A DNA stretch of 64,000 nt. It comes from Cryomorpha ignava. GTDB lineage: Bacteria > Bacteroidota > Bacteroidia > Flavobacteriales_D > Cryomorphaceae. The position numbers and the translations under genes were made by a program. Positions 1-64,000 of the stretch are shown piece after piece. The notes beneath the pieces are model-generated. The model saw only the letters and a list, made by a program, of their open reading frames with translations, was not told where the DNA came from and ran no database searches. The stretch's first letter is position 1. Every line of letters starts with the position of its first letter. Location: assembly GCF_010686655.1 (NCBI RefSeq), contig NZ_JAAGVY010000009.1, forward strand, positions 1 to 64,000. Reading direction: 5' to 3'.

Positions 1-750
1 AGTTGGTTTACCTGTTGGAAAATGGTGCATGCAGCTAAAAAAGCCGGCTTGCATTACATCGGCATGTTTTGCAAGGTAAAGACTCTTTTTAAATACAGAG
101 GTAAAAACATGACCTATAAAGCTATAAGAAATCTCAACCGGAAAAACACCAAAAGAAATAAGTGTTTTGGACTATATTACATAAGAACAGTTGTTGAATG
201 GAATGGAGAGTTTACCGTATTGTACTTTACCCGAAGGGGCAAGCACGGTAAGTGGAAGGTGGTGCTATCTACGGATACAAAGTCCACTTTTAAATCTACA
301 ATCGAGATTTACCAAATACGCTGGAGCATAGAAGTGTTTTTCAAAGAAAGCAAACAGCTGCTGGGTTTGGGTAAAGAGCAGAGTACAGATTTCGATGCCC
401 AAGTGGCTCACACAACTTTGGTAATGGTTCAACATATTTTTCTGACACTCAAAAACCAGATGCAGCAATATGAAACCTTGGGTAGACTATTTGAAGGCAC
501 ACAAGCAGAAACCTTAGAACTAAGGCTACACGAGAGGCTTATTGCATTGCTCCTAAGCTTGGTTGAGTTGATAGATCAGCTTTTAGAAGGCCTTGATGCG
601 CAAGAAATCGTACGAAAAGCAATCAATAGTTTGGATGCTTTTGAGAAAATTAAACTTTTATTAAGCCCACCAGCTATGCATAATAATATTGCCGAGCCAA
701 AACCGATTTTGGAACAACCATTAACAATATCCCAAATATCAAACGGTTAA
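1..750 (+). CDS. IS4-type DDE transposase, 5'-truncated by window edge
   Basis: The reading frame is open to the first base, so the N-terminus lies outside the window; the first Met inside is at 22. The protein carries the IS4-family signature Y-(2)-R-(3)-E-(6)-K (YQIRWSIEVFFKESK, near residue 100 of the visible part). Its Glu would be the third acid of the DDE catalytic triad; the two Asp residues would lie mostly upstream. The enzyme cuts and joins transposon ends. Downstream of the stop there is an AT-rich stretch but no terminal inverted repeat could be confirmed, because the left end is not visible. Family assignment is firm; whether the element is intact is unknown. Confidence 0.85.
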   Translation, partial: SWFTCWKMVHAAKKAGLHYIGMFCKVKTLFKYRGKNMTYKAIRNLNRKNTKRNKCFGLYYIRTVVEWNGEFTVLYFTRRGKHGKWKVVLSTDTKSTFKSTIEIYQIRWSIEVFFKESKQLLGLGKEQSTDFDAQVAHTTLVMVQHIFLTLKNQMQQYETLGRLFEGTQAETLELRLHERLIALLLSLVELIDQLLEGLDAQEIVRKAINSLDAFEKIKLLLSPPAMHNNIAEPKPILEQPLTISQISNG

Positions 751-1192
751 ATCAATTTCTTGAGGAAGATTAAAAGAATAAATATCATGTTTTAGTGTAC
801 TTTTAGATGTGCGAAACTTTAGTAATATAACATTTTAATCCTTCACAATTTTTTTTAACATCTACTGATCTGTCTTACATATCTAATAACATTCGAATCT
901 TAAAGCCGAAGCGGAAAAACAGTCTCGAGTCTCTAGTCGAGAGGCGGACTCCACTCATAGAGCCGGTAGCAACTTTCATTTCTGCATCAGCATATTGCGG
1001 ATGTGCCGCGTCCTAATAGTCACCAGCGTCCCAAATGTCCCACTACCCCACGCCCCAAACGCTCCAAACGCCCCCAAACGCCCCAAACTACAAACACCCA
1101 AAGCGCTAAAAAAACAACCAAACAAATTATCAAGAAAAAAAAAGCCCCACAACCATTATAGTTGCAGGGCTTCTGTGAAATATGGATTTATC
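751..1192. other. Intergenic stretch after the transposase
   Basis: No convincing gene. 751-890 is AT-rich and may contain the right end of the IS. 918-945 has a short copy of the CTCGAGTCTCTAGTCGAG-type repeat seen elsewhere in the window. 1030-1100 is a low-complexity run of CCCCAAACGC-like units. The terminator for the downstream minus-strand gene lies at 1135-1171. Confidence 0.6.
1135..1171 (-). terminator. Rho-independent terminator of the giant T9SS protein gene
   Basis: Arms 1143-1153 and 1161-1171 pair as AGCCC..CAAC / GTTG..GGGCT with a 7-nt loop. Read on the minus strand the hairpin is followed by nine T residues (the A run 1135-1143). It lies just after the stop codon at 1193. 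Confidence 0.8.
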
Positions 1193-4100
1193 TTATTGCT
1201 TAACCACTCTCTCTGTTAAATTGAAAGAATCTGATTTAAGATTTACAAGATAGATACCTTTAGCATAGCCTGAAAGATCAAGCGATATTACATCACCGTC
1301 TTTGGCTGTCTGGATCATACGTTGTGCAACCGATTTTCCGGTGATGTCCGTAATGTTCATCTGAACATCCGTTGCAACTTCCGTCAAAGAAAGAGCGATT
1401 GACATCTGCCCTCTCGTTGGATTCGGGTAGAAACGAACGCTGTTTCCGGCTGCATCATCATCAATCCCTAGTGGGTCAATAATGCTAATGCTTATTTCGT
1501 CAGTAGAAGAACATCCTTCAGGAGTTGTTACTGCAACAGATACCGTTACATCTTCTATAGCGACCAATTGGTACACAATACCGGTGCCGCCGTTGCTCCA
1601 AAGATATTCGTTGGTTGCGCTTTCACCGGCCACGAGTGTAACTATTGTCCCTTCTCCGACCATCATATCTTCACCTAAATCTACTACAGGCGTTGGCGAT
1701 ACAGCCAGCATTACAAATGTTGAAGTTGCATTTCCGGAAGGATCTACAGCTTCAAATTCTACCATGTAATCGCCCACCTCAGGTGTATCACCCGCTTGTG
1801 GTCCATCAATCAGACTCAGTTCTGCAGAGCAGTTATCAGTAGCCACAATTTCGTCATAGCTTACAGGCACTCCTTCACATAGCTTGATGGTTTGCGGAGC
1901 TACTACTTCAGGAGCCACATTATCTACTACAGTTACCATAAACTCTGCTACTCCGGTATTTCCGGCCGCATCTGCTACCGTAATGCTCAAAGTATTGCTT
2001 CCTAAATCAGCGCAAGAAAAAACAGTTTGACTAAGCACAAAGTTTGTCGGTGCACAATTGTCTTCTGCCATCATTTCAAGTATATCTACACTTAAATCAG
2101 CCTGCCCGTTTTCATTGAGTTCTATAGTAATGTTGCCTACCTGCACTTGCGGTACCATAACATCTATCACTTGCACTTCAAGGGTATGCTGTTTTGCATT
2201 TCCATGAATGTCGTAAACCAGTATCTCAGTGAATTGCATAGCACCCATCTGACTGCAGTCAAACTGCTCAATCTGGATGGCTACTTCAGCAATAGAACAA
2301 TTATCTGAGGCATAAGGCATAAGCATTGCTTCTGTGAGATATGCGTTTCCTTCCACATCTAATTCTATTTCAATAAAATCCAAATTGAATGAAGGCTTGA
2401 TAGTATCGATTACAGTCAATTCCAATACGAATTCGGTCAGGTTTCCGCTGGTGTCTCTCACATACAGTAGTCCCTGGTTGGTACCAACTTCCTCGCAATC
2501 AATTGGAAAACCATCGATATCGATGTACTCCTCGTCCAGACCATTCGCTAAAATGGCATCCAGGCCGCAATTGTCTGAGGCTTCCGCCAATAAAGGAGCT
2601 GTATCAAAAATTGCTGCTCCGTTTTCATCCAGGTAAATATTCATTGTTATTAATTCCGGGATTGTTGGAGCTACCTGGTCAACTACATCAACTGTAAATA
2701 CTGCTTGACTTTCGTTACCTGAAGCATCAGTTACCGTTAGTGTAACCTCTTGCTCACCTAAGTTCTCGCACGAAAACTCTGAGGTGTTAAGGGCACGTGA
2801 AGCAATCGAGCAGTTGTCAGTAGAACCATTGTCAGCGTCATCGGCAGAAATTACTGCTATTCCATCTGCATTCAATTCTGCAATAAGGTCTTGTGCGACT
2901 GCCACCGGTGCTATTCCGTCAACAACGGTAATGGTTACAGGAGCATCGTCTGAATTTCCTGAAGCATCTGCAACACTATAAGTCAACGAATTCGCTCCCA
3001 GATCTTCACAAGAGAAAGTCATTTGGTTCAATGCGTGAGAATCGGCATCCAAACCACAATTATCAGAAGAACCGGAACCGATAAATTGGGCAACTTCAGC
3101 AGAAGTTAGATCAGCCTCTCCGTTTTCGTCAAGTTCTATCGTGTACCCCTGAGCTACTGCTACAGGAGCAATTGATTCAACCACAGAAATTAAAGCGCTT
3201 TCCTGAGTTTCGTTTCCTGAATTATCCGTAACAGTTAGTATAATTTCAATTTCCTGACCCAAATCTGCACAAGTAAACGCGCTAAGGTTGAGCACTCTCG
3301 AAGCTATTTGGCAATTGTCTGAAGCCGAAACTTCTACATCAGCCGGCACAATGAAGGCCTCTCCGTCTTCATTTAGGAATACATCGATGTTTTCAACTAC
3401 TACAGTAGGTGCGGTATTATCCAAAACTTCGACTTGCGTTGCTGCCGATCCGGAGTTACCGCTCATATCTGATGCTGAAAGCACCACGCTATTCATTCCC
3501 AAATCGCTGCAATTGAAAAGTGTTTTACTGGCAGTGAAGCTTTCTACAGCACAGTTATCCGTTGAGCCATTGTCCAAATCTGCCGGGTTCAACACCGCCT
3601 CGCCATCACCGTTAAGGTAGATAGTTTGACTTTTTGCAATCGCGACAGGCGCAATGGTATCCAAAACTGTAAGTACTGCTCTGGCGCTATTCATATTACC
3701 CGAAAGGTCTATACCTATAAGCATTGTAGTAATTTCTGAAGCGCAATTTGGAGTAATAACAGGATCGCCAAAATCAACCCAACTTTCGTTGGAATCCATA
3801 TTGACTAAATTCGCATGATTTTCGTTTTCAGATCGATCTGTTGCTATGCTGCTTCCTGTGCCGTCCTCAAACTTGAGATAAACATCTGGATTTAACGGGC
3901 CATTGCAAACAAGCTCAGCAATTGCTTCTTCTGAAAGTACTGTCGGCCAAGTGGCAAATTCGTCAATGTCTCCATCGAAAGCCAGTTGAAAAGATCCATT
4001 CGCAAATATTGCTCCTGCACTGCTATTTGTAACAGTGTTTATATACTTTGAAACAGTACCTGAGGCATCCAAATTTCCGTCAACGAATATTTTCACTTCA

Positions 4101-6244
4101 CCCGTGTTTGATCTGGATATAGCAACGTGGTGCCAATTTCCATCGGTTACCCACGTACTTCCTGTAACAAATTGTATCGGTGCTGTTCCATTCCCGGCAT
4201 AATAACGAATATTTCCACCTTGAAAAGCCATTCCTGAGTAGTTATTAACGCCTGCTCCGCCCCATCCAAAAACGCTTCTGTTAATCGTTGAAGTTTTAAT
4301 CCACGCTGCCATCGTGTGGCTTGGTGATTGTGGAACAACCGAGTTGAAAGTAAGATAATCGTCCGTTCCGTCAAGTGTAAGTGCCGTTATCCCATCAAAG
4401 GAAGCAGGTTCTGGAATAAGATGCGAGCAATTGTAGTCAGTCTGTCCCAGAGACAGCTCCAAACTGCAATCGTCATAAGAACCGTCATTCACATCTTCTA
4501 TCGCTACTTGTGCATCTCCGTTTTCGTCGAGGTAAATAGTTGCGGCTTTCACCAAAACTATGGGGTCAGTGCTGTCATCTGGTGTAATTGTACCCGTCGC
4601 TTCTACTGATGCACAATTGTTAGCATCAGTTACAGTTACGGTGTATTCACCAATGGCTTTGTTTGAAATAAGCGCATTTGTTTCGCCCGAACTCCAAACA
4701 TATGAATAGGGTGCCGTACCACCTGAAACCTGAGCTTCGAGGGCTCCGTCTCCTGCTTCATCGCATGTGCTAGATGGGGTCATTGCAAAAATAATCTCTA
4801 TTGGATCAGGACCAACGGTATAGGTGCCTGTGGTTTCTGTTCCGTTTGCGTCAGTAACCGTTACGGTGTATTCGCCCGGTGCAAGGTTTTCAATCTTACT
4901 GACTCCCGGCAACTCCATAATATGTCTTACATTAGGACCTCCTGCCCAAACCACGTTGTCCCATTTGCCGTCTGGATACATTTGCATGTTGTTTTGAATA
5001 TTGCCGTTGTTAGGTTCTCCCGGCGACCAATTGGAATAAGAAAATGGCTCTCCCGAAGCCCAAACCCAGGTTCCTTCTTCAGCCGTATCGCTTCCGCCAA
5101 TATTATCGCCTCCTTGTACGCCGTTGGCCATAAGCCATGCATTCTCTTCAGCACTAGTGATGCTCGCAACATATCCCAAATTCGACTCGGCATCAGCTTG
5201 AGCTTCATCATAAGTGCCTGATTGAGCATCGCTGCGGTAGTAGCTGTGTTCGCCAATATTTCCCAGTAGGGTATATCCCGAAATGGCATTTCCGGAAGTT
5301 GTGGTAACACCATTGCTCCACACAAAAGTGTAGGGAGGTGTACCACCGTTAATCGAAACTGATAATGATCCATCTGCTGTTTCTGCGCATGACGCATCCG
5401 ATAAACTTTGAACAGCTACCGAATAAAGTTGAGTGATTCTTGCAAATCCGTTACCGATCTTGCCATTCATATCTCCACCAGTGGGATTTGGCATGGTTGC
5501 ATTTCCTGCAATCATTGCAGCTTCTATGAGGCCAGCAGTGTAGCCAGAACCGCCTCCGGCTCCACTATGTGCTGCTCCAGACCCACCACCATACCAGCCG
5601 CCACCGCCACCAGCATTGTGGAAATCGCCTGGGCTAGCGCCTAATCCGAAAGTACCTGGACTCGCATTTCCATAACAACATCCGGCTTGGCCACCTGCAC
5701 TTTGTGTGCCGCCTTTGCCTCCTGTAAACGAGTTTCCATTAGATCCATCAAGCCCGGTCAATCCACCGCCTGCACCACCTGCTGAAGGGGTTGATCCGTA
5801 AGATGCGCCACCGCCACCGCCGGCGACAATAATTCGGTTAATGAATGCGTAGGGGCTTAGTCTAACATCTGTAGCGCCACCACCTTCAGCACCGTAATTG
5901 GTACCAGCTGCACCGCCACCATTAAATGAGCCACTGCCAGTTGTTTGGCCAGCTTCACCTACAAATATTTGAACAGTTTGGCTTTCACTTAAAGTAAATT
6001 CTCCAACTGAATAGCCTCCTTTTCCGCCGGAAGCAGCAAGTGATCCATTTCCACCTTCTGCGCCCCATACCTCAAGTAAGAATGGCCCAGCCGGCAGTTC
6101 TAAAGATTGCGCACTTCCTGTATAGTCAAAATCCCATACCTGCTGACTTATAGCGTCAAAGACAAATAGGGAACAAAATAATGTGACGAGTGAGACGATT
6201 TTCGCTCCACGCCATTTTTGCTTAAGAGTAAATTTTTGATTCAT
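1193..6244 (-). CDS. Giant secreted adhesin-like protein with nested lectin and LamG domains, T9SS type A
   Basis: 1683 aa. Order: signal peptide (about 1-33); Gly-rich domain (about 40-270, many GGGG runs); a SprB-type repeat starting near 282 (NGGTPPYTFVW) that is interrupted by a C-type lectin-like domain (about 322-442, with the EPN sugar-binding motif and KWDN) and resumes at ENLAPGEYTVTVTDANG; a second SprB repeat (about 490-555); then eight HYR/Ig-like repeats with the pattern LxxxGxA...DNC...C..LG...DxSGN. The first of these is split by a LamG/concanavalin-like domain (about 612-832). A final HYR-like repeat and a T9SS type A sorting domain (FYPNP..., ending ERVVKQ) follow. Expected role: surface-anchored or released adhesin that binds glycans. 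T9SS export is inferred from the C-terminal domain. The Met at 6244 directly precedes a normal signal peptide. Confidence 0.88.
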   Translation of the reverse strand: MNQKFTLKQKWRGAKIVSLVTLFCSLFVFDAISQQVWDFDYTGSAQSLELPAGPFLLEVWGAEGGNGSLAASGGKGGYSVGEFTLSESQTVQIFVGEAGQTTGSGSFNGGGAAGTNYGAEGGGATDVRLSPYAFINRIIVAGGGGGASYGSTPSAGGAGGGLTGLDGSNGNSFTGGKGGTQSAGGQAGCCYGNASPGTFGLGASPGDFHNAGGGGGWYGGGSGAAHSGAGGGSGYTAGLIEAAMIAGNATMPNPTGGDMNGKIGNGFARITQLYSVAVQSLSDASCAETADGSLSVSINGGTPPYTFVWSNGVTTTSGNAISGYTLLGNIGEHSYYRSDAQSGTYDEAQADAESNLGYVASITSAEENAWLMANGVQGGDNIGGSDTAEEGTWVWASGEPFSYSNWSPGEPNNGNIQNNMQMYPDGKWDNVVWAGGPNVRHIMELPGVSKIENLAPGEYTVTVTDANGTETTGTYTVGPDPIEIIFAMTPSSTCDEAGDGALEAQVSGGTAPYSYVWSSGETNALISNKAIGEYTVTVTDANNCASVEATGTITPDDSTDPIVLVKAATIYLDENGDAQVAIEDVNDGSYDDCSLELSLGQTDYNCSHLIPEPASFDGITALTLDGTDDYLTFNSVVPQSPSHTMAAWIKTSTINRSVFGWGGAGVNNYSGMAFQGGNIRYYAGNGTAPIQFVTGSTWVTDGNWHHVAISRSNTGEVKIFVDGNLDASGTVSKYINTVTNSSAGAIFANGSFQLAFDGDIDEFATWPTVLSEEAIAELVCNGPLNPDVYLKFEDGTGSSIATDRSENENHANLVNMDSNESWVDFGDPVITPNCASEITTMLIGIDLSGNMNSARAVLTVLDTIAPVAIAKSQTIYLNGDGEAVLNPADLDNGSTDNCAVESFTASKTLFNCSDLGMNSVVLSASDMSGNSGSAATQVEVLDNTAPTVVVENIDVFLNEDGEAFIVPADVEVSASDNCQIASRVLNLSAFTCADLGQEIEIILTVTDNSGNETQESALISVVESIAPVAVAQGYTIELDENGEADLTSAEVAQFIGSGSSDNCGLDADSHALNQMTFSCEDLGANSLTYSVADASGNSDDAPVTITVVDGIAPVAVAQDLIAELNADGIAVISADDADNGSTDNCSIASRALNTSEFSCENLGEQEVTLTVTDASGNESQAVFTVDVVDQVAPTIPELITMNIYLDENGAAIFDTAPLLAEASDNCGLDAILANGLDEEYIDIDGFPIDCEEVGTNQGLLYVRDTSGNLTEFVLELTVIDTIKPSFNLDFIEIELDVEGNAYLTEAMLMPYASDNCSIAEVAIQIEQFDCSQMGAMQFTEILVYDIHGNAKQHTLEVQVIDVMVPQVQVGNITIELNENGQADLSVDILEMMAEDNCAPTNFVLSQTVFSCADLGSNTLSITVADAAGNTGVAEFMVTVVDNVAPEVVAPQTIKLCEGVPVSYDEIVATDNCSAELSLIDGPQAGDTPEVGDYMVEFEAVDPSGNATSTFVMLAVSPTPVVDLGEDMMVGEGTIVTLVAGESATNEYLWSNGGTGIVYQLVAIEDVTVSVAVTTPEGCSSTDEISISIIDPLGIDDDAAGNSVRFYPNPTRGQMSIALSLTEVATDVQMNITDITGKSVAQRMIQTAKDGDVISLDLSGYAKGIYLVNLKSDSFNLTERVVKQ

Positions 6245-6994
6245 GATAGCTTTAGATTATAGTTTATTCCTTGGCATTTACTCCATTGCTATAAGTCAGT
6301 TCAGTTTTTTCGACAAAAGGAAATTGGACGCATCTACTTTTACTACCTGTTAAATTCAGATTTTCAGTTAGTTAAATGCATTATTTGCTTTATTTACAAG
6401 ATAGACCAATATTCTTTTTCATTCGCTAAATTTGAAAGTGAAGAAAATTCTGAAACAGCTTTTTAGCTCGTCTTCAGAATATTAACGCTTTGATAAGCTC
6501 ATGATTAGTCTCTAGTCTCTAGTCGCTAGTTGAGCATATTGCGCTAAATCGAGTGTCCTGAAAGGTTTCGTTTCAAACAATTGATTTTTATGGAGTACAA
6601 GAGATTGGAACATGTTGGTGACGAGCGTCAGTGCTCTTCGCTTCGCTAGATGAGTTAATCAAATTTCACCAGGCGGTGGTGTAGCTTTTCAGGTTGGAAC
6701 TCCAGTTGGTTGACAGGTGGCAAGTTAGTAGCGCTTATTCAGGATCAAAACTACAGTCGCAGGTAATGCAAGCCGCTTTGCGAATTTGCAACCAGTGCAG
6801 ATGCAGTGATGTAAAAATTAAGGAAACAGAGCACAAATCACCAAAGACCAACCCCAAAATCAGCACCCAACCCAAAAGTCCGCAAAAAGCAAGCTCGCGA
6901 CTAGAGACTAGCGACCTACGTCACAACCTAAAGAGAAAAGTAAACCAAAAAGTCCGCACAAAGCAGCTTAAAGCATAAAGCTTACGGCTTGAAG
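6245..6994. other. Intergenic stretch with short dispersed repeats
   Basis: No supported gene; a 94-codon open frame at 6694-6978 has no family resemblance and runs through repeats. 6508-6536 and 6893-6917 hold inverted-orientation copies of the GTCTCTAGTCGCTAGT-type repeat. 6963-7002 holds an AAGCTT-type repeat (TTAAAGC...AAGCTTACGGCTTGAAGCT) that runs into the 3' end of ettA. 6245-6480 is AT-rich and should contain the promoter of the giant protein gene, but no clear box was found. Confidence 0.55.
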
Positions 6995-8680
6995 CTACTT
7001 AACAAGCTTCCGATACTTAATCCGCTTCGGCCCAACATCACCAAGTCGTTTCTTCTTATTCTCCTCGTATTCACTGTAAGTACCCTCAAAATAATACACG
7101 TCTGAGTTACCTTCAAAGGCAAGGATGTGCGTACAAATACGGTCTAAGAACCAACGGTCGTGACTGATTACCACGGCACATCCGGCAAAGTCCATGATGC
7201 CTTCTTCCAGAGCGCGCAAAGTGTTTACATCAATATCGTTTGTGGGCTCATCGAGTAGCAACACGTTAGCTTCTGTTTTTAATGTCATCGCCAGGTGAAG
7301 GCGGTTTCGCTCACCACCTGATAGTACGCCAACTTTCTTATTTTGATCTGATCCGTTGAAGTTGAATTTGGAAACGTACGCACGAGAGTTGAGTTTTATT
7401 CCACCCACTTCTATAAATTCGGTTCCGCCAGATACGACTTCCCAAACTGTTTTATTCTCATCGAGATCGCCATGGGTCTGATCTACATAACCCAGCTGAA
7501 CGGTGTCGCCCACGGTAATTGTTCCCGCATCGGGTTGCTCCTCTCCCAGTATCATTCTGAAGAGGGTTGTTTTACCGGCACCGTTTGGTCCAATTACACC
7601 AACTATCCCGGCAGGGGGAAGATTAAAATTCAAGTTTTCATAAAGCAATTTATCGCCATACGCTTTCGATACGCCTTCGGCTCTTATTACTTCATTTCCA
7701 AGTCGCTGACCATTCGGTATTGGAAGCGCCAAACGAGCTTCTTTTTCCGACGAACCTTCGCTCATCATCTTGTCGTAATTGTTCAAACGCGCTTTGTTTT
7801 TGGCATGGCGACCTTTTGGATTCATCCGCACCCACTCCAGCTCGCGCTCCAATTCTTTGCGTCGCTTGCTTTCGCCTTTTTCTTCCTGCTGTAGTCGCTT
7901 AGCTTTTTGGTCAAGCCATGAGCTGTAGTTTCCTTTCCAGGGAATGCCTTCGCCGCGATCCAGCTCCAGAATCCATCCTGCCACATTGTCGAGGAAGTAG
8001 CGGTCGTGTGTTACGGCCAGCACCGTTCCTTTATACTGCTGCAAGTGCTGCTCAAGCCACTGTACCGATTCGGCATCGAGGTGGTTTGTAGGCTCATCCA
8101 GAAGCAATACATCCGGCTCTTGTAGCAAAAGTCGACAAAGTGCCACGCGGCGGCGCTCACCACCCGAAAGGTTTTTAATGGGCGTATCGCCTTCAGGAGT
8201 GCGCAGTGCATCCATAGCAATTTCGAGCTTTGTATCCAGATCCCAGGCACCCAAAGCTTCGATACGGTCCTGCACTTTTGCCTGGCGCTCAATGAGCTTA
8301 TCCATTTTGTCGGGATCGTTTAAAATCTCCTCGTCCATGAATTTATTGTTGATCTCTTCGTATTCTTCAAGCACATCGGTAATCGCCTTCACTCCTTCCA
8401 TCACCACTTCCTTCACCGTTTTGGAATCGTCAAGATGTGGCTCCTGCGGAAGGTAGCCCACAGAATAACCGGGAGCCCAAACCACTTCGCCCTGATACGC
8501 TTTATCAAGTCCGGCAATAATTTTCATCACCGTAGATTTACCTGAACCGTTCAATCCGAGAATACCAATTTTGGCACCGTAGTAGAATGAAAGGTAAATA
8601 TCTTTAAGAATATGTTTTCCTGTTGGTGTGGTCTTATTGACCTTCACCATCGAGAATATGACTTTTTTGTCGTCGCTCAT
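6995..8680 (-). CDS. ettA: Energy-dependent translational throttle protein EttA (ABC-F)
   Basis: 561 aa, close to E. coli EttA (555). Two ABC ATPase domains: Walker A GLNGSGKST (about residue 42) with signature LSGGERRR and Walker B LLLDEPTNHLD; second Walker A GPNGAGKTT (about 363) with LSGGERNR and LLLDEPTNDID. A charged linker between the domains contains RMNPKGRHAKNKARL. The N-terminus (KVNKTTPTGKHILKDIYLSFYYGAKIG) matches EttA rather than Uup or YheS. EttA binds the ribosomal E site and gates entry into elongation according to the ADP/ATP ratio. I chose ATG 8680 over a TTG at 8704; 8680 aligns with the family start. A CATCTTTG box lies about 20 nt upstream (8702-8709). Confidence 0.95.
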   Translation of the reverse strand: MSDDKKVIFSMVKVNKTTPTGKHILKDIYLSFYYGAKIGILGLNGSGKSTVMKIIAGLDKAYQGEVVWAPGYSVGYLPQEPHLDDSKTVKEVVMEGVKAITDVLEEYEEINNKFMDEEILNDPDKMDKLIERQAKVQDRIEALGAWDLDTKLEIAMDALRTPEGDTPIKNLSGGERRRVALCRLLLQEPDVLLLDEPTNHLDAESVQWLEQHLQQYKGTVLAVTHDRYFLDNVAGWILELDRGEGIPWKGNYSSWLDQKAKRLQQEEKGESKRRKELERELEWVRMNPKGRHAKNKARLNNYDKMMSEGSSEKEARLALPIPNGQRLGNEVIRAEGVSKAYGDKLLYENLNFNLPPAGIVGVIGPNGAGKTTLFRMILGEEQPDAGTITVGDTVQLGYVDQTHGDLDENKTVWEVVSGGTEFIEVGGIKLNSRAYVSKFNFNGSDQNKKVGVLSGGERNRLHLAMTLKTEANVLLLDEPTNDIDVNTLRALEEGIMDFAGCAVVISHDRWFLDRICTHILAFEGNSDVYYFEGTYSEYEENKKKRLGDVGPKRIKYRKLVK

Positions 8681-8787
8681 AATATTGCTTTTTTGGGAAT
8701 GCAAAGATGGGAAAAATTTCGGCGTGAACGGTCTCGTTTCTTGGGTCTTTCGCCGCTTGTTTGAGTCGTCCGGTTTATTGCGTTGAG

Positions 8788-8833
8788 GTGAGAAGCTTCA
8801 AGCAGTAAGCCGTAAGCCTCAAGCTTTTTCTTA
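8788..8833. repeat. AAGCTTCAAGC-type intergenic repeat
   Basis: GAAGCTTCAAGCAGTAAGCC followed by GTAAGCCTCAAGCTTTTTCTT. Same word family as the repeats at 6963, 21108, 41825, 45670-46165 and 51275-51435. It sits between ettA and the REP array. Confidence 0.6.
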
Positions 8834-9129
8834 TCTCAAGATTCATAATTATCATTTAAACTAAAATCGGTAAGTTGATGATTATTTTTTTGGTCAGTGT
8901 AATTTAGGCATCATCAGCTTGTAGCTTGTAGCTATTTCCAGCCATTCCTTCGCGCACCCCAACCCTGAAGGGAGTCAACCGCACATCTTGGGCATAAGAG
9001 TAATTTTTCCCACTACACTTATCGACTTACCAGCGAAGCGTTCTCCTAGAATTGTTTAGAAACTAGACTCGCATGAAAAAACTTGAGTCCTAATATACAA
9101 AGTTTAAGCTGGAATGTTTACCTCAAATT

Positions 9130-10412
9130 CTAAAGGTCCATACGGATTCCCTCTTGTCTTAAGGTGTCTTATGTTTGTAGGAGAAAAAAATTATATAATC
9201 CGGGAATCGACCCTGTCCATACGGATTCCCTCTGGTCTTAAGGAGTCGCATGTTTGTAGGAGAAATATTACGGGATTAGAAAACCGACTCTGTCCATACG
9301 GATTCCCTCTGGTCTTAAGGCGTCGTTTGGTTGTAGAAATATGATTTTTGAATATGGCCATATCGACCCTGTCCATAAGGATTCCCTCTTGTTTTAAGGC
9401 GTCGTATGGTTGTAGGAGAAAATTATATAATCCGGAAATCGGCCCTGTCCATACGGATTCCCTCTGGTCTTAAGGAGTCGCATGTTTGTAGGAGAAATAT
9501 TATGGGATTAGAAAACCGACCCTGTAAGGCGTCGTACAAAATCATCATACAAATTATAAAAAACCAAATTGTGCGACGCCTTACAGGGTCGTCGGACGCC
9601 ATCAAATCATTAAACCTACAAACATTTGACACCTTACAGGGTCAAATGGTTCAATCTAAAACAAAATATAAATTTGAAAACAAATCGGCTCATTATTATA
9701 GATTTTTTTTTGTTTTGAGCGCTACGAGTTAAGAATTTCCGAATCTTTTCCCAACGCTTTACGGCGTCGTATGTTTGTAATAATGTGAATTTTGACTATG
9801 GCCATATCGACCCTGTCCATACGGATTCCCTCTGGTCTTAAGGCGTCGTTTGGTTGTAGGAGAAAATAATTTGATTCGCAAACCGACCCTGTCCATTCGG
9901 ATTCCCTCTGGTCTTAAGGCGTCGTATGTTTGTAGGAGAAAATAATTTGATTCGCAAACCGACCCTGTCCATACGGATTCCCTCTGGTCTTAAGGCGTCG
10001 TATGGGTGTAGGAGAATATAATTTGGTTCGAAAACCGACCCTGTAAGGCGTCGCATATTTGTAGTAATATGATTTTTGAGTGAGCCATATCGACCCTGTC
10101 CATACGGATTCCCTCTGGTCTTAAGGCGTCGTATGTTTGTAGTACTATGAATTTTGAGTCTAGCCATATTGACCCCGTAAGTAGTCGCATGGTTGCAGGA
10201 GAAAATTATATAATCCGGGAACCAACCCTGTAAGGCGTCCTATGTTTGTAGTACTATGATTTTTGAGTCTAGCCATATCGACCCTGTAAGGCGTCGCATA
10301 TTTGTAGTAATAAGATTTTTGAGTGAGCCATATCGACCCTGTAAGGCGTCGCATGTTTGTAGTAATATGATTTTTGACTATGGCCATATCGACCCTGTAA
10401 GGCGTCGCACAA
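9130..10412. repeat. Left REP-like tandem array (short and long hairpin units)
   Basis: About 17 units. Core short unit is CGACCCTGTAAGGCGTCG: arms CGAC/GTCG and CC/GG form a stem with one bulged C and a 5-nt loop, the classical imperfect REP fold. Long units carry an extra 23 bp between CCCTGT and AAGGCGTCG (for example 9215-9237), enlarging the loop. After the hairpin comes YATGTTTGTAG and then one of a few shared spacers (for example TAATATGATTTTTGAGTGAGCCATAT, here described in part, or GGAGAAAATTATATAATCC). Periods are about 55 bp (short) and 78 bp (long). Spacers recur, so this is a tandem repeat, not CRISPR. Units at 10280-10400 are all short form. Confidence 0.9.
9517..9840. repeat. 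324-bp duplicated segment, copy A (with inverted REP pair)
   Basis: Starts with a REP (9517-9534) and its inverted partner near 9571-9590, separated by about 36 nt, then a third inverted REP-like core near 9628-9645. The whole segment recurs at 11053-11377 with only a few substitutions and one base difference in a T run. It resembles a BIME or a non-autonomous derivative of the Y1 transposon: its 3' REP and following bases (CAAATG.TTCAATCTA) resemble the sequence flanking tnpA at 10445-10480. Confidence 0.85.
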
Positions 10413-10465
10413 CATCTTAAGTGCAAATTCCAAAAATTAAATGGTATGACGTCTTACTGGCCAAA
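10391..10465. repeat. Inverted REP pair downstream of the Y1 transposase gene
   Basis: A forward REP at 10391-10408 (CGACCCTGTAAGGCGTCG) is followed by a degenerate inverted partner near 10444-10461 (GGTATGACGTCTTACTGG). This pair sits just beyond the 3' end of the minus-strand transposase gene and mirrors the pair at 11053-11126 on its 5' side. Likely transposon end or BIME. Confidence 0.7.
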
Positions 10466-10513
10466 TGTTTCAATATCTACCATGGTCAATTTATAAATTT
10501 GCAACCTGCCACC

Positions 10514-10981
10514 CTAATCTTCTATCCATTTAAACAAATATTCATCCTTAAATTCAATATCATGATCTTGCAACATTTTTATGTATTCATCTTTAAACCT
10601 TACTGTTTTGTGATGCTCCTTCTGATTATGTATGTATTTTACTACCCTATCAATATGCTCTTTAGAATACGAAAAACCCGCGCCACCTACCTGCCAATTG
10701 AATTTCGCCTTCGTTAATCTGTTTTCATTGATCCATGTATTGCTTGATTTTTTTACTTCTCTAAGCAAATCAGACGGGCAACAGCTTAGTTTGGTTCCGA
10801 CAAATAAATGCAAATGATCGTACGAACCATTTATGGACAATACTTTCTGATTTTTTTTGGTGACAATCCCAGTTATGTATTTATACAAATCTTCCTCCCA
10901 TTTTTCGGAAATTAAACTTCTTCTACCATCAACTGCAAAAACAAACTGAATATAAATTTGAGAAAATGTACCAGGCTCCAT
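10514..10981 (-). CDS. IS200/REP-associated-type tyrosine (Y1) transposase
   Basis: 155 aa, the usual length for IS200-like TnpA. The HUH motif is HLH in SYDHLHLFVG (about residue 56-58). The catalytic Tyr is in VVKYIHNQKEHH (about residue 120). Such enzymes cut single-stranded DNA next to a hairpin, with Tyr covalently bound to the 5' end. No tnpB is present. The gene is bracketed on both sides by inverted REP pairs and long REP arrays, the arrangement known for RAYT (REP-associated tyrosine transposase) genes. The sequence is otherwise typical of the Bacteroidota IS200-like group. All catalytic residues I can recognise are present, so it may be active. Confidence 0.9.
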   Translation of the reverse strand: MEPGTFSQIYIQFVFAVDGRRSLISEKWEEDLYKYITGIVTKKNQKVLSINGSYDHLHLFVGTKLSCCPSDLLREVKKSSNTWINENRLTKAKFNWQVGGAGFSYSKEHIDRVVKYIHNQKEHHKTVRFKDEYIKMLQDHDIEFKDEYLFKWIED

Positions 10982-11052
10982 AATATAACTTTTAAGGGTT
11001 TTTTATCTATACAAGATATAAATTTCAGAGAAATGTGAATTTTGAGCCCTTT

Positions 11053-11377
11053 CGACCCTGTAAGGCGTCGTACAAAATCATCATACAAATTATAAAAAAC
11101 CAAATTGTGCGACGCCTTACAGGGTCGTCGGACGCCATCAAATCATTAAACCTACAAACATTTGACACCTTACAGGGTCAAATGTTTCAATCTAAAACAA
11201 AATATAAATTTGAAAACAAACCGGCTCATTATTATAGGTTTTTTTTTTGTTTTGAGCGCTACGAGTTAAGAATTTCCGAATCTTTTCCCAACGCTTTGCG
11301 GCGTCGTATGTTTGTAATAATGTGAATTTTGACTATGGCCATATCGACCCTGTCCATACGGATTCCCTCTGGCCTTA
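11053..11377. repeat. 324-bp duplicated segment, copy B
   Basis: Near-identical to 9517-9840. Begins with the inverted REP pair 11053-11070 / 11107-11126 and includes a degenerate REP near 11295. It lies immediately 5' of the minus-strand Y1 transposase gene. The two copies are about 1.54 kb apart and in direct orientation. Confidence 0.85.
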
Positions 11378-11832
11378 AGAAGTCGCATGGTTGTCGGAGA
11401 AATATGATGGGATTAGAAAACCGACCCTGTAAGGCGTCGCATATTTGTAGTAATAAGATTTTTGAGTGAGCCATATCGACCCTGTCCATACGGATTCCCT
11501 CTGGTCTTAAGGCGTCGTATGGTTGTAGGAGAATATAATTTGGTTCGAAAACCGACCCTGTCCATACGGATTCCCTCTGGTCTTAAGGCGTCGTATGGGT
11601 GTAGGAGAATATAATTTGGTTCGAAAACCGACCCTGTAAGGCGTCGCATATTTGTAGTAATAAGATTTTTGAGTGAGCCATATCGACCCTGTAAGGCGTC
11701 GCATGTTTGTAGTAATATGATTTTTGACTATGTCCATACCGACCCTGTAAGGCGTCGCATATTTGTAGTAATAAGATTTTTGAGTGAGCCATATCGACCC
11801 CGTATGGCGTCGTATGTTTGTGAGAGAATATT
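11378..11832. repeat. Right REP-like tandem array
   Basis: About eight further units of the same short and long types as the left array: long near 11480 and 11559, short near 11425, 11630, 11687 and 11744, and a degenerate last unit CCCCGTATGGCGTCG near 11799. The spacers (GAGTGAGCCATAT-type and TTGGTTCGAAAAC-type) are shared with the left array, showing that both sides expanded from the same units. Confidence 0.88.
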
Positions 11833-12388
11833 ATTAGATTTAAAAATCACACACTGGCACGTCATTAGTGCATTACCTTACATGCGCACTCCCATCCGTA
11901 CGCACTCCAGCTGGTCGAAGGTCGTCGGTGAGATCGCTGCTAAGTGCGTGGCTATTTTCATTTCATCACTTTTCGTATATTTCCAGAAAAAATCAGCGCA
12001 ACACATCTATTCCACTTCACCCTTTGCGACCTAAACCAAAAAAAACCAACTCATCATTTCTCAGCGATCTCTGCGTATTTCTTTGCGCCTTTGCGTTAAA
12101 ACTCATAAGCGCGTCAGCGCTACCCAAGAGCTAAAATCTAAAATTTCTAACTTCCCTAAGCACGAAGCTTCTCTCCAAACGAAGCAATGAATAACTACGC
12201 AACCCATCAGCAAACCAACAATAAAGGCGGGAAAATATTCACATTCCCGATTTTTCTTTCGCTTTCCGAAACAAAAAATATACCTTTCGCCAAACTTTAC
12301 CAATTAACCAAGACACCCGTAGTTTTTTCAGCTACCTAAAATGAAGGGTTGGGAAAAATAGAACGGGTGTTGCTATATTAACTGTTTT
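11833..12388. other. Gene-free stretch before the SusC gene
   Basis: No supported gene. 12065-12115 contains GCGATCTCTGCGTATTTCTT followed by TGCGCCTTTGCGTTAAAA, a repeat type often found between genes in environmental Bacteroidota. A minus-strand open frame at 12103-12303 has no recognisable features. The promoter of the SusC/D operon should lie in 12300-12385; TTGGG at 12346 and TATATTAA near 12374 are a weak candidate. Confidence 0.5.
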
Positions 12389-15367
12389 ATGAAATTAAGT
12401 TTACAGTCACTCTCTGTTGTAATTCCGAAAATTCTGTTTTTGACGCTCTGTTTTCTGAGTTATTCGGGATTTTCTCAAACGGCTCAAAATCTCAATATTA
12501 CCGGAAAGGTAACTGATAAGCAAGGTGTTACTATCCCCGGTGTAAACATTGTTATAAAGGGCACTCTTAACGGAACGGTAACTGATGTTGATGGCAATTA
12601 CGCCATCGATGTACCATCAGATTCTACAGTTTTGGAATTTTCCTTTTTGGGATTTAAAAATAAATCTGAAACCGTTGGCACCAGAAGAGTCATTAATGTA
12701 ACGCTGGAAAGCGATATAAAATCGTTGTCGGAATTTGTTGTGGTAGGTTATGGTGTCGAAAAACGCACCCTCCTTACCGGAGCTGTTGCCGAGATTGACC
12801 AAAAACAACTTAAAGATTTGCCGGTACCATCTATTGATGGGGTAATGCAAGGGCAGGTAGCGGGTGTGCAGGTTACTCAAAACAGTGGTACGCCCGGTGG
12901 TGCTATGTCGGTGCGTATTCGCGGAATCAGCTCTATTGGCGGTTCCAGCCAGCCGCTTTACGTTATAGACGGAATTCCGGTAACCACAGGCGACTTTTCG
13001 CAACTCTCCTTTTCAGGACAAGGTGTAAATGCACTCTCTGACCTCAACCCTAATGATATTGAATCTATTACAGTACTTAAAGATGCTGCAGCGGCTTCTA
13101 TATACGGTGCACGTGCATCAAATGGTGTAGTGGTAATAACCACAAAACGCGGAGCAGCCGAAAAAACCAAAATCAACTTCAGCTCATACTACGGCATGCA
13201 GCAAGCGTGGAATACAGTAGACATGCTAGACGCCCGCGAGTGGATGCAATACAGAAACGACCTTACAGGAACGCAGGTTTTCTCGCCCGAGCAAATGAAT
13301 AATATTAAAGTTGACACCGACTGGCAAGACGAAATATTTAGAACGGCACCCATTGCCAATTACGAACTATCTGCATCCGGCGGAACTGAAAAAACCCGCT
13401 TTTTTATGAGCGGTAACCTGTTTGATCAGGAAGGAATTTTGCTCGGAACGGATTATAGAAGAGTGAACGGAAGGTTGAATCTGGATCATACAATAAATGA
13501 TAAACTGACTATTGGAACCAGCATTGGACTTACCTATTCGAAAACAGATCGTGTAGAAAGCGACCAGTCCTTGCACGGAGTATTGCCTAATGGCATCTCC
13601 ACTCCTGCTATTTACCCGGTTTACAATCCCGATGGAACGTATAATCAAGATGGCCCCTATAGCAACGCAGTCTCAATTGGAAATGAATACATCAGCGAAA
13701 GCTATTCATACAGAGCCGTAGGTAATGTTTATGGTGACTACAAGATTTTGCCCAACTTAAAATTCTCTACCAAATGGGGAATTGACTTCTTAAACTACCG
13801 CGAGCACTCTTACGAATCTACCATTTTGGTGCAGGGAGCCAAATACAATGGCCTTGGGTTTGAAACCTACTCAAACATTTTGAATTTGGTTTCTAACAAC
13901 TTTTTAACTTATACCAAAAAAATTGATAAGCACAATATAGAAGTGCTTGGTGGATACAGCTTTGAGCAGTATCAAACCGCAAGTTCATCCATCCGCGGTC
14001 AAGACTTTGCAGATCAGAGTCTGGAGTATATCAGCTCCGCATCTACAATCGTATCGGCAAGTGCCAGCGCTTCCTTTTCAGGGATAAGATCGTTTTTTGG
14101 ACGTGCCAATTACAATTTCGACAACAAGTATTTGCTCTCCGTTTCCGGAAGATTAGATGGCTCGTCGCGCTTTGGAGAAAACAATAGAAATGGATTCTTC
14201 CCTGCAGTATCTGCAGGATGGAGAATTAATGAAGAAGACTTTATGGATGTAGCTGTAATCTCTGAATTGAAACTAAGAGCCAGCTACGGACTTACCGGAA
14301 ACGATGACATTCCTGCATTTCTTTTCGCCGAGCTTTATGGAAACACTTCTTATGGTGGCCTTCCGGCAATTTATCCAAGCAATATTCCAAACCCAGATTT
14401 GAAATGGGAATCTACAGCTCAGTTTAATATCGGATTTGATTTGGGACTTTTTGAAGACCGCGTTGTGCTTAGCGCCGATTATTACGACAAGCAAACAAAA
14501 GATCTATTGCTTAGCCGTCCGCTTCCACCAAGCTCCGGATTTTCGTCTATCACACAAAACGTAGGTGAGGTAGAAAACAAGGGAATTGAGCTTGCCATTA
14601 CCACCCAAAATTATGTAGGCGACTTTACCTGGAGCACTCGCCTTAACCTTTCGGGAAACCGAAACAAAGTACTTAAGCTTTACAACGGTGAGCCAATTGA
14701 CGACCTGGGCCGCGGAAGTAGCAGAATAGAAGAAGGTGAGCCTATTGGGATATTCTACAGTTACAATTCATTGGGCGTTGACCCAAGCACTGGCGACATT
14801 GTATTTGAAGACACAAACTTTGATGGTGTAATAACCGCCGCCGATCGTACAAAAGTTGGGAATCCGCATCCTGATTTTATCGGAGGTATTACCAACACAT
14901 TTGGATACAAAGGATTTGACTTGAGCATTTTCTTCCAGTTTTCTTATGGCAACGACGTTTTTAACGGAAACCGCCTTTTTCTGGAATCGCTGCAGGGCGG
15001 AGACAATCAGGTGGCAGACATAGAGCGCCGATGGAGACAGCCGGGAGACATTACTGATATTCCACGTGCAACCACCGACCCGATTGCGGCCGCATCAAAC
15101 AAAAGAGTTTCATCGCGATTTATTGAAGATGGTTCTTACATGCGACTTAAAAACCTGACCTTTGGATACACCTTCCAAAATGACTGGAAGAATATTGAAA
15201 ACCTGCGTATTTATTTCAGCGGTCAAAACCTGCTGACATTTACTGAGTATTCGGGCCTCGACCCGGAAGTAAACTACCGCGGTGACGACAATGCTGTAAT
15301 AGGAACCGACTTTTTTACCTATCCACAGGCACGTACTTTTATTTTAGGACTTAACTTAAGTTTTTAA
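12389..15367 (+). CDS. SusC/RagA-type TonB-dependent outer-membrane transporter
   Basis: 992 aa. Signal peptide to about residue 28 (SYSGFSQ); carboxypeptidase-regulatory-like beta-sandwich (about 34-108, GKVTDKQGVTIPGVNIVIKG); SusC signature and plug domain (about 115-225, VVVGYGVEKR ... YVIDGIPV ... DAAAASIYGARASNGVVVITTK); then a 22-strand barrel ending in the aromatic C-terminus LGLNLSF. It forms the lidded TonB-powered channel for large ligands, paired with the SusD protein that follows two bases after its stop. The length is close to peptide importer RagA as well as to glycan SusCs, so the substrate cannot be told from length. First gene of a four-gene same-strand cluster. Confidence 0.96.
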   Translation: MKLSLQSLSVVIPKILFLTLCFLSYSGFSQTAQNLNITGKVTDKQGVTIPGVNIVIKGTLNGTVTDVDGNYAIDVPSDSTVLEFSFLGFKNKSETVGTRRVINVTLESDIKSLSEFVVVGYGVEKRTLLTGAVAEIDQKQLKDLPVPSIDGVMQGQVAGVQVTQNSGTPGGAMSVRIRGISSIGGSSQPLYVIDGIPVTTGDFSQLSFSGQGVNALSDLNPNDIESITVLKDAAAASIYGARASNGVVVITTKRGAAEKTKINFSSYYGMQQAWNTVDMLDAREWMQYRNDLTGTQVFSPEQMNNIKVDTDWQDEIFRTAPIANYELSASGGTEKTRFFMSGNLFDQEGILLGTDYRRVNGRLNLDHTINDKLTIGTSIGLTYSKTDRVESDQSLHGVLPNGISTPAIYPVYNPDGTYNQDGPYSNAVSIGNEYISESYSYRAVGNVYGDYKILPNLKFSTKWGIDFLNYREHSYESTILVQGAKYNGLGFETYSNILNLVSNNFLTYTKKIDKHNIEVLGGYSFEQYQTASSSIRGQDFADQSLEYISSASTIVSASASASFSGIRSFFGRANYNFDNKYLLSVSGRLDGSSRFGENNRNGFFPAVSAGWRINEEDFMDVAVISELKLRASYGLTGNDDIPAFLFAELYGNTSYGGLPAIYPSNIPNPDLKWESTAQFNIGFDLGLFEDRVVLSADYYDKQTKDLLLSRPLPPSSGFSSITQNVGEVENKGIELAITTQNYVGDFTWSTRLNLSGNRNKVLKLYNGEPIDDLGRGSSRIEEGEPIGIFYSYNSLGVDPSTGDIVFEDTNFDGVITAADRTKVGNPHPDFIGGITNTFGYKGFDLSIFFQFSYGNDVFNGNRLFLESLQGGDNQVADIERRWRQPGDITDIPRATTDPIAAASNKRVSSRFIEDGSYMRLKNLTFGYTFQNDWKNIENLRIYFSGQNLLTFTEYSGLDPEVNYRGDDNAVIGTDFFTYPQARTFILGLNLSF

Positions 15368-15429
15368 GGATGAAGAAGAACGCAAATATTAACCCGACCA
15401 TGAAAAGTTTCGCCATAAAAACGAAAAAT

Positions 15430-16767
15430 ATGAATTATTTGAAATCGACTTTACTGGTAATTGCACTGCTGTTTTCGGCATTTTCATGCAATGTACTCGA
15501 TGTAGAGCCGCAAAACTCCATTCCCGCCGATGAGGCATTTAAGGATAAAGCCGGTATAGAGCGCGGTATTTTTGGCGCCTATTCTACTTTGCAATACTTC
15601 GGCTATTACGGTCGTACATATGGAATCTTTTCAGATTTGGCAGCCGACAACTTGGCGCAACCAATTGATGGTACCGCTTCTGAATACCGGGAAGTTGACA
15701 ACAACAACATTCTTCCCGAAAATGGTTCTGTGGCTGGTATCTGGTCGGCTTGTTATGATGGTATTAATGTGGCAAACAATGTAATTGAAAAAGTGCCTGC
15801 CATGAGCGATATGAGTGCAGAGGAAAAAAATCGGGCATTGGGTGAGCTTTATTTTATCAGAGCTTTAGATCACTTTAACGCGCTAAATTATTTTGGAGCC
15901 GTGCCGATTAAAATTACACCCACTATTGGTGTAGATGATCTCAATGTACCGAGAAATTCTGTTGATCAGGTTTATGCGCAGATTATTTCTGATTTGACGT
16001 TTGCGGCAGAACATTTGCCGGCGAGCACCTCTCAAAAAATAAGGGCTACCAAATATGCGGCTGTTGGTCTGCTAGCAAGAGTTTACCTCTACAAAAAAGA
16101 TTACGCAATGGCAGCTGATATGGCCGGTAAAGTGATTTCCGAAGGTGGATATACGCTGCTTGATGATTACGCTGCCATTTTTGATGGAGACGGATCGGCA
16201 GAAACCATTTTTGAAGTTGATTTCACCACCCTTGACCGAAATAGAATTGCTGAGTACAACTTTCCAAAAACCCTGAATGGCAGACGCGAAGTAGAGCCAA
16301 CCCAAAGCGTTCTTGATGCCTACGAAATTGGCGATGAGCGCTATAATGCCTCAATTGCTTTTGACGCAGCGCTTGCCTACCCTATTAAGTACGACGATTT
16401 GAGCACTGGTGCAGACAACTTCATAGTTATTCGCCTTGGTGAAATGTACCTTATCAGAGCCGAAGCCGAAGCGAGAAACAATGGAGATATAGGAATGATA
16501 AAAGATGATATAGACGAAATAAGGTTGCGGGCAAACTTATCAGAGACCTCTGCAAGCACTTACCCTGCTCTGCTCTTGCAAATTGAAAAGGACAGACGAA
16601 TCGAACTCGCTTTTGAGGGGCATCGCTGGTTTGACCTTGTGCGCACCGGCAGAGCTATTGAGGTTTTACCAAATGTGAATAGCACAAATCAAACATTATT
16701 TCCAATACCATCATCTGAATTACAAACAAATACAAACTCCGGGATGACTCAAAATCCCGGTTATTAA
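15430..16767 (+). CDS. SusD/RagB-type nutrient-binding outer-membrane lipoprotein
   Basis: 446 aa from the chosen ATG at 15430; an in-frame ATG at 15370 would add 20 residues before the signal peptide. Lipoprotein signal MNYLKSTLLVIALLFSAFSC places the lipid-bearing Cys at 20. The N-terminal NVLDVEPQ...ADEAF and TPR-like helices (ALGELYFIRALDHFNAL) are typical of SusD, as is the C-terminal RRIELAFEGHRWFDLVRTG motif. It caps the SusC barrel and hands over the ligand. It is somewhat short for the family (usually about 480-580). No starch or other glycan hydrolase is nearby, so this is not a conventional polysaccharide utilisation locus. Confidence 0.95.
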   Translation: MNYLKSTLLVIALLFSAFSCNVLDVEPQNSIPADEAFKDKAGIERGIFGAYSTLQYFGYYGRTYGIFSDLAADNLAQPIDGTASEYREVDNNNILPENGSVAGIWSACYDGINVANNVIEKVPAMSDMSAEEKNRALGELYFIRALDHFNALNYFGAVPIKITPTIGVDDLNVPRNSVDQVYAQIISDLTFAAEHLPASTSQKIRATKYAAVGLLARVYLYKKDYAMAADMAGKVISEGGYTLLDDYAAIFDGDGSAETIFEVDFTTLDRNRIAEYNFPKTLNGRREVEPTQSVLDAYEIGDERYNASIAFDAALAYPIKYDDLSTGADNFIVIRLGEMYLIRAEAEARNNGDIGMIKDDIDEIRLRANLSETSASTYPALLLQIEKDRRIELAFEGHRWFDLVRTGRAIEVLPNVNSTNQTLFPIPSSELQTNTNSGMTQNPGY

Positions 16768-16783
16768 TCAATAAAAGAACAAC

Positions 16784-18121
16784 ATGAAAGCAAGGTTATA
16801 TTTCATTTTTGCGTTAATTATTTCAGCAGTCGTGCTTTTTTCATGCGACAAAGAAGAAGATACGCCACCGCAATCAGCAGCGAAATTTGCAGCCAACCCA
16901 ACCACCGCCATGGTAAATGAAGAAATTCAATTTACCAATTCATCAGAAAATGCTACAGCCTTTACCTGGAGCTTTGGAGATGGCACAACATCGAACGCCG
17001 TATCGCCTAAAAAATCGTACAACAATGTAGGTGTTTATCTAGTAAGCCTCGTATCTACTGGTGCGGGTGGTTCAACCATTCAAAACCTTACTGTCACTAT
17101 TATTCCGAGAGCTTCGTTTACTGTAGAGAATGCTGACAACTTGCTATCTAACACACCGATACAATTCACCAACACATCAGAAGGAGCTACTTCTTATCTT
17201 TGGGAATTTGGCGATGCCCAAAACTCTACATCTACGGAAGAGAATCCAACTTTTTCGTACAGCACCGGCGGGACTTACACCGTAACACTTACTGCCACAA
17301 GCGCAGAGGGTGAAAGCAGCGTATCAAAGGAAATAAGCCTCACCGAAGTTTCGAAAGAAATATTTTTTATTGAATATGGCAATACAATTATCAAAAAGTT
17401 AGCGCTTGATGGAAGTGGCACTGTATCGCCATTTTTAGATTTGACCGGGTTGGCCGGAGTTGGAATGGCTTACGACGCAGCCAATTCAAAAATCTACTTT
17501 AGCGATTTTGAAGTTGGTATGGAAGGAAAAATCTGGCGCGTTAATCTGGACGGATCCGGATTGGAAGAACTGGTAGGTGGTATTGACGATCCATATGGAA
17601 TTGCACTCGACCTCTCAAACGGAAAAATTTACTGGACTGATAACGCGGGAAATATTTCACGTTCTAATCTGGATGGCTCCACTGTCGAAATTGGCATCGT
17701 TAACATCTCTGGCGGGGGAATGCGTGCCATTGACCTCGATGTAGAAAACAATAAAATGTACTTCTACGAAGTGATTGCAGAAGACCTTTATGTGGCAGAT
17801 CTTGATGGCTCAAATCCTACAGTACTGATAGCTGGCGTGTACGGCTACGGAATAAAAGTTGACACAGTAAACGACAAAATCTATTTCGACGAACAGAATT
17901 CAGAAACCTTGATCAAGGCTAACCTTGACGGATCAGGACAAGAAACCTTTGACGACAATGGCACGCGCATCTACGGAATGGATATTGACAATGAAGCAGG
18001 TGTAATTTACTGGACTGGAAGAGATTCAAATGAAATATCCAAAGCAAATCTTGACGGAACCGGTAAAGAAGTGCTGAAAGATGGATTGAGCAGCCCACGC
18101 GGTATGTTTTTAAGAAAATAA
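16784..18121 (+). CDS. Surface lipoprotein with two PKD domains and YWTD-like beta-propeller
   Basis: 445 aa. Lipobox at Cys21 (SAVVLFSC). Two PKD domains (about 30-110 with WSFGDG, about 112-188 with WEFGDA). The rest (about 190-445) is a beta-propeller of LDL-receptor type with repeated blades such as KIYWTD, KMYFYE, KIYFDE, VIYWTG, each followed by LDGS/LDGT. It follows the SusD gene by 16 nt and is probably co-transcribed. In SusCD operons such lipoproteins usually act as surface ligand-binding proteins; that role is inferred here. The next gene is a paralogue with one PKD domain. Confidence 0.88.
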   Translation: MKARLYFIFALIISAVVLFSCDKEEDTPPQSAAKFAANPTTAMVNEEIQFTNSSENATAFTWSFGDGTTSNAVSPKKSYNNVGVYLVSLVSTGAGGSTIQNLTVTIIPRASFTVENADNLLSNTPIQFTNTSEGATSYLWEFGDAQNSTSTEENPTFSYSTGGTYTVTLTATSAEGESSVSKEISLTEVSKEIFFIEYGNTIIKKLALDGSGTVSPFLDLTGLAGVGMAYDAANSKIYFSDFEVGMEGKIWRVNLDGSGLEELVGGIDDPYGIALDLSNGKIYWTDNAGNISRSNLDGSTVEIGIVNISGGGMRAIDLDVENNKMYFYEVIAEDLYVADLDGSNPTVLIAGVYGYGIKVDTVNDKIYFDEQNSETLIKANLDGSGQETFDDNGTRIYGMDIDNEAGVIYWTGRDSNEISKANLDGTGKEVLKDGLSSPRGMFLRK

Positions 18122-18128
18122 AAATCTG

Positions 18129-19274
18129 ATGAGAAATATTAAATACGTATTTATACTTTTTATTGCAGCGCTTTCGCTGAATGGATGTAAGGAGGATGAT
18201 GACTTTCCGGTACCGCCTGCGAGTACAGTACCCAAATTTTCGTATACCATAGATAATGATGGCTTTGCTCCTGCTACGGCAGTTTTCACCAATGAAAGTA
18301 TCGTTCCCGAAAATGCCGGATCGGCTACTTTTACCTGGAATTTTGGCGATGGGAATTCTTCGGTAGAAGAAAATCCCACACACGTGTATGAAGAGCCAGG
18401 CGCCTATACCGTAAATCTTGTAGCAGTTACTTCATCATCACTTGAAATTAAACAGGTAAGCAAAACGATTGTTGTTAAAGATCCAAATGAGACGGGTACC
18501 AGAGTTTATTTTACTGACGGCGGTGCTGTATATGCAGCGCTTGCCTCAGAACAGATTGAGACACCCATTTTTACCCCGCTCGCTGGAGTTTCAATGCAAT
18601 CTTCTTATGGAATGACTGTAGATACCGTAAGCAACAAACTCTACATCAGCGATTATGGAGCCAATGCTATTTACCGAAGCGATTTAGATGGAGGTAATTT
18701 CGTCATTTTCAGATCTGGAGTAGATTCTCCGAATGCGATGCGTATTGACTATCAGGAAAATGAAATTTATTGGGATACCGGCAATGGAATTCAAAAAGCC
18801 AGCCTTGACGTAGAAGATCAAAGTCAGAGAGAAGATTTTGTAACCGGTCAGCCAAACGACCCTGATGGAGTAGCCATTGATCTGACCAACCGCACGCTCT
18901 ATTGGGTGAATTATAACGGTGGTCTTTGGCGAAAAAATCTGGACGGAACCGGAGAGACTGAGCTTAATCCCGCTGTAGAAGGCGGAAGTATTATCGTTGT
19001 TAACGATCGCATTTACTACGATGAATATGTTGACACGGGGGATATCAGATTAAAATCTGCCAACTTAGACGGTGGCGATGTTACAACCCTCGCGACAAAT
19101 ATCTCAAGAGTGGTCTACGGACTGGCCTATGAGGCTGCAAGCAACAAAATTTACTGGGGCGATAGAAACCCGGGTACAATTATGCGCGCCAATCTTGATG
19201 GTTCAGAAGCGGAGGCCTGGTACATACAACCAGATTCCAGTCCGAGAGGCATTAGCTTCGGAAAAGAAATATAA
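18129..19274 (+). CDS. Surface lipoprotein with one PKD domain and YWTD-like beta-propeller
   Basis: 381 aa. Lipobox at Cys20 (AALSLNGC). One PKD domain (about 33-115, WNFGDG) followed by a propeller with KLYISD, EIYWDT, TLYWVN, RIYYDE and KIYWGD blades. It is a tandem paralogue of the preceding gene (7 nt apart) and the last gene of the SusC/SusD operon, which ends at a strong terminator at 19282. Likely surface binding protein; ligand unknown. Confidence 0.87.
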   Translation: MRNIKYVFILFIAALSLNGCKEDDDFPVPPASTVPKFSYTIDNDGFAPATAVFTNESIVPENAGSATFTWNFGDGNSSVEENPTHVYEEPGAYTVNLVAVTSSSLEIKQVSKTIVVKDPNETGTRVYFTDGGAVYAALASEQIETPIFTPLAGVSMQSSYGMTVDTVSNKLYISDYGANAIYRSDLDGGNFVIFRSGVDSPNAMRIDYQENEIYWDTGNGIQKASLDVEDQSQREDFVTGQPNDPDGVAIDLTNRTLYWVNYNGGLWRKNLDGTGETELNPAVEGGSIIVVNDRIYYDEYVDTGDIRLKSANLDGGDVTTLATNISRVVYGLAYEAASNKIYWGDRNPGTIMRANLDGSEAEAWYIQPDSSPRGISFGKEI

Positions 19275-19281
19275 ATTATTG

Positions 19282-19312
19282 TGAGCCGGTCTATTTGATC
19301 GGCTCATTTTTT
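19282..19312 (+). terminator. Terminator of the SusC/SusD operon
   Basis: TGAGCCG (19282-19288) pairs with CGGCTCA (19300-19306) around an 11-nt loop, followed by six T. It lies 8 nt after the stop of the last operon gene and separates the operon from the cyanophycinase-like gene. Confidence 0.9.
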
Positions 19313-19353
19313 AATATCGTATGTTTATTTAATAACGAAACATCCTATTCACC

Positions 19354-20205
19354 ATGTTTAAAATCAGTAATTTCATTACGGCTTTTTTAATTGTTTTCTG
19401 CACCGTAAATTCATGTTCGGCACAGCAAAACATTGATAAGGGGAGTTTATTTATTATTGGCGGCGGCTCACGGTCAGTGGATATGGTGATGCGAATAGCT
19501 ACCGAATCTGGCATTGATAAAGGAGGCTACGCCGTAATTTTACCCATGAGCAGCGAAGAGCCTGACACATCGGTGTTTTATGCCAAAAAACAGTTCACAG
19601 AGCTTGGCTATAAAAATGTTTACGGCCTACAATTTGAAAAAGGTGAAAAACCAAATCAGGCTAAAACAGATTCCATCCGCAATGCGCGCCTTGTGTACAT
19701 TTCTGGCGGCGACCAGAGCAGATTTATGGACGTGGTAACCGGCACCGATATTGAAAAAGCTATTCACGATGCTTACGCAAATGGCAGCATGGTAGCGGGC
19801 ACAAGCGCAGGAGCTGCCGTAATGAGCAAGGTTATGATTACCGGAAACGAGCTTAAGCATCCCGACTATTCATCTACTTTCCGCAATATTGAAGCAGATA
19901 ATATCGAAACTGCTACAGGCCTCGGTATGCTTACCACCGCCATTATAGATCAGCATTTTGTAAAGCGCAGCCGCCACAATAGGTTGCTTAGCGCAGTGAT
20001 TGAATATCCCGATATGCTTAGTATAGGCATTGACGAATCTACAGCTATTTTGGTAAAAAATGGAATGGCCGAAGTAGTTGGAGAATCGCAGGTATTGGTT
20101 TTCTCAAATCCCAAGAAAAGCAAAGTAGAGAAGAATGGTCGCCTCGGCGCACGGGGGTTACAGCTTGATATTTACCTTCCGGGAGATACTTTTGAGATTA
20201 AATAG
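19354..20205 (+). CDS. Cyanophycinase-like serine peptidase (family S51), exported
   Basis: 283 aa. N-terminal signal with lipobox-like CTVNSC (Cys about 22) so probably a lipoprotein. The S51 fold is shown by LFIIGGG, YISGGDQ, the nucleophile Ser (about 151) in GTSAGAAVMS, and IDQHFVKRSRHNRL. Cyanophycinase cleaves cyanophycin into beta-Asp-Arg dipeptides; related exported enzymes act on other isoaspartyl peptides. The first Met at 19354 begins a clean signal peptide. It sits directly after the SusC/D operon terminator, with its own start region, so a functional link to the importer is a hypothesis only. Confidence 0.9.
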   Translation: MFKISNFITAFLIVFCTVNSCSAQQNIDKGSLFIIGGGSRSVDMVMRIATESGIDKGGYAVILPMSSEEPDTSVFYAKKQFTELGYKNVYGLQFEKGEKPNQAKTDSIRNARLVYISGGDQSRFMDVVTGTDIEKAIHDAYANGSMVAGTSAGAAVMSKVMITGNELKHPDYSSTFRNIEADNIETATGLGMLTTAIIDQHFVKRSRHNRLLSAVIEYPDMLSIGIDESTAILVKNGMAEVVGESQVLVFSNPKKSKVEKNGRLGARGLQLDIYLPGDTFEIK

Positions 20206-20427
20206 TTGATTTCGTAACTACCGAAGAAATCAGTTTTCATATCATCTGACTTAATTCCGGCAAATACAATTTCTCGCCGACCCGAAAGGTTGGAGAAACC
20301 TCTTGAGTGGCGCGAGTTTTCCATTGAAAAAAAAAATCACCCACTCTCCCCTTTTTACCAACAGTTCACTTCAATTCATGGAACATCTCAACTTTTTGCC
20401 TGTTGTAAATCTAAAACCCTTACAGCA

Positions 20428-21102
20428 ATGAGCAATTTAGATTATACAGTAGAAATTCAACAAAAAGAAAACCTAACCCACGACGTGGTAAGATTGCGCT
20501 TAGAACGACCAGAAGGTTTTGAATTCACACCAGGACAAGCCATAGAAGTAAATATAAAAGACAGCGCAGTAATTCTTGAAGACAGTCCGTTTACACTTAC
20601 AGGTCGTCACGGTCAAAATAACCTTGAACTAATTTTTAAAGTTTATGCTTCGCATGAAGGCACTACCCTTGCGCTTTCTGAATGCCGGGTTGGTGATAAA
20701 CTCACAATTACCAAACCATTTGATACTTTCAAATACAAATCGCCAGGAACATTTATAGCTGGTGGTACGGGCATTACTCCCTTTGTCGCCATTTTGCGTC
20801 AGCTAAATCAGGATGGGAAAATAGATGGGAATGAGCTGATCTTTGCCAACAAAAAAGTAGACGATATTTTCTTAAAAGATGAATTGCACAGATATCTGGG
20901 CGATAATTTGAGCATTGTGTTAAGCAAGCAAAACAGCAAGACTTATTATTACGGGCGTGTTGACAACGCTTTTCTCAAAGAAAATGTCAAAATCAAGAAC
21001 CACCAGTTTTACTTATGTGGGCCTCAAGGCTTTTCGGAATCTATAAAAGGACACTTGATTGATCTTGGTGCTGATGCGAGTAAGATAATGGTTGAGTATT
21101 AG
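20428..21102 (+). CDS. Ferredoxin/flavodoxin-NADP reductase-like flavoprotein
   Basis: 224 aa from ATG 20428, where the FAD-binding barrel begins (YTVEIQQKENLTHDVVRLRLERP). Flavin-binding DSPFTLTG (about residue 55), NAD(P)-binding GGTGITPFVAIL (about 111) and YLCGPQGF (about 196) are present. No 2Fe-2S or globin domain is fused, so it is a stand-alone reductase of the FNR superfamily that passes electrons between NAD(P)H and an unknown partner. The longer frame from 20290 has no family support. Confidence 0.88.
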   Translation: MSNLDYTVEIQQKENLTHDVVRLRLERPEGFEFTPGQAIEVNIKDSAVILEDSPFTLTGRHGQNNLELIFKVYASHEGTTLALSECRVGDKLTITKPFDTFKYKSPGTFIAGGTGITPFVAILRQLNQDGKIDGNELIFANKKVDDIFLKDELHRYLGDNLSIVLSKQNSKTYYYGRVDNAFLKENVKIKNHQFYLCGPQGFSESIKGHLIDLGADASKIMVEY

Positions 21103-21604
21103 ATTTTTAGCTGCAAGCCTCAAGCTTTAAGTCATTAAATACAGCTGAAAGCATGACTTAATCCAAGGCTGTAAAAATTAATCCCCTCTCTGAATGACCT
21201 TATTCGTGCATTAGTGGCAACCTTTTTTTTTCGCCACAGATATATACATAATCTATTTGTCGCCAGACAATTTTCGAATATGAACCAAAGCAGCCAGCTT
21301 CACCAAGATTTAAATCTAATCCGTTCTCTTGTTGACCTTATTCGTGCATTACCTACGGTGAGCTCGCTGCGCTAAGTTCGTGGCAACCTTTTTTTTCGCC
21401 ACAGATATATAGCTAAACTATCTGTCGCCAGACAATTTTCGAATATGAATCAAAGCTTTCACTTTCAACAAGATGCAGAATTAATCAGTTCTCTTATTGA
21501 CCTTATTCCTGAATTTGAACAAACCAAGAACCAAAAACCAAGAACAAATCACTAACCATCAACCACCAAAAACCAAATCCCTATCTTTGACTAAATTCAA
21601 GAAT
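21103..21604. repeat. Tandem direct repeat of about 140 bp plus AAGCTT-type repeat
   Basis: 21108-21160 carries AAGCTTTAAG-like words. From about 21196 and again from about 21335 the order is CTTATTCGTGCATTA, GTGGCAACCTTTTTTTT, CGCCACAGATATATA, CTATTTGTCGCCAGACAA (or CTATCTG...), TTTTCGAATATGAA. A third partial start (GACCTTATTC) is near 21498. Each copy ends with a short ATG frame (21280: MNQSSQLHQDLNLIRSLVDL...; 21446: MNQSFHFQQDAELISSLIDL...) whose peptides resemble each other; both end within about 36 codons. This is probably a decayed tandem duplication. 21505-21580 is low-complexity AACCAAAAACC sequence. Confidence 0.7.
21582..21589 (+). promoter_or_regulatory. -7 promoter box TATCTTTG before the TPR lipoprotein gene
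   Basis: Matches the Bacteroidota TAnnTTTG box and ends 15 nt before the chosen ATG at 21605. It supports that start over the longer frame beginning at 21497, which would place the promoter inside the gene. No clear -33 TTG is visible. Confidence 0.45.
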
Positions 21605-23137
21605 ATGGTACGGACTATTTCTTTTCTCACAGTTCTCCTTCTGCTTAGCTGCTCAAATCCACCAGCTCCTAAACAAACTTCACAACTCGGCGTGGCCAAT
21701 CTGGAAGTGTCCGGAAAGCCCGAAGCGATTGCCGATTTTGAAAATGGACTATTGCTACTTTACAGTTTTGAATACGACGATGCCCGCGAAGCTTTTCAGG
21801 GAGCGCTTAAAGAAGATTCATCTATGGCGATGGCGTATTGGGGTCTTGCCATGACTTACAACCATCCGCTATGGCGAACACAATTTACTGATAGTGCACA
21901 AGCCGTTTTGTCCTTACGGGAAAGGCGAAATGCTAAGCCCGGTTCAGAGTTGGAATCAGATCTACTCTCCTCGCTCGATGTACTTTATCAGGATGGCGAA
22001 TCGAAAGAAATACGCGATAAAAACTACGCCGATTATTTTGAAACGCTAAACAAAAAGTACCCCGACAACCAGGAAGTTGCAGCCTTTTACGCTTTATCTC
22101 TTCTCGGTTCTGTAGCCGACGGGCGCGACGAGAAAACATTCGAAAAAGCCGGAAAAGTAGCCGCCGAAATATTAAAAACAAATCCGAATCATCCCGGTGG
22201 TTTGCATTACGTAATACATGCCTACGACGATCCCGAACACGCAGAACTCGCCATGGATGCTGCAAATGCTTACGCAAAAGTAGCTCCAGAAGCCAGCCAC
22301 GCCTTGCACATGCCGTCGCATATTTTTATCGCCAAAGGAATGTGGGATAAGGTGATAGCCAGCAATATTGACGCATACGAAGCCAGTGTAGAGCGAATGA
22401 AGCGTAAAGGACTCAAAGATGGAGCGCGGAGCTTCCACGCCTACTCGTGGCTGCAATACGCTTATCTTCAAAAAGGGAATTTTGATGAGGCTTCAGAGTT
22501 GCTTCAGAAAATGATAAGGTATGTTGAAAACGATCCTACCAAAGGTGCACGATCGTATCTGGCAGAAATGAAAGGCCAGTATTTGGTTGACACTGGAGAT
22601 TGGAACCAGGCTTTCGCCGAACTAGAAGTCGATGTAAGTGACCTGAATATTATGGCCAATGCCAAATGTAGGTTTCATGATGCGATGGTGGCTTTTTCAA
22701 ATAAAAACGCTAAAAGAATAGATAGCGCAATTACCGCCTTAGATGATGACATTCGCCGACAGACACTATACCTCGACACGGTTGACTTTAAGCTCTGTCT
22801 TCCCACGCAGCGCACTGCGCCAATGCCTTCTGATATCGCTTCCGCGAAAGCGGTATCGCTTCAAATGAAAGGCATACAAGCGTGGATAGCCGGCGATAAT
22901 AACAGCACTGAAAAATTTCTGTTACAAGCTATTGCCACTGCCGACACGCTGAGCTTTAGCTACGGCCCCCCCGAAATTCAAAAGCCTGTAAATGAACTCT
23001 ACGCCGATTGGCTCATGGTACAAAAACGCTATGACGATGCAGCGGCGCAATACGAGAAGGCACTTGAGCGTGCACCGGGGAGGCGGTTGAGTGTAGAAGG
23101 AGTTGAAAAGGCAAGAGTTACAATGGCCGTGCTTTAG
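21605..23137 (+). CDS. TPR-repeat lipoprotein
   Basis: 510 aa from ATG 21605. Lipobox FLTVLLLLSC puts the lipid Cys at 16. TPR-like helix pairs are seen at about 43-85 (GLLLLYSFEYDDAREAFQGAL, AMAYWGLAMTY), around 150-215, 235-310 and at the C-terminus (ELYADWLMVQKRYDDAAAQYEKALERAPG). The HAYSWLQYAYLQKG and HALHMPSHIFI stretches belong to a family of secreted Bacteroidota TPR proteins of unknown function. Probably a periplasm-facing scaffold protein. Confidence 0.85.
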   Translation: MVRTISFLTVLLLLSCSNPPAPKQTSQLGVANLEVSGKPEAIADFENGLLLLYSFEYDDAREAFQGALKEDSSMAMAYWGLAMTYNHPLWRTQFTDSAQAVLSLRERRNAKPGSELESDLLSSLDVLYQDGESKEIRDKNYADYFETLNKKYPDNQEVAAFYALSLLGSVADGRDEKTFEKAGKVAAEILKTNPNHPGGLHYVIHAYDDPEHAELAMDAANAYAKVAPEASHALHMPSHIFIAKGMWDKVIASNIDAYEASVERMKRKGLKDGARSFHAYSWLQYAYLQKGNFDEASELLQKMIRYVENDPTKGARSYLAEMKGQYLVDTGDWNQAFAELEVDVSDLNIMANAKCRFHDAMVAFSNKNAKRIDSAITALDDDIRRQTLYLDTVDFKLCLPTQRTAPMPSDIASAKAVSLQMKGIQAWIAGDNNSTEKFLLQAIATADTLSFSYGPPEIQKPVNELYADWLMVQKRYDDAAAQYEKALERAPGRRLSVEGVEKARVTMAVL

Positions 23138-23627
23138 GTTATTGTCTTTACTGAAGATTGATTGGAAATTTATCAAAATTCTAAATATAAAATCCGGTTT
23201 AATCAGGAAAGAGTCTCGAGTCGCGAGTCTCTGGTCGCGAGTCGTGATAATCAACTCTTTTGCCACAAACAAGTTGCATAGCTAATTCAGGACATGTTTC
23301 ATGTTCTGTGTCCTAAATGTCGCCAATTTCCCAAACATAACATACATACCATATTTGCAACATTAACCGCAGGGTGGATTAATCTTAGAATACGCACTCC
23401 CGACTGTCGACGGAGCGGGTATAATTATCAACCATGATGAGTATAGAGATTAGGCGAAAGAGGAGCATCCACCGCATAGTTTTAATGTTCTATGATTCAC
23501 ATCCCGTCTGTATAACCCAATTGAGCATATTGAAATCCCTATTGCCAATTAATTATTGCATATTGTCTATTGCAAATTGCCTATTGCAAATTGCCTGTTG
23601 CAAATTGCAAAATTGCCTATTGTAAAC
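23138..23627. other. Gene-free stretch with several repeats
   Basis: 23211-23248 has a GAGTCTCGAGTCGCGAGTCT-type repeat. 23432-23500 is a copy of the GTATAGAGATTAGG repeat also present at 25989 and 26250 (shared words TATAGAGATTAGG, GGAGC, TAATGTTC.ATGA). 23558-23620 is a short tandem array of TTGCAAATTGCCTA-like units reaching the 3' end of the next minus-strand gene. No gene supported. Confidence 0.55.
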
Positions 23628-25244
23628 TCACTCCTCAAGCTCAATCTTCACATGGCGCAAATCAAGCACACTAATCGGACTCTGATCTAATCCGCATACT
23701 TTTTTGGATACAAACCGCATAACCACATCGTAGTATAGCGGTACAATTGGCGCTTCTGTCATCATGAGGCTATCCATCTGCGCATAGAGCGTATTCCGTT
23801 CTTGCTGATTTGTTGTGGCCAATGCATCGAGGTAAAGCTTATCAAATCTCGGGTCGCTAAAGTGGGTATAGTTTGGCCCTTTGGGCGATTTATTAGGCGA
23901 GTAAAACAAGGCCATAAAATTCTCATCGTCGGGATAATCAGCAAGCCACGACTTTCTAAAAAACTCAACATCGCCACGAGCAGTGAGCTCTCGGTGTACC
24001 GATGCCGGCAGTACATCTACCTTCACTTCAAATCCGAATTGGCTGACTTGGTGCTGCACAAATTCGCAGAGATCTACGTAATCTGATGTGGTGCTAACCG
24101 TAAGAATCGGAAGCTTTTTCCCATTTCCGTAACCGGCACGCTCTATGCAGGCTCGCACCGAATCAGGATTGAAGCTATAACCGGAATTTGCGCGATAACC
24201 GGGCATTCCCTTGGGAATAAAGCCTGCCGTACCCGGTGTGTAAACGTTGTTGCGAAGGTAGCGCACCATATCTACCCGATTAATGGCATAGTTTACGGCT
24301 TTTCGCAAATCAACATTCAGCCAGGGATTGCCGGCCGCCAGACTGTCGTCGATCATAAAGCCAAGATAATCTGTTTTCAGAAATGGGTGCTTCTGCAAGT
24401 AAAACTGGTCTCTGTATATTTCCACCAGCTCGCCATCGGGCGTAATCAACTCATCGGCATAGCTTGAGTGCAAGCCCGACATAAAGTCAAAATTTCCTTT
24501 TACCAAATCGAGATAGGCAGCGCTCTTATCGGGAATAAATGAAACCGACACCGCATCGAGATAAGGCAAAGCATTTCCCTCTTTATCCGTTTCATAATAA
24601 TTTTCGTTTTTGAGCATAACCAATCGGGTATTCTCAATCCAGAAATTGAACTTAAAGGGCCCGGTTCCCACCGGATTTTTCCGAAAGTCATCTCCGTATT
24701 TCTCAACGGCTTCACGTGGCACAACAGAGCAATATTTCATTCCAAGTAAGCCCAAAAATGGTGGAAACTGCTTCTCTAAATGAATCTCTACAATGCTGTC
24801 GCCAATAGCTCTAAACGGCTTTTCGGTGGCAACCGCACCAAAAACCCAAGAGCCAGGACTGCTTAGTTTTCGATCTAAAATGCGATTAAAGCTATACACA
24901 AAGTCACCCGCCACTACTCTCCTGCCCTCTCCATTTGGGAATGCTTCACTTTCGTGAAAAAAGACATCATCACGCAAGTGAAACCGGTAAACGGTTCCTG
25001 TTGAATCAATTGTCCATCGATCGGAAATAGCGGGTCTTATATTCAGCGAATCGTCAATTTCTACCAGGCCATTGTATAGCATATTGCAGACCCAGATATT
25101 CTCGAGGTTGCGGCTGTAAGCGGGATCTAACGATGAAACACCGGCAGACTCATTGTACCGGAAAATCATTTTGTCAGCATGCTCCCTCCCTCGCTGACAG
25201 GATAAGCTACCTAAAATGAGAAATAATAAAATCAGTCTTTGCAC
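23628..25244 (-). CDS. Peptide/oligopeptide ABC-transporter substrate-binding lipoprotein (SBP family 5)
   Basis: 538 aa, normal for DppA/OppA-type proteins. The start is GTG 25244, giving signal MQRLILLFLILGSLSC with Cys16 as lipid site. Family 5 features: SSLDPAYSRNLENIWVCNMLYNGLVEID, the YRFHLRDDVFFHE segment, GTGPFKF, and LRKAVNYAINRVDMVRYLR. It binds peptides (some members bind nickel, haem or sugars). No permease or ATPase gene is adjacent. A TAAATTCG box (25249-25256 on the minus strand) ends only 4 nt before the GTG, suggesting a leaderless transcript. Confidence 0.92.
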   Translation of the reverse strand: MQRLILLFLILGSLSCQRGREHADKMIFRYNESAGVSSLDPAYSRNLENIWVCNMLYNGLVEIDDSLNIRPAISDRWTIDSTGTVYRFHLRDDVFFHESEAFPNGEGRRVVAGDFVYSFNRILDRKLSSPGSWVFGAVATEKPFRAIGDSIVEIHLEKQFPPFLGLLGMKYCSVVPREAVEKYGDDFRKNPVGTGPFKFNFWIENTRLVMLKNENYYETDKEGNALPYLDAVSVSFIPDKSAAYLDLVKGNFDFMSGLHSSYADELITPDGELVEIYRDQFYLQKHPFLKTDYLGFMIDDSLAAGNPWLNVDLRKAVNYAINRVDMVRYLRNNVYTPGTAGFIPKGMPGYRANSGYSFNPDSVRACIERAGYGNGKKLPILTVSTTSDYVDLCEFVQHQVSQFGFEVKVDVLPASVHRELTARGDVEFFRKSWLADYPDDENFMALFYSPNKSPKGPNYTHFSDPRFDKLYLDALATTNQQERNTLYAQMDSLMMTEAPIVPLYYDVVMRFVSKKVCGLDQSPISVLDLRHVKIELEE

Positions 25245-26343
25245 ACCGCGAATTTAGGAAGGGAAATGAGATTTGAGAAAGCTTGCGGATGCGTTTTTCA
25301 ACAATGTGAAATTAGAAAATGGAATTTAGTTAGATGTTTGCTTCCGACAATCGTTGTATTTTCTTTTCATACAAACCGTTAATACGTAATGATTGTAATT
25401 TCTCACTTTTTATATTTTACAAATAATTGCAATATATTTATTCTATGGAACCTATACATGGATTATCCCCTGCCCTCGCGCGCCCTCAATCCCTAAACTA
25501 ATCTCTATACACATCTTTTTTGATCTTTATTTATTTGAAGTAGTTTGAGAGTGAATTAGTTTTAATTTAGTAGAAATGTCATCTCATCAAACTTTCTCTG
25601 AACTAAACAAATTACTGTAAATCAATGCTACCGCGCACCCCCGGCCCCTGAACTAATCTCCATACACATCTTTTTTCTGCCTTTGAATCCTTTGACTTAT
25701 AAATCAATTTAATTGTCTGTGAATCAATGCCTGCACACACCCCCAGCCCCTAAAGGGGAGCTGCCTCCGCACGGTCTATGGTTCCATTTGAAACCTTGAA
25801 TTTCATGACACGAGGACTTCGTAGATAGGTTGATTTAAATGATAAAAATGGTCTCGTGGGTGAAATGAGCGTTGGCGCCCTTCCTGCATCCGACGAGGCT
25901 TTTTGCCGAGAGGAATGCAAGGGCGCGGTAAAGCTTTGATGAACAGCGATTTATAAGGTCTGAACACCTAAAGACAATTTCGAGTACGATGTGTATAGAG
26001 ATTAGGCCCCTGAAGGGGAGCTTCCAACGCACACTTTAATGTTCCATGAGAAGCAAATTTTCAGTTTACCTCCGGATCGTGGTGAGATGCTGTTTTATGA
26101 ATACAATTAATCCCTTACAAGAGGTGTGCGGTGGTGCCCTTTCTGCATCCGACGAGGCATTTTGCCGAGAGGAATGCACGGGTGCGGGAAGATGTTGATA
26201 GCCAGATAATTGTATTGTCTAAAAGTGGAAAATTAATTTTACTTGACAATGTGTAAAGAGATTAGATCCCTAAATGGAAGTGCACCGCGCCAATACCTAT
26301 CAACTTACATTTTATTGAACATTTCAAAATGCTTTTAAATATT
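25245..26343. repeat. Gene-free stretch with duplicated hairpin element
   Basis: Two similar halves. 25873-25934 and 26131-26190 each contain the hairpin core CTGCATCCGACGAGGC, then TTTTTGCCGAGAGGAATGCA (or a close variant), bounded by GCGCCCTT / AAGGGCGC-type arms, giving a long stem with an inner GGC-ttttt-GCC loop. Both are followed by a GTATAGAGATTAG or GTAAAGAGATTAG word (25993, 26252). CTAATCTCTATACACATC at 25499 and CTAATCTCCATACACATC at 25654 are the inverse of GATGTGTATAGAGATTAG at 25989. No coding frame is convincing. It could be a MITE-like element or structured RNA. Confidence 0.7.
25249..25256 (-). promoter_or_regulatory. -7-like box TAAATTCG 4 nt upstream of a GTG start
   Basis: One mismatch to TAnnTTTG. 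The distance to the start codon would place transcription initiation at or very near the GTG at 25244. Confidence 0.35.
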
Positions 26344-26763
26344 CTATTCCTCTAAAGTTTTACGAAAGGTTGAATCAGGTACTTCCCAACAAATTTCGAC
26401 ACCTTTTTTAATTCCGAATTTTCGAGCAGCGCGAATATCTTTTCCAAAATGGATATCGATTTTGTTGCGGTATCGGCGGTTCATTTTGTCGTTTACCACA
26501 AACTTTTCGCGGTAGCCGTAAATTTTTACCATGGTGCCGTAAGTGAGTCCGCTATCTATCAGGTCTCTGGAAACGGCGATTGAAGGAATGCTATCAACCA
26601 AGGTATCGCCCCAGGCTGTAATGGTTCCAGAACTTCCAGGTCGTGTTTGATAGGGCACACTGTTGTACGCCGAAGCTCTCACCATGATGCATTTCATATT
26701 GGGGGTTGGTTCTTCCGCGCAAGCGATAAGAAACAAAACGAGCAGTATGGAAATCAATCGCAC
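26344..26763 (-). CDS. 3D-domain lipoprotein (double-psi beta-barrel)
   Basis: 139 aa. GTG start at 26763 gives a near-perfect lipoprotein signal MRLISILLVLFLIAC (Cys15). The rest is a 3D domain: VRASAYNS, the ITAWGDTL loop, SIAVSRDLIDSGLTYGTMVKIYG and FVVNDKMNRRYRNKIDIHFG with the conserved Asp residues. The fold is that of the MltA/RlpA barrel, which binds or cuts peptidoglycan glycan strands; activity here is inferred. A TTTTTG-18-TATCTTTC promoter ends 3 nt before the GTG. Confidence 0.85.
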   Translation of the reverse strand: MRLISILLVLFLIACAEEPTPNMKCIMVRASAYNSVPYQTRPGSSGTITAWGDTLVDSIPSIAVSRDLIDSGLTYGTMVKIYGYREKFVVNDKMNRRYRNKIDIHFGKDIRAARKFGIKKGVEICWEVPDSTFRKTLEE

Positions 26764-26766
26764 GGT

Positions 26767-26798
26767 GAAAGATAGAAATGTTCAATACAAATCAAAAA
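26767..26798 (-). promoter_or_regulatory. Promoter of the 3D-domain gene, apparently leaderless
   Basis: On the minus strand TTTTTG (26793-26798) and TATCTTTC (26767-26774) are 18 nt apart, matching the Bacteroidota -33/-7 layout with one mismatch. Only 3 nt separate the -7 box from the GTG start codon. Confidence 0.5.
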
Positions 26799-26889
26799 CG
26801 AAAGCGAATTTATCCGGAAAAAAAGGAACAGTGAATCGTCTGGGCGGCGGTAAACACCAATTTTTAACTCCTATAATGAGTGAATCTTA

Positions 26890-27144
26890 TTATTCACCAT
26901 CGTCTCCTTTCTCAGATCCTTCATAATAATAGGATTGGTCAATACCCTTAAAAATAATATCGTGGTTCTCAATTTCATCGGTTAAATTTGCACAAAGCCA
27001 ACTTCTCAATTCCAAAACGTTAAGAAAAAGATAGTTGTATATTTCTTGAAGACTCTTAGTAGTGCCAATTTCAATATTGTCAATATCGCCTGATTCAAAC
27101 AAAAGATAAGCCTTTTCCAAACTTTTTTTATCTATGTTTTTCAT
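26890..27144 (-). CDS. Small acidic hypothetical protein
   Basis: 84 aa, ATG start. Rich in Asp/Glu (ends SEKGDDGE) with amphipathic helices and no signal peptide or membrane segment; likely cytosolic. I do not recognise a family. The sequence has normal codon use for its AT-rich neighbourhood and lies between two minus-strand genes. Acidic proteins of this size beside accessory genes are sometimes immunity proteins, but no toxin partner is visible. Confidence 0.6.
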
Positions 27145-27233
27145 GTCAATTCAACAATGGAGATTAAAATTCTCTGAGAGATTTCGACTACCTCTGTCAG
27201 AATATTTTATACACTTTATTGGCGCCATTTGCC

Positions 27234-28640
27234 TTATTTTATGATCAATTTGCCAGAAGCAACTAACTGTCCTTCTGCCAAAAGTTGGAAAATATAAAGT
27301 CCACTTGCTAAATTCCCCCTTTCAATTCTAATTTGTCCGGCTGCTATAGAGTGGATTGTTCTAATAATTTTTCCCTGACCGTTTAAAAGCCTCATTGAAA
27401 ATTCCCGATTTTTTGCATCATCAAATTCAATGGTGGCGTATTCAGTAAATGGGTTTGGATATGCAAAAGCGTTTAATGACTGCAAGCTCTTATCATAAAT
27501 TGAAACCAATCCAAGCCCGTCAATTTTCACCAAATACATATCAATGTCTAGACCCCCAATTGTGTCGGCGGTTGACCCAAGCATAATGTAGCCTCCATCG
27601 GTGGTTTGCTGCACCGAATTGGCATCACTCATTGTTCCACTTGGAAAAATGTTATTCCATTCCATTTCTCCTGCATTGTCAGTTTTGATACAATACATAT
27701 CATTGTTGCCGCTTATTATATTTTCTTTTCTTCCTGCAAGTATATATCCACCGTCTGTAGTTTGCTGCAGCGAGTTACCTATATCTCTTCCAACACCGCC
27801 ATAATAATTACTCCACTGCTCGTTTCCTAATGCATCCGTTTTTACCAAAAATAAATTTCCTCCTAAAAAATCCTCATATCCAAGCAAAATGAAGCCATCG
27901 TCATTTGTTAAGTAAAGAGACCTTCCAATTTCGTCAGCTGACGTTCCAAAAGTCTTTGTCCAGATGGTGTCACCAGCGCTATTGGTTTTGACCAACAACA
28001 TATCTTTGCCACCAAAACCAGTGCTATTGGTTTCACCAATCAGTGCATATCCTCCATCACTTGTTTGTCTAACACCAACTGCTAACTCTCTACCTGTGCT
28101 TACATGAACCTTGCTCCATTCTTCATTGCCGTTGCTGTCAGTTTTTACCATGTAGATATGTTCGTTAAAAGCTGGCCCTGTGAAACCTACAGCAATGAAT
28201 CCTCCGTCAGAGGTTTCTTGCACAAATTGTCCAACATCTCTGTTTGGTGTACCGCTGTATCGTTTACTCCAAACTTCATTTCCGATTGGGTCGGTTTTAA
28301 TAAGTGCCAAAGAATCATTGACTAAGCCTGAATAGGCACCGCAAAGAATGTATCCGCCATCTATTGTCTGCTTTGCGGATATTCCAAATTCGTAATTAGC
28401 CCCTCCATATGTTTGTGACCATTGCTCATTTCCCTGATTATCAGTTTTAACGAGATACATGTCTTGTGCTCCGCTACCAAAGCTGGTTGTCTGGCCAAAA
28501 AGAATAAATCCTCCGTCAGTAGTTTGTTCCACTGATAATCCAAAGTCGTTATCAGTTCCACCGTAAGTTTTTTGAAACGTTGTTTGTCCGTATGTTAAAG
28601 AGGCAGTAAAGATTATTGTTGTAAGAAGTGATGTTTTCAT
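27234..28640 (-). CDS. Secreted beta-propeller protein with T9SS type A domain
   Basis: 468 aa from ATG 28640 (signal MKTSLLTTIIFTASLTYG); a longer start at 28670 is unlikely. About eight repeats of the form YGG...D.G.S..QT.DGG(Y/F)I..G.T......D..L.KTD..GNE.W form a propeller (about 25-390). The C-terminal YPNPF...SGLYIFQL...GKLIIK is a T9SS type A sorting domain, so the protein is exported through T9SS and attached or released. Many copies of this architecture occur in Bacteroidota; ligand unknown. Confidence 0.9.
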   Translation of the reverse strand: MKTSLLTTIIFTASLTYGQTTFQKTYGGTDNDFGLSVEQTTDGGFILFGQTTSFGSGAQDMYLVKTDNQGNEQWSQTYGGANYEFGISAKQTIDGGYILCGAYSGLVNDSLALIKTDPIGNEVWSKRYSGTPNRDVGQFVQETSDGGFIAVGFTGPAFNEHIYMVKTDSNGNEEWSKVHVSTGRELAVGVRQTSDGGYALIGETNSTGFGGKDMLLVKTNSAGDTIWTKTFGTSADEIGRSLYLTNDDGFILLGYEDFLGGNLFLVKTDALGNEQWSNYYGGVGRDIGNSLQQTTDGGYILAGRKENIISGNNDMYCIKTDNAGEMEWNNIFPSGTMSDANSVQQTTDGGYIMLGSTADTIGGLDIDMYLVKIDGLGLVSIYDKSLQSLNAFAYPNPFTEYATIEFDDAKNREFSMRLLNGQGKIIRTIHSIAAGQIRIERGNLASGLYIFQLLAEGQLVASGKLIIK

Positions 28641-28799
28641 TTGTTTTGTTATTTTTTGGATCAGCCTCAAAGCTTACGTTAAGAAACATGGTGCTTTTGG
28701 AGCACTTTACTTGACATTGCTCTGTGATTTATGTTGAAGGTAATCATCTTCTTTTTAGCGAGATCCCGAATGTTTTTTTACGCAGTGTTGCACCAGTTG

Positions 28800-29186
28800 T
28801 TATTTTAGATTAATTTGAATTCCCACTTTAGGAGCTTCGTCATTAAACTCTTGTTGGTCAAATGCTGGTTTTTCAAAAATCAGAGTAAATTCTCTTCCAC
28901 ATTTTCTGGTAAAAAAAACAGATTCCGATTCCATGTCAAATGAAAAAGATCCTGTGGTGTCCGTGTAAATCGTTTGGATAAGAATGCCCTCTTCGAAAAA
29001 TTCAATTTTCACGCTATCTAATGGTTCGCCTGTCAAATCTTCTTTTACATGTCCATTCACTGCAGGAGCACAAGGAAACCAACATGACATAAGTCCGCAA
29101 GACAGCAATGTGATCATTACTATTCTAGAAAGAAGTTTGGATATTCTCTTTTCTAGCAATGTAACCACAAGTATCATTCTATTCAT
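28800..29186 (-). CDS. Small lipoprotein with carboxypeptidase-regulatory-like fold
   Basis: About 128 aa from ATG 29186; an ATG at 29117 directly before the hydrophobic segment is also possible. Lipobox LLSCGLMSC. After it, GHVKEDLTGEPLDSVKIEFFEEG ... YTDTTGSFSFDME resembles the CarboxypepD_reg / SdrB-like beta-sandwich found in many outer-membrane proteins. The upstream membrane protein gene ends 14 nt before, so the two are likely co-transcribed. Function unknown. Confidence 0.65.
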   Translation of the reverse strand: MNRMILVVTLLEKRISKLLSRIVMITLLSCGLMSCWFPCAPAVNGHVKEDLTGEPLDSVKIEFFEEGILIQTIYTDTTGSFSFDMESESVFFTRKCGREFTLIFEKPAFDQQEFNDEAPKVGIQINLK

Positions 29187-29200
29187 TTGAGTACTTTTTG

Positions 29201-29653
29201 TCAATATCCAGGATTGTAAAGTTTCAATTTAATGAAATATTCTCGCAGGAATTTAAAAACTTTGTCATTGTCTAGAAATTCTGAAACCGGTTTATTGTCA
29301 AGTCGCTTGAAAATAATTTTGCTCATAAAAAACCAGAGATACAATGAAGTTGTGGCAACCGAACTTACAAAAACCAAAGCTCCAATAATTCCCAAAATTA
29401 TTATTGGTGTCTTTGGAATGTAACCACCATTGGCCAACCAAAAGAATACAAGTGCTGGAATTAAGAAAATGATTACACATAAAAGTCCCATCACCAGTAA
29501 ACAAGGAAATGAAATTAAAACTGTCAGAATAACTTTTTTGGCCAATAACTTTTTACTGTCAATGAGCAACATAGGAGCAAATACAACCAATGTTACCGAT
29601 GCTAGCCCAATATAAATTATAAGTCCAAGAAGTATGAGGAAGGTCGGTGGCAT
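29201..29653 (-). CDS. Hypothetical integral membrane protein
   Basis: 150 aa. Four hydrophobic segments: about 4-30, 42-72 (possibly one long or two short), 82-110, followed by a charged cytosolic tail (KIIFKRLDNKPVSEFLDNDKVFKFLREYF). No recognised family. Forms a pair with the lipoprotein gene downstream. Confidence 0.6.
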   Translation of the reverse strand: MPPTFLILLGLIIYIGLASVTLVVFAPMLLIDSKKLLAKKVILTVLISFPCLLVMGLLCVIIFLIPALVFFWLANGGYIPKTPIIILGIIGALVFVSSVATTSLYLWFFMSKIIFKRLDNKPVSEFLDNDKVFKFLREYFIKLKLYNPGY

Positions 29654-30282
29654 TTGTCTAAGGAGTCTCCGTTATTAACTGGTAAACGCCGTTTCTTGTC
29701 GTCTTCATTAGGTTTGCATTCTTCGTTAAAATCTATATCACTTTTTTTTCGATTAACTTTCAGATTCAAAAATGTATGTCTCTGCGCAACAAGGAAATGC
29801 AATTTTCCAAAGGCGCAAAATAAATTCGCTTTCCTTTCGGAATTTTTTTTGTCGTTGCTCCTCTTTATAAAACTTTGCCATGAACTCAAGGTCTTTACTT
29901 AATTTAATCCTTAAACTTTCTTCGGAGTTCCCATCAGTTTGTTGACTATATCTCTTATTACCGCACTCAAACCCTTCCTCGCGGAATATCAGTCCTATAA
30001 AAAAAAAATCAGCCAACCCATCTCCCAAAATTAACCCAGCTTTCCACAAGTCCAAATATTAAAGCAATTTGATTTAGAGTCAATTCCACGGCCAAGATAA
30101 TTTATCCATTACATTTATAGAATGAAATACTGCATTTTTCAATCAATGCGGTTAAATCTCGGCTAGGTCTATATGTGCTGTCCCAGCATCAAGGAATCAG
30201 CATTGCCAGCAGATTAAATCCACACCAACGAATATCTGCTCCATCCCTTTCACATAAGCACTCTGGGTTGTACCTTTGCGCC
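29654..30282. other. Intergenic stretch with weak open frames
   Basis: Two overlapping minus-strand frames (29617-29889 and 29753-30055) encode Lys/Glu-rich sequence such as LEFMAKFYKEEQRQKKFRKESEF. The second has no ATG and begins with TTG just after a stop; a run of ten A at about 29998-30007 may mark a frameshift. This may be a decayed small gene. 30060-30270 shows no gene. Confidence 0.4.
30271..30278 (+). promoter_or_regulatory. -7 box TACCTTTG 4 nt upstream of mtaB
   Basis: Exact TAnnTTTG match. Only GCGCC... four bases separate it from the ATG at 30283, so the transcript is probably leaderless or has a leader of a few bases. It also argues against the GTG at 30175 as the start. Confidence 0.5.
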
Positions 30283-31599
30283 ATGCTCCAGTTTAAAAAA
30301 GTAGCGTTTTACACGCTGGGTTGTAAGTTAAATTTTTCGGAAACTTCTACCATTGCGCGCCAGCTCACAGATGCCGGATACGCGCGGGTGAAATTTGACG
30401 ACAATCCCGATGTTTTTGTTATCAATACCTGCTCGGTTACAGACAATGCCGACAAGAAATGCAGGAGCATTGTACGCAAGGCTTTGCGCGTAAATCCCGA
30501 AGCTGTGGTAATCGTAATAGGATGCTACGCACAGCTGAAGCCGGGCGAGATTGCAGAGATAGAAGGGGTGAATCTTGTGCTGGGAGCCGAAGAGAAATTT
30601 AATGTTGCGGCATATTTGGAAAGCGACGCCATAAGCGAAAAGAATCAAACGGCAGCCAGAGCCATTAAGCATACCCGAGAATTTGTTCCCGGATTTTCAT
30701 CGGGCGATCGCACGCGTACTTTCCTCAAAGTGCAAGATGGATGCAATTATTTCTGCGCTTTTTGTACCATTCCGCTCGCCCGCGGGCGCTCACGTAGCGC
30801 CAATGTGGAAGAGACCCTAAAAATAGCACGCGAAGCTGCAGATGCCGGAGCAAAAGAAGTAGTGCTTACGGGAGTCAATATCGGCGATTTTGGCCATGGT
30901 ACTGATGAGAATCTCATTGATTTGCTCCGCGAACTCGAACTGGTGGATGGCATTGAGCGATTCCGCATTTCGAGCATTGAGCCCAACCTGCTGACAAATG
31001 AAATTATCACCTTTGTAGCGGAGAGCAAAAAGTTTGTTCCGCATTTTCACATTCCGCTACAATCAGGATCAGATAGTGTGTTAACTGCTATGCGCCGCCG
31101 GTATCGCACTGATTTATATAGAGATAGAATTGAAACCATTAAGCGCCTTATGCCTAATGCCTGCATCGGCGTAGATGTAATCGTTGGTTTTCCGGGCGAA
31201 ACCGAGGCCGATTTTAACGATACATACTTGTTTTTACGCGACCTCGACATTTCGTATCTGCATGTGTTTACCTATTCGGAAAGACCCAATACCACAGCCT
31301 TGCGCATTGATGCCGTAGTACCTATTGAAACAAGACAGGAGCGAAATAAAATGCTGCGCATTCTTTCGGAAAAAAAGCAAAAAGCATTTTACGGAAGTCA
31401 GTTAAATGCAACGAGCGAAGTACTTTTTGAAGCTGAAGAAAATGGGGGTCAGATGTATGGTTTTACAAAGAATTACGTAAAGGTGAAAACACCATTCGAC
31501 GAAAGTCTAATCAATAAAATCAAAACGGTAAAACTTGAATCCATAGACAGCGATGGCGTTGGAAAAATACAGCTGATAAACGAGCCGCAATATGTCTAA
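30283..31599 (+). CDS. mtaB: tRNA (t6A37) methylthiotransferase MtaB
   Basis: 438 aa, usual for the family. N-terminal methylthiotransferase domain with three Cys (GCKLNFSE, INTCSV, GCYAQ) for the first 4Fe-4S cluster; radical-SAM CxxxCxxC in GCNYFCAFC (about residue 153); C-terminal TRAM region. VVLTGVNIGDFG and HFHIPLQSGSDSVLTAMRRRY are typical of the MtaB (YqeV/e-MTAB) branch rather than MiaB or RimO. It adds methylthio to t6A37 in ANN-decoding tRNAs. Overlaps the next gene by 8 nt. Confidence 0.93.
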   Translation: MLQFKKVAFYTLGCKLNFSETSTIARQLTDAGYARVKFDDNPDVFVINTCSVTDNADKKCRSIVRKALRVNPEAVVIVIGCYAQLKPGEIAEIEGVNLVLGAEEKFNVAAYLESDAISEKNQTAARAIKHTREFVPGFSSGDRTRTFLKVQDGCNYFCAFCTIPLARGRSRSANVEETLKIAREAADAGAKEVVLTGVNIGDFGHGTDENLIDLLRELELVDGIERFRISSIEPNLLTNEIITFVAESKKFVPHFHIPLQSGSDSVLTAMRRRYRTDLYRDRIETIKRLMPNACIGVDVIVGFPGETEADFNDTYLFLRDLDISYLHVFTYSERPNTTALRIDAVVPIETRQERNKMLRILSEKKQKAFYGSQLNATSEVLFEAEENGGQMYGFTKNYVKVKTPFDESLINKIKTVKLESIDSDGVGKIQLINEPQYV

Positions 31600-32374
31600 T
31601 TTACTTGAACAGGTCATTGCCATAAGCCGTGAAGTAGGCCAATTTCTGAAATACGAACAGGCAAAAATTCGTGAAAGCGAAATAGAATACAAAGGCCGCA
31701 GCAACGATATGGTCTCTCGTGCAGATAAGGAAGCCGAGCAGCGTTTTGTAGATTTTCTTTCAAAGCTTCTCCCTCACTCTGGGTTTATTGCCGAAGAAGG
31801 AACCAGCACAAAAGTGGGCAAAACAGACAATTGGATTATCGATCCGCTTGACGGTACTACCAATTATTTATACGGCATTCCCTGCTATTGCACCAGTGTG
31901 GCTTTGCAGCGAAATGGCGAATTGATTCTCGGCGTTATTTACGACCCCACCCGCGATGAGTGCTTTGCCGCCGAAAAAGGAAAAGGTGCTACCCTAAATG
32001 GAACACCTATAAAAGTTTCTGCACAAACTGAACTCGAAAAATCGCTTATTGCAACTGGTTTTCCCTATGACAATCGAGATCGCGGCAAACAATATTTAGA
32101 TATCCTTCTGGAAATAAACGCTAACACGCGCGGAATGCGCCGACTGGGTTCTGCCGCGCTTGATATGGCTTACGTGGCCTGCGGCAGGTTTGAGGCGTTC
32201 TACGAATACGGTTTAAATGCCTGGGATGTGGCGGCCGGAGCAGTAATAGTTCGCGAAGCAGGTGGTAATGTGTCAAGCTTTAAAAATGGTGCTGACTTTA
32301 TTGAAACCCAAACAATATTTTGCGACAATAGACTGATTCATAGTGGCTTGCTCGACTTTTTAAAAGGTTGGTAG
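31592..32374 (+). CDS. Inositol monophosphatase family protein
   Basis: 260 aa. Metal and substrate motifs of the IMPase family: GFIAEEG (Glu ligand), WIIDPLDGTTN and LNAWDVAAGAVIVREAGG. Hydrolyses inositol monophosphate or related sugar phosphates using Mg. Its start overlaps the end of mtaB by 8 nt, implying translational coupling. The stop codon TAG (32372-32374) lies inside a GTAGGGACGC repeat, so the last residues (KGW) may have been set by repeat insertion. Confidence 0.92.
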   Translation: MSNLLEQVIAISREVGQFLKYEQAKIRESEIEYKGRSNDMVSRADKEAEQRFVDFLSKLLPHSGFIAEEGTSTKVGKTDNWIIDPLDGTTNYLYGIPCYCTSVALQRNGELILGVIYDPTRDECFAAEKGKGATLNGTPIKVSAQTELEKSLIATGFPYDNRDRGKQYLDILLEINANTRGMRRLGSAALDMAYVACGRFEAFYEYGLNAWDVAAGAVIVREAGGNVSSFKNGADFIETQTIFCDNRLIHSGLLDFLKGW

Positions 32375-32394
32375 GGACGCAGGGCGCCCCTACC
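32371..32394. repeat. GTAGGGACGC-type palindromic repeat at the stop of the IMPase gene
   Basis: GTAGGGACGCAGGGCGCCCC followed by TAC: imperfect palindrome GTAGGG/CCCTAC with inner GCGCC words. Same type as 33519-33580 and 35637-35735. It provides the TAG stop. Confidence 0.65.
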
Positions 32395-32548
32395 TTAACC
32401 AAAAAACACGATTAAAATAACCGGTTTTTTAACCTTAACCAATTTAGCTACGCACAGAAAAGATAAATAGATTTCTGATTCGTATTTAATTTCAACTAAT
32501 TTCGCGCACTCAAATTTCATTTCAAATAAGAGGCAGCCATAAGCGCAA

Positions 32549-33460
32549 ATGTCTATTTTCAATTCCTTTCTTCAAAAAACGCTATACATCGCTGTAGTTT
32601 TGTTTTATGCCCTTTCGGGAAACGGGCAGTCGCCGCTGAACAATACCTGGGAGATTACATCGCAAACGCTTACCCAAAAGTGGGAACTCGACGAGGAAAG
32701 TAGAAAGGGGACTTTCAGAATTCAATCGTATAAGCCTATATACATTTCGCTTGCGCGGTGGAGCAGTTCGCCAAATACCGATCCATACAGCGAAAATCCG
32801 GACTATACTTCTATGGATACCGTAAACCTGAATAGTTTCGAAGCCAAATTTCAAATCAGCTTAAAAAGTAAACTTTGGCAGGGAATTTTTGGCGATTATG
32901 GCGATTTATGGGCGGGATTTACCCAAACGGCGTATTGGCAAATTTACAATAACGAAATCTCGCGGCCATTCAGAGAGTTGAATTACGAACCCGAGCTTAT
33001 GCTTGTTTTCCCGATGAGAATGCAGGCTCTGGGCTTTGATTTGCGCTTGCTTGGTGGAGGATTTAACCATCAGTCAAATGGAAAAGACCTTCCTCAATCT
33101 CGAAGCTGGAACAGGATATTTTTTAATGCTGCATTTGAACGCGACGGCTGGCAAATAAATCTCAAACCCTGGATTAGAATTCCCGACAATGACGACGATC
33201 AAAATCCGGAGATCTCAAACTATATTGGCCGCGCCGAAATAAACGTTTCGTATCAGTTCAAGAAGCAAACCGTTTACGCCGTTATAAAACAGCCCTTTAA
33301 TAGTCTGAATAGAGGGAGTCTACAGCTAAATTATGTATTTCCTGTAAAGGCAAACCTACGGTTTCACCTGCAGGTTTTTACAGGATATGGCGAAACCTTA
33401 ATAGATTACAATCACAAACAAACAACCGTTGGTTTGGGGATATCGTTTTTTGATTGGTAA
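32549..33460 (+). CDS. pldA: Outer-membrane phospholipase A (OMPLA)
   Basis: 303 aa with signal peptide (to about ALSGNGQ, residue 27). The OMPLA signature is complete: FTQTAYWQ strand, catalytic His (about 173) and Ser in GFNHQSNG, and a downstream Asn in SRSWNR. C-terminal strand ends with Trp/Phe (GLGISFFDW). This 12-strand barrel hydrolyses sn-1 and sn-2 ester bonds of phospholipids in the outer leaflet, calcium-dependent on dimerisation. Bracketed by a strong terminator 7 nt downstream. Confidence 0.92.
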   Translation: MSIFNSFLQKTLYIAVVLFYALSGNGQSPLNNTWEITSQTLTQKWELDEESRKGTFRIQSYKPIYISLARWSSSPNTDPYSENPDYTSMDTVNLNSFEAKFQISLKSKLWQGIFGDYGDLWAGFTQTAYWQIYNNEISRPFRELNYEPELMLVFPMRMQALGFDLRLLGGGFNHQSNGKDLPQSRSWNRIFFNAAFERDGWQINLKPWIRIPDNDDDQNPEISNYIGRAEINVSYQFKKQTVYAVIKQPFNSLNRGSLQLNYVFPVKANLRFHLQVFTGYGETLIDYNHKQTTVGLGISFFDW

Positions 33461-33466
33461 AAAAAT

Positions 33467-33502
33467 GGGCGTGTCGCATAATTTGCGACACGCCCGGTTT
33501 TT
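33467..33502 (+). terminator. Terminator of pldA
   Basis: Perfect 12-bp stem GGGCGTGTCGCA (33467-33478) / TGCGACACGCCC (33484-33495), followed by GGTTTTTATT. The five A before the stem also allow function on the minus strand. Confidence 0.9.
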
Positions 33503-33518
33503 ATTGTCGAAACGCAAC

Positions 33519-33581
33519 GTGGTAGAGACGCGACATGGTAGAGACGCGACATGGTACAGACGCAATGCATTGCGTCTGTAC
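33519..33581. repeat. Three tandem GTAGAGACGC repeats ending in a 28-bp palindrome
   Basis: GGTAGAGACGCGACAT occurs twice, then GTACAGACGCAATG pairs with CATTGCGTCTGTAC to form a perfect palindrome (about 33553-33580). Lies between pldA and the convergent CHRD gene. This GTAGAGACGC/GCGTCTCTAC family is common between genes in Bacteroidota and cyanobacteria. Confidence 0.8.
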
Positions 33582-33598
33582 GACCCGTCAATGGAGTA

Positions 33599-35455
33599 TT
33601 ATTGTTTGATCAACCGCGCGCTAAACGTGGTGATATCGCCAAAAACAGACAGAATATAAATACCTGAATTCAAATCAGCAATGGGCAATGTCAATGCATT
33701 TTGGGTGTTGGAATTTACGGTCATATTCTGAACTACCTTACCGGTAATATCTGAAATAACCATTTGGTAATTCCCAACTGGAACAGCTGATAAATCAACA
33801 TTCACAAAATCTGAACTTGGGTTTGGATATACGTTTAAAGCCGCTTTTTGCTGAATCTCAAATATTCCAACAGTTCCCTGGCTGCAAATTGACTGGCGGG
33901 TAACTTGTCCGCGTATTTCACCGGAAGGCACCTCACTAGTATGAACATTTACATAAACATTTCCTTCACGAAAAGCCATTGCCGCAGCTGCGTCAAAAGG
34001 CGTATCATCGCTATTGGTCCAGTATCCAAATGCTGCATCATAGCTATTTGTTTGATCGAAAAACGAACTCAACGTAAAAATCACGCCTCCATTTTCACCG
34101 GCCGGAGCTGCGTGAAAATGCGACATAGTTTGTGCATCTGAAAGATCGTTGTACGCTATCATAAAGTGTGCATTAGACTGATCTCTGTCGATACTAACAA
34201 TACCAGAACCTGTTGCATTTGATTCAGAATCTGGCACTTCCTGATCGCCCGAAAGATTTACGGTATAACCCTCGCGCACTGCTTTGTAGACCTGGCCACG
34301 TACTTCGCCGCCTGCGTTTAAGTCAGTATGTACATTGATGTAGATACCACCTGATAAAAACTTATTGATGTTTTCTGTTGACAAGGCTGCTCCAGTGGCA
34401 AAACCATCTATAACATTTCCATCTACGTCATCAGTAAGAGCAATCAATACACCGCCTGTAACACCTATTGCACCATCATGAAAATGTGCACCAGTAACAG
34501 GGCCTGAAAGACCATCTAATTGAACGCGGTAAAAAAGCGTATCCATTGAATAGTTCAAACTAGCCCATCCCAATCCATTGGCGCTAGAGCCTGTTGGAAC
34601 AGGAATTTCCTGCTCTGTATTGATCACAGCATCCATTGACAGTTTTCTGTCAAATTTTAGTTGGCCTCTGATTTCTCCACCAGGGTTTTCGGCTGTATGT
34701 ACGTTTAGATAAACATTTCCGGCAAGCATATCGTCTACCAATCCATCTACGGAAGTAGGATCAAACTGACCTGAAATTACATTCCCAACTACATCATCTG
34801 TAAGGCTCACTACTACATCTCCATTTTGACCTGCAGGCGCTATATGCAAATGAGCTCCGGTAATAGGGCCTGAAAGTCCTGATACCACTGCATTATAAGT
34901 TACCATCATTCCCGTTTTGCTAACGTTGAAAATGGCGATACCACTTGCATCAGTCGATACAGGAGGATTTTCTTGCAAGCCGTTTAATACAGCATGAAAG
35001 GCATTGTCCGTTTCCAGTGCAATCTGTCCTCTAATCTCACCACCGGGATTGTCGGCAGTATGAATATTGAAGTAGAGCTCACCGGCAAGCATCATTTCCA
35101 GAAGTTCGGTAGTAATATCATCGCCGGTAATTGACGTACTAATTGAATTACCTTGAACATCGTCGGTAAATCCAACAAGGACGCCTCCATTTGTTCCCGG
35201 CATACCCTGATGAATGTGAGCTCCTGTAATGGTTCCGCTCAAGCCAACAGCTGTAACCGTAATACAAAGCGAATCACGTGATTCGTTTAAGAAAAACGAT
35301 CCTACACCTGTAGCATCGGTGCTTACAGCAGGCACTTCATTTGCGCCCGACAGTCGGGTAGAAAACAAAAGCTTGCCGCTCAAATGGCCGGCAAACAATC
35401 CATTTGCCAATAATATGGCAACAATCGTAAAAATATTCTTAGTAAAATTTCTCAT
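33599..35455 (-). CDS. Secreted protein with four CHRD domains, T9SS type A
   Basis: 618 aa. Signal peptide to about residue 23. Four CHRD domains in tandem (about 30-147, 150-272, 275-400, 405-525), each with (A/V)NEVP or equivalent, GAH(I/L/F)H, and the terminal (F/L)N(I/V)HT...PGGEIRGQ motif. A T9SS type A sorting domain follows (about 540-618, VYPNPSSDF ... GIYILSVF). CHRD domains are named after chordin; in bacteria their role is unknown, probably extracellular structural or binding. The His-rich GAHxH loops could bind metal; that is inference. Confidence 0.92.
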   Translation of the reverse strand: MRNFTKNIFTIVAILLANGLFAGHLSGKLLFSTRLSGANEVPAVSTDATGVGSFFLNESRDSLCITVTAVGLSGTITGAHIHQGMPGTNGGVLVGFTDDVQGNSISTSITGDDITTELLEMMLAGELYFNIHTADNPGGEIRGQIALETDNAFHAVLNGLQENPPVSTDASGIAIFNVSKTGMMVTYNAVVSGLSGPITGAHLHIAPAGQNGDVVVSLTDDVVGNVISGQFDPTSVDGLVDDMLAGNVYLNVHTAENPGGEIRGQLKFDRKLSMDAVINTEQEIPVPTGSSANGLGWASLNYSMDTLFYRVQLDGLSGPVTGAHFHDGAIGVTGGVLIALTDDVDGNVIDGFATGAALSTENINKFLSGGIYINVHTDLNAGGEVRGQVYKAVREGYTVNLSGDQEVPDSESNATGSGIVSIDRDQSNAHFMIAYNDLSDAQTMSHFHAAPAGENGGVIFTLSSFFDQTNSYDAAFGYWTNSDDTPFDAAAAMAFREGNVYVNVHTSEVPSGEIRGQVTRQSICSQGTVGIFEIQQKAALNVYPNPSSDFVNVDLSAVPVGNYQMVISDITGKVVQNMTVNSNTQNALTLPIADLNSGIYILSVFGDITTFSARLIKQ

Positions 35456-35569
35456 ATGATATAATTTATTGGGTTCACATTAGTAACGTGCCACAGTACA
35501 AATCGGATTTTGCCTAGGTCTATTTTACTTTTATTTAACAGGATTGACTAAAATATATACAGGTCATGG

Positions 35570-35736
35570 ACGCTGGGGATCGCGGATTCGCCGGCATTGC
35601 GGAGACGACTGGCATTTCATGGACGCAAACATTTTGGAGACGCATGCATTGCGGAGACGCAAACATTGCGGAGACGCAAACATTGCGGAGACGCAAACAT
35701 TGCGGAGACGCATGCAATGCGTCTCTACGAGGACGG
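35570..35736. repeat. Array of 17-bp ATTGCGGAGACGCAAAC units and GCGTCTCTAC repeat
   Basis: From 35637 four or so tandem units of ATTGCGGAGACGCAAAC, capped on the right by GCATGCAATGCGTCTCTAC. Degenerate units extend left to about 35570. The final CTAC is the complement of GTAG, and the TAG serves as the stop codon of the minus-strand symporter gene (35725-35727). Confidence 0.8.
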
Positions 35737-37194
35737 CGCATCCTTTTTCAGGATGCTGCTGATAAATAATCCCAGATAGGTAATGGCACCATTGATAATT
35801 AGAATTTCAAAACCGATTTCGTACCCACCAAAAATATCGGCCGACCAATAATCTAAAACAAATGAGATAATTGGCGAGGCAATGGCGATATACGGCACAT
35901 CGTTGTCGCGGACTTGTCGCTTTGAAAACAGACCAAAGGCATAGAGGCCGAGCAAGGGTCCGTAGGTGTATCCGGCGGCGGTGAAGAGCTGCGAAATAAC
36001 AGAATCGTTGTTGATGATCCTAAAGAGCATGATAACGAAAACGAGCACAATAGACATTCCTATATGTACTCTTTGGCGAATGCGTTTTGCGATGTTTTCT
36101 GCTTTTTTCTCAACTTCCAGAATATCTATTGAGAATGAAGTTGTAAGTGCTGTGAGAGCAGAATCGGCGCTTGAATAAGCTGCTGCGATAAGCCCCAATA
36201 CAAAGAGTATTCCTACGGAAGCTCCCAGATATCCATCTACTGCCAGCATGGGGTAAAGTTCGTCGGCTTTTGCGGGAAGCTCAATTCCTTTTGCGCCTGC
36301 AAAGATGTAGAGCAAGGCACCCATGGTCATAAACACCAAATTGACAAATACCAGAACGATGGTAAATGAAAGCATATTTTTCTGGGCATCGCGCAGGTTT
36401 TTGCAGCTCAAATTCTTTTGCATCATATCCTGATCAAGGCCGGTCATGGTAATGGTGATAAACATACCTGCAAAGAATTGCTTGAAGAAAAACCGCGGAT
36501 CATTGGGGTCGTCGAAAAAGAAAATCTGACTGTACTCGCTATTTTTTACGGTTTCAATCAATCCATTGGCATCAAGCCCAAGTGCGTTTGAAATGGCATA
36601 AACGCTTATACCTACAGCTAGAAGCATAAATGCCGTTTGAAGGGTATCTGTCCAAATTATTGTTTTAATGCCTCCGCGAAAGGTGTAGAGCCAGATAAGC
36701 GCGATGGTAATAAGAACAGTTACCACGAAAGGCACTTCCATTCCCAGCCGGTCAAATACTGCAAATTGCAATACAATGGCTACCAAATAAAGGCGAAACG
36801 ATGCACCTATTATTCGTGAAAGCAGGAAAAAGGAAGCTCCTGTTTTATACGATTTTCTACCAAATCGACCATTGAGATAAGTATAGATTGATGTAAGCTG
36901 AAGCCTGTAATAAAGCGGCAGAAGCACAAATGCGATAACTATATAGCCGGGTACATACCCCAGCACCATTTGCATATACGAAAACTGCGATGCGCCTACC
37001 CAACCGGGAACAGATATAAAAGTAACGCCACTTAACGAGGCGCCAATCATTCCAAATGCGACGATATACCAGGGAGACTTTCTATTGCCTACAAAAAATG
37101 AATTGTTATCGCTCTTGCGCGATGTAATTCTGGCAATTAAAATAAGGGCAAGAAAATACGCGGCGATAAGCGCAATAATAGCTACAGGACTCAT
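35725..37194 (-). CDS. Sodium:solute symporter (SSS family)
   Basis: 489 aa with about 13 hydrophobic segments. SSS features: GASLSGVTFISVPGW near residue 52, GGIKTIIWTDTLQ near 190, TGLDQDMMQKNLSC near 250 and AAAYSSADSALTALTTSF near 330. Couples Na+ influx to uptake of an unknown solute (sugars, amino acids and sialic acid are typical). It ends ILKKDAPSS, and its stop TAG is part of the GTAGAGACGC repeat. It is the last gene of a five-gene minus-strand series, with 76 nt before it. Confidence 0.93.
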   Translation of the reverse strand: MSPVAIIALIAAYFLALILIARITSRKSDNNSFFVGNRKSPWYIVAFGMIGASLSGVTFISVPGWVGASQFSYMQMVLGYVPGYIVIAFVLLPLYYRLQLTSIYTYLNGRFGRKSYKTGASFFLLSRIIGASFRLYLVAIVLQFAVFDRLGMEVPFVVTVLITIALIWLYTFRGGIKTIIWTDTLQTAFMLLAVGISVYAISNALGLDANGLIETVKNSEYSQIFFFDDPNDPRFFFKQFFAGMFITITMTGLDQDMMQKNLSCKNLRDAQKNMLSFTIVLVFVNLVFMTMGALLYIFAGAKGIELPAKADELYPMLAVDGYLGASVGILFVLGLIAAAYSSADSALTALTTSFSIDILEVEKKAENIAKRIRQRVHIGMSIVLVFVIMLFRIINNDSVISQLFTAAGYTYGPLLGLYAFGLFSKRQVRDNDVPYIAIASPIISFVLDYWSADIFGGYEIGFEILIINGAITYLGLFISSILKKDAPSS

Positions 37195-37269
37195 AGCTCA
37201 AAAGAGCGAAAAAAAGGCCATCTGATTTTAAAAACTTCTAAGAAGATATTACCGAAAGGGTGTGAAAAA

Positions 37270-38931
37270 TTACCTTTTGATAAGCCTAGAGGCAAAGGCC
37301 TGTCTTTTAGCATCCTGCAAAAGGATAACATAAACCCCTGATGCTAAACCAATCATATTTTGGGTGAGTTTCTGCTCAAGAGCTAACTTATCTGCAATTT
37401 TATCTGATTTCGAAGTGACCTTTCCAACCGATGATAGCACGGCAAGGCTTATCGGAAATGAAAGTTCAGGATTCAGCTCTGCATGTAATAATCCTTCACT
37501 GTATGGATTAGGATAAAGCATAAATGCATTGTTTCTCTTTGCGACCTCAGGCGAATTAACATCCAAAACCTGACCCAAAAGTACGCGCGCAATTTCAAAA
37601 TCGGGAATACCATAACCCATTGAGTCGTTTGGCATTTCGAATAGGCTGGCGCTTTGCTCAATGGCTCGAAATACTTGCCATGCCGTAGCATCTGGAAAGG
37701 CTTGCCACAAGCAGGCTGCCATACCGGCGAGCACAGGCGAGGCAAACGAAGTACCGTTTCCGACTTTAATACCGGTGTCTAAATCAGAAATTACCGTAAG
37801 CCCACCCTGGGCCATCACATTTGGTTTAACTCTTCCATCAAAGGTGGGGCCACGCGAGCTAAAAGTTGATGCGTCTCCAAATGCGTCAACAGAGCCAATG
37901 GTTAAAACACTGTCGCCATCAGCGGGAGCGCCTACGTAATACCATTGATTATTTCCCTCATTGCCGGCAGACGTTACGATAAGCATACCACGAGAAGCTG
38001 CAATATCTGATGCCCGGGTAATTAAGGCAGTATTTCCATCAATATCAGCGTAAGTATAATTATCGTCTATTACATCAAAAGTGGTATAGCCCAAAGATGT
38101 ATTTATAATATCTACACCCAAACTATCGGCATACTCCGCTCCTATTTCCCAAAATACTTCTTCAATTCTTCGTTCCTGAGTTACATCTTCGGTAATTCCC
38201 AGAAAGTAAGATGCCTTGGGTGCCGTACCTATAAGGCTATCTATCTGCCAACCTGCCATGGTAGAAAGCACATAAGTTCCATGAGAGCTTCGCTCGTAAA
38301 CCCCGTCATCGCCATCTACAAAGTTTTTAGTTCCTATAATTCTATTATTTAAAAAGAGTGAGTCGAGCACCCATGCATTGGGAGCGTGTGTAAATCCGCC
38401 ATCGAGCACACCTATCCATTTGCCTTCACCGCGAAATCCATCGCTGTGTAAAGTGAGTCCGTTTAGCATTTCTATCTGATTGAGCGAAGGGCCGTAGTCG
38501 GCATCGCTTTTGGGAAGCATTGGCTGTTTAAAGATCAATTCATCTGTGTTGATCAAAACGCGGCTCACCTCTAGCCGGTCAAAACCCGAAAGTGCATTGA
38601 GACCCAGAATAACAGCAGGATCGGTGGTTTCTATTAAAATGGCGTTCATCCATTTTATAGGAAATAGTATCTCTACATCGCCGAGATTTTGCACAGCTTG
38701 AATGTATGCGGGGTCTACCGGCAAGTCGAGTGAATCAATGGCAATATTCTGATTAATACGTCTTTCTATTGCGCGTTGAGAGAGATATGCTTCAGGTTGT
38801 GAAAGCGAAAAAGGTGTATTGGCCTTATCGGTAAAATAGACCAGGAAGCGGTTATTGGCGACCTGCGCTTGGATTGCGATCGGAAGTAAAAACAAAGCAA
38901 TAAAGATCAACGACAGTCTATTCCATCCCAT
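37270..38931 (-). CDS. Subtilisin-like serine protease (S8) with T9SS type A domain
   Basis: 553 aa from ATG 38931 (signal MGWNRLSLIFIALFLLPIAIQA); an ATG at 38958 would add 9 residues. Catalytic triad visible: Asp in IGVLDGGF (about 176), His in SSHGTYVLSTM (about 216), Ser in GNGTSFASPVLAGM (about 393), with oxyanion Asn in SAGNEG. A propeptide-like region (about 25-150) precedes the catalytic domain. The C-terminal domain (LYPNPYSEG ... SRLIKR) is a T9SS type A signal. Overlaps the end of the upstream lipoprotein gene, so it is co-transcribed with it. Confidence 0.93.
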   Translation of the reverse strand: MGWNRLSLIFIALFLLPIAIQAQVANNRFLVYFTDKANTPFSLSQPEAYLSQRAIERRINQNIAIDSLDLPVDPAYIQAVQNLGDVEILFPIKWMNAILIETTDPAVILGLNALSGFDRLEVSRVLINTDELIFKQPMLPKSDADYGPSLNQIEMLNGLTLHSDGFRGEGKWIGVLDGGFTHAPNAWVLDSLFLNNRIIGTKNFVDGDDGVYERSSHGTYVLSTMAGWQIDSLIGTAPKASYFLGITEDVTQERRIEEVFWEIGAEYADSLGVDIINTSLGYTTFDVIDDNYTYADIDGNTALITRASDIAASRGMLIVTSAGNEGNNQWYYVGAPADGDSVLTIGSVDAFGDASTFSSRGPTFDGRVKPNVMAQGGLTVISDLDTGIKVGNGTSFASPVLAGMAACLWQAFPDATAWQVFRAIEQSASLFEMPNDSMGYGIPDFEIARVLLGQVLDVNSPEVAKRNNAFMLYPNPYSEGLLHAELNPELSFPISLAVLSSVGKVTSKSDKIADKLALEQKLTQNMIGLASGVYVILLQDAKRQAFASRLIKR

Positions 38932-39631
38932 AATCCACAATTTCCCATTTGTATTCATATCCTGATATAATGTTTTGTGCCACTCGATTGTTTAAGTATG
39001 ACGGCCTTGTAAACAATACCTTATGATGTCTGAAAATCAAACCGACATCTTCAGCATATATTTCATAGGCAAACTCATCATTTACTTCGGTTAAAAAATT
39101 GCGTTCTGTTACGGTTATTGTTTTTGGAAATGCTAAATCTCCTACTGTCCGCGCCATGTAGAGGCTGTCGTATTCATACCGCCATTCGTCCAGATCGTTT
39201 AAGGCATTGCCGTTCCAGTTGCTAAATGGCGAAATGGGAAACCCCAATTTTACATAGCGTCTGTTTTCTTCAACGCGCTGCGCATTGCTGGCAGTTCGTT
39301 TTGCATACCAGGCATCACTCAAAACCCAAGGATCTGCATCGGTATTTCGCTTGTAGCGCAATACGCGCTGGCTCTCTTCTTCGGACGCATCTGTGAAGAC
39401 AGAATCTATCAATTCTTTTACAAAAAAATGAGCTGTATCATGGATACCCTGCACATTGGCAAGCGGCTGATCGTGATAAATTGAATCAGCTTTGTAAACC
39501 ACATAAGTTCCGATTTCAATTGGGAAATAGGTATAGCCGGGATTGGCAGAAATATCTTCAGTAGTGTCGTCAGTGCACGATGCAACCAGAAAGCCAATGA
39601 TTAGAATCCCGAATATGTATTTTAATGTCAT
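38918..39631 (-). CDS. Hypothetical lipoprotein
   Basis: 237 aa from ATG 39631; the codon at 39655 is TTG. Lipobox FLVASC gives Cys about 20. The body is rich in aromatic residues (YTYFPIEIGTYVVYKADSIYHD ... RWEY-like segments) and resembles a group of Bacteroidota lipoproteins of about 230 aa with no assigned function. Lies between the MORN-repeat gene (16 nt) and the protease gene (14-nt overlap). Confidence 0.8.
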   Translation of the reverse strand: MTLKYIFGILIIGFLVASCTDDTTEDISANPGYTYFPIEIGTYVVYKADSIYHDQPLANVQGIHDTAHFFVKELIDSVFTDASEEESQRVLRYKRNTDADPWVLSDAWYAKRTASNAQRVEENRRYVKLGFPISPFSNWNGNALNDLDEWRYEYDSLYMARTVGDLAFPKTITVTERNFLTEVNDEFAYEIYAEDVGLIFRHHKVLFTRPSYLNNRVAQNIISGYEYKWEIVDYGME

Positions 39632-39647
39632 GGGCTTTAAGTACAAA

Positions 39648-40661
39648 TTAATCAATTAGTTCCCCCAAATTATACGTTTCTTTTTTCTCTACTTTTCCTT
39701 TTTCAGTATAGTAGATTATTTCTCCATTCAATTCACCTTCCTTATACTTTCCCTCTCGTCGCACTTGAGTACCATGCAGGCGCTGTACAGGATATTTATT
39801 TCCAAAATTATCCAATTCTTCTTCAGTAACCCACTCACCCATCTCATAATATTCTTTAAAGGGGCCATCCTTCTTTCCTTTCTTGTACGTGTATTCGTAC
39901 CTTTTGATATCATTTGGAAAATAGGCATCAAAAACCCCATTTTGCGGATGCTCTTCTAGTACTTTCCCATAGCGGTATACGTATATAATTTCTATTGAAC
40001 CATCTTCGCGATAGGTGTACCAAGAGCTGTGCTTGAGCCCGTCAACATAATTCCCTGTTTGATATTTTTTTCCATTGGGATAGTACGAAACGTAGTCGCC
40101 CACATATTTCACTCCATCTACCACATTTGCCGAAAGCTTAGGGGTGCCATCATTAAAAAACTGGAGCCACTCTCCATTTTTCTCATCGTTTTCAAACATG
40201 ATTTTTTCAGAAACACTTCCATCGGTATAGTAAATCATATTCATTCCATTCTTCTCACCACCTTTATAAGTTTCAGAACTTGTGAGCACTCCTGCTTCTG
40301 AATAAAACAGCCAAATACTGTCGCGCATTTGATCGATATAATTTCCCTTTGCCATCACCTCACCTGTTTCGGGATAAAATAATTCGGCGCGCTCCAACCC
40401 ATCTTTAGTGTAATTGATAATGGCCTGAAGCGAACCATCTTCGTAAAAGCGAATAAGCTCCCCCACCGGTTTTCCATCCACGAAAGTGGCTTGATACTGC
40501 ATGGTATCTGTGGGGTAATATTTCTGCCAAAGTCCTTGTTTCCGTCCTTTAGCATCGGTTTCGTTGGGTGCCGCTCCCGGCTGTGCGTTTCCGCAAATAG
40601 CGATAAAGACAAAAGCAGAGAGAGCTATATATTGATAAATTTGTTTAGATGTCAGGCTCAT
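39648..40661 (-). CDS. Secreted MORN-type repeat protein
   Basis: 337 aa. Signal peptide to about residue 27 (FIAICGNAQ). About ten repeats of the MORN_2/YwqK type, for example GLWQKYYPTDTMQYQATFVDGKPVG and GYWxxYxxDG-like turns with G(K/E)YxDG. In Bacteroidota such proteins are often labelled YwqK-family antitoxins; no toxin is evident here. Start overlaps the stop of the glycosyltransferase gene by 4 nt (ATGA), so translation is coupled. Confidence 0.82.
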   Translation of the reverse strand: MSLTSKQIYQYIALSAFVFIAICGNAQPGAAPNETDAKGRKQGLWQKYYPTDTMQYQATFVDGKPVGELIRFYEDGSLQAIINYTKDGLERAELFYPETGEVMAKGNYIDQMRDSIWLFYSEAGVLTSSETYKGGEKNGMNMIYYTDGSVSEKIMFENDEKNGEWLQFFNDGTPKLSANVVDGVKYVGDYVSYYPNGKKYQTGNYVDGLKHSSWYTYREDGSIEIIYVYRYGKVLEEHPQNGVFDAYFPNDIKRYEYTYKKGKKDGPFKEYYEMGEWVTEEELDNFGNKYPVQRLHGTQVRREGKYKEGELNGEIIYYTEKGKVEKKETYNLGELID

Positions 40662-41800
40662 TTTAGTTGATCAGCAAAATCGATAAATTTACGTGTAAAA
40701 TGCGACCATGAAAAGCGTTCTTTTTCCACGGCTGCCTTTTCGGCAAATGGTATTTCATTCATTTCAGAAAAGAAACGTACAATTGCTTCGGCTATTGCAC
40801 CGGAATTTGGCGGCACCACATAACCCACTTTTCCGTTTGGCACTGTTTCGGCAAGCCCTCCCACATCGGTTACCAGCATGGGTCGCTCAAAGTGATAGGC
40901 TATTTGGGTTACTCCGCTTTGGGTAGCACTGCGGTAAGTTTGAGCAACGATATTGGCCGCGCAAAAATAATATTTCACTTCATCTTGTGGAATGTAGTTA
41001 GAGCGAATAATAATGGAATCTTTCAGATCAAGCTTCTGAATTAAATCGCGGTATTTCTGCTCGTCTTCATAAAATTCGCCTGCCACAATTAGTTTGAGGT
41101 CTAGCTTTCTCACGGCATCCGTTCCCATTGCTTCTATGAGCAAATCAAGACCTTTATAAGCGCGGATAAATCCAAAAAAGAGGATGTAATTTTGCTCCGG
41201 GTCAAGATCGAGCTTTTCTCGGGCCTGAGCTTTTTTTACAGGATATCCAAAAATATCGTAAACCGGATGCGGGCTCGTCTGAATTTTCTTTCCCGGAGCG
41301 AGGACCTTTAAGTCATCTGCCACACTTTCCGAAAGGGTAAAGAAGGCGGTGCAGTGCTTAAAGAAAAGTGTAGAAAGGGTTTTATCAAGCCCGCGCGACT
41401 CGTGCGGTATTGCATTGTCTATTAGACCAATTACGGTAATTCCCTTTTTTCGCAGCTTCTTTGCCAATGCGCCCAAAGCGGGGGCCATAAATGGTATCCA
41501 AAACCGAATAACTATGAGTTGGGGATTGAGCGCAATAATTTTCTTAGCTGCCCTGCGCCATGAGAAAGGATTTACACTCGAAAGCCAGTTATGAATGGTC
41601 AATCCCTTTGGTGGTTCTCCCTCCGATTTTTGGGTTTTTCCCGGAAAGAGAATGGAAGGATATTGTAGATAAAAGCTTACCAACTCTACGGGATACCCTT
41701 CATCCATAAGCGATTTTGCAAATGACTCATTAAAATGAGCAATCCCTCCACGCAACGGAAAAGCGGGACCAACCAGAATAATGGGATTTACTTTGTTCAC
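40658..41800 (-). CDS. Glycosyltransferase family 4 (GT-B)
   Basis: 380 aa. GT-B architecture: N-terminal PAFPLRGGIAHFNESFAKSL (glycine-rich acceptor loop), C-terminal donor domain with FFGFIRAYKGLDLLIEAM, and the nucleotide-sugar region QSGVTQIAYHFERPMLVTDVGGLAETV. No membrane segment. Start is GTG 41800; an in-frame TAG at 41810-41812 excludes longer forms. A TAGTTTCG box ends 4 nt before the GTG. First gene of the five-gene series. Donor and acceptor unknown; likely surface-polysaccharide or glycoprotein modification. Confidence 0.9.
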   Translation of the reverse strand: MNKVNPIILVGPAFPLRGGIAHFNESFAKSLMDEGYPVELVSFYLQYPSILFPGKTQKSEGEPPKGLTIHNWLSSVNPFSWRRAAKKIIALNPQLIVIRFWIPFMAPALGALAKKLRKKGITVIGLIDNAIPHESRGLDKTLSTLFFKHCTAFFTLSESVADDLKVLAPGKKIQTSPHPVYDIFGYPVKKAQAREKLDLDPEQNYILFFGFIRAYKGLDLLIEAMGTDAVRKLDLKLIVAGEFYEDEQKYRDLIQKLDLKDSIIIRSNYIPQDEVKYYFCAANIVAQTYRSATQSGVTQIAYHFERPMLVTDVGGLAETVPNGKVGYVVPPNSGAIAEAIVRFFSEMNEIPFAEKAAVEKERFSWSHFTRKFIDFADQLK

Positions 41801-41804
41801 TTGG

Positions 41805-41812
41805 CGAAACTA
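41805..41812 (-). promoter_or_regulatory. -7-like box TAGTTTCG 4 nt upstream of the glycosyltransferase GTG start
   Basis: One mismatch to TAnnTTTG, with a TTG about 23 nt upstream inside the AAGCTGCAAG repeats. Implies a leaderless operon transcript. Confidence 0.35.
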
Positions 41813-41822
41813 CGGAAACTGA

Positions 41823-41942
41823 TTTGAAAAAGCTGCAAGAAAGCTGCAAGAAGGCTGCAAGAAGGCTGCAAGCTTTAGGCTTCAAGCTGCAAGAAAAGCT
41901 TGTGGCTTATAGCTTGTGGCTTGTGGCTTATAGCTTGTGGCT
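41823..41942. repeat. AAGCTGCAAGAA and AGCTTGTGGCTTAT tandem repeats
   Basis: Four AAGCTGCAAGA(A/AGG)-type units followed by GCTTCAAGCTGCAAG and then alternating AGCTTGTGGCTTAT / GGCTTGTGGC units. Same word family as other AAGCTT repeats, here upstream of the glycosyltransferase operon rather than downstream of a gene. Confidence 0.7.
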
Positions 41943-41952
41943 AAGAAAAAAA

Positions 41953-41988
41953 CCGAAAGCGCACCGGAAACTCCCGATGCGCTTTTCT
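41953..41988. terminator. Bidirectional terminator-like hairpin
   Basis: AAAGCGCA (41956-41963) pairs with TGCGCTTT (41978-41985) over a 14-nt loop; a T run follows on the minus strand (complement of 41945-41952) and TTTTCT on the plus strand. No gene now ends here on either side, possibly because the IS at 42068 separated it from its gene. Confidence 0.6.
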
Positions 41989-42144
41989 AATTCAAGATTG
42001 GTACACTATCTTATTGAGTTTATTTCATACTGATTAATTTACCGATTTCAACCTCTGTATTGTTCATGGGGAGTTCTATAATTTAACACTTTGATATTCA
42101 ATTATTTATATGTATATTTACACATAATTTTGAATGAAATAGGT

Positions 42145-43245
<1,101 letters not shown>

Positions 43246-43638
43246 AAAAATATTCAAAAAAAATTAGGGAAAATGTAAAATAAATTTATAAATTTACAAC
43301 AGAAAGTTCAAAAAGCATTTAAAAGGAGTTCGTGCTTATTAGACTTTTCTGTAAAAAATGAATTTTTAGAACTCCCCTCATGTAGAGTTTATAGATGACA
43401 ATACCCGTGGGTAAATCTGCGCTTTGAACGATGACGTTAATCTGTTTTTCAACAATTTGTGTTTCAAACACGAGTCTGTATTTATTATCTAAATTGGTCG
43501 GTCAGCATTGTCGTGACCATTTCATGTTTCAATCTCATTCTAATACGGGAAAATTCAAAATTTCTTATTAACTCTCATGCTTAGCAATACTAAAGTAATT
43601 CTTCTTCATAATGTAAAGTTTTAAGTGATTTACTTGCG

Positions 43639-45612
43639 ATGCTAAAAAAAAACCACTTTAGCAAGCATTATGCAAACAATTATATGAAATGGAGTCTTAT
43701 TATAATCTTACTGTTTTTTTCGCAAGTTGAAATGTTTTGCCAAAATCTGTTTACTGAAGAATGTTTCGTGGGAGGTGTTACAGCTGCAGGTAGAACAGCA
43801 TATTCATTTATAGATGGCAGTTTCAAAATTAAATGGGAGGATAATTATAAAATAAAAGCTGCCTATGTTTTGACTTATAGATATGGAAAACCCAAGTCAG
43901 TACCTTTTACGGTCAATAATGTAGAATATTCTTGGGATGTTGGTACTCAAGTTGGAGAAGAACAAATAGGCAACACGAATACTGGATATTTTGCAGTCAA
44001 CGTAAAAAATATAATAGATAATGTAAATATTCAAAATGACACTATAAGTGTATCCATGAATGGTTTAGATACGTCGCCTGAAATAATTGCTCAAGGATGG
44101 TATAGTCTTCAATTCCTCTTTTTTTATACCTCACCCACGATTTCTGACACTTGTTGTATACGAATATACACTGCATCTAAAAAACAAACTGAATCACAAA
44201 GTTATAAGTTTGAAAAACCTAACTATCGTTCAAATACGGATGTGGGTTTTTCAATTTATTCGGATCGAATTACAAATTATTACCAAGACAGAACTTGTAT
44301 CGGAATAAATTCCACTTCTATAGGCTGCATCTGGGGGGAAGATGCCACAAATATTGCTGCTGGAGGTGTTCGCGGTCATTTTTATTATGAAAATGGGCAG
44401 TTATTTGGTTTAGATGATGATACTGCAAATACACAAGTATATCGCAGTGATGGAATTGCAGTAATTAATGATTATCTAAGCGATCAACAAGAACAAGCAC
44501 TTTATCTCAATCCCGTCAACATTAATCTAAGTGGCTATAACCCCCACCCAGCCTTCTTCATCGTGTACACCCCAAATTGCAGTCTCCCTCAAGGAGAGAT
44601 GCCCCGCTCTCAATCTACCTGCCGCCGACAGGCACCAAACCGAGGCCAGCCTGATTACACGGAACCCATAGAATTTAGCGCCATACCGGGCTATGACCAT
44701 TACGCATGGACACCTGCCGCTCGTCTTAGCGATTCTACAATTGCCAATCCCATTTGCAATGCAGATAGCAGTGGCTGGTACCGGGTACGGATGTGGAACG
44801 ATGATGAAGACGGTGCTTGCGCACAAACTATCCCTGTTTTTCTCACAGTCGGCAAAGTGCCGCGTCCAAAAAGTCTTCAAATAATTCCCAGCACCTGTCC
44901 CGCCAATACCGGCAAGATTATTTTTGGAGGAATGGATGGAAAAGCACCGTTTCAATACACTGTTAACGGAGAAAAAAAAAACAGTTCCATGTTTGAGAAT
45001 CTTGCGCCCGGTAGTTATGAACTCTCTGTGCAAGATGCCTTGGGATGTCTGTGGGACAGTACCGTGATGCTTGATTTAAGTCCCTTTCAAACAGCAGCTT
45101 TTACTGCAAACCCGGATTCGGGTTATTCGCCACTTCAAGTCGTTTTTCAGAACCAAAGTACGAATGCTACGAGCTATGTCTGGCTTATGGATGGCGAACC
45201 TTTTAGCAATTCGCCTAATTATACCGGCTATACATTCGCAGATACGGGAACCTTTACAGTTGCGCTTATAGCCTACCGCATTGACGAAACTTGTGCAGAT
45301 ACGGCTTTTGCCACCATTCGGGTAGCGGAAGGAGTAAAAATGATTGTTCCCAATATTATTACTCCCAATAACGATGGCCGCAATGATGCCCTCGTGGCAC
45401 AAACCGGTGGCGTAGCCATTATGCGCTGGGAAGTGCGCAACCGCTGGGGCAATCTTCTCCATAGCGGCGAAGCTACCAATCCACCACCGGCGCTGACCCT
45501 CTGGAGCCCGGAAGAAAATCAATATCCTGATGGAGTTTATACGGTGATTATTACGGCGCGAGGGAATAGCGGAGAGGTTAAGGATTTAGGGGTGCAGGTT
45601 TCTTTGAAATAG
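43639..45612 (+). CDS. Secreted mosaic protein with SprB-like, PKD and T9SS type B (gliding) domains
   Basis: 657 aa from ATG 43639; the ATG at 43684 (MKWSLIIILLFFSQ) directly before the signal segment is equally possible. Residues about 35-300 are an unrecognised AT-rich region. After a Pro/Arg-rich junction (about 305-345) come a SprB/PKD-like region (FSAIPGYDHYAWTP), a SprB-like repeat (GGMDGKAPFQYTVNG ... LAPGSYELSVQDALGC), a PKD domain (about 495-565) and a type B C-terminal domain (VPNIITPNNDGRNDAL ... WGNLLHSGE ... PDGVYTVIIT). T9SS export inferred. The stop TAG is the first three bases of a TAGTCTCGAGTCGCTAG repeat. Confidence 0.85.
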   Translation: MLKKNHFSKHYANNYMKWSLIIILLFFSQVEMFCQNLFTEECFVGGVTAAGRTAYSFIDGSFKIKWEDNYKIKAAYVLTYRYGKPKSVPFTVNNVEYSWDVGTQVGEEQIGNTNTGYFAVNVKNIIDNVNIQNDTISVSMNGLDTSPEIIAQGWYSLQFLFFYTSPTISDTCCIRIYTASKKQTESQSYKFEKPNYRSNTDVGFSIYSDRITNYYQDRTCIGINSTSIGCIWGEDATNIAAGGVRGHFYYENGQLFGLDDDTANTQVYRSDGIAVINDYLSDQQEQALYLNPVNINLSGYNPHPAFFIVYTPNCSLPQGEMPRSQSTCRRQAPNRGQPDYTEPIEFSAIPGYDHYAWTPAARLSDSTIANPICNADSSGWYRVRMWNDDEDGACAQTIPVFLTVGKVPRPKSLQIIPSTCPANTGKIIFGGMDGKAPFQYTVNGEKKNSSMFENLAPGSYELSVQDALGCLWDSTVMLDLSPFQTAAFTANPDSGYSPLQVVFQNQSTNATSYVWLMDGEPFSNSPNYTGYTFADTGTFTVALIAYRIDETCADTAFATIRVAEGVKMIVPNIITPNNDGRNDALVAQTGGVAIMRWEVRNRWGNLLHSGEATNPPPALTLWSPEENQYPDGVYTVIITARGNSGEVKDLGVQVSLK

Positions 45613-45640
45613 TCTCGAGTCGCTAGTCTCTTGTCGCGAG
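45610..45640. repeat. TAGTCTCGAGTCGCTAGTCT repeat at a stop codon
   Basis: The TAG stop of the preceding gene is the first word of this repeat. Same family as 918, 6508, 6893, 23211 and 51239. Confidence 0.65.
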
Positions 45641-45660
45641 GGAGAAGTTTGGGGAGAGAA

Positions 45661-46165
45661 TTGTCTCGAGGGACATTTGTCTTTAGCTCTAAGCCGCAAG
45701 CGGTAAGAGAGCTACAAGCTTTTAGCTGCAAGCTTCAAGATGAGCAACAAGCTTCAAGCTGTAAGCTTTAAAGATGAGCAACAAGCTTCAAGCCGTAAGC
45801 TTCAAGCTGTAAGCTTCAAGCTGTAAGCTTCAAGCTGTAAGCTTCAAGCTGTAAGCTTCAAGCTGCAAGCTTCAAGACGAGCAATAAGCTTCAAGATGAG
45901 CAACAAGCTTCAAGCCGTAAGCTTCAAGCCGTAAGCTTTAAAGATGAGCAATAAGCATCAGGCTTCAAGGGAGAGAAAGAGAGAGACAAGATGGAAACGG
46001 CTTTAAGCTTCAAGCCGTAAGCGGTAAGAAAGTCCATCACAAGTGGTAGTGCGCATGTCACGCTTCGCATTGGCAGATCTTACAGTCATGACCGGGGCAT
46101 GTTCTATGGACTTAAAGCTTGAAGCTTACGGCTTAAAGCTTATATATTGCTTGTAGCTCGTAGCT
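45661..46165. repeat. Large AAGCTTCAAGCTGT tandem-repeat block
   Basis: At 45790-45875 about six head-to-tail copies of the 14-bp unit AAGCTTCAAGCTGT with C/T variants; degenerate units (AAGATGAGCAACAAGCTTCAAG, read in pieces) extend from 45680 to 46020, and an inverted-orientation copy (TTAAAGCTTGAAGCTTACGG) is at 46111-46135. No coding frame. It fills the gap between convergent genes. Confidence 0.88.
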
Positions 46166-46178
46166 TGCAACCAAGAAA

Positions 46179-46205
46179 CACCGCAGAAAAATACTTCCTG
46201 CGGTG
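46179..46205 (-). terminator. Terminator of the FG-GAP/ASPIC gene
   Basis: CACCGCAG (minus strand, complement of 46198-46205) pairs with CTGCGGTG (complement of 46179-46186) over an 11-nt loop, followed by TTTCTT on the minus strand. Located 27 nt after the stop at 46233. Confidence 0.75.
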
Positions 46206-46232
46206 GTCTTTTATGGCTGCTCTATAAGGAAT

Positions 46233-48236
46233 TTACTCCTTAATTATCTTTTGCTCTACACGTTGTCCATCGGCTATAAGCTGTAGCAAATAAGCGCCCG
46301 AACTAAGTGAAGAAATATTGATTGACTTACCGCTCATTGTTCCTTGTTGAACGCGTTTTCCATTTAAATCAAAAATAGTGTAAGTCAATAAATTATAGGT
46401 GTTTGGTGATTCAACAATAATGTAATTGCGGGCAGGATTTGGGAAAATCAAAAATGGCTCGGCAGCATTTTCATTCAAACCTACGGGAGATGTTTCCATC
46501 CCTTCTACTGCCAGCAGGGTGGTATTAATGTCTGGATTTACATGTACGTCAACATTGCCGGAAGGCCATGCCACAACTACGCTGTCAATTATCTGTTCCT
46601 GTCCCAGACCAAAATGGGCGGTGAGGCTACTCATATACTTAAATCCGTCGCCGCTAAATATCTGTCGCATAAAATTGCCCGAAGGTGTATAAACGGTAAT
46701 TATTGCGCCTACTCCACTTAGGTTGCTCTCTGTACCCTGCGGTACAACCTTTATGTAATTGTTGTCATTTCCCTGATTGATATAAAGTGTTCCTCCATTT
46801 ACAATATCCAGAAAACCGTCGTTGTTCAAATCTCCGACAGGACCGTTTCCGGGATCGAATTCAATTTGGGTAAAGGTCATATCGCCATTGTTGTGCATAA
46901 AGGAATTGCCCATACCGAGAACATCTACAAATCCATCATTATCAAAGTCATGACAAATGTTTTCAATGCTCGTTCCGGTTACATTGTCAATACCGCTACC
47001 TGCGGTAATATCTGTAAAAGTCCCACCATCATTTCTAAGCAATTTGTGGGTACCGTCTGCAAATGAGCTTGCGCCAATAAGGATGTCGAAGTCGCCATCG
47101 TTGTCGTAATCGCCCCAGGCCGACGACCAGGTTTGAATAGAGTCATTAAGGCTAAGCGTTTCAGCAATTTCGGTGTAAGTACCGTCGCCATTATTTCTGT
47201 GCAGCTCATTTATACGTGCCGGTGAGTTTCCACCGCGGCATTTTGATATAAAAAGGTCAATATCTCCATCCATATCATAATCTACCCATAGCGAACCGTA
47301 ATTTCCGCCAGTCTCTACATCGCCAAGGCCTCCCTGATTAAAGGTAAGCGAATCGTTTTCGTTATTGATATAGTAAACATTGGGATCAACATCGTGGCAA
47401 ATAAAAGCATCAAGGTAACCGTCGTTGTTGATATCCACACAATTTGATCGTTGCGAAAAAATGTAATTATTATCGGTAAAGTGCGTGTAAGCAGTGCCAT
47501 TTTCATTGGCAAACATAAACGAAACGCCCTGACCACCACCAAAAATGAGGTCATTATATCCATTGCCATCTAAATCGCCCGCAGCCATACTCCATGAAGG
47601 GAGATAAGTGGGGGTAACGGTGGGTAATATCTGAAAATCGAGCGAACCATCAGGCTGCTGATAAGAGATTTGAATGTCTCTGTCTTGAAACGAAACGCCG
47701 ACAACATCATCCAGATGGTCGCCATTCATATCTACAACACCCAGCTTGGTTCCATCGCCGCTTAAATTTACAGGAGTAAAACCAAGAAGTGGTGGTACAT
47801 ATTCCATTTCAGAAATTTCAAAGTCAAATCCGTAGTGGCTATATCTATTATCCCAGGCGATATAAACTGTCATATCTTCGGGCAAAAAAACTTGGAGGTA
47901 AGTGAGCGTGCTGGAACCTCCATCATCATTGTACGCCAGGCAATTAAGGTCATCGCAAGTTCCGGTAAAAACGTTTAGCCGTGTATCAACACCTAAATTT
48001 TGTGAAAAGTCTGACGAAATCACCAGTATAATATCTTCGGAAGCTGTGTAGGTGTACCACTCCGCGTGGGTTACTTCTGAGCTAAACCCGAAGCATGAAT
48101 TCTCGGGGGGCGCACCATCTAGTGTATCTACTACTGTGTAAATTCCCGGAACTACCACTAAGGCACTGTCGCAGGAATTCTGCGCAGAAACAGCAATAGA
48201 TAGGGTTAAGGCTGATAAGAGTAAAGCAATTTTCAT
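46233..48236 (-). CDS. Secreted FG-GAP/VCBS repeat protein with ASPIC/UnbV and T9SS type A domains
   Basis: 667 aa from ATG 48236 (the codon at 48245 is TTG). Signal peptide MKIALLLSALTLSIAVSAQ. Then a PPC-like beta-sandwich (about 20-150), seven or so FG-GAP/VCBS blades with calcium-binding DxNxDGxxD loops (for example VDINNDGYLDAFI, DYDNDGDFDILIG), an ASPIC/UnbV domain (about 495-575, GVGAIITVYTPSG ... VVVAWPSG) and a T9SS type A sorting domain (FPNPARNYI ... EQKIIKE). Integrin-like extracellular propeller; ligand unknown. Confidence 0.93.
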   Translation of the reverse strand: MKIALLLSALTLSIAVSAQNSCDSALVVVPGIYTVVDTLDGAPPENSCFGFSSEVTHAEWYTYTASEDIILVISSDFSQNLGVDTRLNVFTGTCDDLNCLAYNDDGGSSTLTYLQVFLPEDMTVYIAWDNRYSHYGFDFEISEMEYVPPLLGFTPVNLSGDGTKLGVVDMNGDHLDDVVGVSFQDRDIQISYQQPDGSLDFQILPTVTPTYLPSWSMAAGDLDGNGYNDLIFGGGQGVSFMFANENGTAYTHFTDNNYIFSQRSNCVDINNDGYLDAFICHDVDPNVYYINNENDSLTFNQGGLGDVETGGNYGSLWVDYDMDGDIDLFISKCRGGNSPARINELHRNNGDGTYTEIAETLSLNDSIQTWSSAWGDYDNDGDFDILIGASSFADGTHKLLRNDGGTFTDITAGSGIDNVTGTSIENICHDFDNDGFVDVLGMGNSFMHNNGDMTFTQIEFDPGNGPVGDLNNDGFLDIVNGGTLYINQGNDNNYIKVVPQGTESNLSGVGAIITVYTPSGNFMRQIFSGDGFKYMSSLTAHFGLGQEQIIDSVVVAWPSGNVDVHVNPDINTTLLAVEGMETSPVGLNENAAEPFLIFPNPARNYIIVESPNTYNLLTYTIFDLNGKRVQQGTMSGKSINISSLSSGAYLLQLIADGQRVEQKIIKE

Positions 48237-48278
48237 AGGTTTCAAATTTTAGGTTAATAATTAGTTAAAAGCTATTTA

Positions 48279-49373
48279 CTAGCAGGGGTTTAATGATTCA
48301 ATGTATTCGTAAATGAGTTGTAAACCTTCTTCGTGTACCACAGACCGTCCGAGAAGTGGCATGCGCACTTCTTCATCAATGGAGTTTAGTCTGAAGAACA
48401 AGGCAGACTTATTGGACTTGCCGCCGGCGATCACATAATTTAAATCAGAATTAATATAAACCTGCGATTCCATGCAGATGCCCATTATATCAGCATTCGT
48501 GGTTTCATTGTATCCAAATCTAATTTCTCTGTAGTCGCAATGGCTTCCGCTACGGTGGCAGTGAGCACAATTCATATCAAGGTATGAGCGCACCCGGTCT
48601 TCGAGCAGTTGGCTGGTATCATCCCATCTTACGGTTGTTACAATATTGGTGGGGTAATTGCTATCCAGATATCCCATTTCAACCCATTTAATGAGTTGGT
48701 TTTTAACCCCATCGGTGTATGCATAATCAGAATTGATATTTTGCGGTTTGGGGCCAATTGGAATCGGATTCTCATTTACTTTATGACAGGTAAGGCATTC
48801 AGATTGGTTGGGAATGCGATAATCTACAGTCATGGTAAGTCCGGCTTCATCTACAAAACTAATGTTGGTATTGCTACCTTCCATATCTAAAAAAGCTTCG
48901 GTTTGCTCGTCATTCCACACATATTCGGCAAATTGCCATTCATTGTTGAGCATATATAATACACGGGTTTCTATGACGCGCTTATCGTCAAGAGGTTGCA
49001 CGTGATCGTAGTAAAAATTCTTGATCAATATGGTTCCATCCGCGAAATTTAAAATGTTATGATCGCTCTCATAAGTGGCTTTTACAGAGTCTGGCATCCA
49101 GACAAAACGTGATTTTTTGGAATAATCGCTAAAAAGTGGTGTAATAACATCGTAGGGCAACACTCCCAATACGGGACTAAAATCGGCCATATTTCCCTCA
49201 AAAAAATTGTATTCAGAAAGAGTTTGATAAGGTACCTCATCGGGATTAAAAACCACAGGCGATGTAACTTCTACCGGCGATTTTGCAGGCGGTTCCGGTT
49301 CATCATCTTCACCGCATGATACAAAAATTGATGCGAGCATAAAAAGACTTGCGCCGAATAAATAATTCTTCAT
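48279..49373 (-). CDS. SO2930-type diheme c-type cytochrome lipoprotein
   Basis: 364 aa from ATG 49373. Lipobox MLASIFVSC (Cys about 20) after MKNYLFGASLF. Two haem c motifs: CLTCH (about residue 192) and CAHCH (about 269), with a distal Met in VRMPLLGRS as possible axial ligand. Architecture matches the SO2930 family described from Shewanella, often paired with a parallel beta-helix SO2946-type protein; that partner is not present here. Located 42 nt downstream of nothing else on this strand; the FG-GAP gene follows after 42 nt and may be co-transcribed. Confidence 0.88.
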   Translation of the reverse strand: MKNYLFGASLFMLASIFVSCGEDDEPEPPAKSPVEVTSPVVFNPDEVPYQTLSEYNFFEGNMADFSPVLGVLPYDVITPLFSDYSKKSRFVWMPDSVKATYESDHNILNFADGTILIKNFYYDHVQPLDDKRVIETRVLYMLNNEWQFAEYVWNDEQTEAFLDMEGSNTNISFVDEAGLTMTVDYRIPNQSECLTCHKVNENPIPIGPKPQNINSDYAYTDGVKNQLIKWVEMGYLDSNYPTNIVTTVRWDDTSQLLEDRVRSYLDMNCAHCHRSGSHCDYREIRFGYNETTNADIMGICMESQVYINSDLNYVIAGGKSNKSALFFRLNSIDEEVRMPLLGRSVVHEEGLQLIYEYIESLNPC

Positions 49374-49599
49374 AGTGAGCGTAAATTCAAACAATTAGTT
49401 AAGCGATAGCAAGCTATGAAAATATTTGGATAGGAAGTTTAAAAGGAAGTTATTTTTTTTTGTTTTAACGGATTATCAATTGGAATGTTAACATTAAAAT
49501 CAGAGTGGAAAAACGCTTCTTCTACTACTCTATTTGGCTCTCGATCCTTTAAGCACCAAAACATTTCTTACCTTTAGCTTTATAATCAGCAAATAAGAA

Positions 49600-49926
49600 A
49601 TGGGCTTTACCAAAGAAGAATTTTTTGCTTATTTATTGCTCTACGCGGCCAAGGCCGACTTTGTAGAAACCGCAGAAGAGAAAGCATATATTTTGAGTAA
49701 GGTTACACCAGAAGTTTACGGAAAAGTACACCGAATTTTTGAAAAAGATTCAGACTCAGAGCGCATTGAAGTGATGCTTGAAAATGTGCGAACTCACAAT
49801 TACAAGCAGAGTAGCCCTCAAGAATTGCTTGACGAGATAAAAGCCATCATGGCTTCAGACGGAGAGCTTGACGCTACCGAAAGAATGTATCTTATTGGCA
49901 TTAGAAGATTGATTATGAGTGCATAA
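49600..49926 (+). CDS. TerB-like small protein
   Basis: 108 aa, all helical, no signal. DGELDATERMYLIGIRRLI at the C-terminus and YAAKADFVETAEEKAYILSKV at the N-terminus resemble the two acidic metal-binding motifs of TerB/DUF533-like domains (D-G-x-x-x-x-E-x). Function unknown. It precedes mnmA by 148 nt with a promoter in between, so it is probably independently transcribed. Confidence 0.7.
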   Translation: MGFTKEEFFAYLLLYAAKADFVETAEEKAYILSKVTPEVYGKVHRIFEKDSDSERIEVMLENVRTHNYKQSSPQELLDEIKAIMASDGELDATERMYLIGIRRLIMSA

Positions 49927-50028
49927 TTGAGAGGTTTCGTTAATGGAGTTATTCCGAATAAAAGGAGCTTTAAGAAGTCGACTGCAAAGACTCTCCAAAT
50001 CTGACTATGTGTTTCAAACCAGATTCGG

Positions 50029-50055
50029 TTGGGTGCTATAAGTTGAGTAACTTTG
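50029..50055 (+). promoter_or_regulatory. Promoter of mnmA
   Basis: TTG at 50029-50031 and TAACTTTG at 50048-50055, 16 nt apart; exact -7 match. The leader to ATG 50075 would be about 15 nt. Confidence 0.45.
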
Positions 50056-50074
50056 CCCTTCAATTTTTATCAAA

Positions 50075-51241
50075 ATGAAGCGAGTAGTTGTTGGCCTTTC
50101 GGGCGGCGTTGATTCAAGCGTGGCTGCCTACCTTTTAAAAGAGCAGGGATACGATGTAATAGGCCTTTTTATGAAAAACTGGCATGACGAGTCGGTTATT
50201 ATAGCCAATGAATGTCCCTGGATAGAAGATAGTAACGATGCAATGCTCGTGGCGCAATCGCTGGGTATTCCATATCAGGTAATAGATTTGAGCGCTGAAT
50301 ACAAAGAGCGGATTGTTGACTATATGTTTGACGAATATGCGGCAGGTCGCACCCCAAATCCGGATGTACTGTGCAACCGCGAAATAAAGTTTGACACTTT
50401 TCTAAAAACTGCACTTAGCCTTGGTGCCGATTATGTTGCTACGGGGCACTACTGCCAAAAGGAAGAAATAGAAGTAGATGGAAAAAAGGTGTATCGCCTG
50501 CTTGCCGGAAAGGACAAGAATAAAGATCAAAGCTATTTTTTATGTCAGGTTACCCAGGAGCAGTTGAGCAAAGCCCTCTTCCCTATCGGTCATCTCGACA
50601 AATCTGAAGTGCGACGCATAGCCAAAGAGCAAGGATTGGTTACAGCCAATAAAAAAGATTCGCAGGGATTGTGCTTTGTGGGCAAGATAAGTCTGCCCGA
50701 TTTTTTGCAGCAGCAGCTCAAGCCAAAAGAAGGTGAGATTATTGAAATACCTGCCGATACGGTTTTAACCGTAAACGGAAATGGTGACGCAGAAGCGCTT
50801 ACCGAGTCGCATCATTTTACCGCCGCTCAAGGCGAAGTTGTGGGCAACCACCGCGGCGCGCACTATTTTACCATTGGCCAGCGAAAAGGACTGCAGGTAG
50901 GCGGAAAAGAAAAACCACTTTTTGTAATAGGTACTGATGTTGTCGAAAACCTGATTTATACAGGTCAGGGCGACGACCATCCAGGCTTGTACCGAAAAGG
51001 GCTGCGGGTAAAAGATTCAGAAATTCATTGGATTCGCCGCGACCTGGCTATGAAAGCTGGAGAAACGCGTTCTTACATGGTGCGTATTCGCTACCGTCAG
51101 GCGCTTGTTGATGCCGAACTTCGGTACGACGGCAATACCTTATTTGTTTTGTTTGCCGACGCACAACGCGGAGTGGCTCCTGGACAGTTTGTGGCCTGGT
51201 ATGAGGGTGAGGAACTTATTGGGTCGGGGGTTATCGAATAG
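50075..51241 (+). CDS. mnmA: tRNA-specific 2-thiouridylase MnmA
   Basis: 388 aa, 20 longer than E. coli MnmA. PP-loop SGGVDSS (residues about 9-15); catalytic Cys pair in [12 protein letters not shown] (about 100) and DSQGLCFVG (about 199); ATP/tRNA motif GHYCQ; barrel region [13 protein letters not shown]. It thiolates U34 of Lys, Glu and Gln tRNAs. Extra residues lie around 225-245 ([20 protein letters not shown]). The stop TAG (51239-51241) is the first word of a TAGTCGCGAGTCTCGAG repeat. Confidence 0.97.
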
Positions 51242-51435
51242 TCGCGAGTCTCGAGTCGCTAGTCGCGAGGCACGAGCTGTAAGCTGCAAGCCGAAAGCTT
51301 CAAGCCACAAGCTGATGATGCCTAGTTTACACTGATCAGATCATATTACTTCTTGTTCATTAATTTGCACAGATTACATCTGGATTTTGCACTTTACAAA
51401 TAGCTTAAAGCTTAAGGCTTAAAGCTTGAAGCTAT
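51239..51435. repeat. TAGTCGCGAGTCTCGAG and AAGCTT-type repeats after mnmA
   Basis: 51239-51272 is TAGTCGCGAGTCTCGAGTCG then CTAGTCGCGAGG, beginning with the mnmA stop codon; 51275-51312 continues as AGCTGTAAGCTGCAAGCC / AAGCTTCAAGCCACAAGCT. A further AGCTTAAAGCTTAAGGCTTA-type block is at 51402-51435. Confidence 0.75.
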
Positions 51436-51492
51436 TTCAAACTCTTTCCTTTAAATGATTATCTTTAGGCTAAAATCACAAAGTACATACAT

Positions 51493-51765
51493 ATGAAAAG
51501 GAAATTTGCGAATGGCCAAAAAACGTATGATTTGACTAGAGATCACCTCACTTACTTTTTCAAAGATGGAAAGGTGAAGGCCGCAGGTGCTTACAGAAAC
51601 GATAAAATGGAAGGGGAATGGAAGTTTTACCGCATAACAGGTGACCTGTGGCAGGTAGGGAATTTTGAAAACGGAGATAAACACGGTTCGTGGATTCGGT
51701 ATGACAAGAACGGTAAACCGGAAACAGAAGTGAAGTTTGAAAAAGGTAAAAAGCTAAAATCATAA
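51493..51765 (+). CDS. Small MORN/YwqK-type repeat protein
   Basis: 90 aa, no signal. Three MORN_2-like turns: LTYFFKDGKVKAAGAYRNDKMEG, EWKFYRITGDLWQVGNFENGDKHG and SWIRYDKNGKPETEVKFEKGKK. Unlike the secreted 337-aa relative at 39648 it is cytosolic. First gene of a series with the DUF1801 and methyltransferase genes (12 nt gap). A TATCTTTA box is at 51460-51467. Confidence 0.8.
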   Translation: MKRKFANGQKTYDLTRDHLTYFFKDGKVKAAGAYRNDKMEGEWKFYRITGDLWQVGNFENGDKHGSWIRYDKNGKPETEVKFEKGKKLKS

Positions 51766-51777
51766 AACGCCGAAAAA

Positions 51778-52137
51778 ATGGAAAGCGTAAAGACATATAT
51801 TGATAGTTTCCCGAAAGACGTTCAGAAACAACTGAACCAGGTAAGGCAAACAATTTTGCAAATCGCACCACTCGCCGATGAGGATATAAGTTATAAAATG
51901 CCTGCTTATAAGCTGAATGGAAAACCACTTGTTTATTTTGCCGGGTTTAAAAATCACATTGGCTTCTACGCCACACCCAGTGGTCACAAAGCTTTCGCCA
52001 AAGAACTGTCCTTTTTTAAACAGGGTAAAGGCTCTGTGCAGTTTCCGCTTGATAAACCTATGCCGCTCAATCTAATTGCGCGGATTACCCGATTTCGTGT
52101 TGACGAGAATGAAGCAAACAAAGCGGTAGTAGAATGA
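51778..52137 (+). CDS. DUF1801/YdhG-type protein
   Basis: 119 aa. YIDSFPKDVQKQLNQVRQTI, ISYKMPAYKLNGKPLVYFAGFKNHIGFY and the closing PLNLIARITRFRVDEN are typical of the YdhG/YobT (DUF1801) family, related to frataxin-like folds. Role in iron handling has been suggested for YdhG relatives. Stop overlaps the start of the methyltransferase gene (ATGA). Confidence 0.9.
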   Translation: MESVKTYIDSFPKDVQKQLNQVRQTILQIAPLADEDISYKMPAYKLNGKPLVYFAGFKNHIGFYATPSGHKAFAKELSFFKQGKGSVQFPLDKPMPLNLIARITRFRVDENEANKAVVE

Positions 52138-52937
52138 GCGACTCAAAAGATTATCTGGAAGTAAACAGGCAAACGTGGAATGAGAAAACAAAATCGCATG
52201 TTGGATCTGATTTTTATGACCAGAAAAATTTCCTTGCCGGAAAGTCGTCGCTTAACCAAATAGAGCTCGACCTTTTGGGAGATGTTAAAGGCATGTCCAT
52301 TCTCCACCTTCAGTGCCATTTTGGGCAAGATTCTATTTCGCTTTCGCGGATGGGTGCGCATGTTACAGGCATTGACTTTAGTGATACTGCTATTGCCGAA
52401 GCAGAAAAATTTGCCAAGCAAGTGGGTGCTGATACCCGTTTTGTTTGTTGCGATGTATATAGCCTTCCACAAATGCTTACCGGCAATTTTGACTTTGTTT
52501 TTACCAGTTACGGCACAATAGGCTGGTTGCCCGATATAGATAAATGGGCTGGAGTTGTTGCACATTACCTAAAACCCGGCGGTAGCTTTATTATGGCCGA
52601 GTTTCACCCTGTAGTTTGGATGTTTGACAATGACTTTAAAGAAATTCAATACCGTTATTTCAACGATCAGCCCATTTTAGAAACCGAAACCGGTACTTAC
52701 GCCGAGAAAGATGCGCCAATACGAACCAAAACCATTACCTGGAACCACGCGCTTGGCGAAGTCTGCACAGCCCTTAACAATCACGGAATCGCCCTCACGC
52801 AGCTTCGTGAATTTGATTATTCGCCCTACAATATTTTTCCGGATAGCGAAGAATATGAACCGGGAAAATTCAGAATGAAGAAATTCGGCAATAAGTTGCC
52901 ACTCATTTATGCCCTTTCGGGAATAAAGCGGGATTGA
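52134..52937 (+). CDS. Class I SAM-dependent methyltransferase
   Basis: 267 aa. SAM-binding motif ILHLQCHFGQDSISLSRMGAHVTGIDFSDTAI (about 48-80; the usual GxGxG is replaced by QCHFGQ), motif FVCCDVYSLP and DFVFTSYGTIGWLPDI. Matches the Methyltransf_11/25-type proteins of about 260 aa common in Bacteroidota. Substrate unknown. Translationally coupled to the DUF1801 gene. Confidence 0.9.
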   Translation: MSDSKDYLEVNRQTWNEKTKSHVGSDFYDQKNFLAGKSSLNQIELDLLGDVKGMSILHLQCHFGQDSISLSRMGAHVTGIDFSDTAIAEAEKFAKQVGADTRFVCCDVYSLPQMLTGNFDFVFTSYGTIGWLPDIDKWAGVVAHYLKPGGSFIMAEFHPVVWMFDNDFKEIQYRYFNDQPILETETGTYAEKDAPIRTKTITWNHALGEVCTALNNHGIALTQLREFDYSPYNIFPDSEEYEPGKFRMKKFGNKLPLIYALSGIKRD

Positions 52938-52997
52938 GATTATCACTTATTAAAACCAAGCTCATTGCGACCGGTTACAGCCAGCTAATCGCAGGGT

Positions 52998-55112
52998 CTA
53001 TTTAATAAGCTCCAGCGCCTTACCAACCTCTACAACAGGAAGTTGACAAACCCTCTCGCGGCATACAAAAATGGTCGCCTCCCCATGTAGCAGTTTATTT
53101 TCGAGCAGCGGAAGATTTTCTTTTTCACCTCCCATAAAGATCGACATCGGCAAATATTCCTTCTGCATGGCCATACTTTTTGGCAAAAACCCTTCGCCTA
53201 TTATTGCCACTTCGTAAGATCCGTAGCTCAGCTGACCCATTAGCAAGGCCCAATTGGCATAATACGGGCCTCCACTTTCTATTTCGTCTTGCAAATGCCC
53301 AAGCATTTCAACACACATTTCTCGGTAATCCTCATCATAATAAAATATACTTAATTTGTATAATACATTTGCTATTACCGAGTTTGAAGCCGGGATTACA
53401 TTATCGGCAATTTCCATTTTTCGGGCTATCAGGGTTTCAGAACTATTGGAAGTGTAGTAAAACATACCGCTCTCATCATTCCTGAAATGAGCAATGCTGT
53501 AATCTGCCAACCCTTTAGCCAGAGTGAGCCAGTGCAAATCAAATGTTGCCTCATAAAGCTTAATATAGCTTTCGGCAAGCAGGCTGTAGTCATCAAGAAA
53601 AGCAGGAATATCGGCATCGCCATTGCGATAATTTCTCAAAAGGCTCCCATCTTTCTGAAGCATGTTTTTCTCTAAAAAGCGAGCATTCTTCAGAGCTGCG
53701 TCCAGGTAGGCTTCATTGCCAAGAGCTAGATAAGCGTCAATATATCCCTTCAGCATCAGCGCATTCCAGCCGGCAAGCACCTTATCGTCGGTACTGGGTC
53801 TCTCCTTATTTGCGCGAGCATCGAGCAGTAGTTTATTCGCCTTGTCACGCATTTCTTTCCACTGTATTTCGGTTAAGTTATGCCTTTCGGCGAAGGCGCT
53901 ATTCTCGATATCCCGGTATAGAATATTTCTGCCGCTCTCCCAGTTTCCCGAAGTTTTTACGTTGTAGTAATCTATCATCAGCCCGGCGAGTTCAGCATTT
54001 AAAATGGCTTTAATTTCAGACTCTGTCCATATGTAAAATATGCCTTCTTCGCCTTCGCTATCGGCATTGAGCGACGAATAAAACCCACCATCTTTATTGG
54101 TCAATTCGCGTTTTATAAATTCCAGTGTTTGTCTGATCACCTCTGCATATTCCTCATTCTTAGTGAGTTTATACGCATTGGCGTAAAGACTCACCAGTTG
54201 ACCGTTATCGTAGAGCATTTTTTCAAAATGGGGGGCAAACCAGTTTTCATCGGTGCTATATCGGGCAAACCCACCTCCTATCTGATCGTAAATTCCGCCC
54301 TTGGCCATTTCAGTAAGAGTCGTATTCACCGCCTCCAGCGCTTTTTCATTTCCGGTAAGGTAATGGTACTGCAATAAAAACTCCCATCCGGCGGGCAGTG
54401 GAAACTTTGGCGACCGGCTATATCCGCCTTTTTTATAATCTATCATTCCCTCCCATTTCTTAAAAATGGCATCGTAGTCAGCTTCCTCAAATTCCGACAC
54501 ATTCACCGCCGCAACCCGTATAACTTCCTGATCGGCAATGCCACTAGTTAGATTATCGGCCTGTTTCACTACCTCATCCTTTTGTGTTTTATACGCATCT
54601 GACATTTGCTCCAATACCTCCAACCAATTCTCTTTTGGATAATAGGTTCCTGCATAATAAGGCCTCCCATCAGGAAGCGCAAAAGCATTGAGCGGCCAGC
54701 CGCCACGACCATTTATTATCTGGGCAGCATTCATGTATATTTGATCGATATCGGGTCGTTCTTCGCGATCTATTTTTATGTTGACAAAATTGTCGTTCAT
54801 CCACCGTGCCACCGTTGTATCCATAAAAGATTCGTGCTCCATCACATGGCACCAGTGGCATGCGGCGTACCCTATACTTATTAGCAAAGGCACATCACGA
54901 GCTTCGGCTTCCGCCAATGCGGCCTCATTCCACTCATGCCAGTGCACCGGGTTATCGGCGTGTTGTTGCAAATAGGGGCTTTTAGCATTGGCCAGCTGAT
55001 TTCCAGATCCGGCTGTTTTTTCATGGGTTTCCTGTGGTTTCGTCTGGGCACAGCTACTTAGCATCATGAAATGAAAAACAAAGGATATGAAAAGTATTTT
55101 TTTAAAGGTCAT
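52998..55112 (-). CDS. DUF255/SPATA20-like thioredoxin-domain protein with a lipoprotein signal
   Basis: 704 aa. Lipobox MMLSSC (Cys21). Thioredoxin-like DUF255 domain (about 40-200) with SPYLQQHADNPVHWHEW and the CHWC motif in AACHWCHVMEHESF (about 90), then a six-hairpin alpha/alpha barrel (about 230-640; GGGFARYSTDENWFAPHFEKMLYDNGQL is diagnostic). Homologues (YyaL, SPATA20) are usually cytosolic without a signal; the lipoprotein form implies action outside the inner membrane. Possible roles are disulfide chemistry or sugar epimerisation; neither is shown. Confidence 0.92.
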   Translation of the reverse strand: MTFKKILFISFVFHFMMLSSCAQTKPQETHEKTAGSGNQLANAKSPYLQQHADNPVHWHEWNEAALAEAEARDVPLLISIGYAACHWCHVMEHESFMDTTVARWMNDNFVNIKIDREERPDIDQIYMNAAQIINGRGGWPLNAFALPDGRPYYAGTYYPKENWLEVLEQMSDAYKTQKDEVVKQADNLTSGIADQEVIRVAAVNVSEFEEADYDAIFKKWEGMIDYKKGGYSRSPKFPLPAGWEFLLQYHYLTGNEKALEAVNTTLTEMAKGGIYDQIGGGFARYSTDENWFAPHFEKMLYDNGQLVSLYANAYKLTKNEEYAEVIRQTLEFIKRELTNKDGGFYSSLNADSEGEEGIFYIWTESEIKAILNAELAGLMIDYYNVKTSGNWESGRNILYRDIENSAFAERHNLTEIQWKEMRDKANKLLLDARANKERPSTDDKVLAGWNALMLKGYIDAYLALGNEAYLDAALKNARFLEKNMLQKDGSLLRNYRNGDADIPAFLDDYSLLAESYIKLYEATFDLHWLTLAKGLADYSIAHFRNDESGMFYYTSNSSETLIARKMEIADNVIPASNSVIANVLYKLSIFYYDEDYREMCVEMLGHLQDEIESGGPYYANWALLMGQLSYGSYEVAIIGEGFLPKSMAMQKEYLPMSIFMGGEKENLPLLENKLLHGEATIFVCRERVCQLPVVEVGKALELIK

Positions 55113-55363
55113 AATTCGGTTTTATGGCTTCCTAGTGAAGCTGTATGCTTTGAAGTTTATTCTTGGCAAGGTAGTATTTCTTGTTTTGGGGTTTGTTAAA
55201 TGGGGGTGGGATGATTTGGATCGGACGAATTACTTTTCCTTGAACTCGGTTAATTAGAATGTTGTTCTTGTACTGAATGAGGTTCTAATTTTATCTAGGA
55301 GCTTTAGAAATATGAGTTGAGATTAATAATATTGTAAAGTTCATACTTCTTTGGGATGTGTAA
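55113..55363. other. Intergenic region between divergent genes
   Basis: AT-rich, no gene. It must hold promoters for the DUF255 gene (minus) and the HigBA-like pair (plus); no exact TAnnTTTG was found. Confidence 0.4.
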
Positions 55364-55651
55364 GTGGTATCAACCATCAAAAAAAATTTAAATCTAGCTT
55401 TTAGAGTGAGTAGTTATGCCGAATGGGATAAAAAAACAAATGTAAAAATGACTCGTCCCGATGCTGATTGTGTGCATAGCGATGGATTTTACTTTTTTAA
55501 TATTAATATTCACAGAACAATGATTCTGATAGTTTTTGAGGATAATGAAGCGACTGTTATCTGGGGCGGTTCTCATGATGGATTTAATAATATTTTCAAA
55601 GGCAACAAAGCCACAATTGAAAAATGGTTAAGAACTCAAAGTTTGATATAA
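55364..55651 (+). CDS. HigB-like toxin, possibly N-terminally shortened
   Basis: 95 aa from GTG 55364; an in-frame TAA directly precedes it. The part from AEWDKKTNVKMTRPDADCVHS onward follows the HigB (RelE-superfamily) plan: ADxV segment, FYFFNINIHRTMILIVF strands and GGSHDGFNNIFK...TIEKWL. HigB toxins cut mRNA at the ribosome. The N-terminal helix seems about 15 residues short. An ATG at 55356 in the +1 frame reads MCKWYQPSKKI before a stop at a run of eight A (55380-55387), so a frameshift there is possible. Followed by the antitoxin gene after 1 nt. Confidence 0.6.
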   Translation: MVSTIKKNLNLAFRVSSYAEWDKKTNVKMTRPDADCVHSDGFYFFNINIHRTMILIVFEDNEATVIWGGSHDGFNNIFKGNKATIEKWLRTQSLI

Positions 55652-55652
55652 A

Positions 55653-56213
55653 ATGGACAAATTATCAATACATAACATTCAAAAAGTCAAGCTATTAGAA
55701 AGCGAGTTGGAATACGAAAGAGCTAGTTCTATATATTTACAGCTTCGCGTACTGGTTAAAGAAGATAAATCATACCAAGCTATTCGTGAGCATCTTCGAA
55801 GTTTAATAAAAAAATATGAGCAAGATAATTGGGCTAATGAAAATTCTATCACCGACAATCAAATAAAAGAGAGTGATATAGCAGAATCACTGGTTAAGGC
55901 AGAAAACGAGTTTTATTACAAGAGAAAGGTCTTGATTAAAGCCAAATTGAAATTGTACGACTTAAACCAAAATGATCTTGCTAAGATATTGGGACACCGG
56001 AAAGGATATATGTCTGAATTAGTGAATGGATTGAGACCATTCTCAAAAGAGGATATTGTTGTAGTAAATCGACTCCTTAAAATAAAGCTAGTTGATTTAA
56101 TACCAACTTTTATTAAACAAGACAGAGCTGCACATATAAAGCAGACACTTAACTCTTTATCAAATACTAAAATAAAACTCTCAAATACCGCTTTCGATTT
56201 ACAGTTTAAGTGA
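55653..56213 (+). CDS. HigA-like antitoxin with Xre-type HTH
   Basis: 186 aa. N-terminal part (ELEYERASSIYLQLRVLVKED ... IREHLRSLIKKYEQDNW) resembles the HigA neutralising region; HTH around 115-150 (LKLYDLNQNDLAKILGHRKGYMSELVNGLRPFSKEDIVVVNRLL). Antitoxins of this type bind the toxin and repress their own operon. About 50 residues longer than E. coli HigA (138), with an extra C-terminal tail. AT-rich like the toxin gene, suggesting horizontal origin. Confidence 0.72.
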   Translation: MDKLSIHNIQKVKLLESELEYERASSIYLQLRVLVKEDKSYQAIREHLRSLIKKYEQDNWANENSITDNQIKESDIAESLVKAENEFYYKRKVLIKAKLKLYDLNQNDLAKILGHRKGYMSELVNGLRPFSKEDIVVVNRLLKIKLVDLIPTFIKQDRAAHIKQTLNSLSNTKIKLSNTAFDLQFK

Positions 56214-56402
56214 GACATTAACTCTTTCGCATTGGCTATCTCAGACAAATTTCTATCCTTTCTAGTGAATTGTTCTCAAAATAAGGACAGTTGCGAATGG
56301 AGTGTCTCTCAATCTGTAATTTTCATTAAGTGGTCATTTATTCGGCACACACGATAAATACAATAACATAAATATAGATACGATCTGAAAAGGTGTGAGA
56401 CT

Positions 56403-57005
56403 CTAATTGTAAAGTTTCCTTTGATTAAGTAGAAGAAGCGTATCATTTTCGCCCATTTGATCTATTCCCTGAAACTCGGATCTTCCGATCATTGATTCGG
56501 GTGTATTGTATTTCGAAGGTTCGAATCCCCCACCCTCTTTCACAGTTCCGTTTGCTCTATAAACTCGGGTATAAGACAAACCCTGCTTATTTCTGATTTC
56601 AGTTTTAGTTCCCATGCCTATATAGCTTTGATAGTAAATACTAGTAATAATATCTGGTTCAGTAGTAAAAACTGAGTCGTTGGAAAAAAGATAAGCCTTT
56701 CTGGAGATAAGCCCCTCACCGACATCTATTTCCAAGGTATCACCGTCAAAGAAGTATGTATTGTCCTGATAGTATGATTCCGAAATCCAGGACTGGCGCG
56801 TTTCGTTGAATAATTTTGTAAAATCAAAATCACTAGAAGAGCGTTCTTCACCGCCCACATAAAAAATGATTTGCTCTTCATCAAAGCCTCTGAAATAAAG
56901 AACACCTTCTTTTTCGTCGCTACCTGATGGCGATTCATCCTTTTTACAACCAACCACTCCAGTAATCATCAATAAAAATAAGAATAGGTTAAATAAAATT
57001 TTCAT
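56403..57005 (-). CDS. Hypothetical lipoprotein
   Basis: 200 aa. Signal MKILFNLFLFLLMITGVVGC with Cys20. Acidic linker (KKDESPSGSDEKEG), then beta-rich sequence with many Tyr and Phe. No recognised family. AT-rich, single gene between the HigBA-like pair and a long gene-free stretch. Confidence 0.72.
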   Translation of the reverse strand: MKILFNLFLFLLMITGVVGCKKDESPSGSDEKEGVLYFRGFDEEQIIFYVGGEERSSSDFDFTKLFNETRQSWISESYYQDNTYFFDGDTLEIDVGEGLISRKAYLFSNDSVFTTEPDIITSIYYQSYIGMGTKTEIRNKQGLSYTRVYRANGTVKEGGGFEPSKYNTPESMIGRSEFQGIDQMGENDTLLLLNQRKLYN

Positions 57006-58198
57006 GTTTCAAAGATTCGGACGGTAGAGACAATTACTTCCTAACGTTTTTCATGCCGTTAAATTTATCAAAATTTCTTAATCTCACATGATTTCGTTTT
57101 TCATTCATCCAATCACAAATTATGAATTGGTGAAATATTAGGCTCTAGATTCCTCACTTTTAGTTGATTATTTCCGTAAATTTTTATAAACTTGTAGTAT
57201 TCCCATCCCAGAAAGGAATTCTATTTATTTTATCTGATTCCCTCGAAACTTACCAGTAACAAGAATTTCCATTTTAATCAATCAAAAGCAATCCGTAAAT
57301 AGTGCTTTTTATAAGTTTCGGCTACCAATAAAAACTTAAGAGAATGTAAATTACACGAGTTTTATAAGTGATTTTTCAAGCTGCTCCGTATCACGTCACA
57401 TCGTGCGGTCATTGAGTTTGTCGAAATGTGGTTTTAAATTTTAGAAACTCTTAGGACTGCAGGGACTCCCTATGGATGAGCGAAGCGATTTAGAGATTCT
57501 TAAGTTTTAAATTTTATCGAGACAGAATCTTATTTTATAACGCAAAAATAAAAATGCAATAGCTTTTATTGGTTTAATTTTCATCGACTTAATTTACGTT
57601 ATACATCTCGATTCAAATCCACAGCGAGTATCTCTTTCGTAATATCATTCATCTTTTGAAAGCTGTGGATTCACTTGAAGTGACGAGATTTTTGCTATGA
57701 ATGGTTTACAATATTCATGTTTTATCAGCCTCGGCTTATCAAATTTGAGAGTTTGCCGGACTTCCTATGCGCATTAATCGCACAATGACATTTATTGCTT
57801 TAAAAGCCATTGCTTCATATTCTTTCAAAATTAGTCTGGCAAAGTTTCTACCATATTAACAATTGGCTTCGTTCAGCTTTTATTGGAACGAGACCTTTCT
57901 ACAATCTTAAGAAATTCATGGCTCCTTTCGCTCCAATTAACCTAAAAATTAGATGAAAACTTTTCTGGTTAAACTGTTTGACTCTACGCAGAATAATCTT
58001 TCCTTATTTAAGCGACATTATATTTGGTGAATAAAAATATCACATCTAAGAACAGAATACAAATGATTATGAATATCATAAATATTATTAATGAATTATA
58101 TGATGAGCATATATTATTGTTTATGTAATTTTATCAAAAAATATGGAGTGCGACGCAGACTACCGCTTTACATAATGAAAATAAAGGATATTCGTAGA
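57006..58198. other. Long gene-free AT-rich stretch
   Basis: About 1.2 kb without a convincing gene on either strand. 57412-57433 contains TCATTGAGTTTGTCGAAATG, a variant of the GAGCTTGTCGAAG repeat common between Bacteroidota genes. Around 57760-57790 the words ATGCGCATTAATCGCACAATG may form a weak hairpin. Possibly decayed genes or an undetected RNA. Confidence 0.45.
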
Positions 58199-58852
58199 AT
58201 GAAAATAAGCTTAATCATAGTACTATTATTTCCACTAGCAATCTTTGGACAAAAGAGCGATTTCGGCAATTGGTTGATTTACTTCGGAGATAAAAAGATA
58301 AATCAAAGGCTTAACTGGCATCACGAAGTTCAATACAGAAATTTCAACTTTATTGGTGATACTGACCAATTGCTATTGAGAACCGGGGTAGGATATAACT
58401 TAACGGAAAACAACAATAATATACACTTAGGATATGCATTCATTTATAGTGAACCTTACATCACAAATACTGAAGATAAAACCAATTTCAATGAAAATAG
58501 AATTTATCAGCAATTTATTACAAGACAATCATTTGGAAGATTAAATATGCTGCATAGATATAGATTTGAACAAAGATTTTTCAATGAAGATTTCAGGTTG
58601 AGATTGCGGTATTTCTTGAGTTTTAATATAGCGCTAAATAAAAAATTTGTGGAAGACAAAACTGTTTATCTCTCCGCTTATAATGAGATTTTTGTGAATA
58701 CTGAGCAGAATTATTTCGACAGAAACAGACTTTATGGTGGAATTGGGTATAGATTTTCTTCCAGATTTAGGTCTGAAATTGGAGTTATGAATCAAACCAC
58801 AAACAATGTTTCCAGAAATCAATTGAATATTATAACCTTTTTTAATTTTTAA
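58199..58852 (+). CDS. DUF2490 outer-membrane protein
   Basis: 217 aa from ATG 58199, which starts a signal peptide (MKISLIIVLLFPLAIFGQ); upstream in-frame Mets give an unlikely 36-residue extension. DUF2490 features: WLIYFGDKKINQRLNWHHEVQYRNF, LLRTGVGYNL, ENRIYQQFITRQSFG, HRYRFEQRF, RLRYFLSFNI, and C-terminal QLNIITFFNF typical of a beta-barrel. Function unknown. Precedes the carbonic anhydrase gene by 61 nt on the same strand; the two are often neighbours. Confidence 0.88.
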   Translation: MKISLIIVLLFPLAIFGQKSDFGNWLIYFGDKKINQRLNWHHEVQYRNFNFIGDTDQLLLRTGVGYNLTENNNNIHLGYAFIYSEPYITNTEDKTNFNENRIYQQFITRQSFGRLNMLHRYRFEQRFFNEDFRLRLRYFLSFNIALNKKFVEDKTVYLSAYNEIFVNTEQNYFDRNRLYGGIGYRFSSRFRSEIGVMNQTTNNVSRNQLNIITFFNF

Positions 58853-58913
58853 GAAAATCGGAATAGCTGAACACCGAACTACAAGGTAGGCATCACAACA
58901 AAAACGAGTAAAC

Positions 58914-59654
58914 ATGAAAAGAAATAAAGTGTTAACGATAATACTGGCCGCAATAGTCTTGGTGGCCTGCAACAATCAACCAGAACAGATAACACCTGAC
59001 ACCCCGGTGGATGAGCAAAAAGTAAAGCCTCTTGTACAAGAAGTTCTCACTCAAGAACAAAGGGATGCCTTATCGCCTGATGATGTTTTGAACTCGTTTA
59101 AAGAAGGTAACGAGCGTTTTATTAGCAACGACCTTACCGCAAGAGACCACTCTGAACAAGTTAGAAAAAGTGCTTCGGGTCAATTCCCTAAGGCAGTTGT
59201 TTTATCTTGCCTTGACAGCAGAGTGCCTGTAGAGGATGTTTTTGATAGAGGTATTGGAGATATTTTCGTAGGCAGAGTTGCGGGTAATTTTGTGAATGAA
59301 GATTTGCTTGGAAGTATGGAATTTGGCTGTAAAGTAGCAGGCGCTAAGTTAATCTTGGTATTAGGACATGAGCATTGCGGAGCAGTAAAAGCAGCAATAG
59401 ATGATGTGAAATTGGGTAACATTACTGCAATGCTGAGTAAAATCCGTCCAGCAGTAGAAAAAGTTCAGTATGAAGGAGAACGCAACTCTAAAAACGAAGA
59501 ATTTGTTCATAAGGTTTGCGAAAGCAACGTTGTTCACACTATAGAACAAATTAGAAGCAACAGCCTTATTTTAAAGGAACTTGAAGACAATGGACAAATT
59601 AAAATAGTAGGCGGAATTTATGACATGGATACAGGTGTTGTAACTTTCATGTAA
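58914..59654 (+). CDS. Beta-class carbonic anhydrase, lipoprotein form
   Basis: 246 aa. Lipobox IVLVAC gives Cys19. Zinc ligands: Cys in SCLDSR (about 99, with the Asp-Arg dyad), His and Cys in GHEHCGAV (about 152 and 155). Reversibly hydrates CO2. About 40 residues of linker (TPDTPVDEQKVKPL...) separate the lipid anchor from the enzyme. Placement outside the inner membrane would supply bicarbonate or CO2 in the periplasm. Ends at a terminator. Confidence 0.94.
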   Translation: MKRNKVLTIILAAIVLVACNNQPEQITPDTPVDEQKVKPLVQEVLTQEQRDALSPDDVLNSFKEGNERFISNDLTARDHSEQVRKSASGQFPKAVVLSCLDSRVPVEDVFDRGIGDIFVGRVAGNFVNEDLLGSMEFGCKVAGAKLILVLGHEHCGAVKAAIDDVKLGNITAMLSKIRPAVEKVQYEGERNSKNEEFVHKVCESNVVHTIEQIRSNSLILKELEDNGQIKIVGGIYDMDTGVVTFM

Positions 59655-59689
59655 TAAAAACTTGGTATAACCTCATATGGAGATATAGC

Positions 59690-59716
59690 GGTTTGGGTGT
59701 ATACTCAAACCTTTTT
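59690..59716 (+). terminator. Terminator after the carbonic anhydrase gene
   Basis: GGTTTG (59690-59695) pairs with CAAACC (59706-59711) over a 10-nt loop, followed by TTTTT. Confidence 0.75.
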
Positions 59717-60244
59717 CGCGGTATAATAAGCAACGTCGTCCAGATCTTTCTCAGTTTTCAGCGCTAAAGGTTCAGGGCTAAGAGCGGATTTCCACAGAAA
59801 TTTATGAGCTATTTAAACTAAATCAGTGAACCCGTAAGGTTTCAGTTACAGTGGATAATTATATAACCTAAAGTAATATCGAAGTTGGATTAATTGAAGA
59901 GCCATTCTTAAATTGACAATACAACTTCATCAATATTTAGAAATGTCACTTCAAACAGATTTGATTAAATTGTAAGCCACAAAGCAGGACAAATCGTTAT
60001 TAACACTTTTAAAAATGTAGATTCGCGTTCAGACAAAACATCATGATTATAAATGGCTCTACCCTAAATAATAAAGTTCAAAGAGTCAAAACAGATTGTT
60101 GATACGATCAGAACGGTCAATCGAAAACTCCAGATTTCTGCATCAGTATTTGTTGGTAGCTTTGAAATTGTGAAAAACAACGAAAAGCTTAACTTTCGCT
60201 ATTCACGAAATTATTTCTGTATCAATCGCTGACCTCCCCCACCA
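59717..60244. other. Gene-free stretch between convergent genes
   Basis: No gene, repeat or clear terminator for the minus-strand gene was recognised. Confidence 0.45.
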
Positions 60245-63200
60245 TCACTCCTTAAAAATCTCATTAATACTCACCAGCACCGTTTGAAACGAAGTAAGAT
60301 TATTCTCTAATTTTTGCTTGAGCGCCTGATTCTTTATTTCCTTATCGATATGTAGAATATCGCATACGAATTCAAAGTGACCGATTATATTTTCGGCCTT
60401 TCTTCGCGATCCGCGTAGCTTCCATGCTTTTTGATAAGAGGTTGCCATATAGTCTATCATCTTCTCTGTTTTGCCCTGATGGCTGGCAAAATCAAACAAT
60501 CTATATCCTTCAAAACCTGCTTCGGTAACTAAGTTATAGAAATTTGGCTGTCTAAGAGTGAGGCCTTTTAGTTCGACTTTAGCATCTTTGATGAGCTTAT
60601 TTACAGCTTTCGGTTTTATAATATCTTTCGATTTAGCAACTCCGTAAAACTCTAATATCTCTTCCATTGACAACCAGTTTATTAAAGAAAAATAGTCGTT
60701 CAGACCCGCATTTCTATCCTGCTGATATGATTTCTTGTAGCAGTCTCTGGCCTTTTTCAGAGCTTCGATCTTTTCTTCAGCAGTATTGACAATTAAAGCT
60801 TTCCTTTTGTAATTACCACCTTTCAAAGCTAGTATATTCTTGCTTTCATGGATATTCGCAAGTGTTTCAGCAATTCGTTCAGCTTCTTTTATTGCCGCGT
60901 TAATTTCTTTCTGAGATGCATTGCTTTGCTTTTTAATAATGGCCGTTTTCATCAAAAGATTTGACAAATTCCGCAATCCATTTATTGAAAAATCTGCTTT
61001 CTCGCCTTTTTCATAAAGCTCTAAATACTCTATTGCCTTATCGTATTGACCCAATTCATAAAATGTATTTCCCAAAGATTGAGATATTTCAGAATGGCTA
61101 AGCCATTCTACCGGAAGGTGATTAACAATTTCGTTTAGTTTCGATGCCAGATAGTCTATTTCGCGACTTGACTTAATGTCTGAGCTACTCCTTATATTTA
61201 GAATGTCAACCAGCGCTTCTTTGTAAAAAACGTATTCATTAAATGTACTCTTCGTCTTGGTATTGGTAGAACGCAATTCGTAATACGGGCTTCCATAGCA
61301 CTGGTAGGCACCCCAGGTATTGGTATCGCCAAATTTATTGAATGTGCCATCTCTGGCTATTTTAGTTGCTTCACCAAATTTAATACCTGCCAACATATTC
61401 GTATAGAGTTCATCGGCAAAATTTTCAGCCGCTTTATCATCCACGGCCCATCCTGCAACTACTATGGCTTTTACTCCTTTTTCTATAAAGGCCACTCCGA
61501 TATTAGAAGCCAATTTATTGAGATTTTCATTGTAAATGATTTCACCTCCAATGGCTCCCGAAAAACAACAGTTTATGAATACAAACTCGGGCATTTTTTC
61601 CATTAAGCCTATTTCCAAGGAAGAAAGAACAATTCCATTACTTAAAACTACTCCTGAATTTTCAGGATGCTTTTCGTTAATAATTCCATGCCCCGCAATA
61701 TGCATTACGCGATAGTCATTGTTGAAGAGTTTTATCATTACTTCCTCTCCTTCCTGCTCGTATGAAGTTACCACATTAAATCCCTTGTCTTTCAATTTAC
61801 TTTCGGCCAGTTTAGCTTCGGCAAGTGCTCCGGGCAAATTTGCAAATCCGGCAGGAACTTTTGGATTACCCACTACAAAAGCTGAATCTCCCAACGTGTA
61901 TTTCACGTTATCAGAATTATAAACAGCCAGCTGTCTTATCATCCCACTTTGAGTGGAGATGGGCTTCTTATTGATCAAAGAAGGGTTGTAAATCAACTCC
62001 CAAGGATAGGAAGCGGTAGACTTATCCAACATTAAAATCATATCTCTTTTATCGGTAGCAAAATCCCTTAATTCAGGTGGAATGATCAGAAAAAACAGGG
62101 TTTTGGAAATGCTGCGCCCATCGCTTGAATTGGTAACAATTGATGCCAATAGTTTTTCAATAAGCCTGCGTTGGGTAGGCAGTATTCTCACTTCAGATTT
62201 CGCCTTATCTGTAATAGAAACAAATTTCAATGGATTGATTTCATCATTGTCAATTACCTCTTCCGTAATCTGAAGTCTGAACCACCATTCGTCTGTATCT
62301 AATTCGGCAATTTTCAGCCTTTTTCCGGAGACCTCGTTTATAATAGGGTACGATAATAAAAAGTCATTGTAATGCTCTGTTTTAATGAGTCTATTTAAAA
62401 GTTGAGCTGCAGAAATCACTCTGTCTTCATAAATCTCTACAAATTCAATTTCGGAAATCTGCTTTACACTACTATTTTTTAAAAGCTGTATCTCTTTATT
62501 TGCAAGTGTTACCCCATTGAGCAATGATTTAATAGAATCGCCTAAAGTGAGCCCGGCATATCCGCTTCCTATTAATAGAGTTGAAACTCCCACAGACTTT
62601 AATTCATCAATTAAAAAAGAATTTTTGTATTGCTCTATTTGTTTCATTACCAGGGTGATCAAACTATCGGCAAACGATTTCTCTAAGTTTCCTTTTGACA
62701 AGGATCCTGCCTGACCGAGCCCTACAACGACTGCTCCTTTAAAGTATCCATCGTCGTTGTTTAAAATGACCAGCGAAGTTTGAATATTTCCCGGGTAGGT
62801 TCCGGCATTGTAATAATCCGACAACATGCCATCCATGTACTTATCAACCACATTTTCTGCACTTACCAAACCATCATCTTTTAAATGGCCTACCGCCACC
62901 GGATATTTAGCGTAGCCCAAATCTCCATGGGTTAATGTGATTTTAACAGGTGGAAGTTTTTTCTCATCCTCGACTTCCGGAACTATGCCAAATAGTTTTT
63001 CTTCAAGCTCAAGCGTATTAGAGACCAAAGTTGGTTCTGTTTCAACAATTTCAAAAAACTCTTCTACTCCTCTTGATACCGGAGCAAACTTGCTCAATCT
63101 TTCCGTTTTACCGGATATTAAAATTTCGCTTATTGCATCAAAATATTCCGGTTTGTTGCACATCTGACCGTGAGAAGCGTCCATATACCAGGTTTTTGAC

Positions 63201-64000
63201 TTTAGTTCTTTGGTTATTCCAGTGTCCCAGGTTACGCGGCCATCTCCGTTTGTGGTTCCAATAAGGGTGTATCGTTTATCTTTTGAATCAGCGTTTTCAA
63301 TAAGCTTTGCAGGTGTAGAATCGCTTTTTCCGGCTATATAAAATACATTTTTCCCTTGGATAGGGTCTTCTTTAAACCTTTGTCTGGTTTTTAATGCTTT
63401 TTTCAATTTTGCCAGTGCAGGCCTCGAAAATTTATCATCATATTTGGTTAATCGTTCATAGAATTCGTCTCCAAAATAATCGATTGTATTTCCTGCTGAA
63501 TCTATGTCAGAATTCTCTGGCAACAAGTCAAGAATTCCCGGATAATTCATTATAATTTCAAGAAATTCTTTTTGAGAATTGGTAATATCCAGATTATGCA
63601 GTATTCTAAAAAAGTGCTCTTCCCTCAGCATGATCTGCGGTATTATATGCGAACCCCTCAAAGGCGAACCGAGTAGTAAAACTCTTGAATTCTCCCTTTT
63701 CATTAAAGTATCCCAAACCTCGGTTTCAGCAGCGTTTTTATAATTATTGTACAACGCATGCACTACCAAACCGCCCAAGGAATGGGCAACGATATGAACC
63801 GGTTTATTGGTTTCATCCAAAACAGATTTCACCTTAAGCGCAAGTAAATCAGCTGCATTTTCAATAGATTTTCTCCAATCGTAAGGAAATGGAACAATGT
63901 TATAAGAATGTGACATGGAGCGAACGAACTTCTTATAAGCACTCCCCATCAGATCATACGGTTCTACATTTGGATTATCGATATCCAAGTCGCTCATTGC
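60245..64000 (-). CDS. Lipase-CHAT protease-TPR fusion protein, 5'-truncated by window edge
   Basis: The frame stays open to the window end, so the N-terminus lies outside; 1251 residues are visible. Order: LCAT-like alpha/beta hydrolase (to about 300; nucleophile Ser in HIVAHSLGG about 73, later TNGDGRVTW and ASHGQM give Asp and His); a Rossmann-like region (about 350-600, VVVGLGQAGSLSKG, STLLIGSGYAG) resembling the M17 N-terminal fold; a CHAT caspase-like protease (about 640-910; His in VMHIAGHG about 765, Cys in FVFINCCFSGA about 807); and TPR-like helices (about 985-1250). The visible catalytic residues are all intact. Possibly a lipase effector controlled by a protease; function not known. 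Note: the gene is read on the minus strand and followed by no close neighbour. Confidence 0.85.
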   Translation of the reverse strand, partial: AMSDLDIDNPNVEPYDLMGSAYKKFVRSMSHSYNIVPFPYDWRKSIENAADLLALKVKSVLDETNKPVHIVAHSLGGLVVHALYNNYKNAAETEVWDTLMKRENSRVLLLGSPLRGSHIIPQIMLREEHFFRILHNLDITNSQKEFLEIIMNYPGILDLLPENSDIDSAGNTIDYFGDEFYERLTKYDDKFSRPALAKLKKALKTRQRFKEDPIQGKNVFYIAGKSDSTPAKLIENADSKDKRYTLIGTTNGDGRVTWDTGITKELKSKTWYMDASHGQMCNKPEYFDAISEILISGKTERLSKFAPVSRGVEEFFEIVETEPTLVSNTLELEEKLFGIVPEVEDEKKLPPVKITLTHGDLGYAKYPVAVGHLKDDGLVSAENVVDKYMDGMLSDYYNAGTYPGNIQTSLVILNNDDGYFKGAVVVGLGQAGSLSKGNLEKSFADSLITLVMKQIEQYKNSFLIDELKSVGVSTLLIGSGYAGLTLGDSIKSLLNGVTLANKEIQLLKNSSVKQISEIEFVEIYEDRVISAAQLLNRLIKTEHYNDFLLSYPIINEVSGKRLKIAELDTDEWWFRLQITEEVIDNDEINPLKFVSITDKAKSEVRILPTQRRLIEKLLASIVTNSSDGRSISKTLFFLIIPPELRDFATDKRDMILMLDKSTASYPWELIYNPSLINKKPISTQSGMIRQLAVYNSDNVKYTLGDSAFVVGNPKVPAGFANLPGALAEAKLAESKLKDKGFNVVTSYEQEGEEVMIKLFNNDYRVMHIAGHGIINEKHPENSGVVLSNGIVLSSLEIGLMEKMPEFVFINCCFSGAIGGEIIYNENLNKLASNIGVAFIEKGVKAIVVAGWAVDDKAAENFADELYTNMLAGIKFGEATKIARDGTFNKFGDTNTWGAYQCYGSPYYELRSTNTKTKSTFNEYVFYKEALVDILNIRSSSDIKSSREIDYLASKLNEIVNHLPVEWLSHSEISQSLGNTFYELGQYDKAIEYLELYEKGEKADFSINGLRNLSNLLMKTAIIKKQSNASQKEINAAIKEAERIAETLANIHESKNILALKGGNYKRKALIVNTAEEKIEALKKARDCYKKSYQQDRNAGLNDYFSLINWLSMEEILEFYGVAKSKDIIKPKAVNKLIKDAKVELKGLTLRQPNFYNLVTEAGFEGYRLFDFASHQGKTEKMIDYMATSYQKAWKLRGSRRKAENIIGHFEFVCDILHIDKEIKNQALKQKLENNLTSFQTVLVSINEIFKE

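Follow-up and report, generated by a model that had tools for sequence, protein, structure and literature searches.

A hairpin array around a predicted subclass 1.2 Y1 transposase gene in Cryomorpha ignava: a putative REPtron-like system of Bacteroidota

The window analysed here, a stretch of 64,000 nucleotides from Cryomorpha ignava, holds a dense array of hairpins around an intact gene for an HUH/Y1 transposase, TnpA. The arrangement suggests that tnpA and the hairpins form one mobile system. Our preferred reading, to which we give a probability of roughly 0.7, is a REPtron-like single-stranded DNA system of TnpA-Y1 subclass 1.2, in which the array units would be the cognate recognition modules of the enzyme. 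The association of this subclass with hairpins seems to be the unusual part and appears not to have been reported before.

The array at 9130-11812 contains at least 31 hairpins, with a chance expectation of 0. Allowing up to three mismatches, the core CGACCCTGTAAGGCGTCG matches the window at 16 places, every one inside 9517-11812, and 100 dinucleotide shuffles gave no match. A wider annotation gave 31 hairpins in the window, 30 of them inside 9130-11812, and overlooked one more degenerate A unit at 11289-11306. An earlier sequence-only reading had described about 25 units sharing an 18-nt core; the array proved real and at least as large as now counted, but the uninterrupted core is common to the short units only, since about 12 units are of a 41-nt long form, CGACCCTGT[CCATACGGATTCCCTCTGGTCTT]AAGGCGTCG, with a 23-nt insert in the loop. 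Indeed, that reading was right about the two hairpin sizes, about the link of REP/BIME-like hairpins to an HUH/Y1 transposase gene, which they flank, and about the single bulged base in the stem, a bulged C in a core folding at -3.5 kcal/mol. Short units recur every 55-56 nt and long units every 76-79 nt, which leaves a near-constant gap between hairpins of either size. Most units are of type A, with a TTTGTAG box or a one-base variant of it shortly 3' of the hairpin; the five hairpins of type B (Table 1) carry no box and continue with TAC or CAC. As for the two inverted pairs reported beside the gene, the one at 11053-11127 forms a perfect 23-bp stem (z = -8.5 for 11053-11180), whereas the right arm of the one at 10391-10465 is degenerate. 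A twin of the perfect pair, absent from the earlier reading, lies at 9517-9591.

Table 1. Positions of tnpA, hairpins and larger units in the window
Feature	Position	Strand	Remark
tnpA, HUH/Y1 transposase, 155 aa, intact	10514..10981	-	TnpA-Y1 subclass 1.2 signature
Proposed parent element, A> B> - tnpA - (extra B>) <B <A	10334..11180		outer limits inferred
Quartet A>(long) B> <B <A without tnpA, proposed miniature form	9440..9644		same layout on contigs C1, C6, C8, C42
B hairpin, tnpA 3'-end side	10390..10407	+	
Extra B hairpin, tnpA 5'-end side	11053..11070	+	
Inverted B hairpin	11110..11127	-	23-bp stem with 11053-11070
Inverted A hairpin	11152..11180	-	box TTTGTAG
B hairpin, copy without tnpA	9517..9534	+	
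Inverted B hairpin, copy without tnpA	9574..9591	-	
Inverted A hairpin, copy without tnpA	9616..9644	-	box TTTGTAG
Five tandem long A units	9130..9491	+	9130, 9208, 9285, 9364, 9440; period 76-79 nt
Left A array	9752..10362	+	long 9808, 9884, 9960, 10091; short 10036, 10223, 10279, 10334; degenerate short 9752, 10170
Right A array	11289..11833	+	long 11345, 11477, 11553; short 11422, 11629, 11684, 11740, 11795; degenerate short 11289
Block copy 1 (B><B<A, then A array)	9517..10407		81% to copy 2, 850 columns
Block copy 2	11053..11821		aligned with block copy 1

A genome-wide search for the core, proposed earlier as a check, found, on other contigs, six exact copies and 17 that differ at one or two positions (0 for the reversed pattern used as control). 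The core is therefore not confined to this array, and the refuting condition attached to that reading, a core present only here, does not hold. Quartets of the form A> B> <B <A without tnpA occur on contigs C1, C6, C8 and C42; their hairpins, boxes and spacings are alike and their spacer sequences differ, and the quartet on C42 adjoins a 23-residue tnpA remnant. Like REPs, the units are short, intergenic, dispersed and often in inverted pairs. REPs usually exceed 100 copies per genome, in contrast to the 39 cores (up to two mismatches) and 47 matches to the box with a GTC foot (control, 4) found here in a 149-contig assembly that may undercount them, and this modest copy number counts against our reading. 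A different, CGCGCACCCCAACCCTGAAGGGAGTCAACCGCACATC-like palindromic repeat, possibly of another family, adjoins two quartets, at 8953-8990 in the window and at about 1700-1740 in locus L004.

The genome encodes six further TnpA homologues, which are 31-46% identical or fragments, some broken and none near-identical. Several of these paralogues adjoin hairpin families of their own, such as GTCCCGTTAGGGAC and GTGCCAGAGGCAC, and the divergent ones have other hairpins without the exact box. One divergent paralogue (locus L035 on C11) lies in an array of several palindrome families, including GGGCTAAAGCCC (eight copies) and GTCCCTACGGGA (seven), and this array equals the one in the window in density. 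Elsewhere (L223, C48:1-14000), ten boxed A-type hairpins lie on one strand (2482, 2909, 6847, 7165, 7388, 7700, 9437, 9803, 10287 and 10771) within direct repeats of 300-480 bp, in a cassette-like layout between toxin-antitoxin-like genes, which we take by eye to be HipA-like, RelE/HigB-like with XRE-ImmA/IrrE-like, and Xre-like with RES-like. A variant A> B> pair, GACCCGGTACGGTGTC / GACCCTGTAAGCGGTC, occurs in a 272-bp tandem unit (L227, C1:174564-174892), and single copies related to it are found on C12 and C72.

The composite module that flanks relatives of this gene across Bacteroidota consists of hairpin A with a 7-bp stem and a 3-nt loop, 4 nt, a TTTRTAG box, about 23 nt and hairpin B. 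The box lies 3' of hairpin A, unlike GTAG, and a search over a wider range of offsets placed it at one single offset in all 71 of 71 boxed strict hairpins. Because the hairpin motif had been picked after seeing some loci, we also used a box-anchored test that makes no prior choice of hairpin. In this test the 17-mer at the fixed offset formed at least five of seven pairs at 154 of 279 TTTRTAG sites near tnpA, compared with 7 of 140 distal sites and with 1-16 of the 279 near sites when the offset was shifted by 1-4 nt. A second hairpin followed A within 75 nt in 131 of 201 cases, and the gap was 19-27 nt in 123 of these 131 (5-75 nt searched). Modules are grouped as triplets, as arrays or as quartets of the form A> B> <B <A. 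Triplets of A>, B> and inverted A' form direct arrays in Pedobacter, Algoriphagus, Cyclobacteriaceae and others, and genera other than Cryomorpha show alternating A/B or A/B/inverted-A units.

The earlier reading took arrays of this kind to seem unusual in Bacteroidota, a view that our survey of draft genomes, one per species, does not support. Among 392 sampled genomes, 170 have a TnpA homologue, and 57 of about 100 loci examined have one or more boxed hairpins of this design within 900 bp of tnpA; that the strict boxed form is present at only this share of loci speaks against our reading. We retrieved 80 named tnpA loci for hairpin comparison and counted the motif GA-N4-loop-N4'-TC. Within 800 bp of tnpA its density was 1.60 per kb; farther off in the same loci it was 0.13, and shuffles gave 0.14. 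When only the non-coding DNA of the named loci was considered, the values were 3.24 and, distally, 0.087 per kb (about 37 times, p = 1.6e-32), a p-value that, like the others given here, is optimistic, since some of the counted loci had served to choose the motif and the kinship of genomes was ignored. A blunter count of generic hairpin clusters gave three or more in 24 of 89 loci and in 0 of 237 controls. The strict boxed pattern was found in 13 of 392 genomes (reversed pattern, 0), 12 of which have TnpA (p = 2.8e-4 against 170 of 392 overall), and the true support is weaker because four of the 13 belong to one genus and are not phylogenetically independent. Positions left free by the pattern were complementary in 34 of the 37 matches listed.

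Moreover, loci with more distant TnpA proteins tend to have more distant hairpins (Mantel r = 0.38, p = 2e-4), a correlation that vertical inheritance of the flanks alone could yield. Within the family, the exact core occurs only in the C. ignava genome and four relatives have a TnpA homologue, a pattern that enzyme-specific hairpins would produce. Where boxed hairpins lie on both sides of the gene within 450 bp, 14 of 17 loci have the order A> tnpA <A with the boxes facing tnpA (p = 1.1e-6), and tnpA, as the layouts read, sits at quartet centres. A looser count of the nearest hairpin on either side gave inward orientation at 48 of 81 loci (p = 0.12, not significant), because many loci carry arrays on one side.

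The array in the window consists of one block present twice, as diverged copies (9517-10360 and 11053-11821, 81% alike over 850 columns) on either side of tnpA. At 9517 the left flank switches precisely where the B hairpin begins, and the roughly 200 bp that follow match 11053 onward at 98%. Such a joint is expected if a tnpA cassette was removed by hairpin-to-hairpin exchange, or if a cassette was gained at the other joint. Slippage or recombination between tandem repeats, with TnpA taking no part, would explain large duplicated blocks with long identical stretches simply, and the block joints fall at hairpins, which are the longest identical words. Growth of the array by recombination alone is therefore quite possible, and the modules could still be substrates of TnpA. 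This account leaves unexplained the dispersed quartets, the A/B or A/B/inverted-A alternation in other genera and the position of tnpA at the quartet centre, and we regard it as a serious possibility below even odds.

We then considered which class of Y1 enzyme is involved. TnpA matches Pfam Y1_Tnp (E = 1.3e-19) and carries the motifs DHLH, WQ and YIHNQKEHH; H56, H58, W96, Q97, Y116, Q120, H123 and H124 are invariant across 38 related proteins. A comparison with PDB sequences gave no match. The AlphaFold2 model (pLDDT 90) has an HUH/Y1 fold and is nearest to the TnpA proteins of ISDra2 and IS608 (E 6e-7 to 1e-6), and the E. coli RAYT 4er8 ranks only 30th (4.6e-5). Subclass 1.2 has been described from Cyanobacteria and Bacteroidetes as having low copy number, no REPs and no IS ends or features (Quentin 2018, PMC6006769). 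TnpA has its Y---Q--HH and WQ motifs, deviates in DH[IV]H by an L in place of I/V, and shows the low copy number with divergent copies (seven matches, best paralogue 46%). It departs from the listing without associated REPs, given the cognate-type hairpins around many members; that listing records what a survey did not find and does not define the subclass. In contrast, class 2 TnpA-REP enzymes carry a tyrosine motif of the Y..NP type, and their REPs have a GT[AG]G foot on the 5' side (PMC6006769), whereas TnpA has YIHNQKEHH, and the repeats carry a 3' TTTRTAG box and no conserved bases 5' of the hairpin. Judged by its motifs, TnpA bears the subclass 1.2 signature, and the earlier label "RAYT-type" is wrong in the strict sense.

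The closeness of TnpA to IS200/IS605 enzymes in fold and sequence raises the alternative of an ordinary insertion sequence of that type with subterminal hairpins, the quartets being MITEs and the array nested insertions. The variable occupancy of one orthologous intergenic site, compared in 13 genomes of one genus, would also suit it. Three genomes (G313, G399 and G401) have tnpA flanked by modules there, one (G391) has modules without tnpA, and in two (G402 and G405) the site consists solely of ordinary intergenic DNA, about 110-120 bp long, with neither. These states indicate gain or loss of the tnpA element, whose exact ends cannot be mapped there because of the 76-83% divergence. Three other genomes carry different small genes or sequence at the site (G404, L252; G278, L250; G407, L251), which may be generally permissive to insertion. 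An ordinary insertion sequence is nevertheless unlikely: the seven genomic copies, 31-46% identical or fragments, are unlike the near-identical copies of an active element; the NCBIfam IS200 score of 48.7 is below the curated cutoff of 55; the ends are inverted hairpin pairs and not the non-inverted LE/RE; and subclass 1.2 is reported to lack IS features (PMC6006769).

In 108 distinct hairpins, five of the seven stem pairs covary freely, with up to four Watson-Crick types, and the A-T at pair 3 is near-invariant. The inner pairs are Watson-Crick in 607 of 648 cases, compared with a mean of 386 when arms were shuffled, an excess inflated by the five-of-seven selection. Among the 648 pairs, G.T (13) hardly exceeds A.C (9), which favours pairing as DNA rather than as one-strand RNA. 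A host function of the hairpins (transcription termination, mRNA stability, or nucleoid or supercoiling control) with tnpA as a passenger would fit their intergenic position and the roles known for classical REPs, but is highly improbable, since no one-strand RNA pairing is kept, no U-run follows the hairpin, hairpin density is at background 1.5 kb from tnpA, and we know of no host role for a fixed box and A-to-B gap.

Several other identities were rejected. The gaps between hairpins are repeated and not unique, as CRISPR spacers would be, and the Rfam matches are all far under the gathering scores (best 29.3 versus 89 bits). There is no matching Rfam family and no G.T excess over A.C for a structured RNA, no U-run for intrinsic terminators, and no matching foot for canonical GTAG or CGTC REPs. 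CGTC repeats are reported to occur without transposases (PMC3733652).

The sequences themselves show the module architecture, the covarying stems, the link to this TnpA group, the dispersal, and the variable presence of the tnpA element at the orthologous site. For the preferred REPtron-like system, we infer from these layouts how TnpA would bind and cleave, where it would cut, in which direction the changes ran and how the array expanded. Modules would be exposed as single strands, as might happen on the lagging-strand template, and a TnpA dimer would bind the A and B hairpins, with Y116 cutting near the box, which may serve as guide or cleavage site. Strand transfer would then move or copy quartets A> B> <B <A, whether or not tnpA lies at their centre, and the quartets without tnpA would be non-autonomous, REPIN- or MITE-like miniatures of the tnpA-bearing element. 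Head-to-tail arrays close to the gene may have grown through successive transfers, or because identical 18-nt hairpins recombined with one another; such growth is proposed because each A hairpin takes the place of the previous unit's B.

A broader proposal, which we rate about evenly balanced, is that subclass 1.2 represents a separate REP-mobilising lineage beside IS200, not derived from class 2 RAYTs and with a code of its own: a two-hairpin module, a 3' box and inverted pairs around tnpA. Its tnpA-less quartets would be miniatures, and the whole would be a single-stranded DNA transposon that ends in inverted hairpins, stands midway between an IS and a REPtron, and is widespread in Bacteroidota. 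Subclass 1.2 was previously seen as an orphan, linked neither to IS nor to REPs. If the modules are its substrates, a second Y1 branch gave rise to REP-like systems or retained them, with a different recognition layout and in a phylum whose REP biology is little studied. The covarying stems and fixed box define short candidate oligonucleotide substrates, which make enzyme-repeat co-evolution testable and, with the same oligonucleotides, the IS-to-REPtron transition directly testable.

We found no published description of these repeats or of the 3' box in the literature searched, which lies outside most subscription journals and figures; literal motif strings returned only primers and unrelated text. 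The TIRtrons, in which tyrosine transposases (TIRYT) are flanked by inverted repeats, some double-palindromic and some forming repeat families (Di Nocera 2013, PMC3733652), may overlap in part with the present repeats. Their motif GGGGWSAS fits GGGGTCAC in several hairpins here. In contrast, the proteins described there are RAYT-like, neither a 3' box nor an A/B spacing is described, and the main text names none of the Bacteroidota genera checked. IS200/IS605 elements (IS608, ISDra2) provide the nearest solved folds and recognize hairpins in single-stranded DNA, as TnpA may do with its putative cognate hairpins, whereas they have non-inverted single-hairpin ends, near-identical copies and a guide 5' of the hairpin, unlike the paired inverted hairpins found here. 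The system resembles subclass 1.2 (PMC6006769) in motifs, length, taxonomic range and low, divergent copy number, and differs from its listing there, which has no REP, by the cognate-type hairpins around many members. REPtrons, in which RAYT/TnpA-REP enzymes of TnpA-Y1 class 2 are paired with GTAG REPs and REPINs (PMC2817692, PMC3116915, PMC8266576), share with it an HUH/Y1 gene amid hairpins of its own, inverted hairpin pairs, dispersed copies, a bulged stem as in E. coli REPs and several enzyme-repeat pairs per genome. The present system differs from them in its predicted subclass 1.2 enzyme (Y...Q..HH), a TTTRTAG box at a fixed 3' offset in place of a 5' GTAG foot, a second hairpin at fixed spacing, a lower copy number and a dense tandem array.
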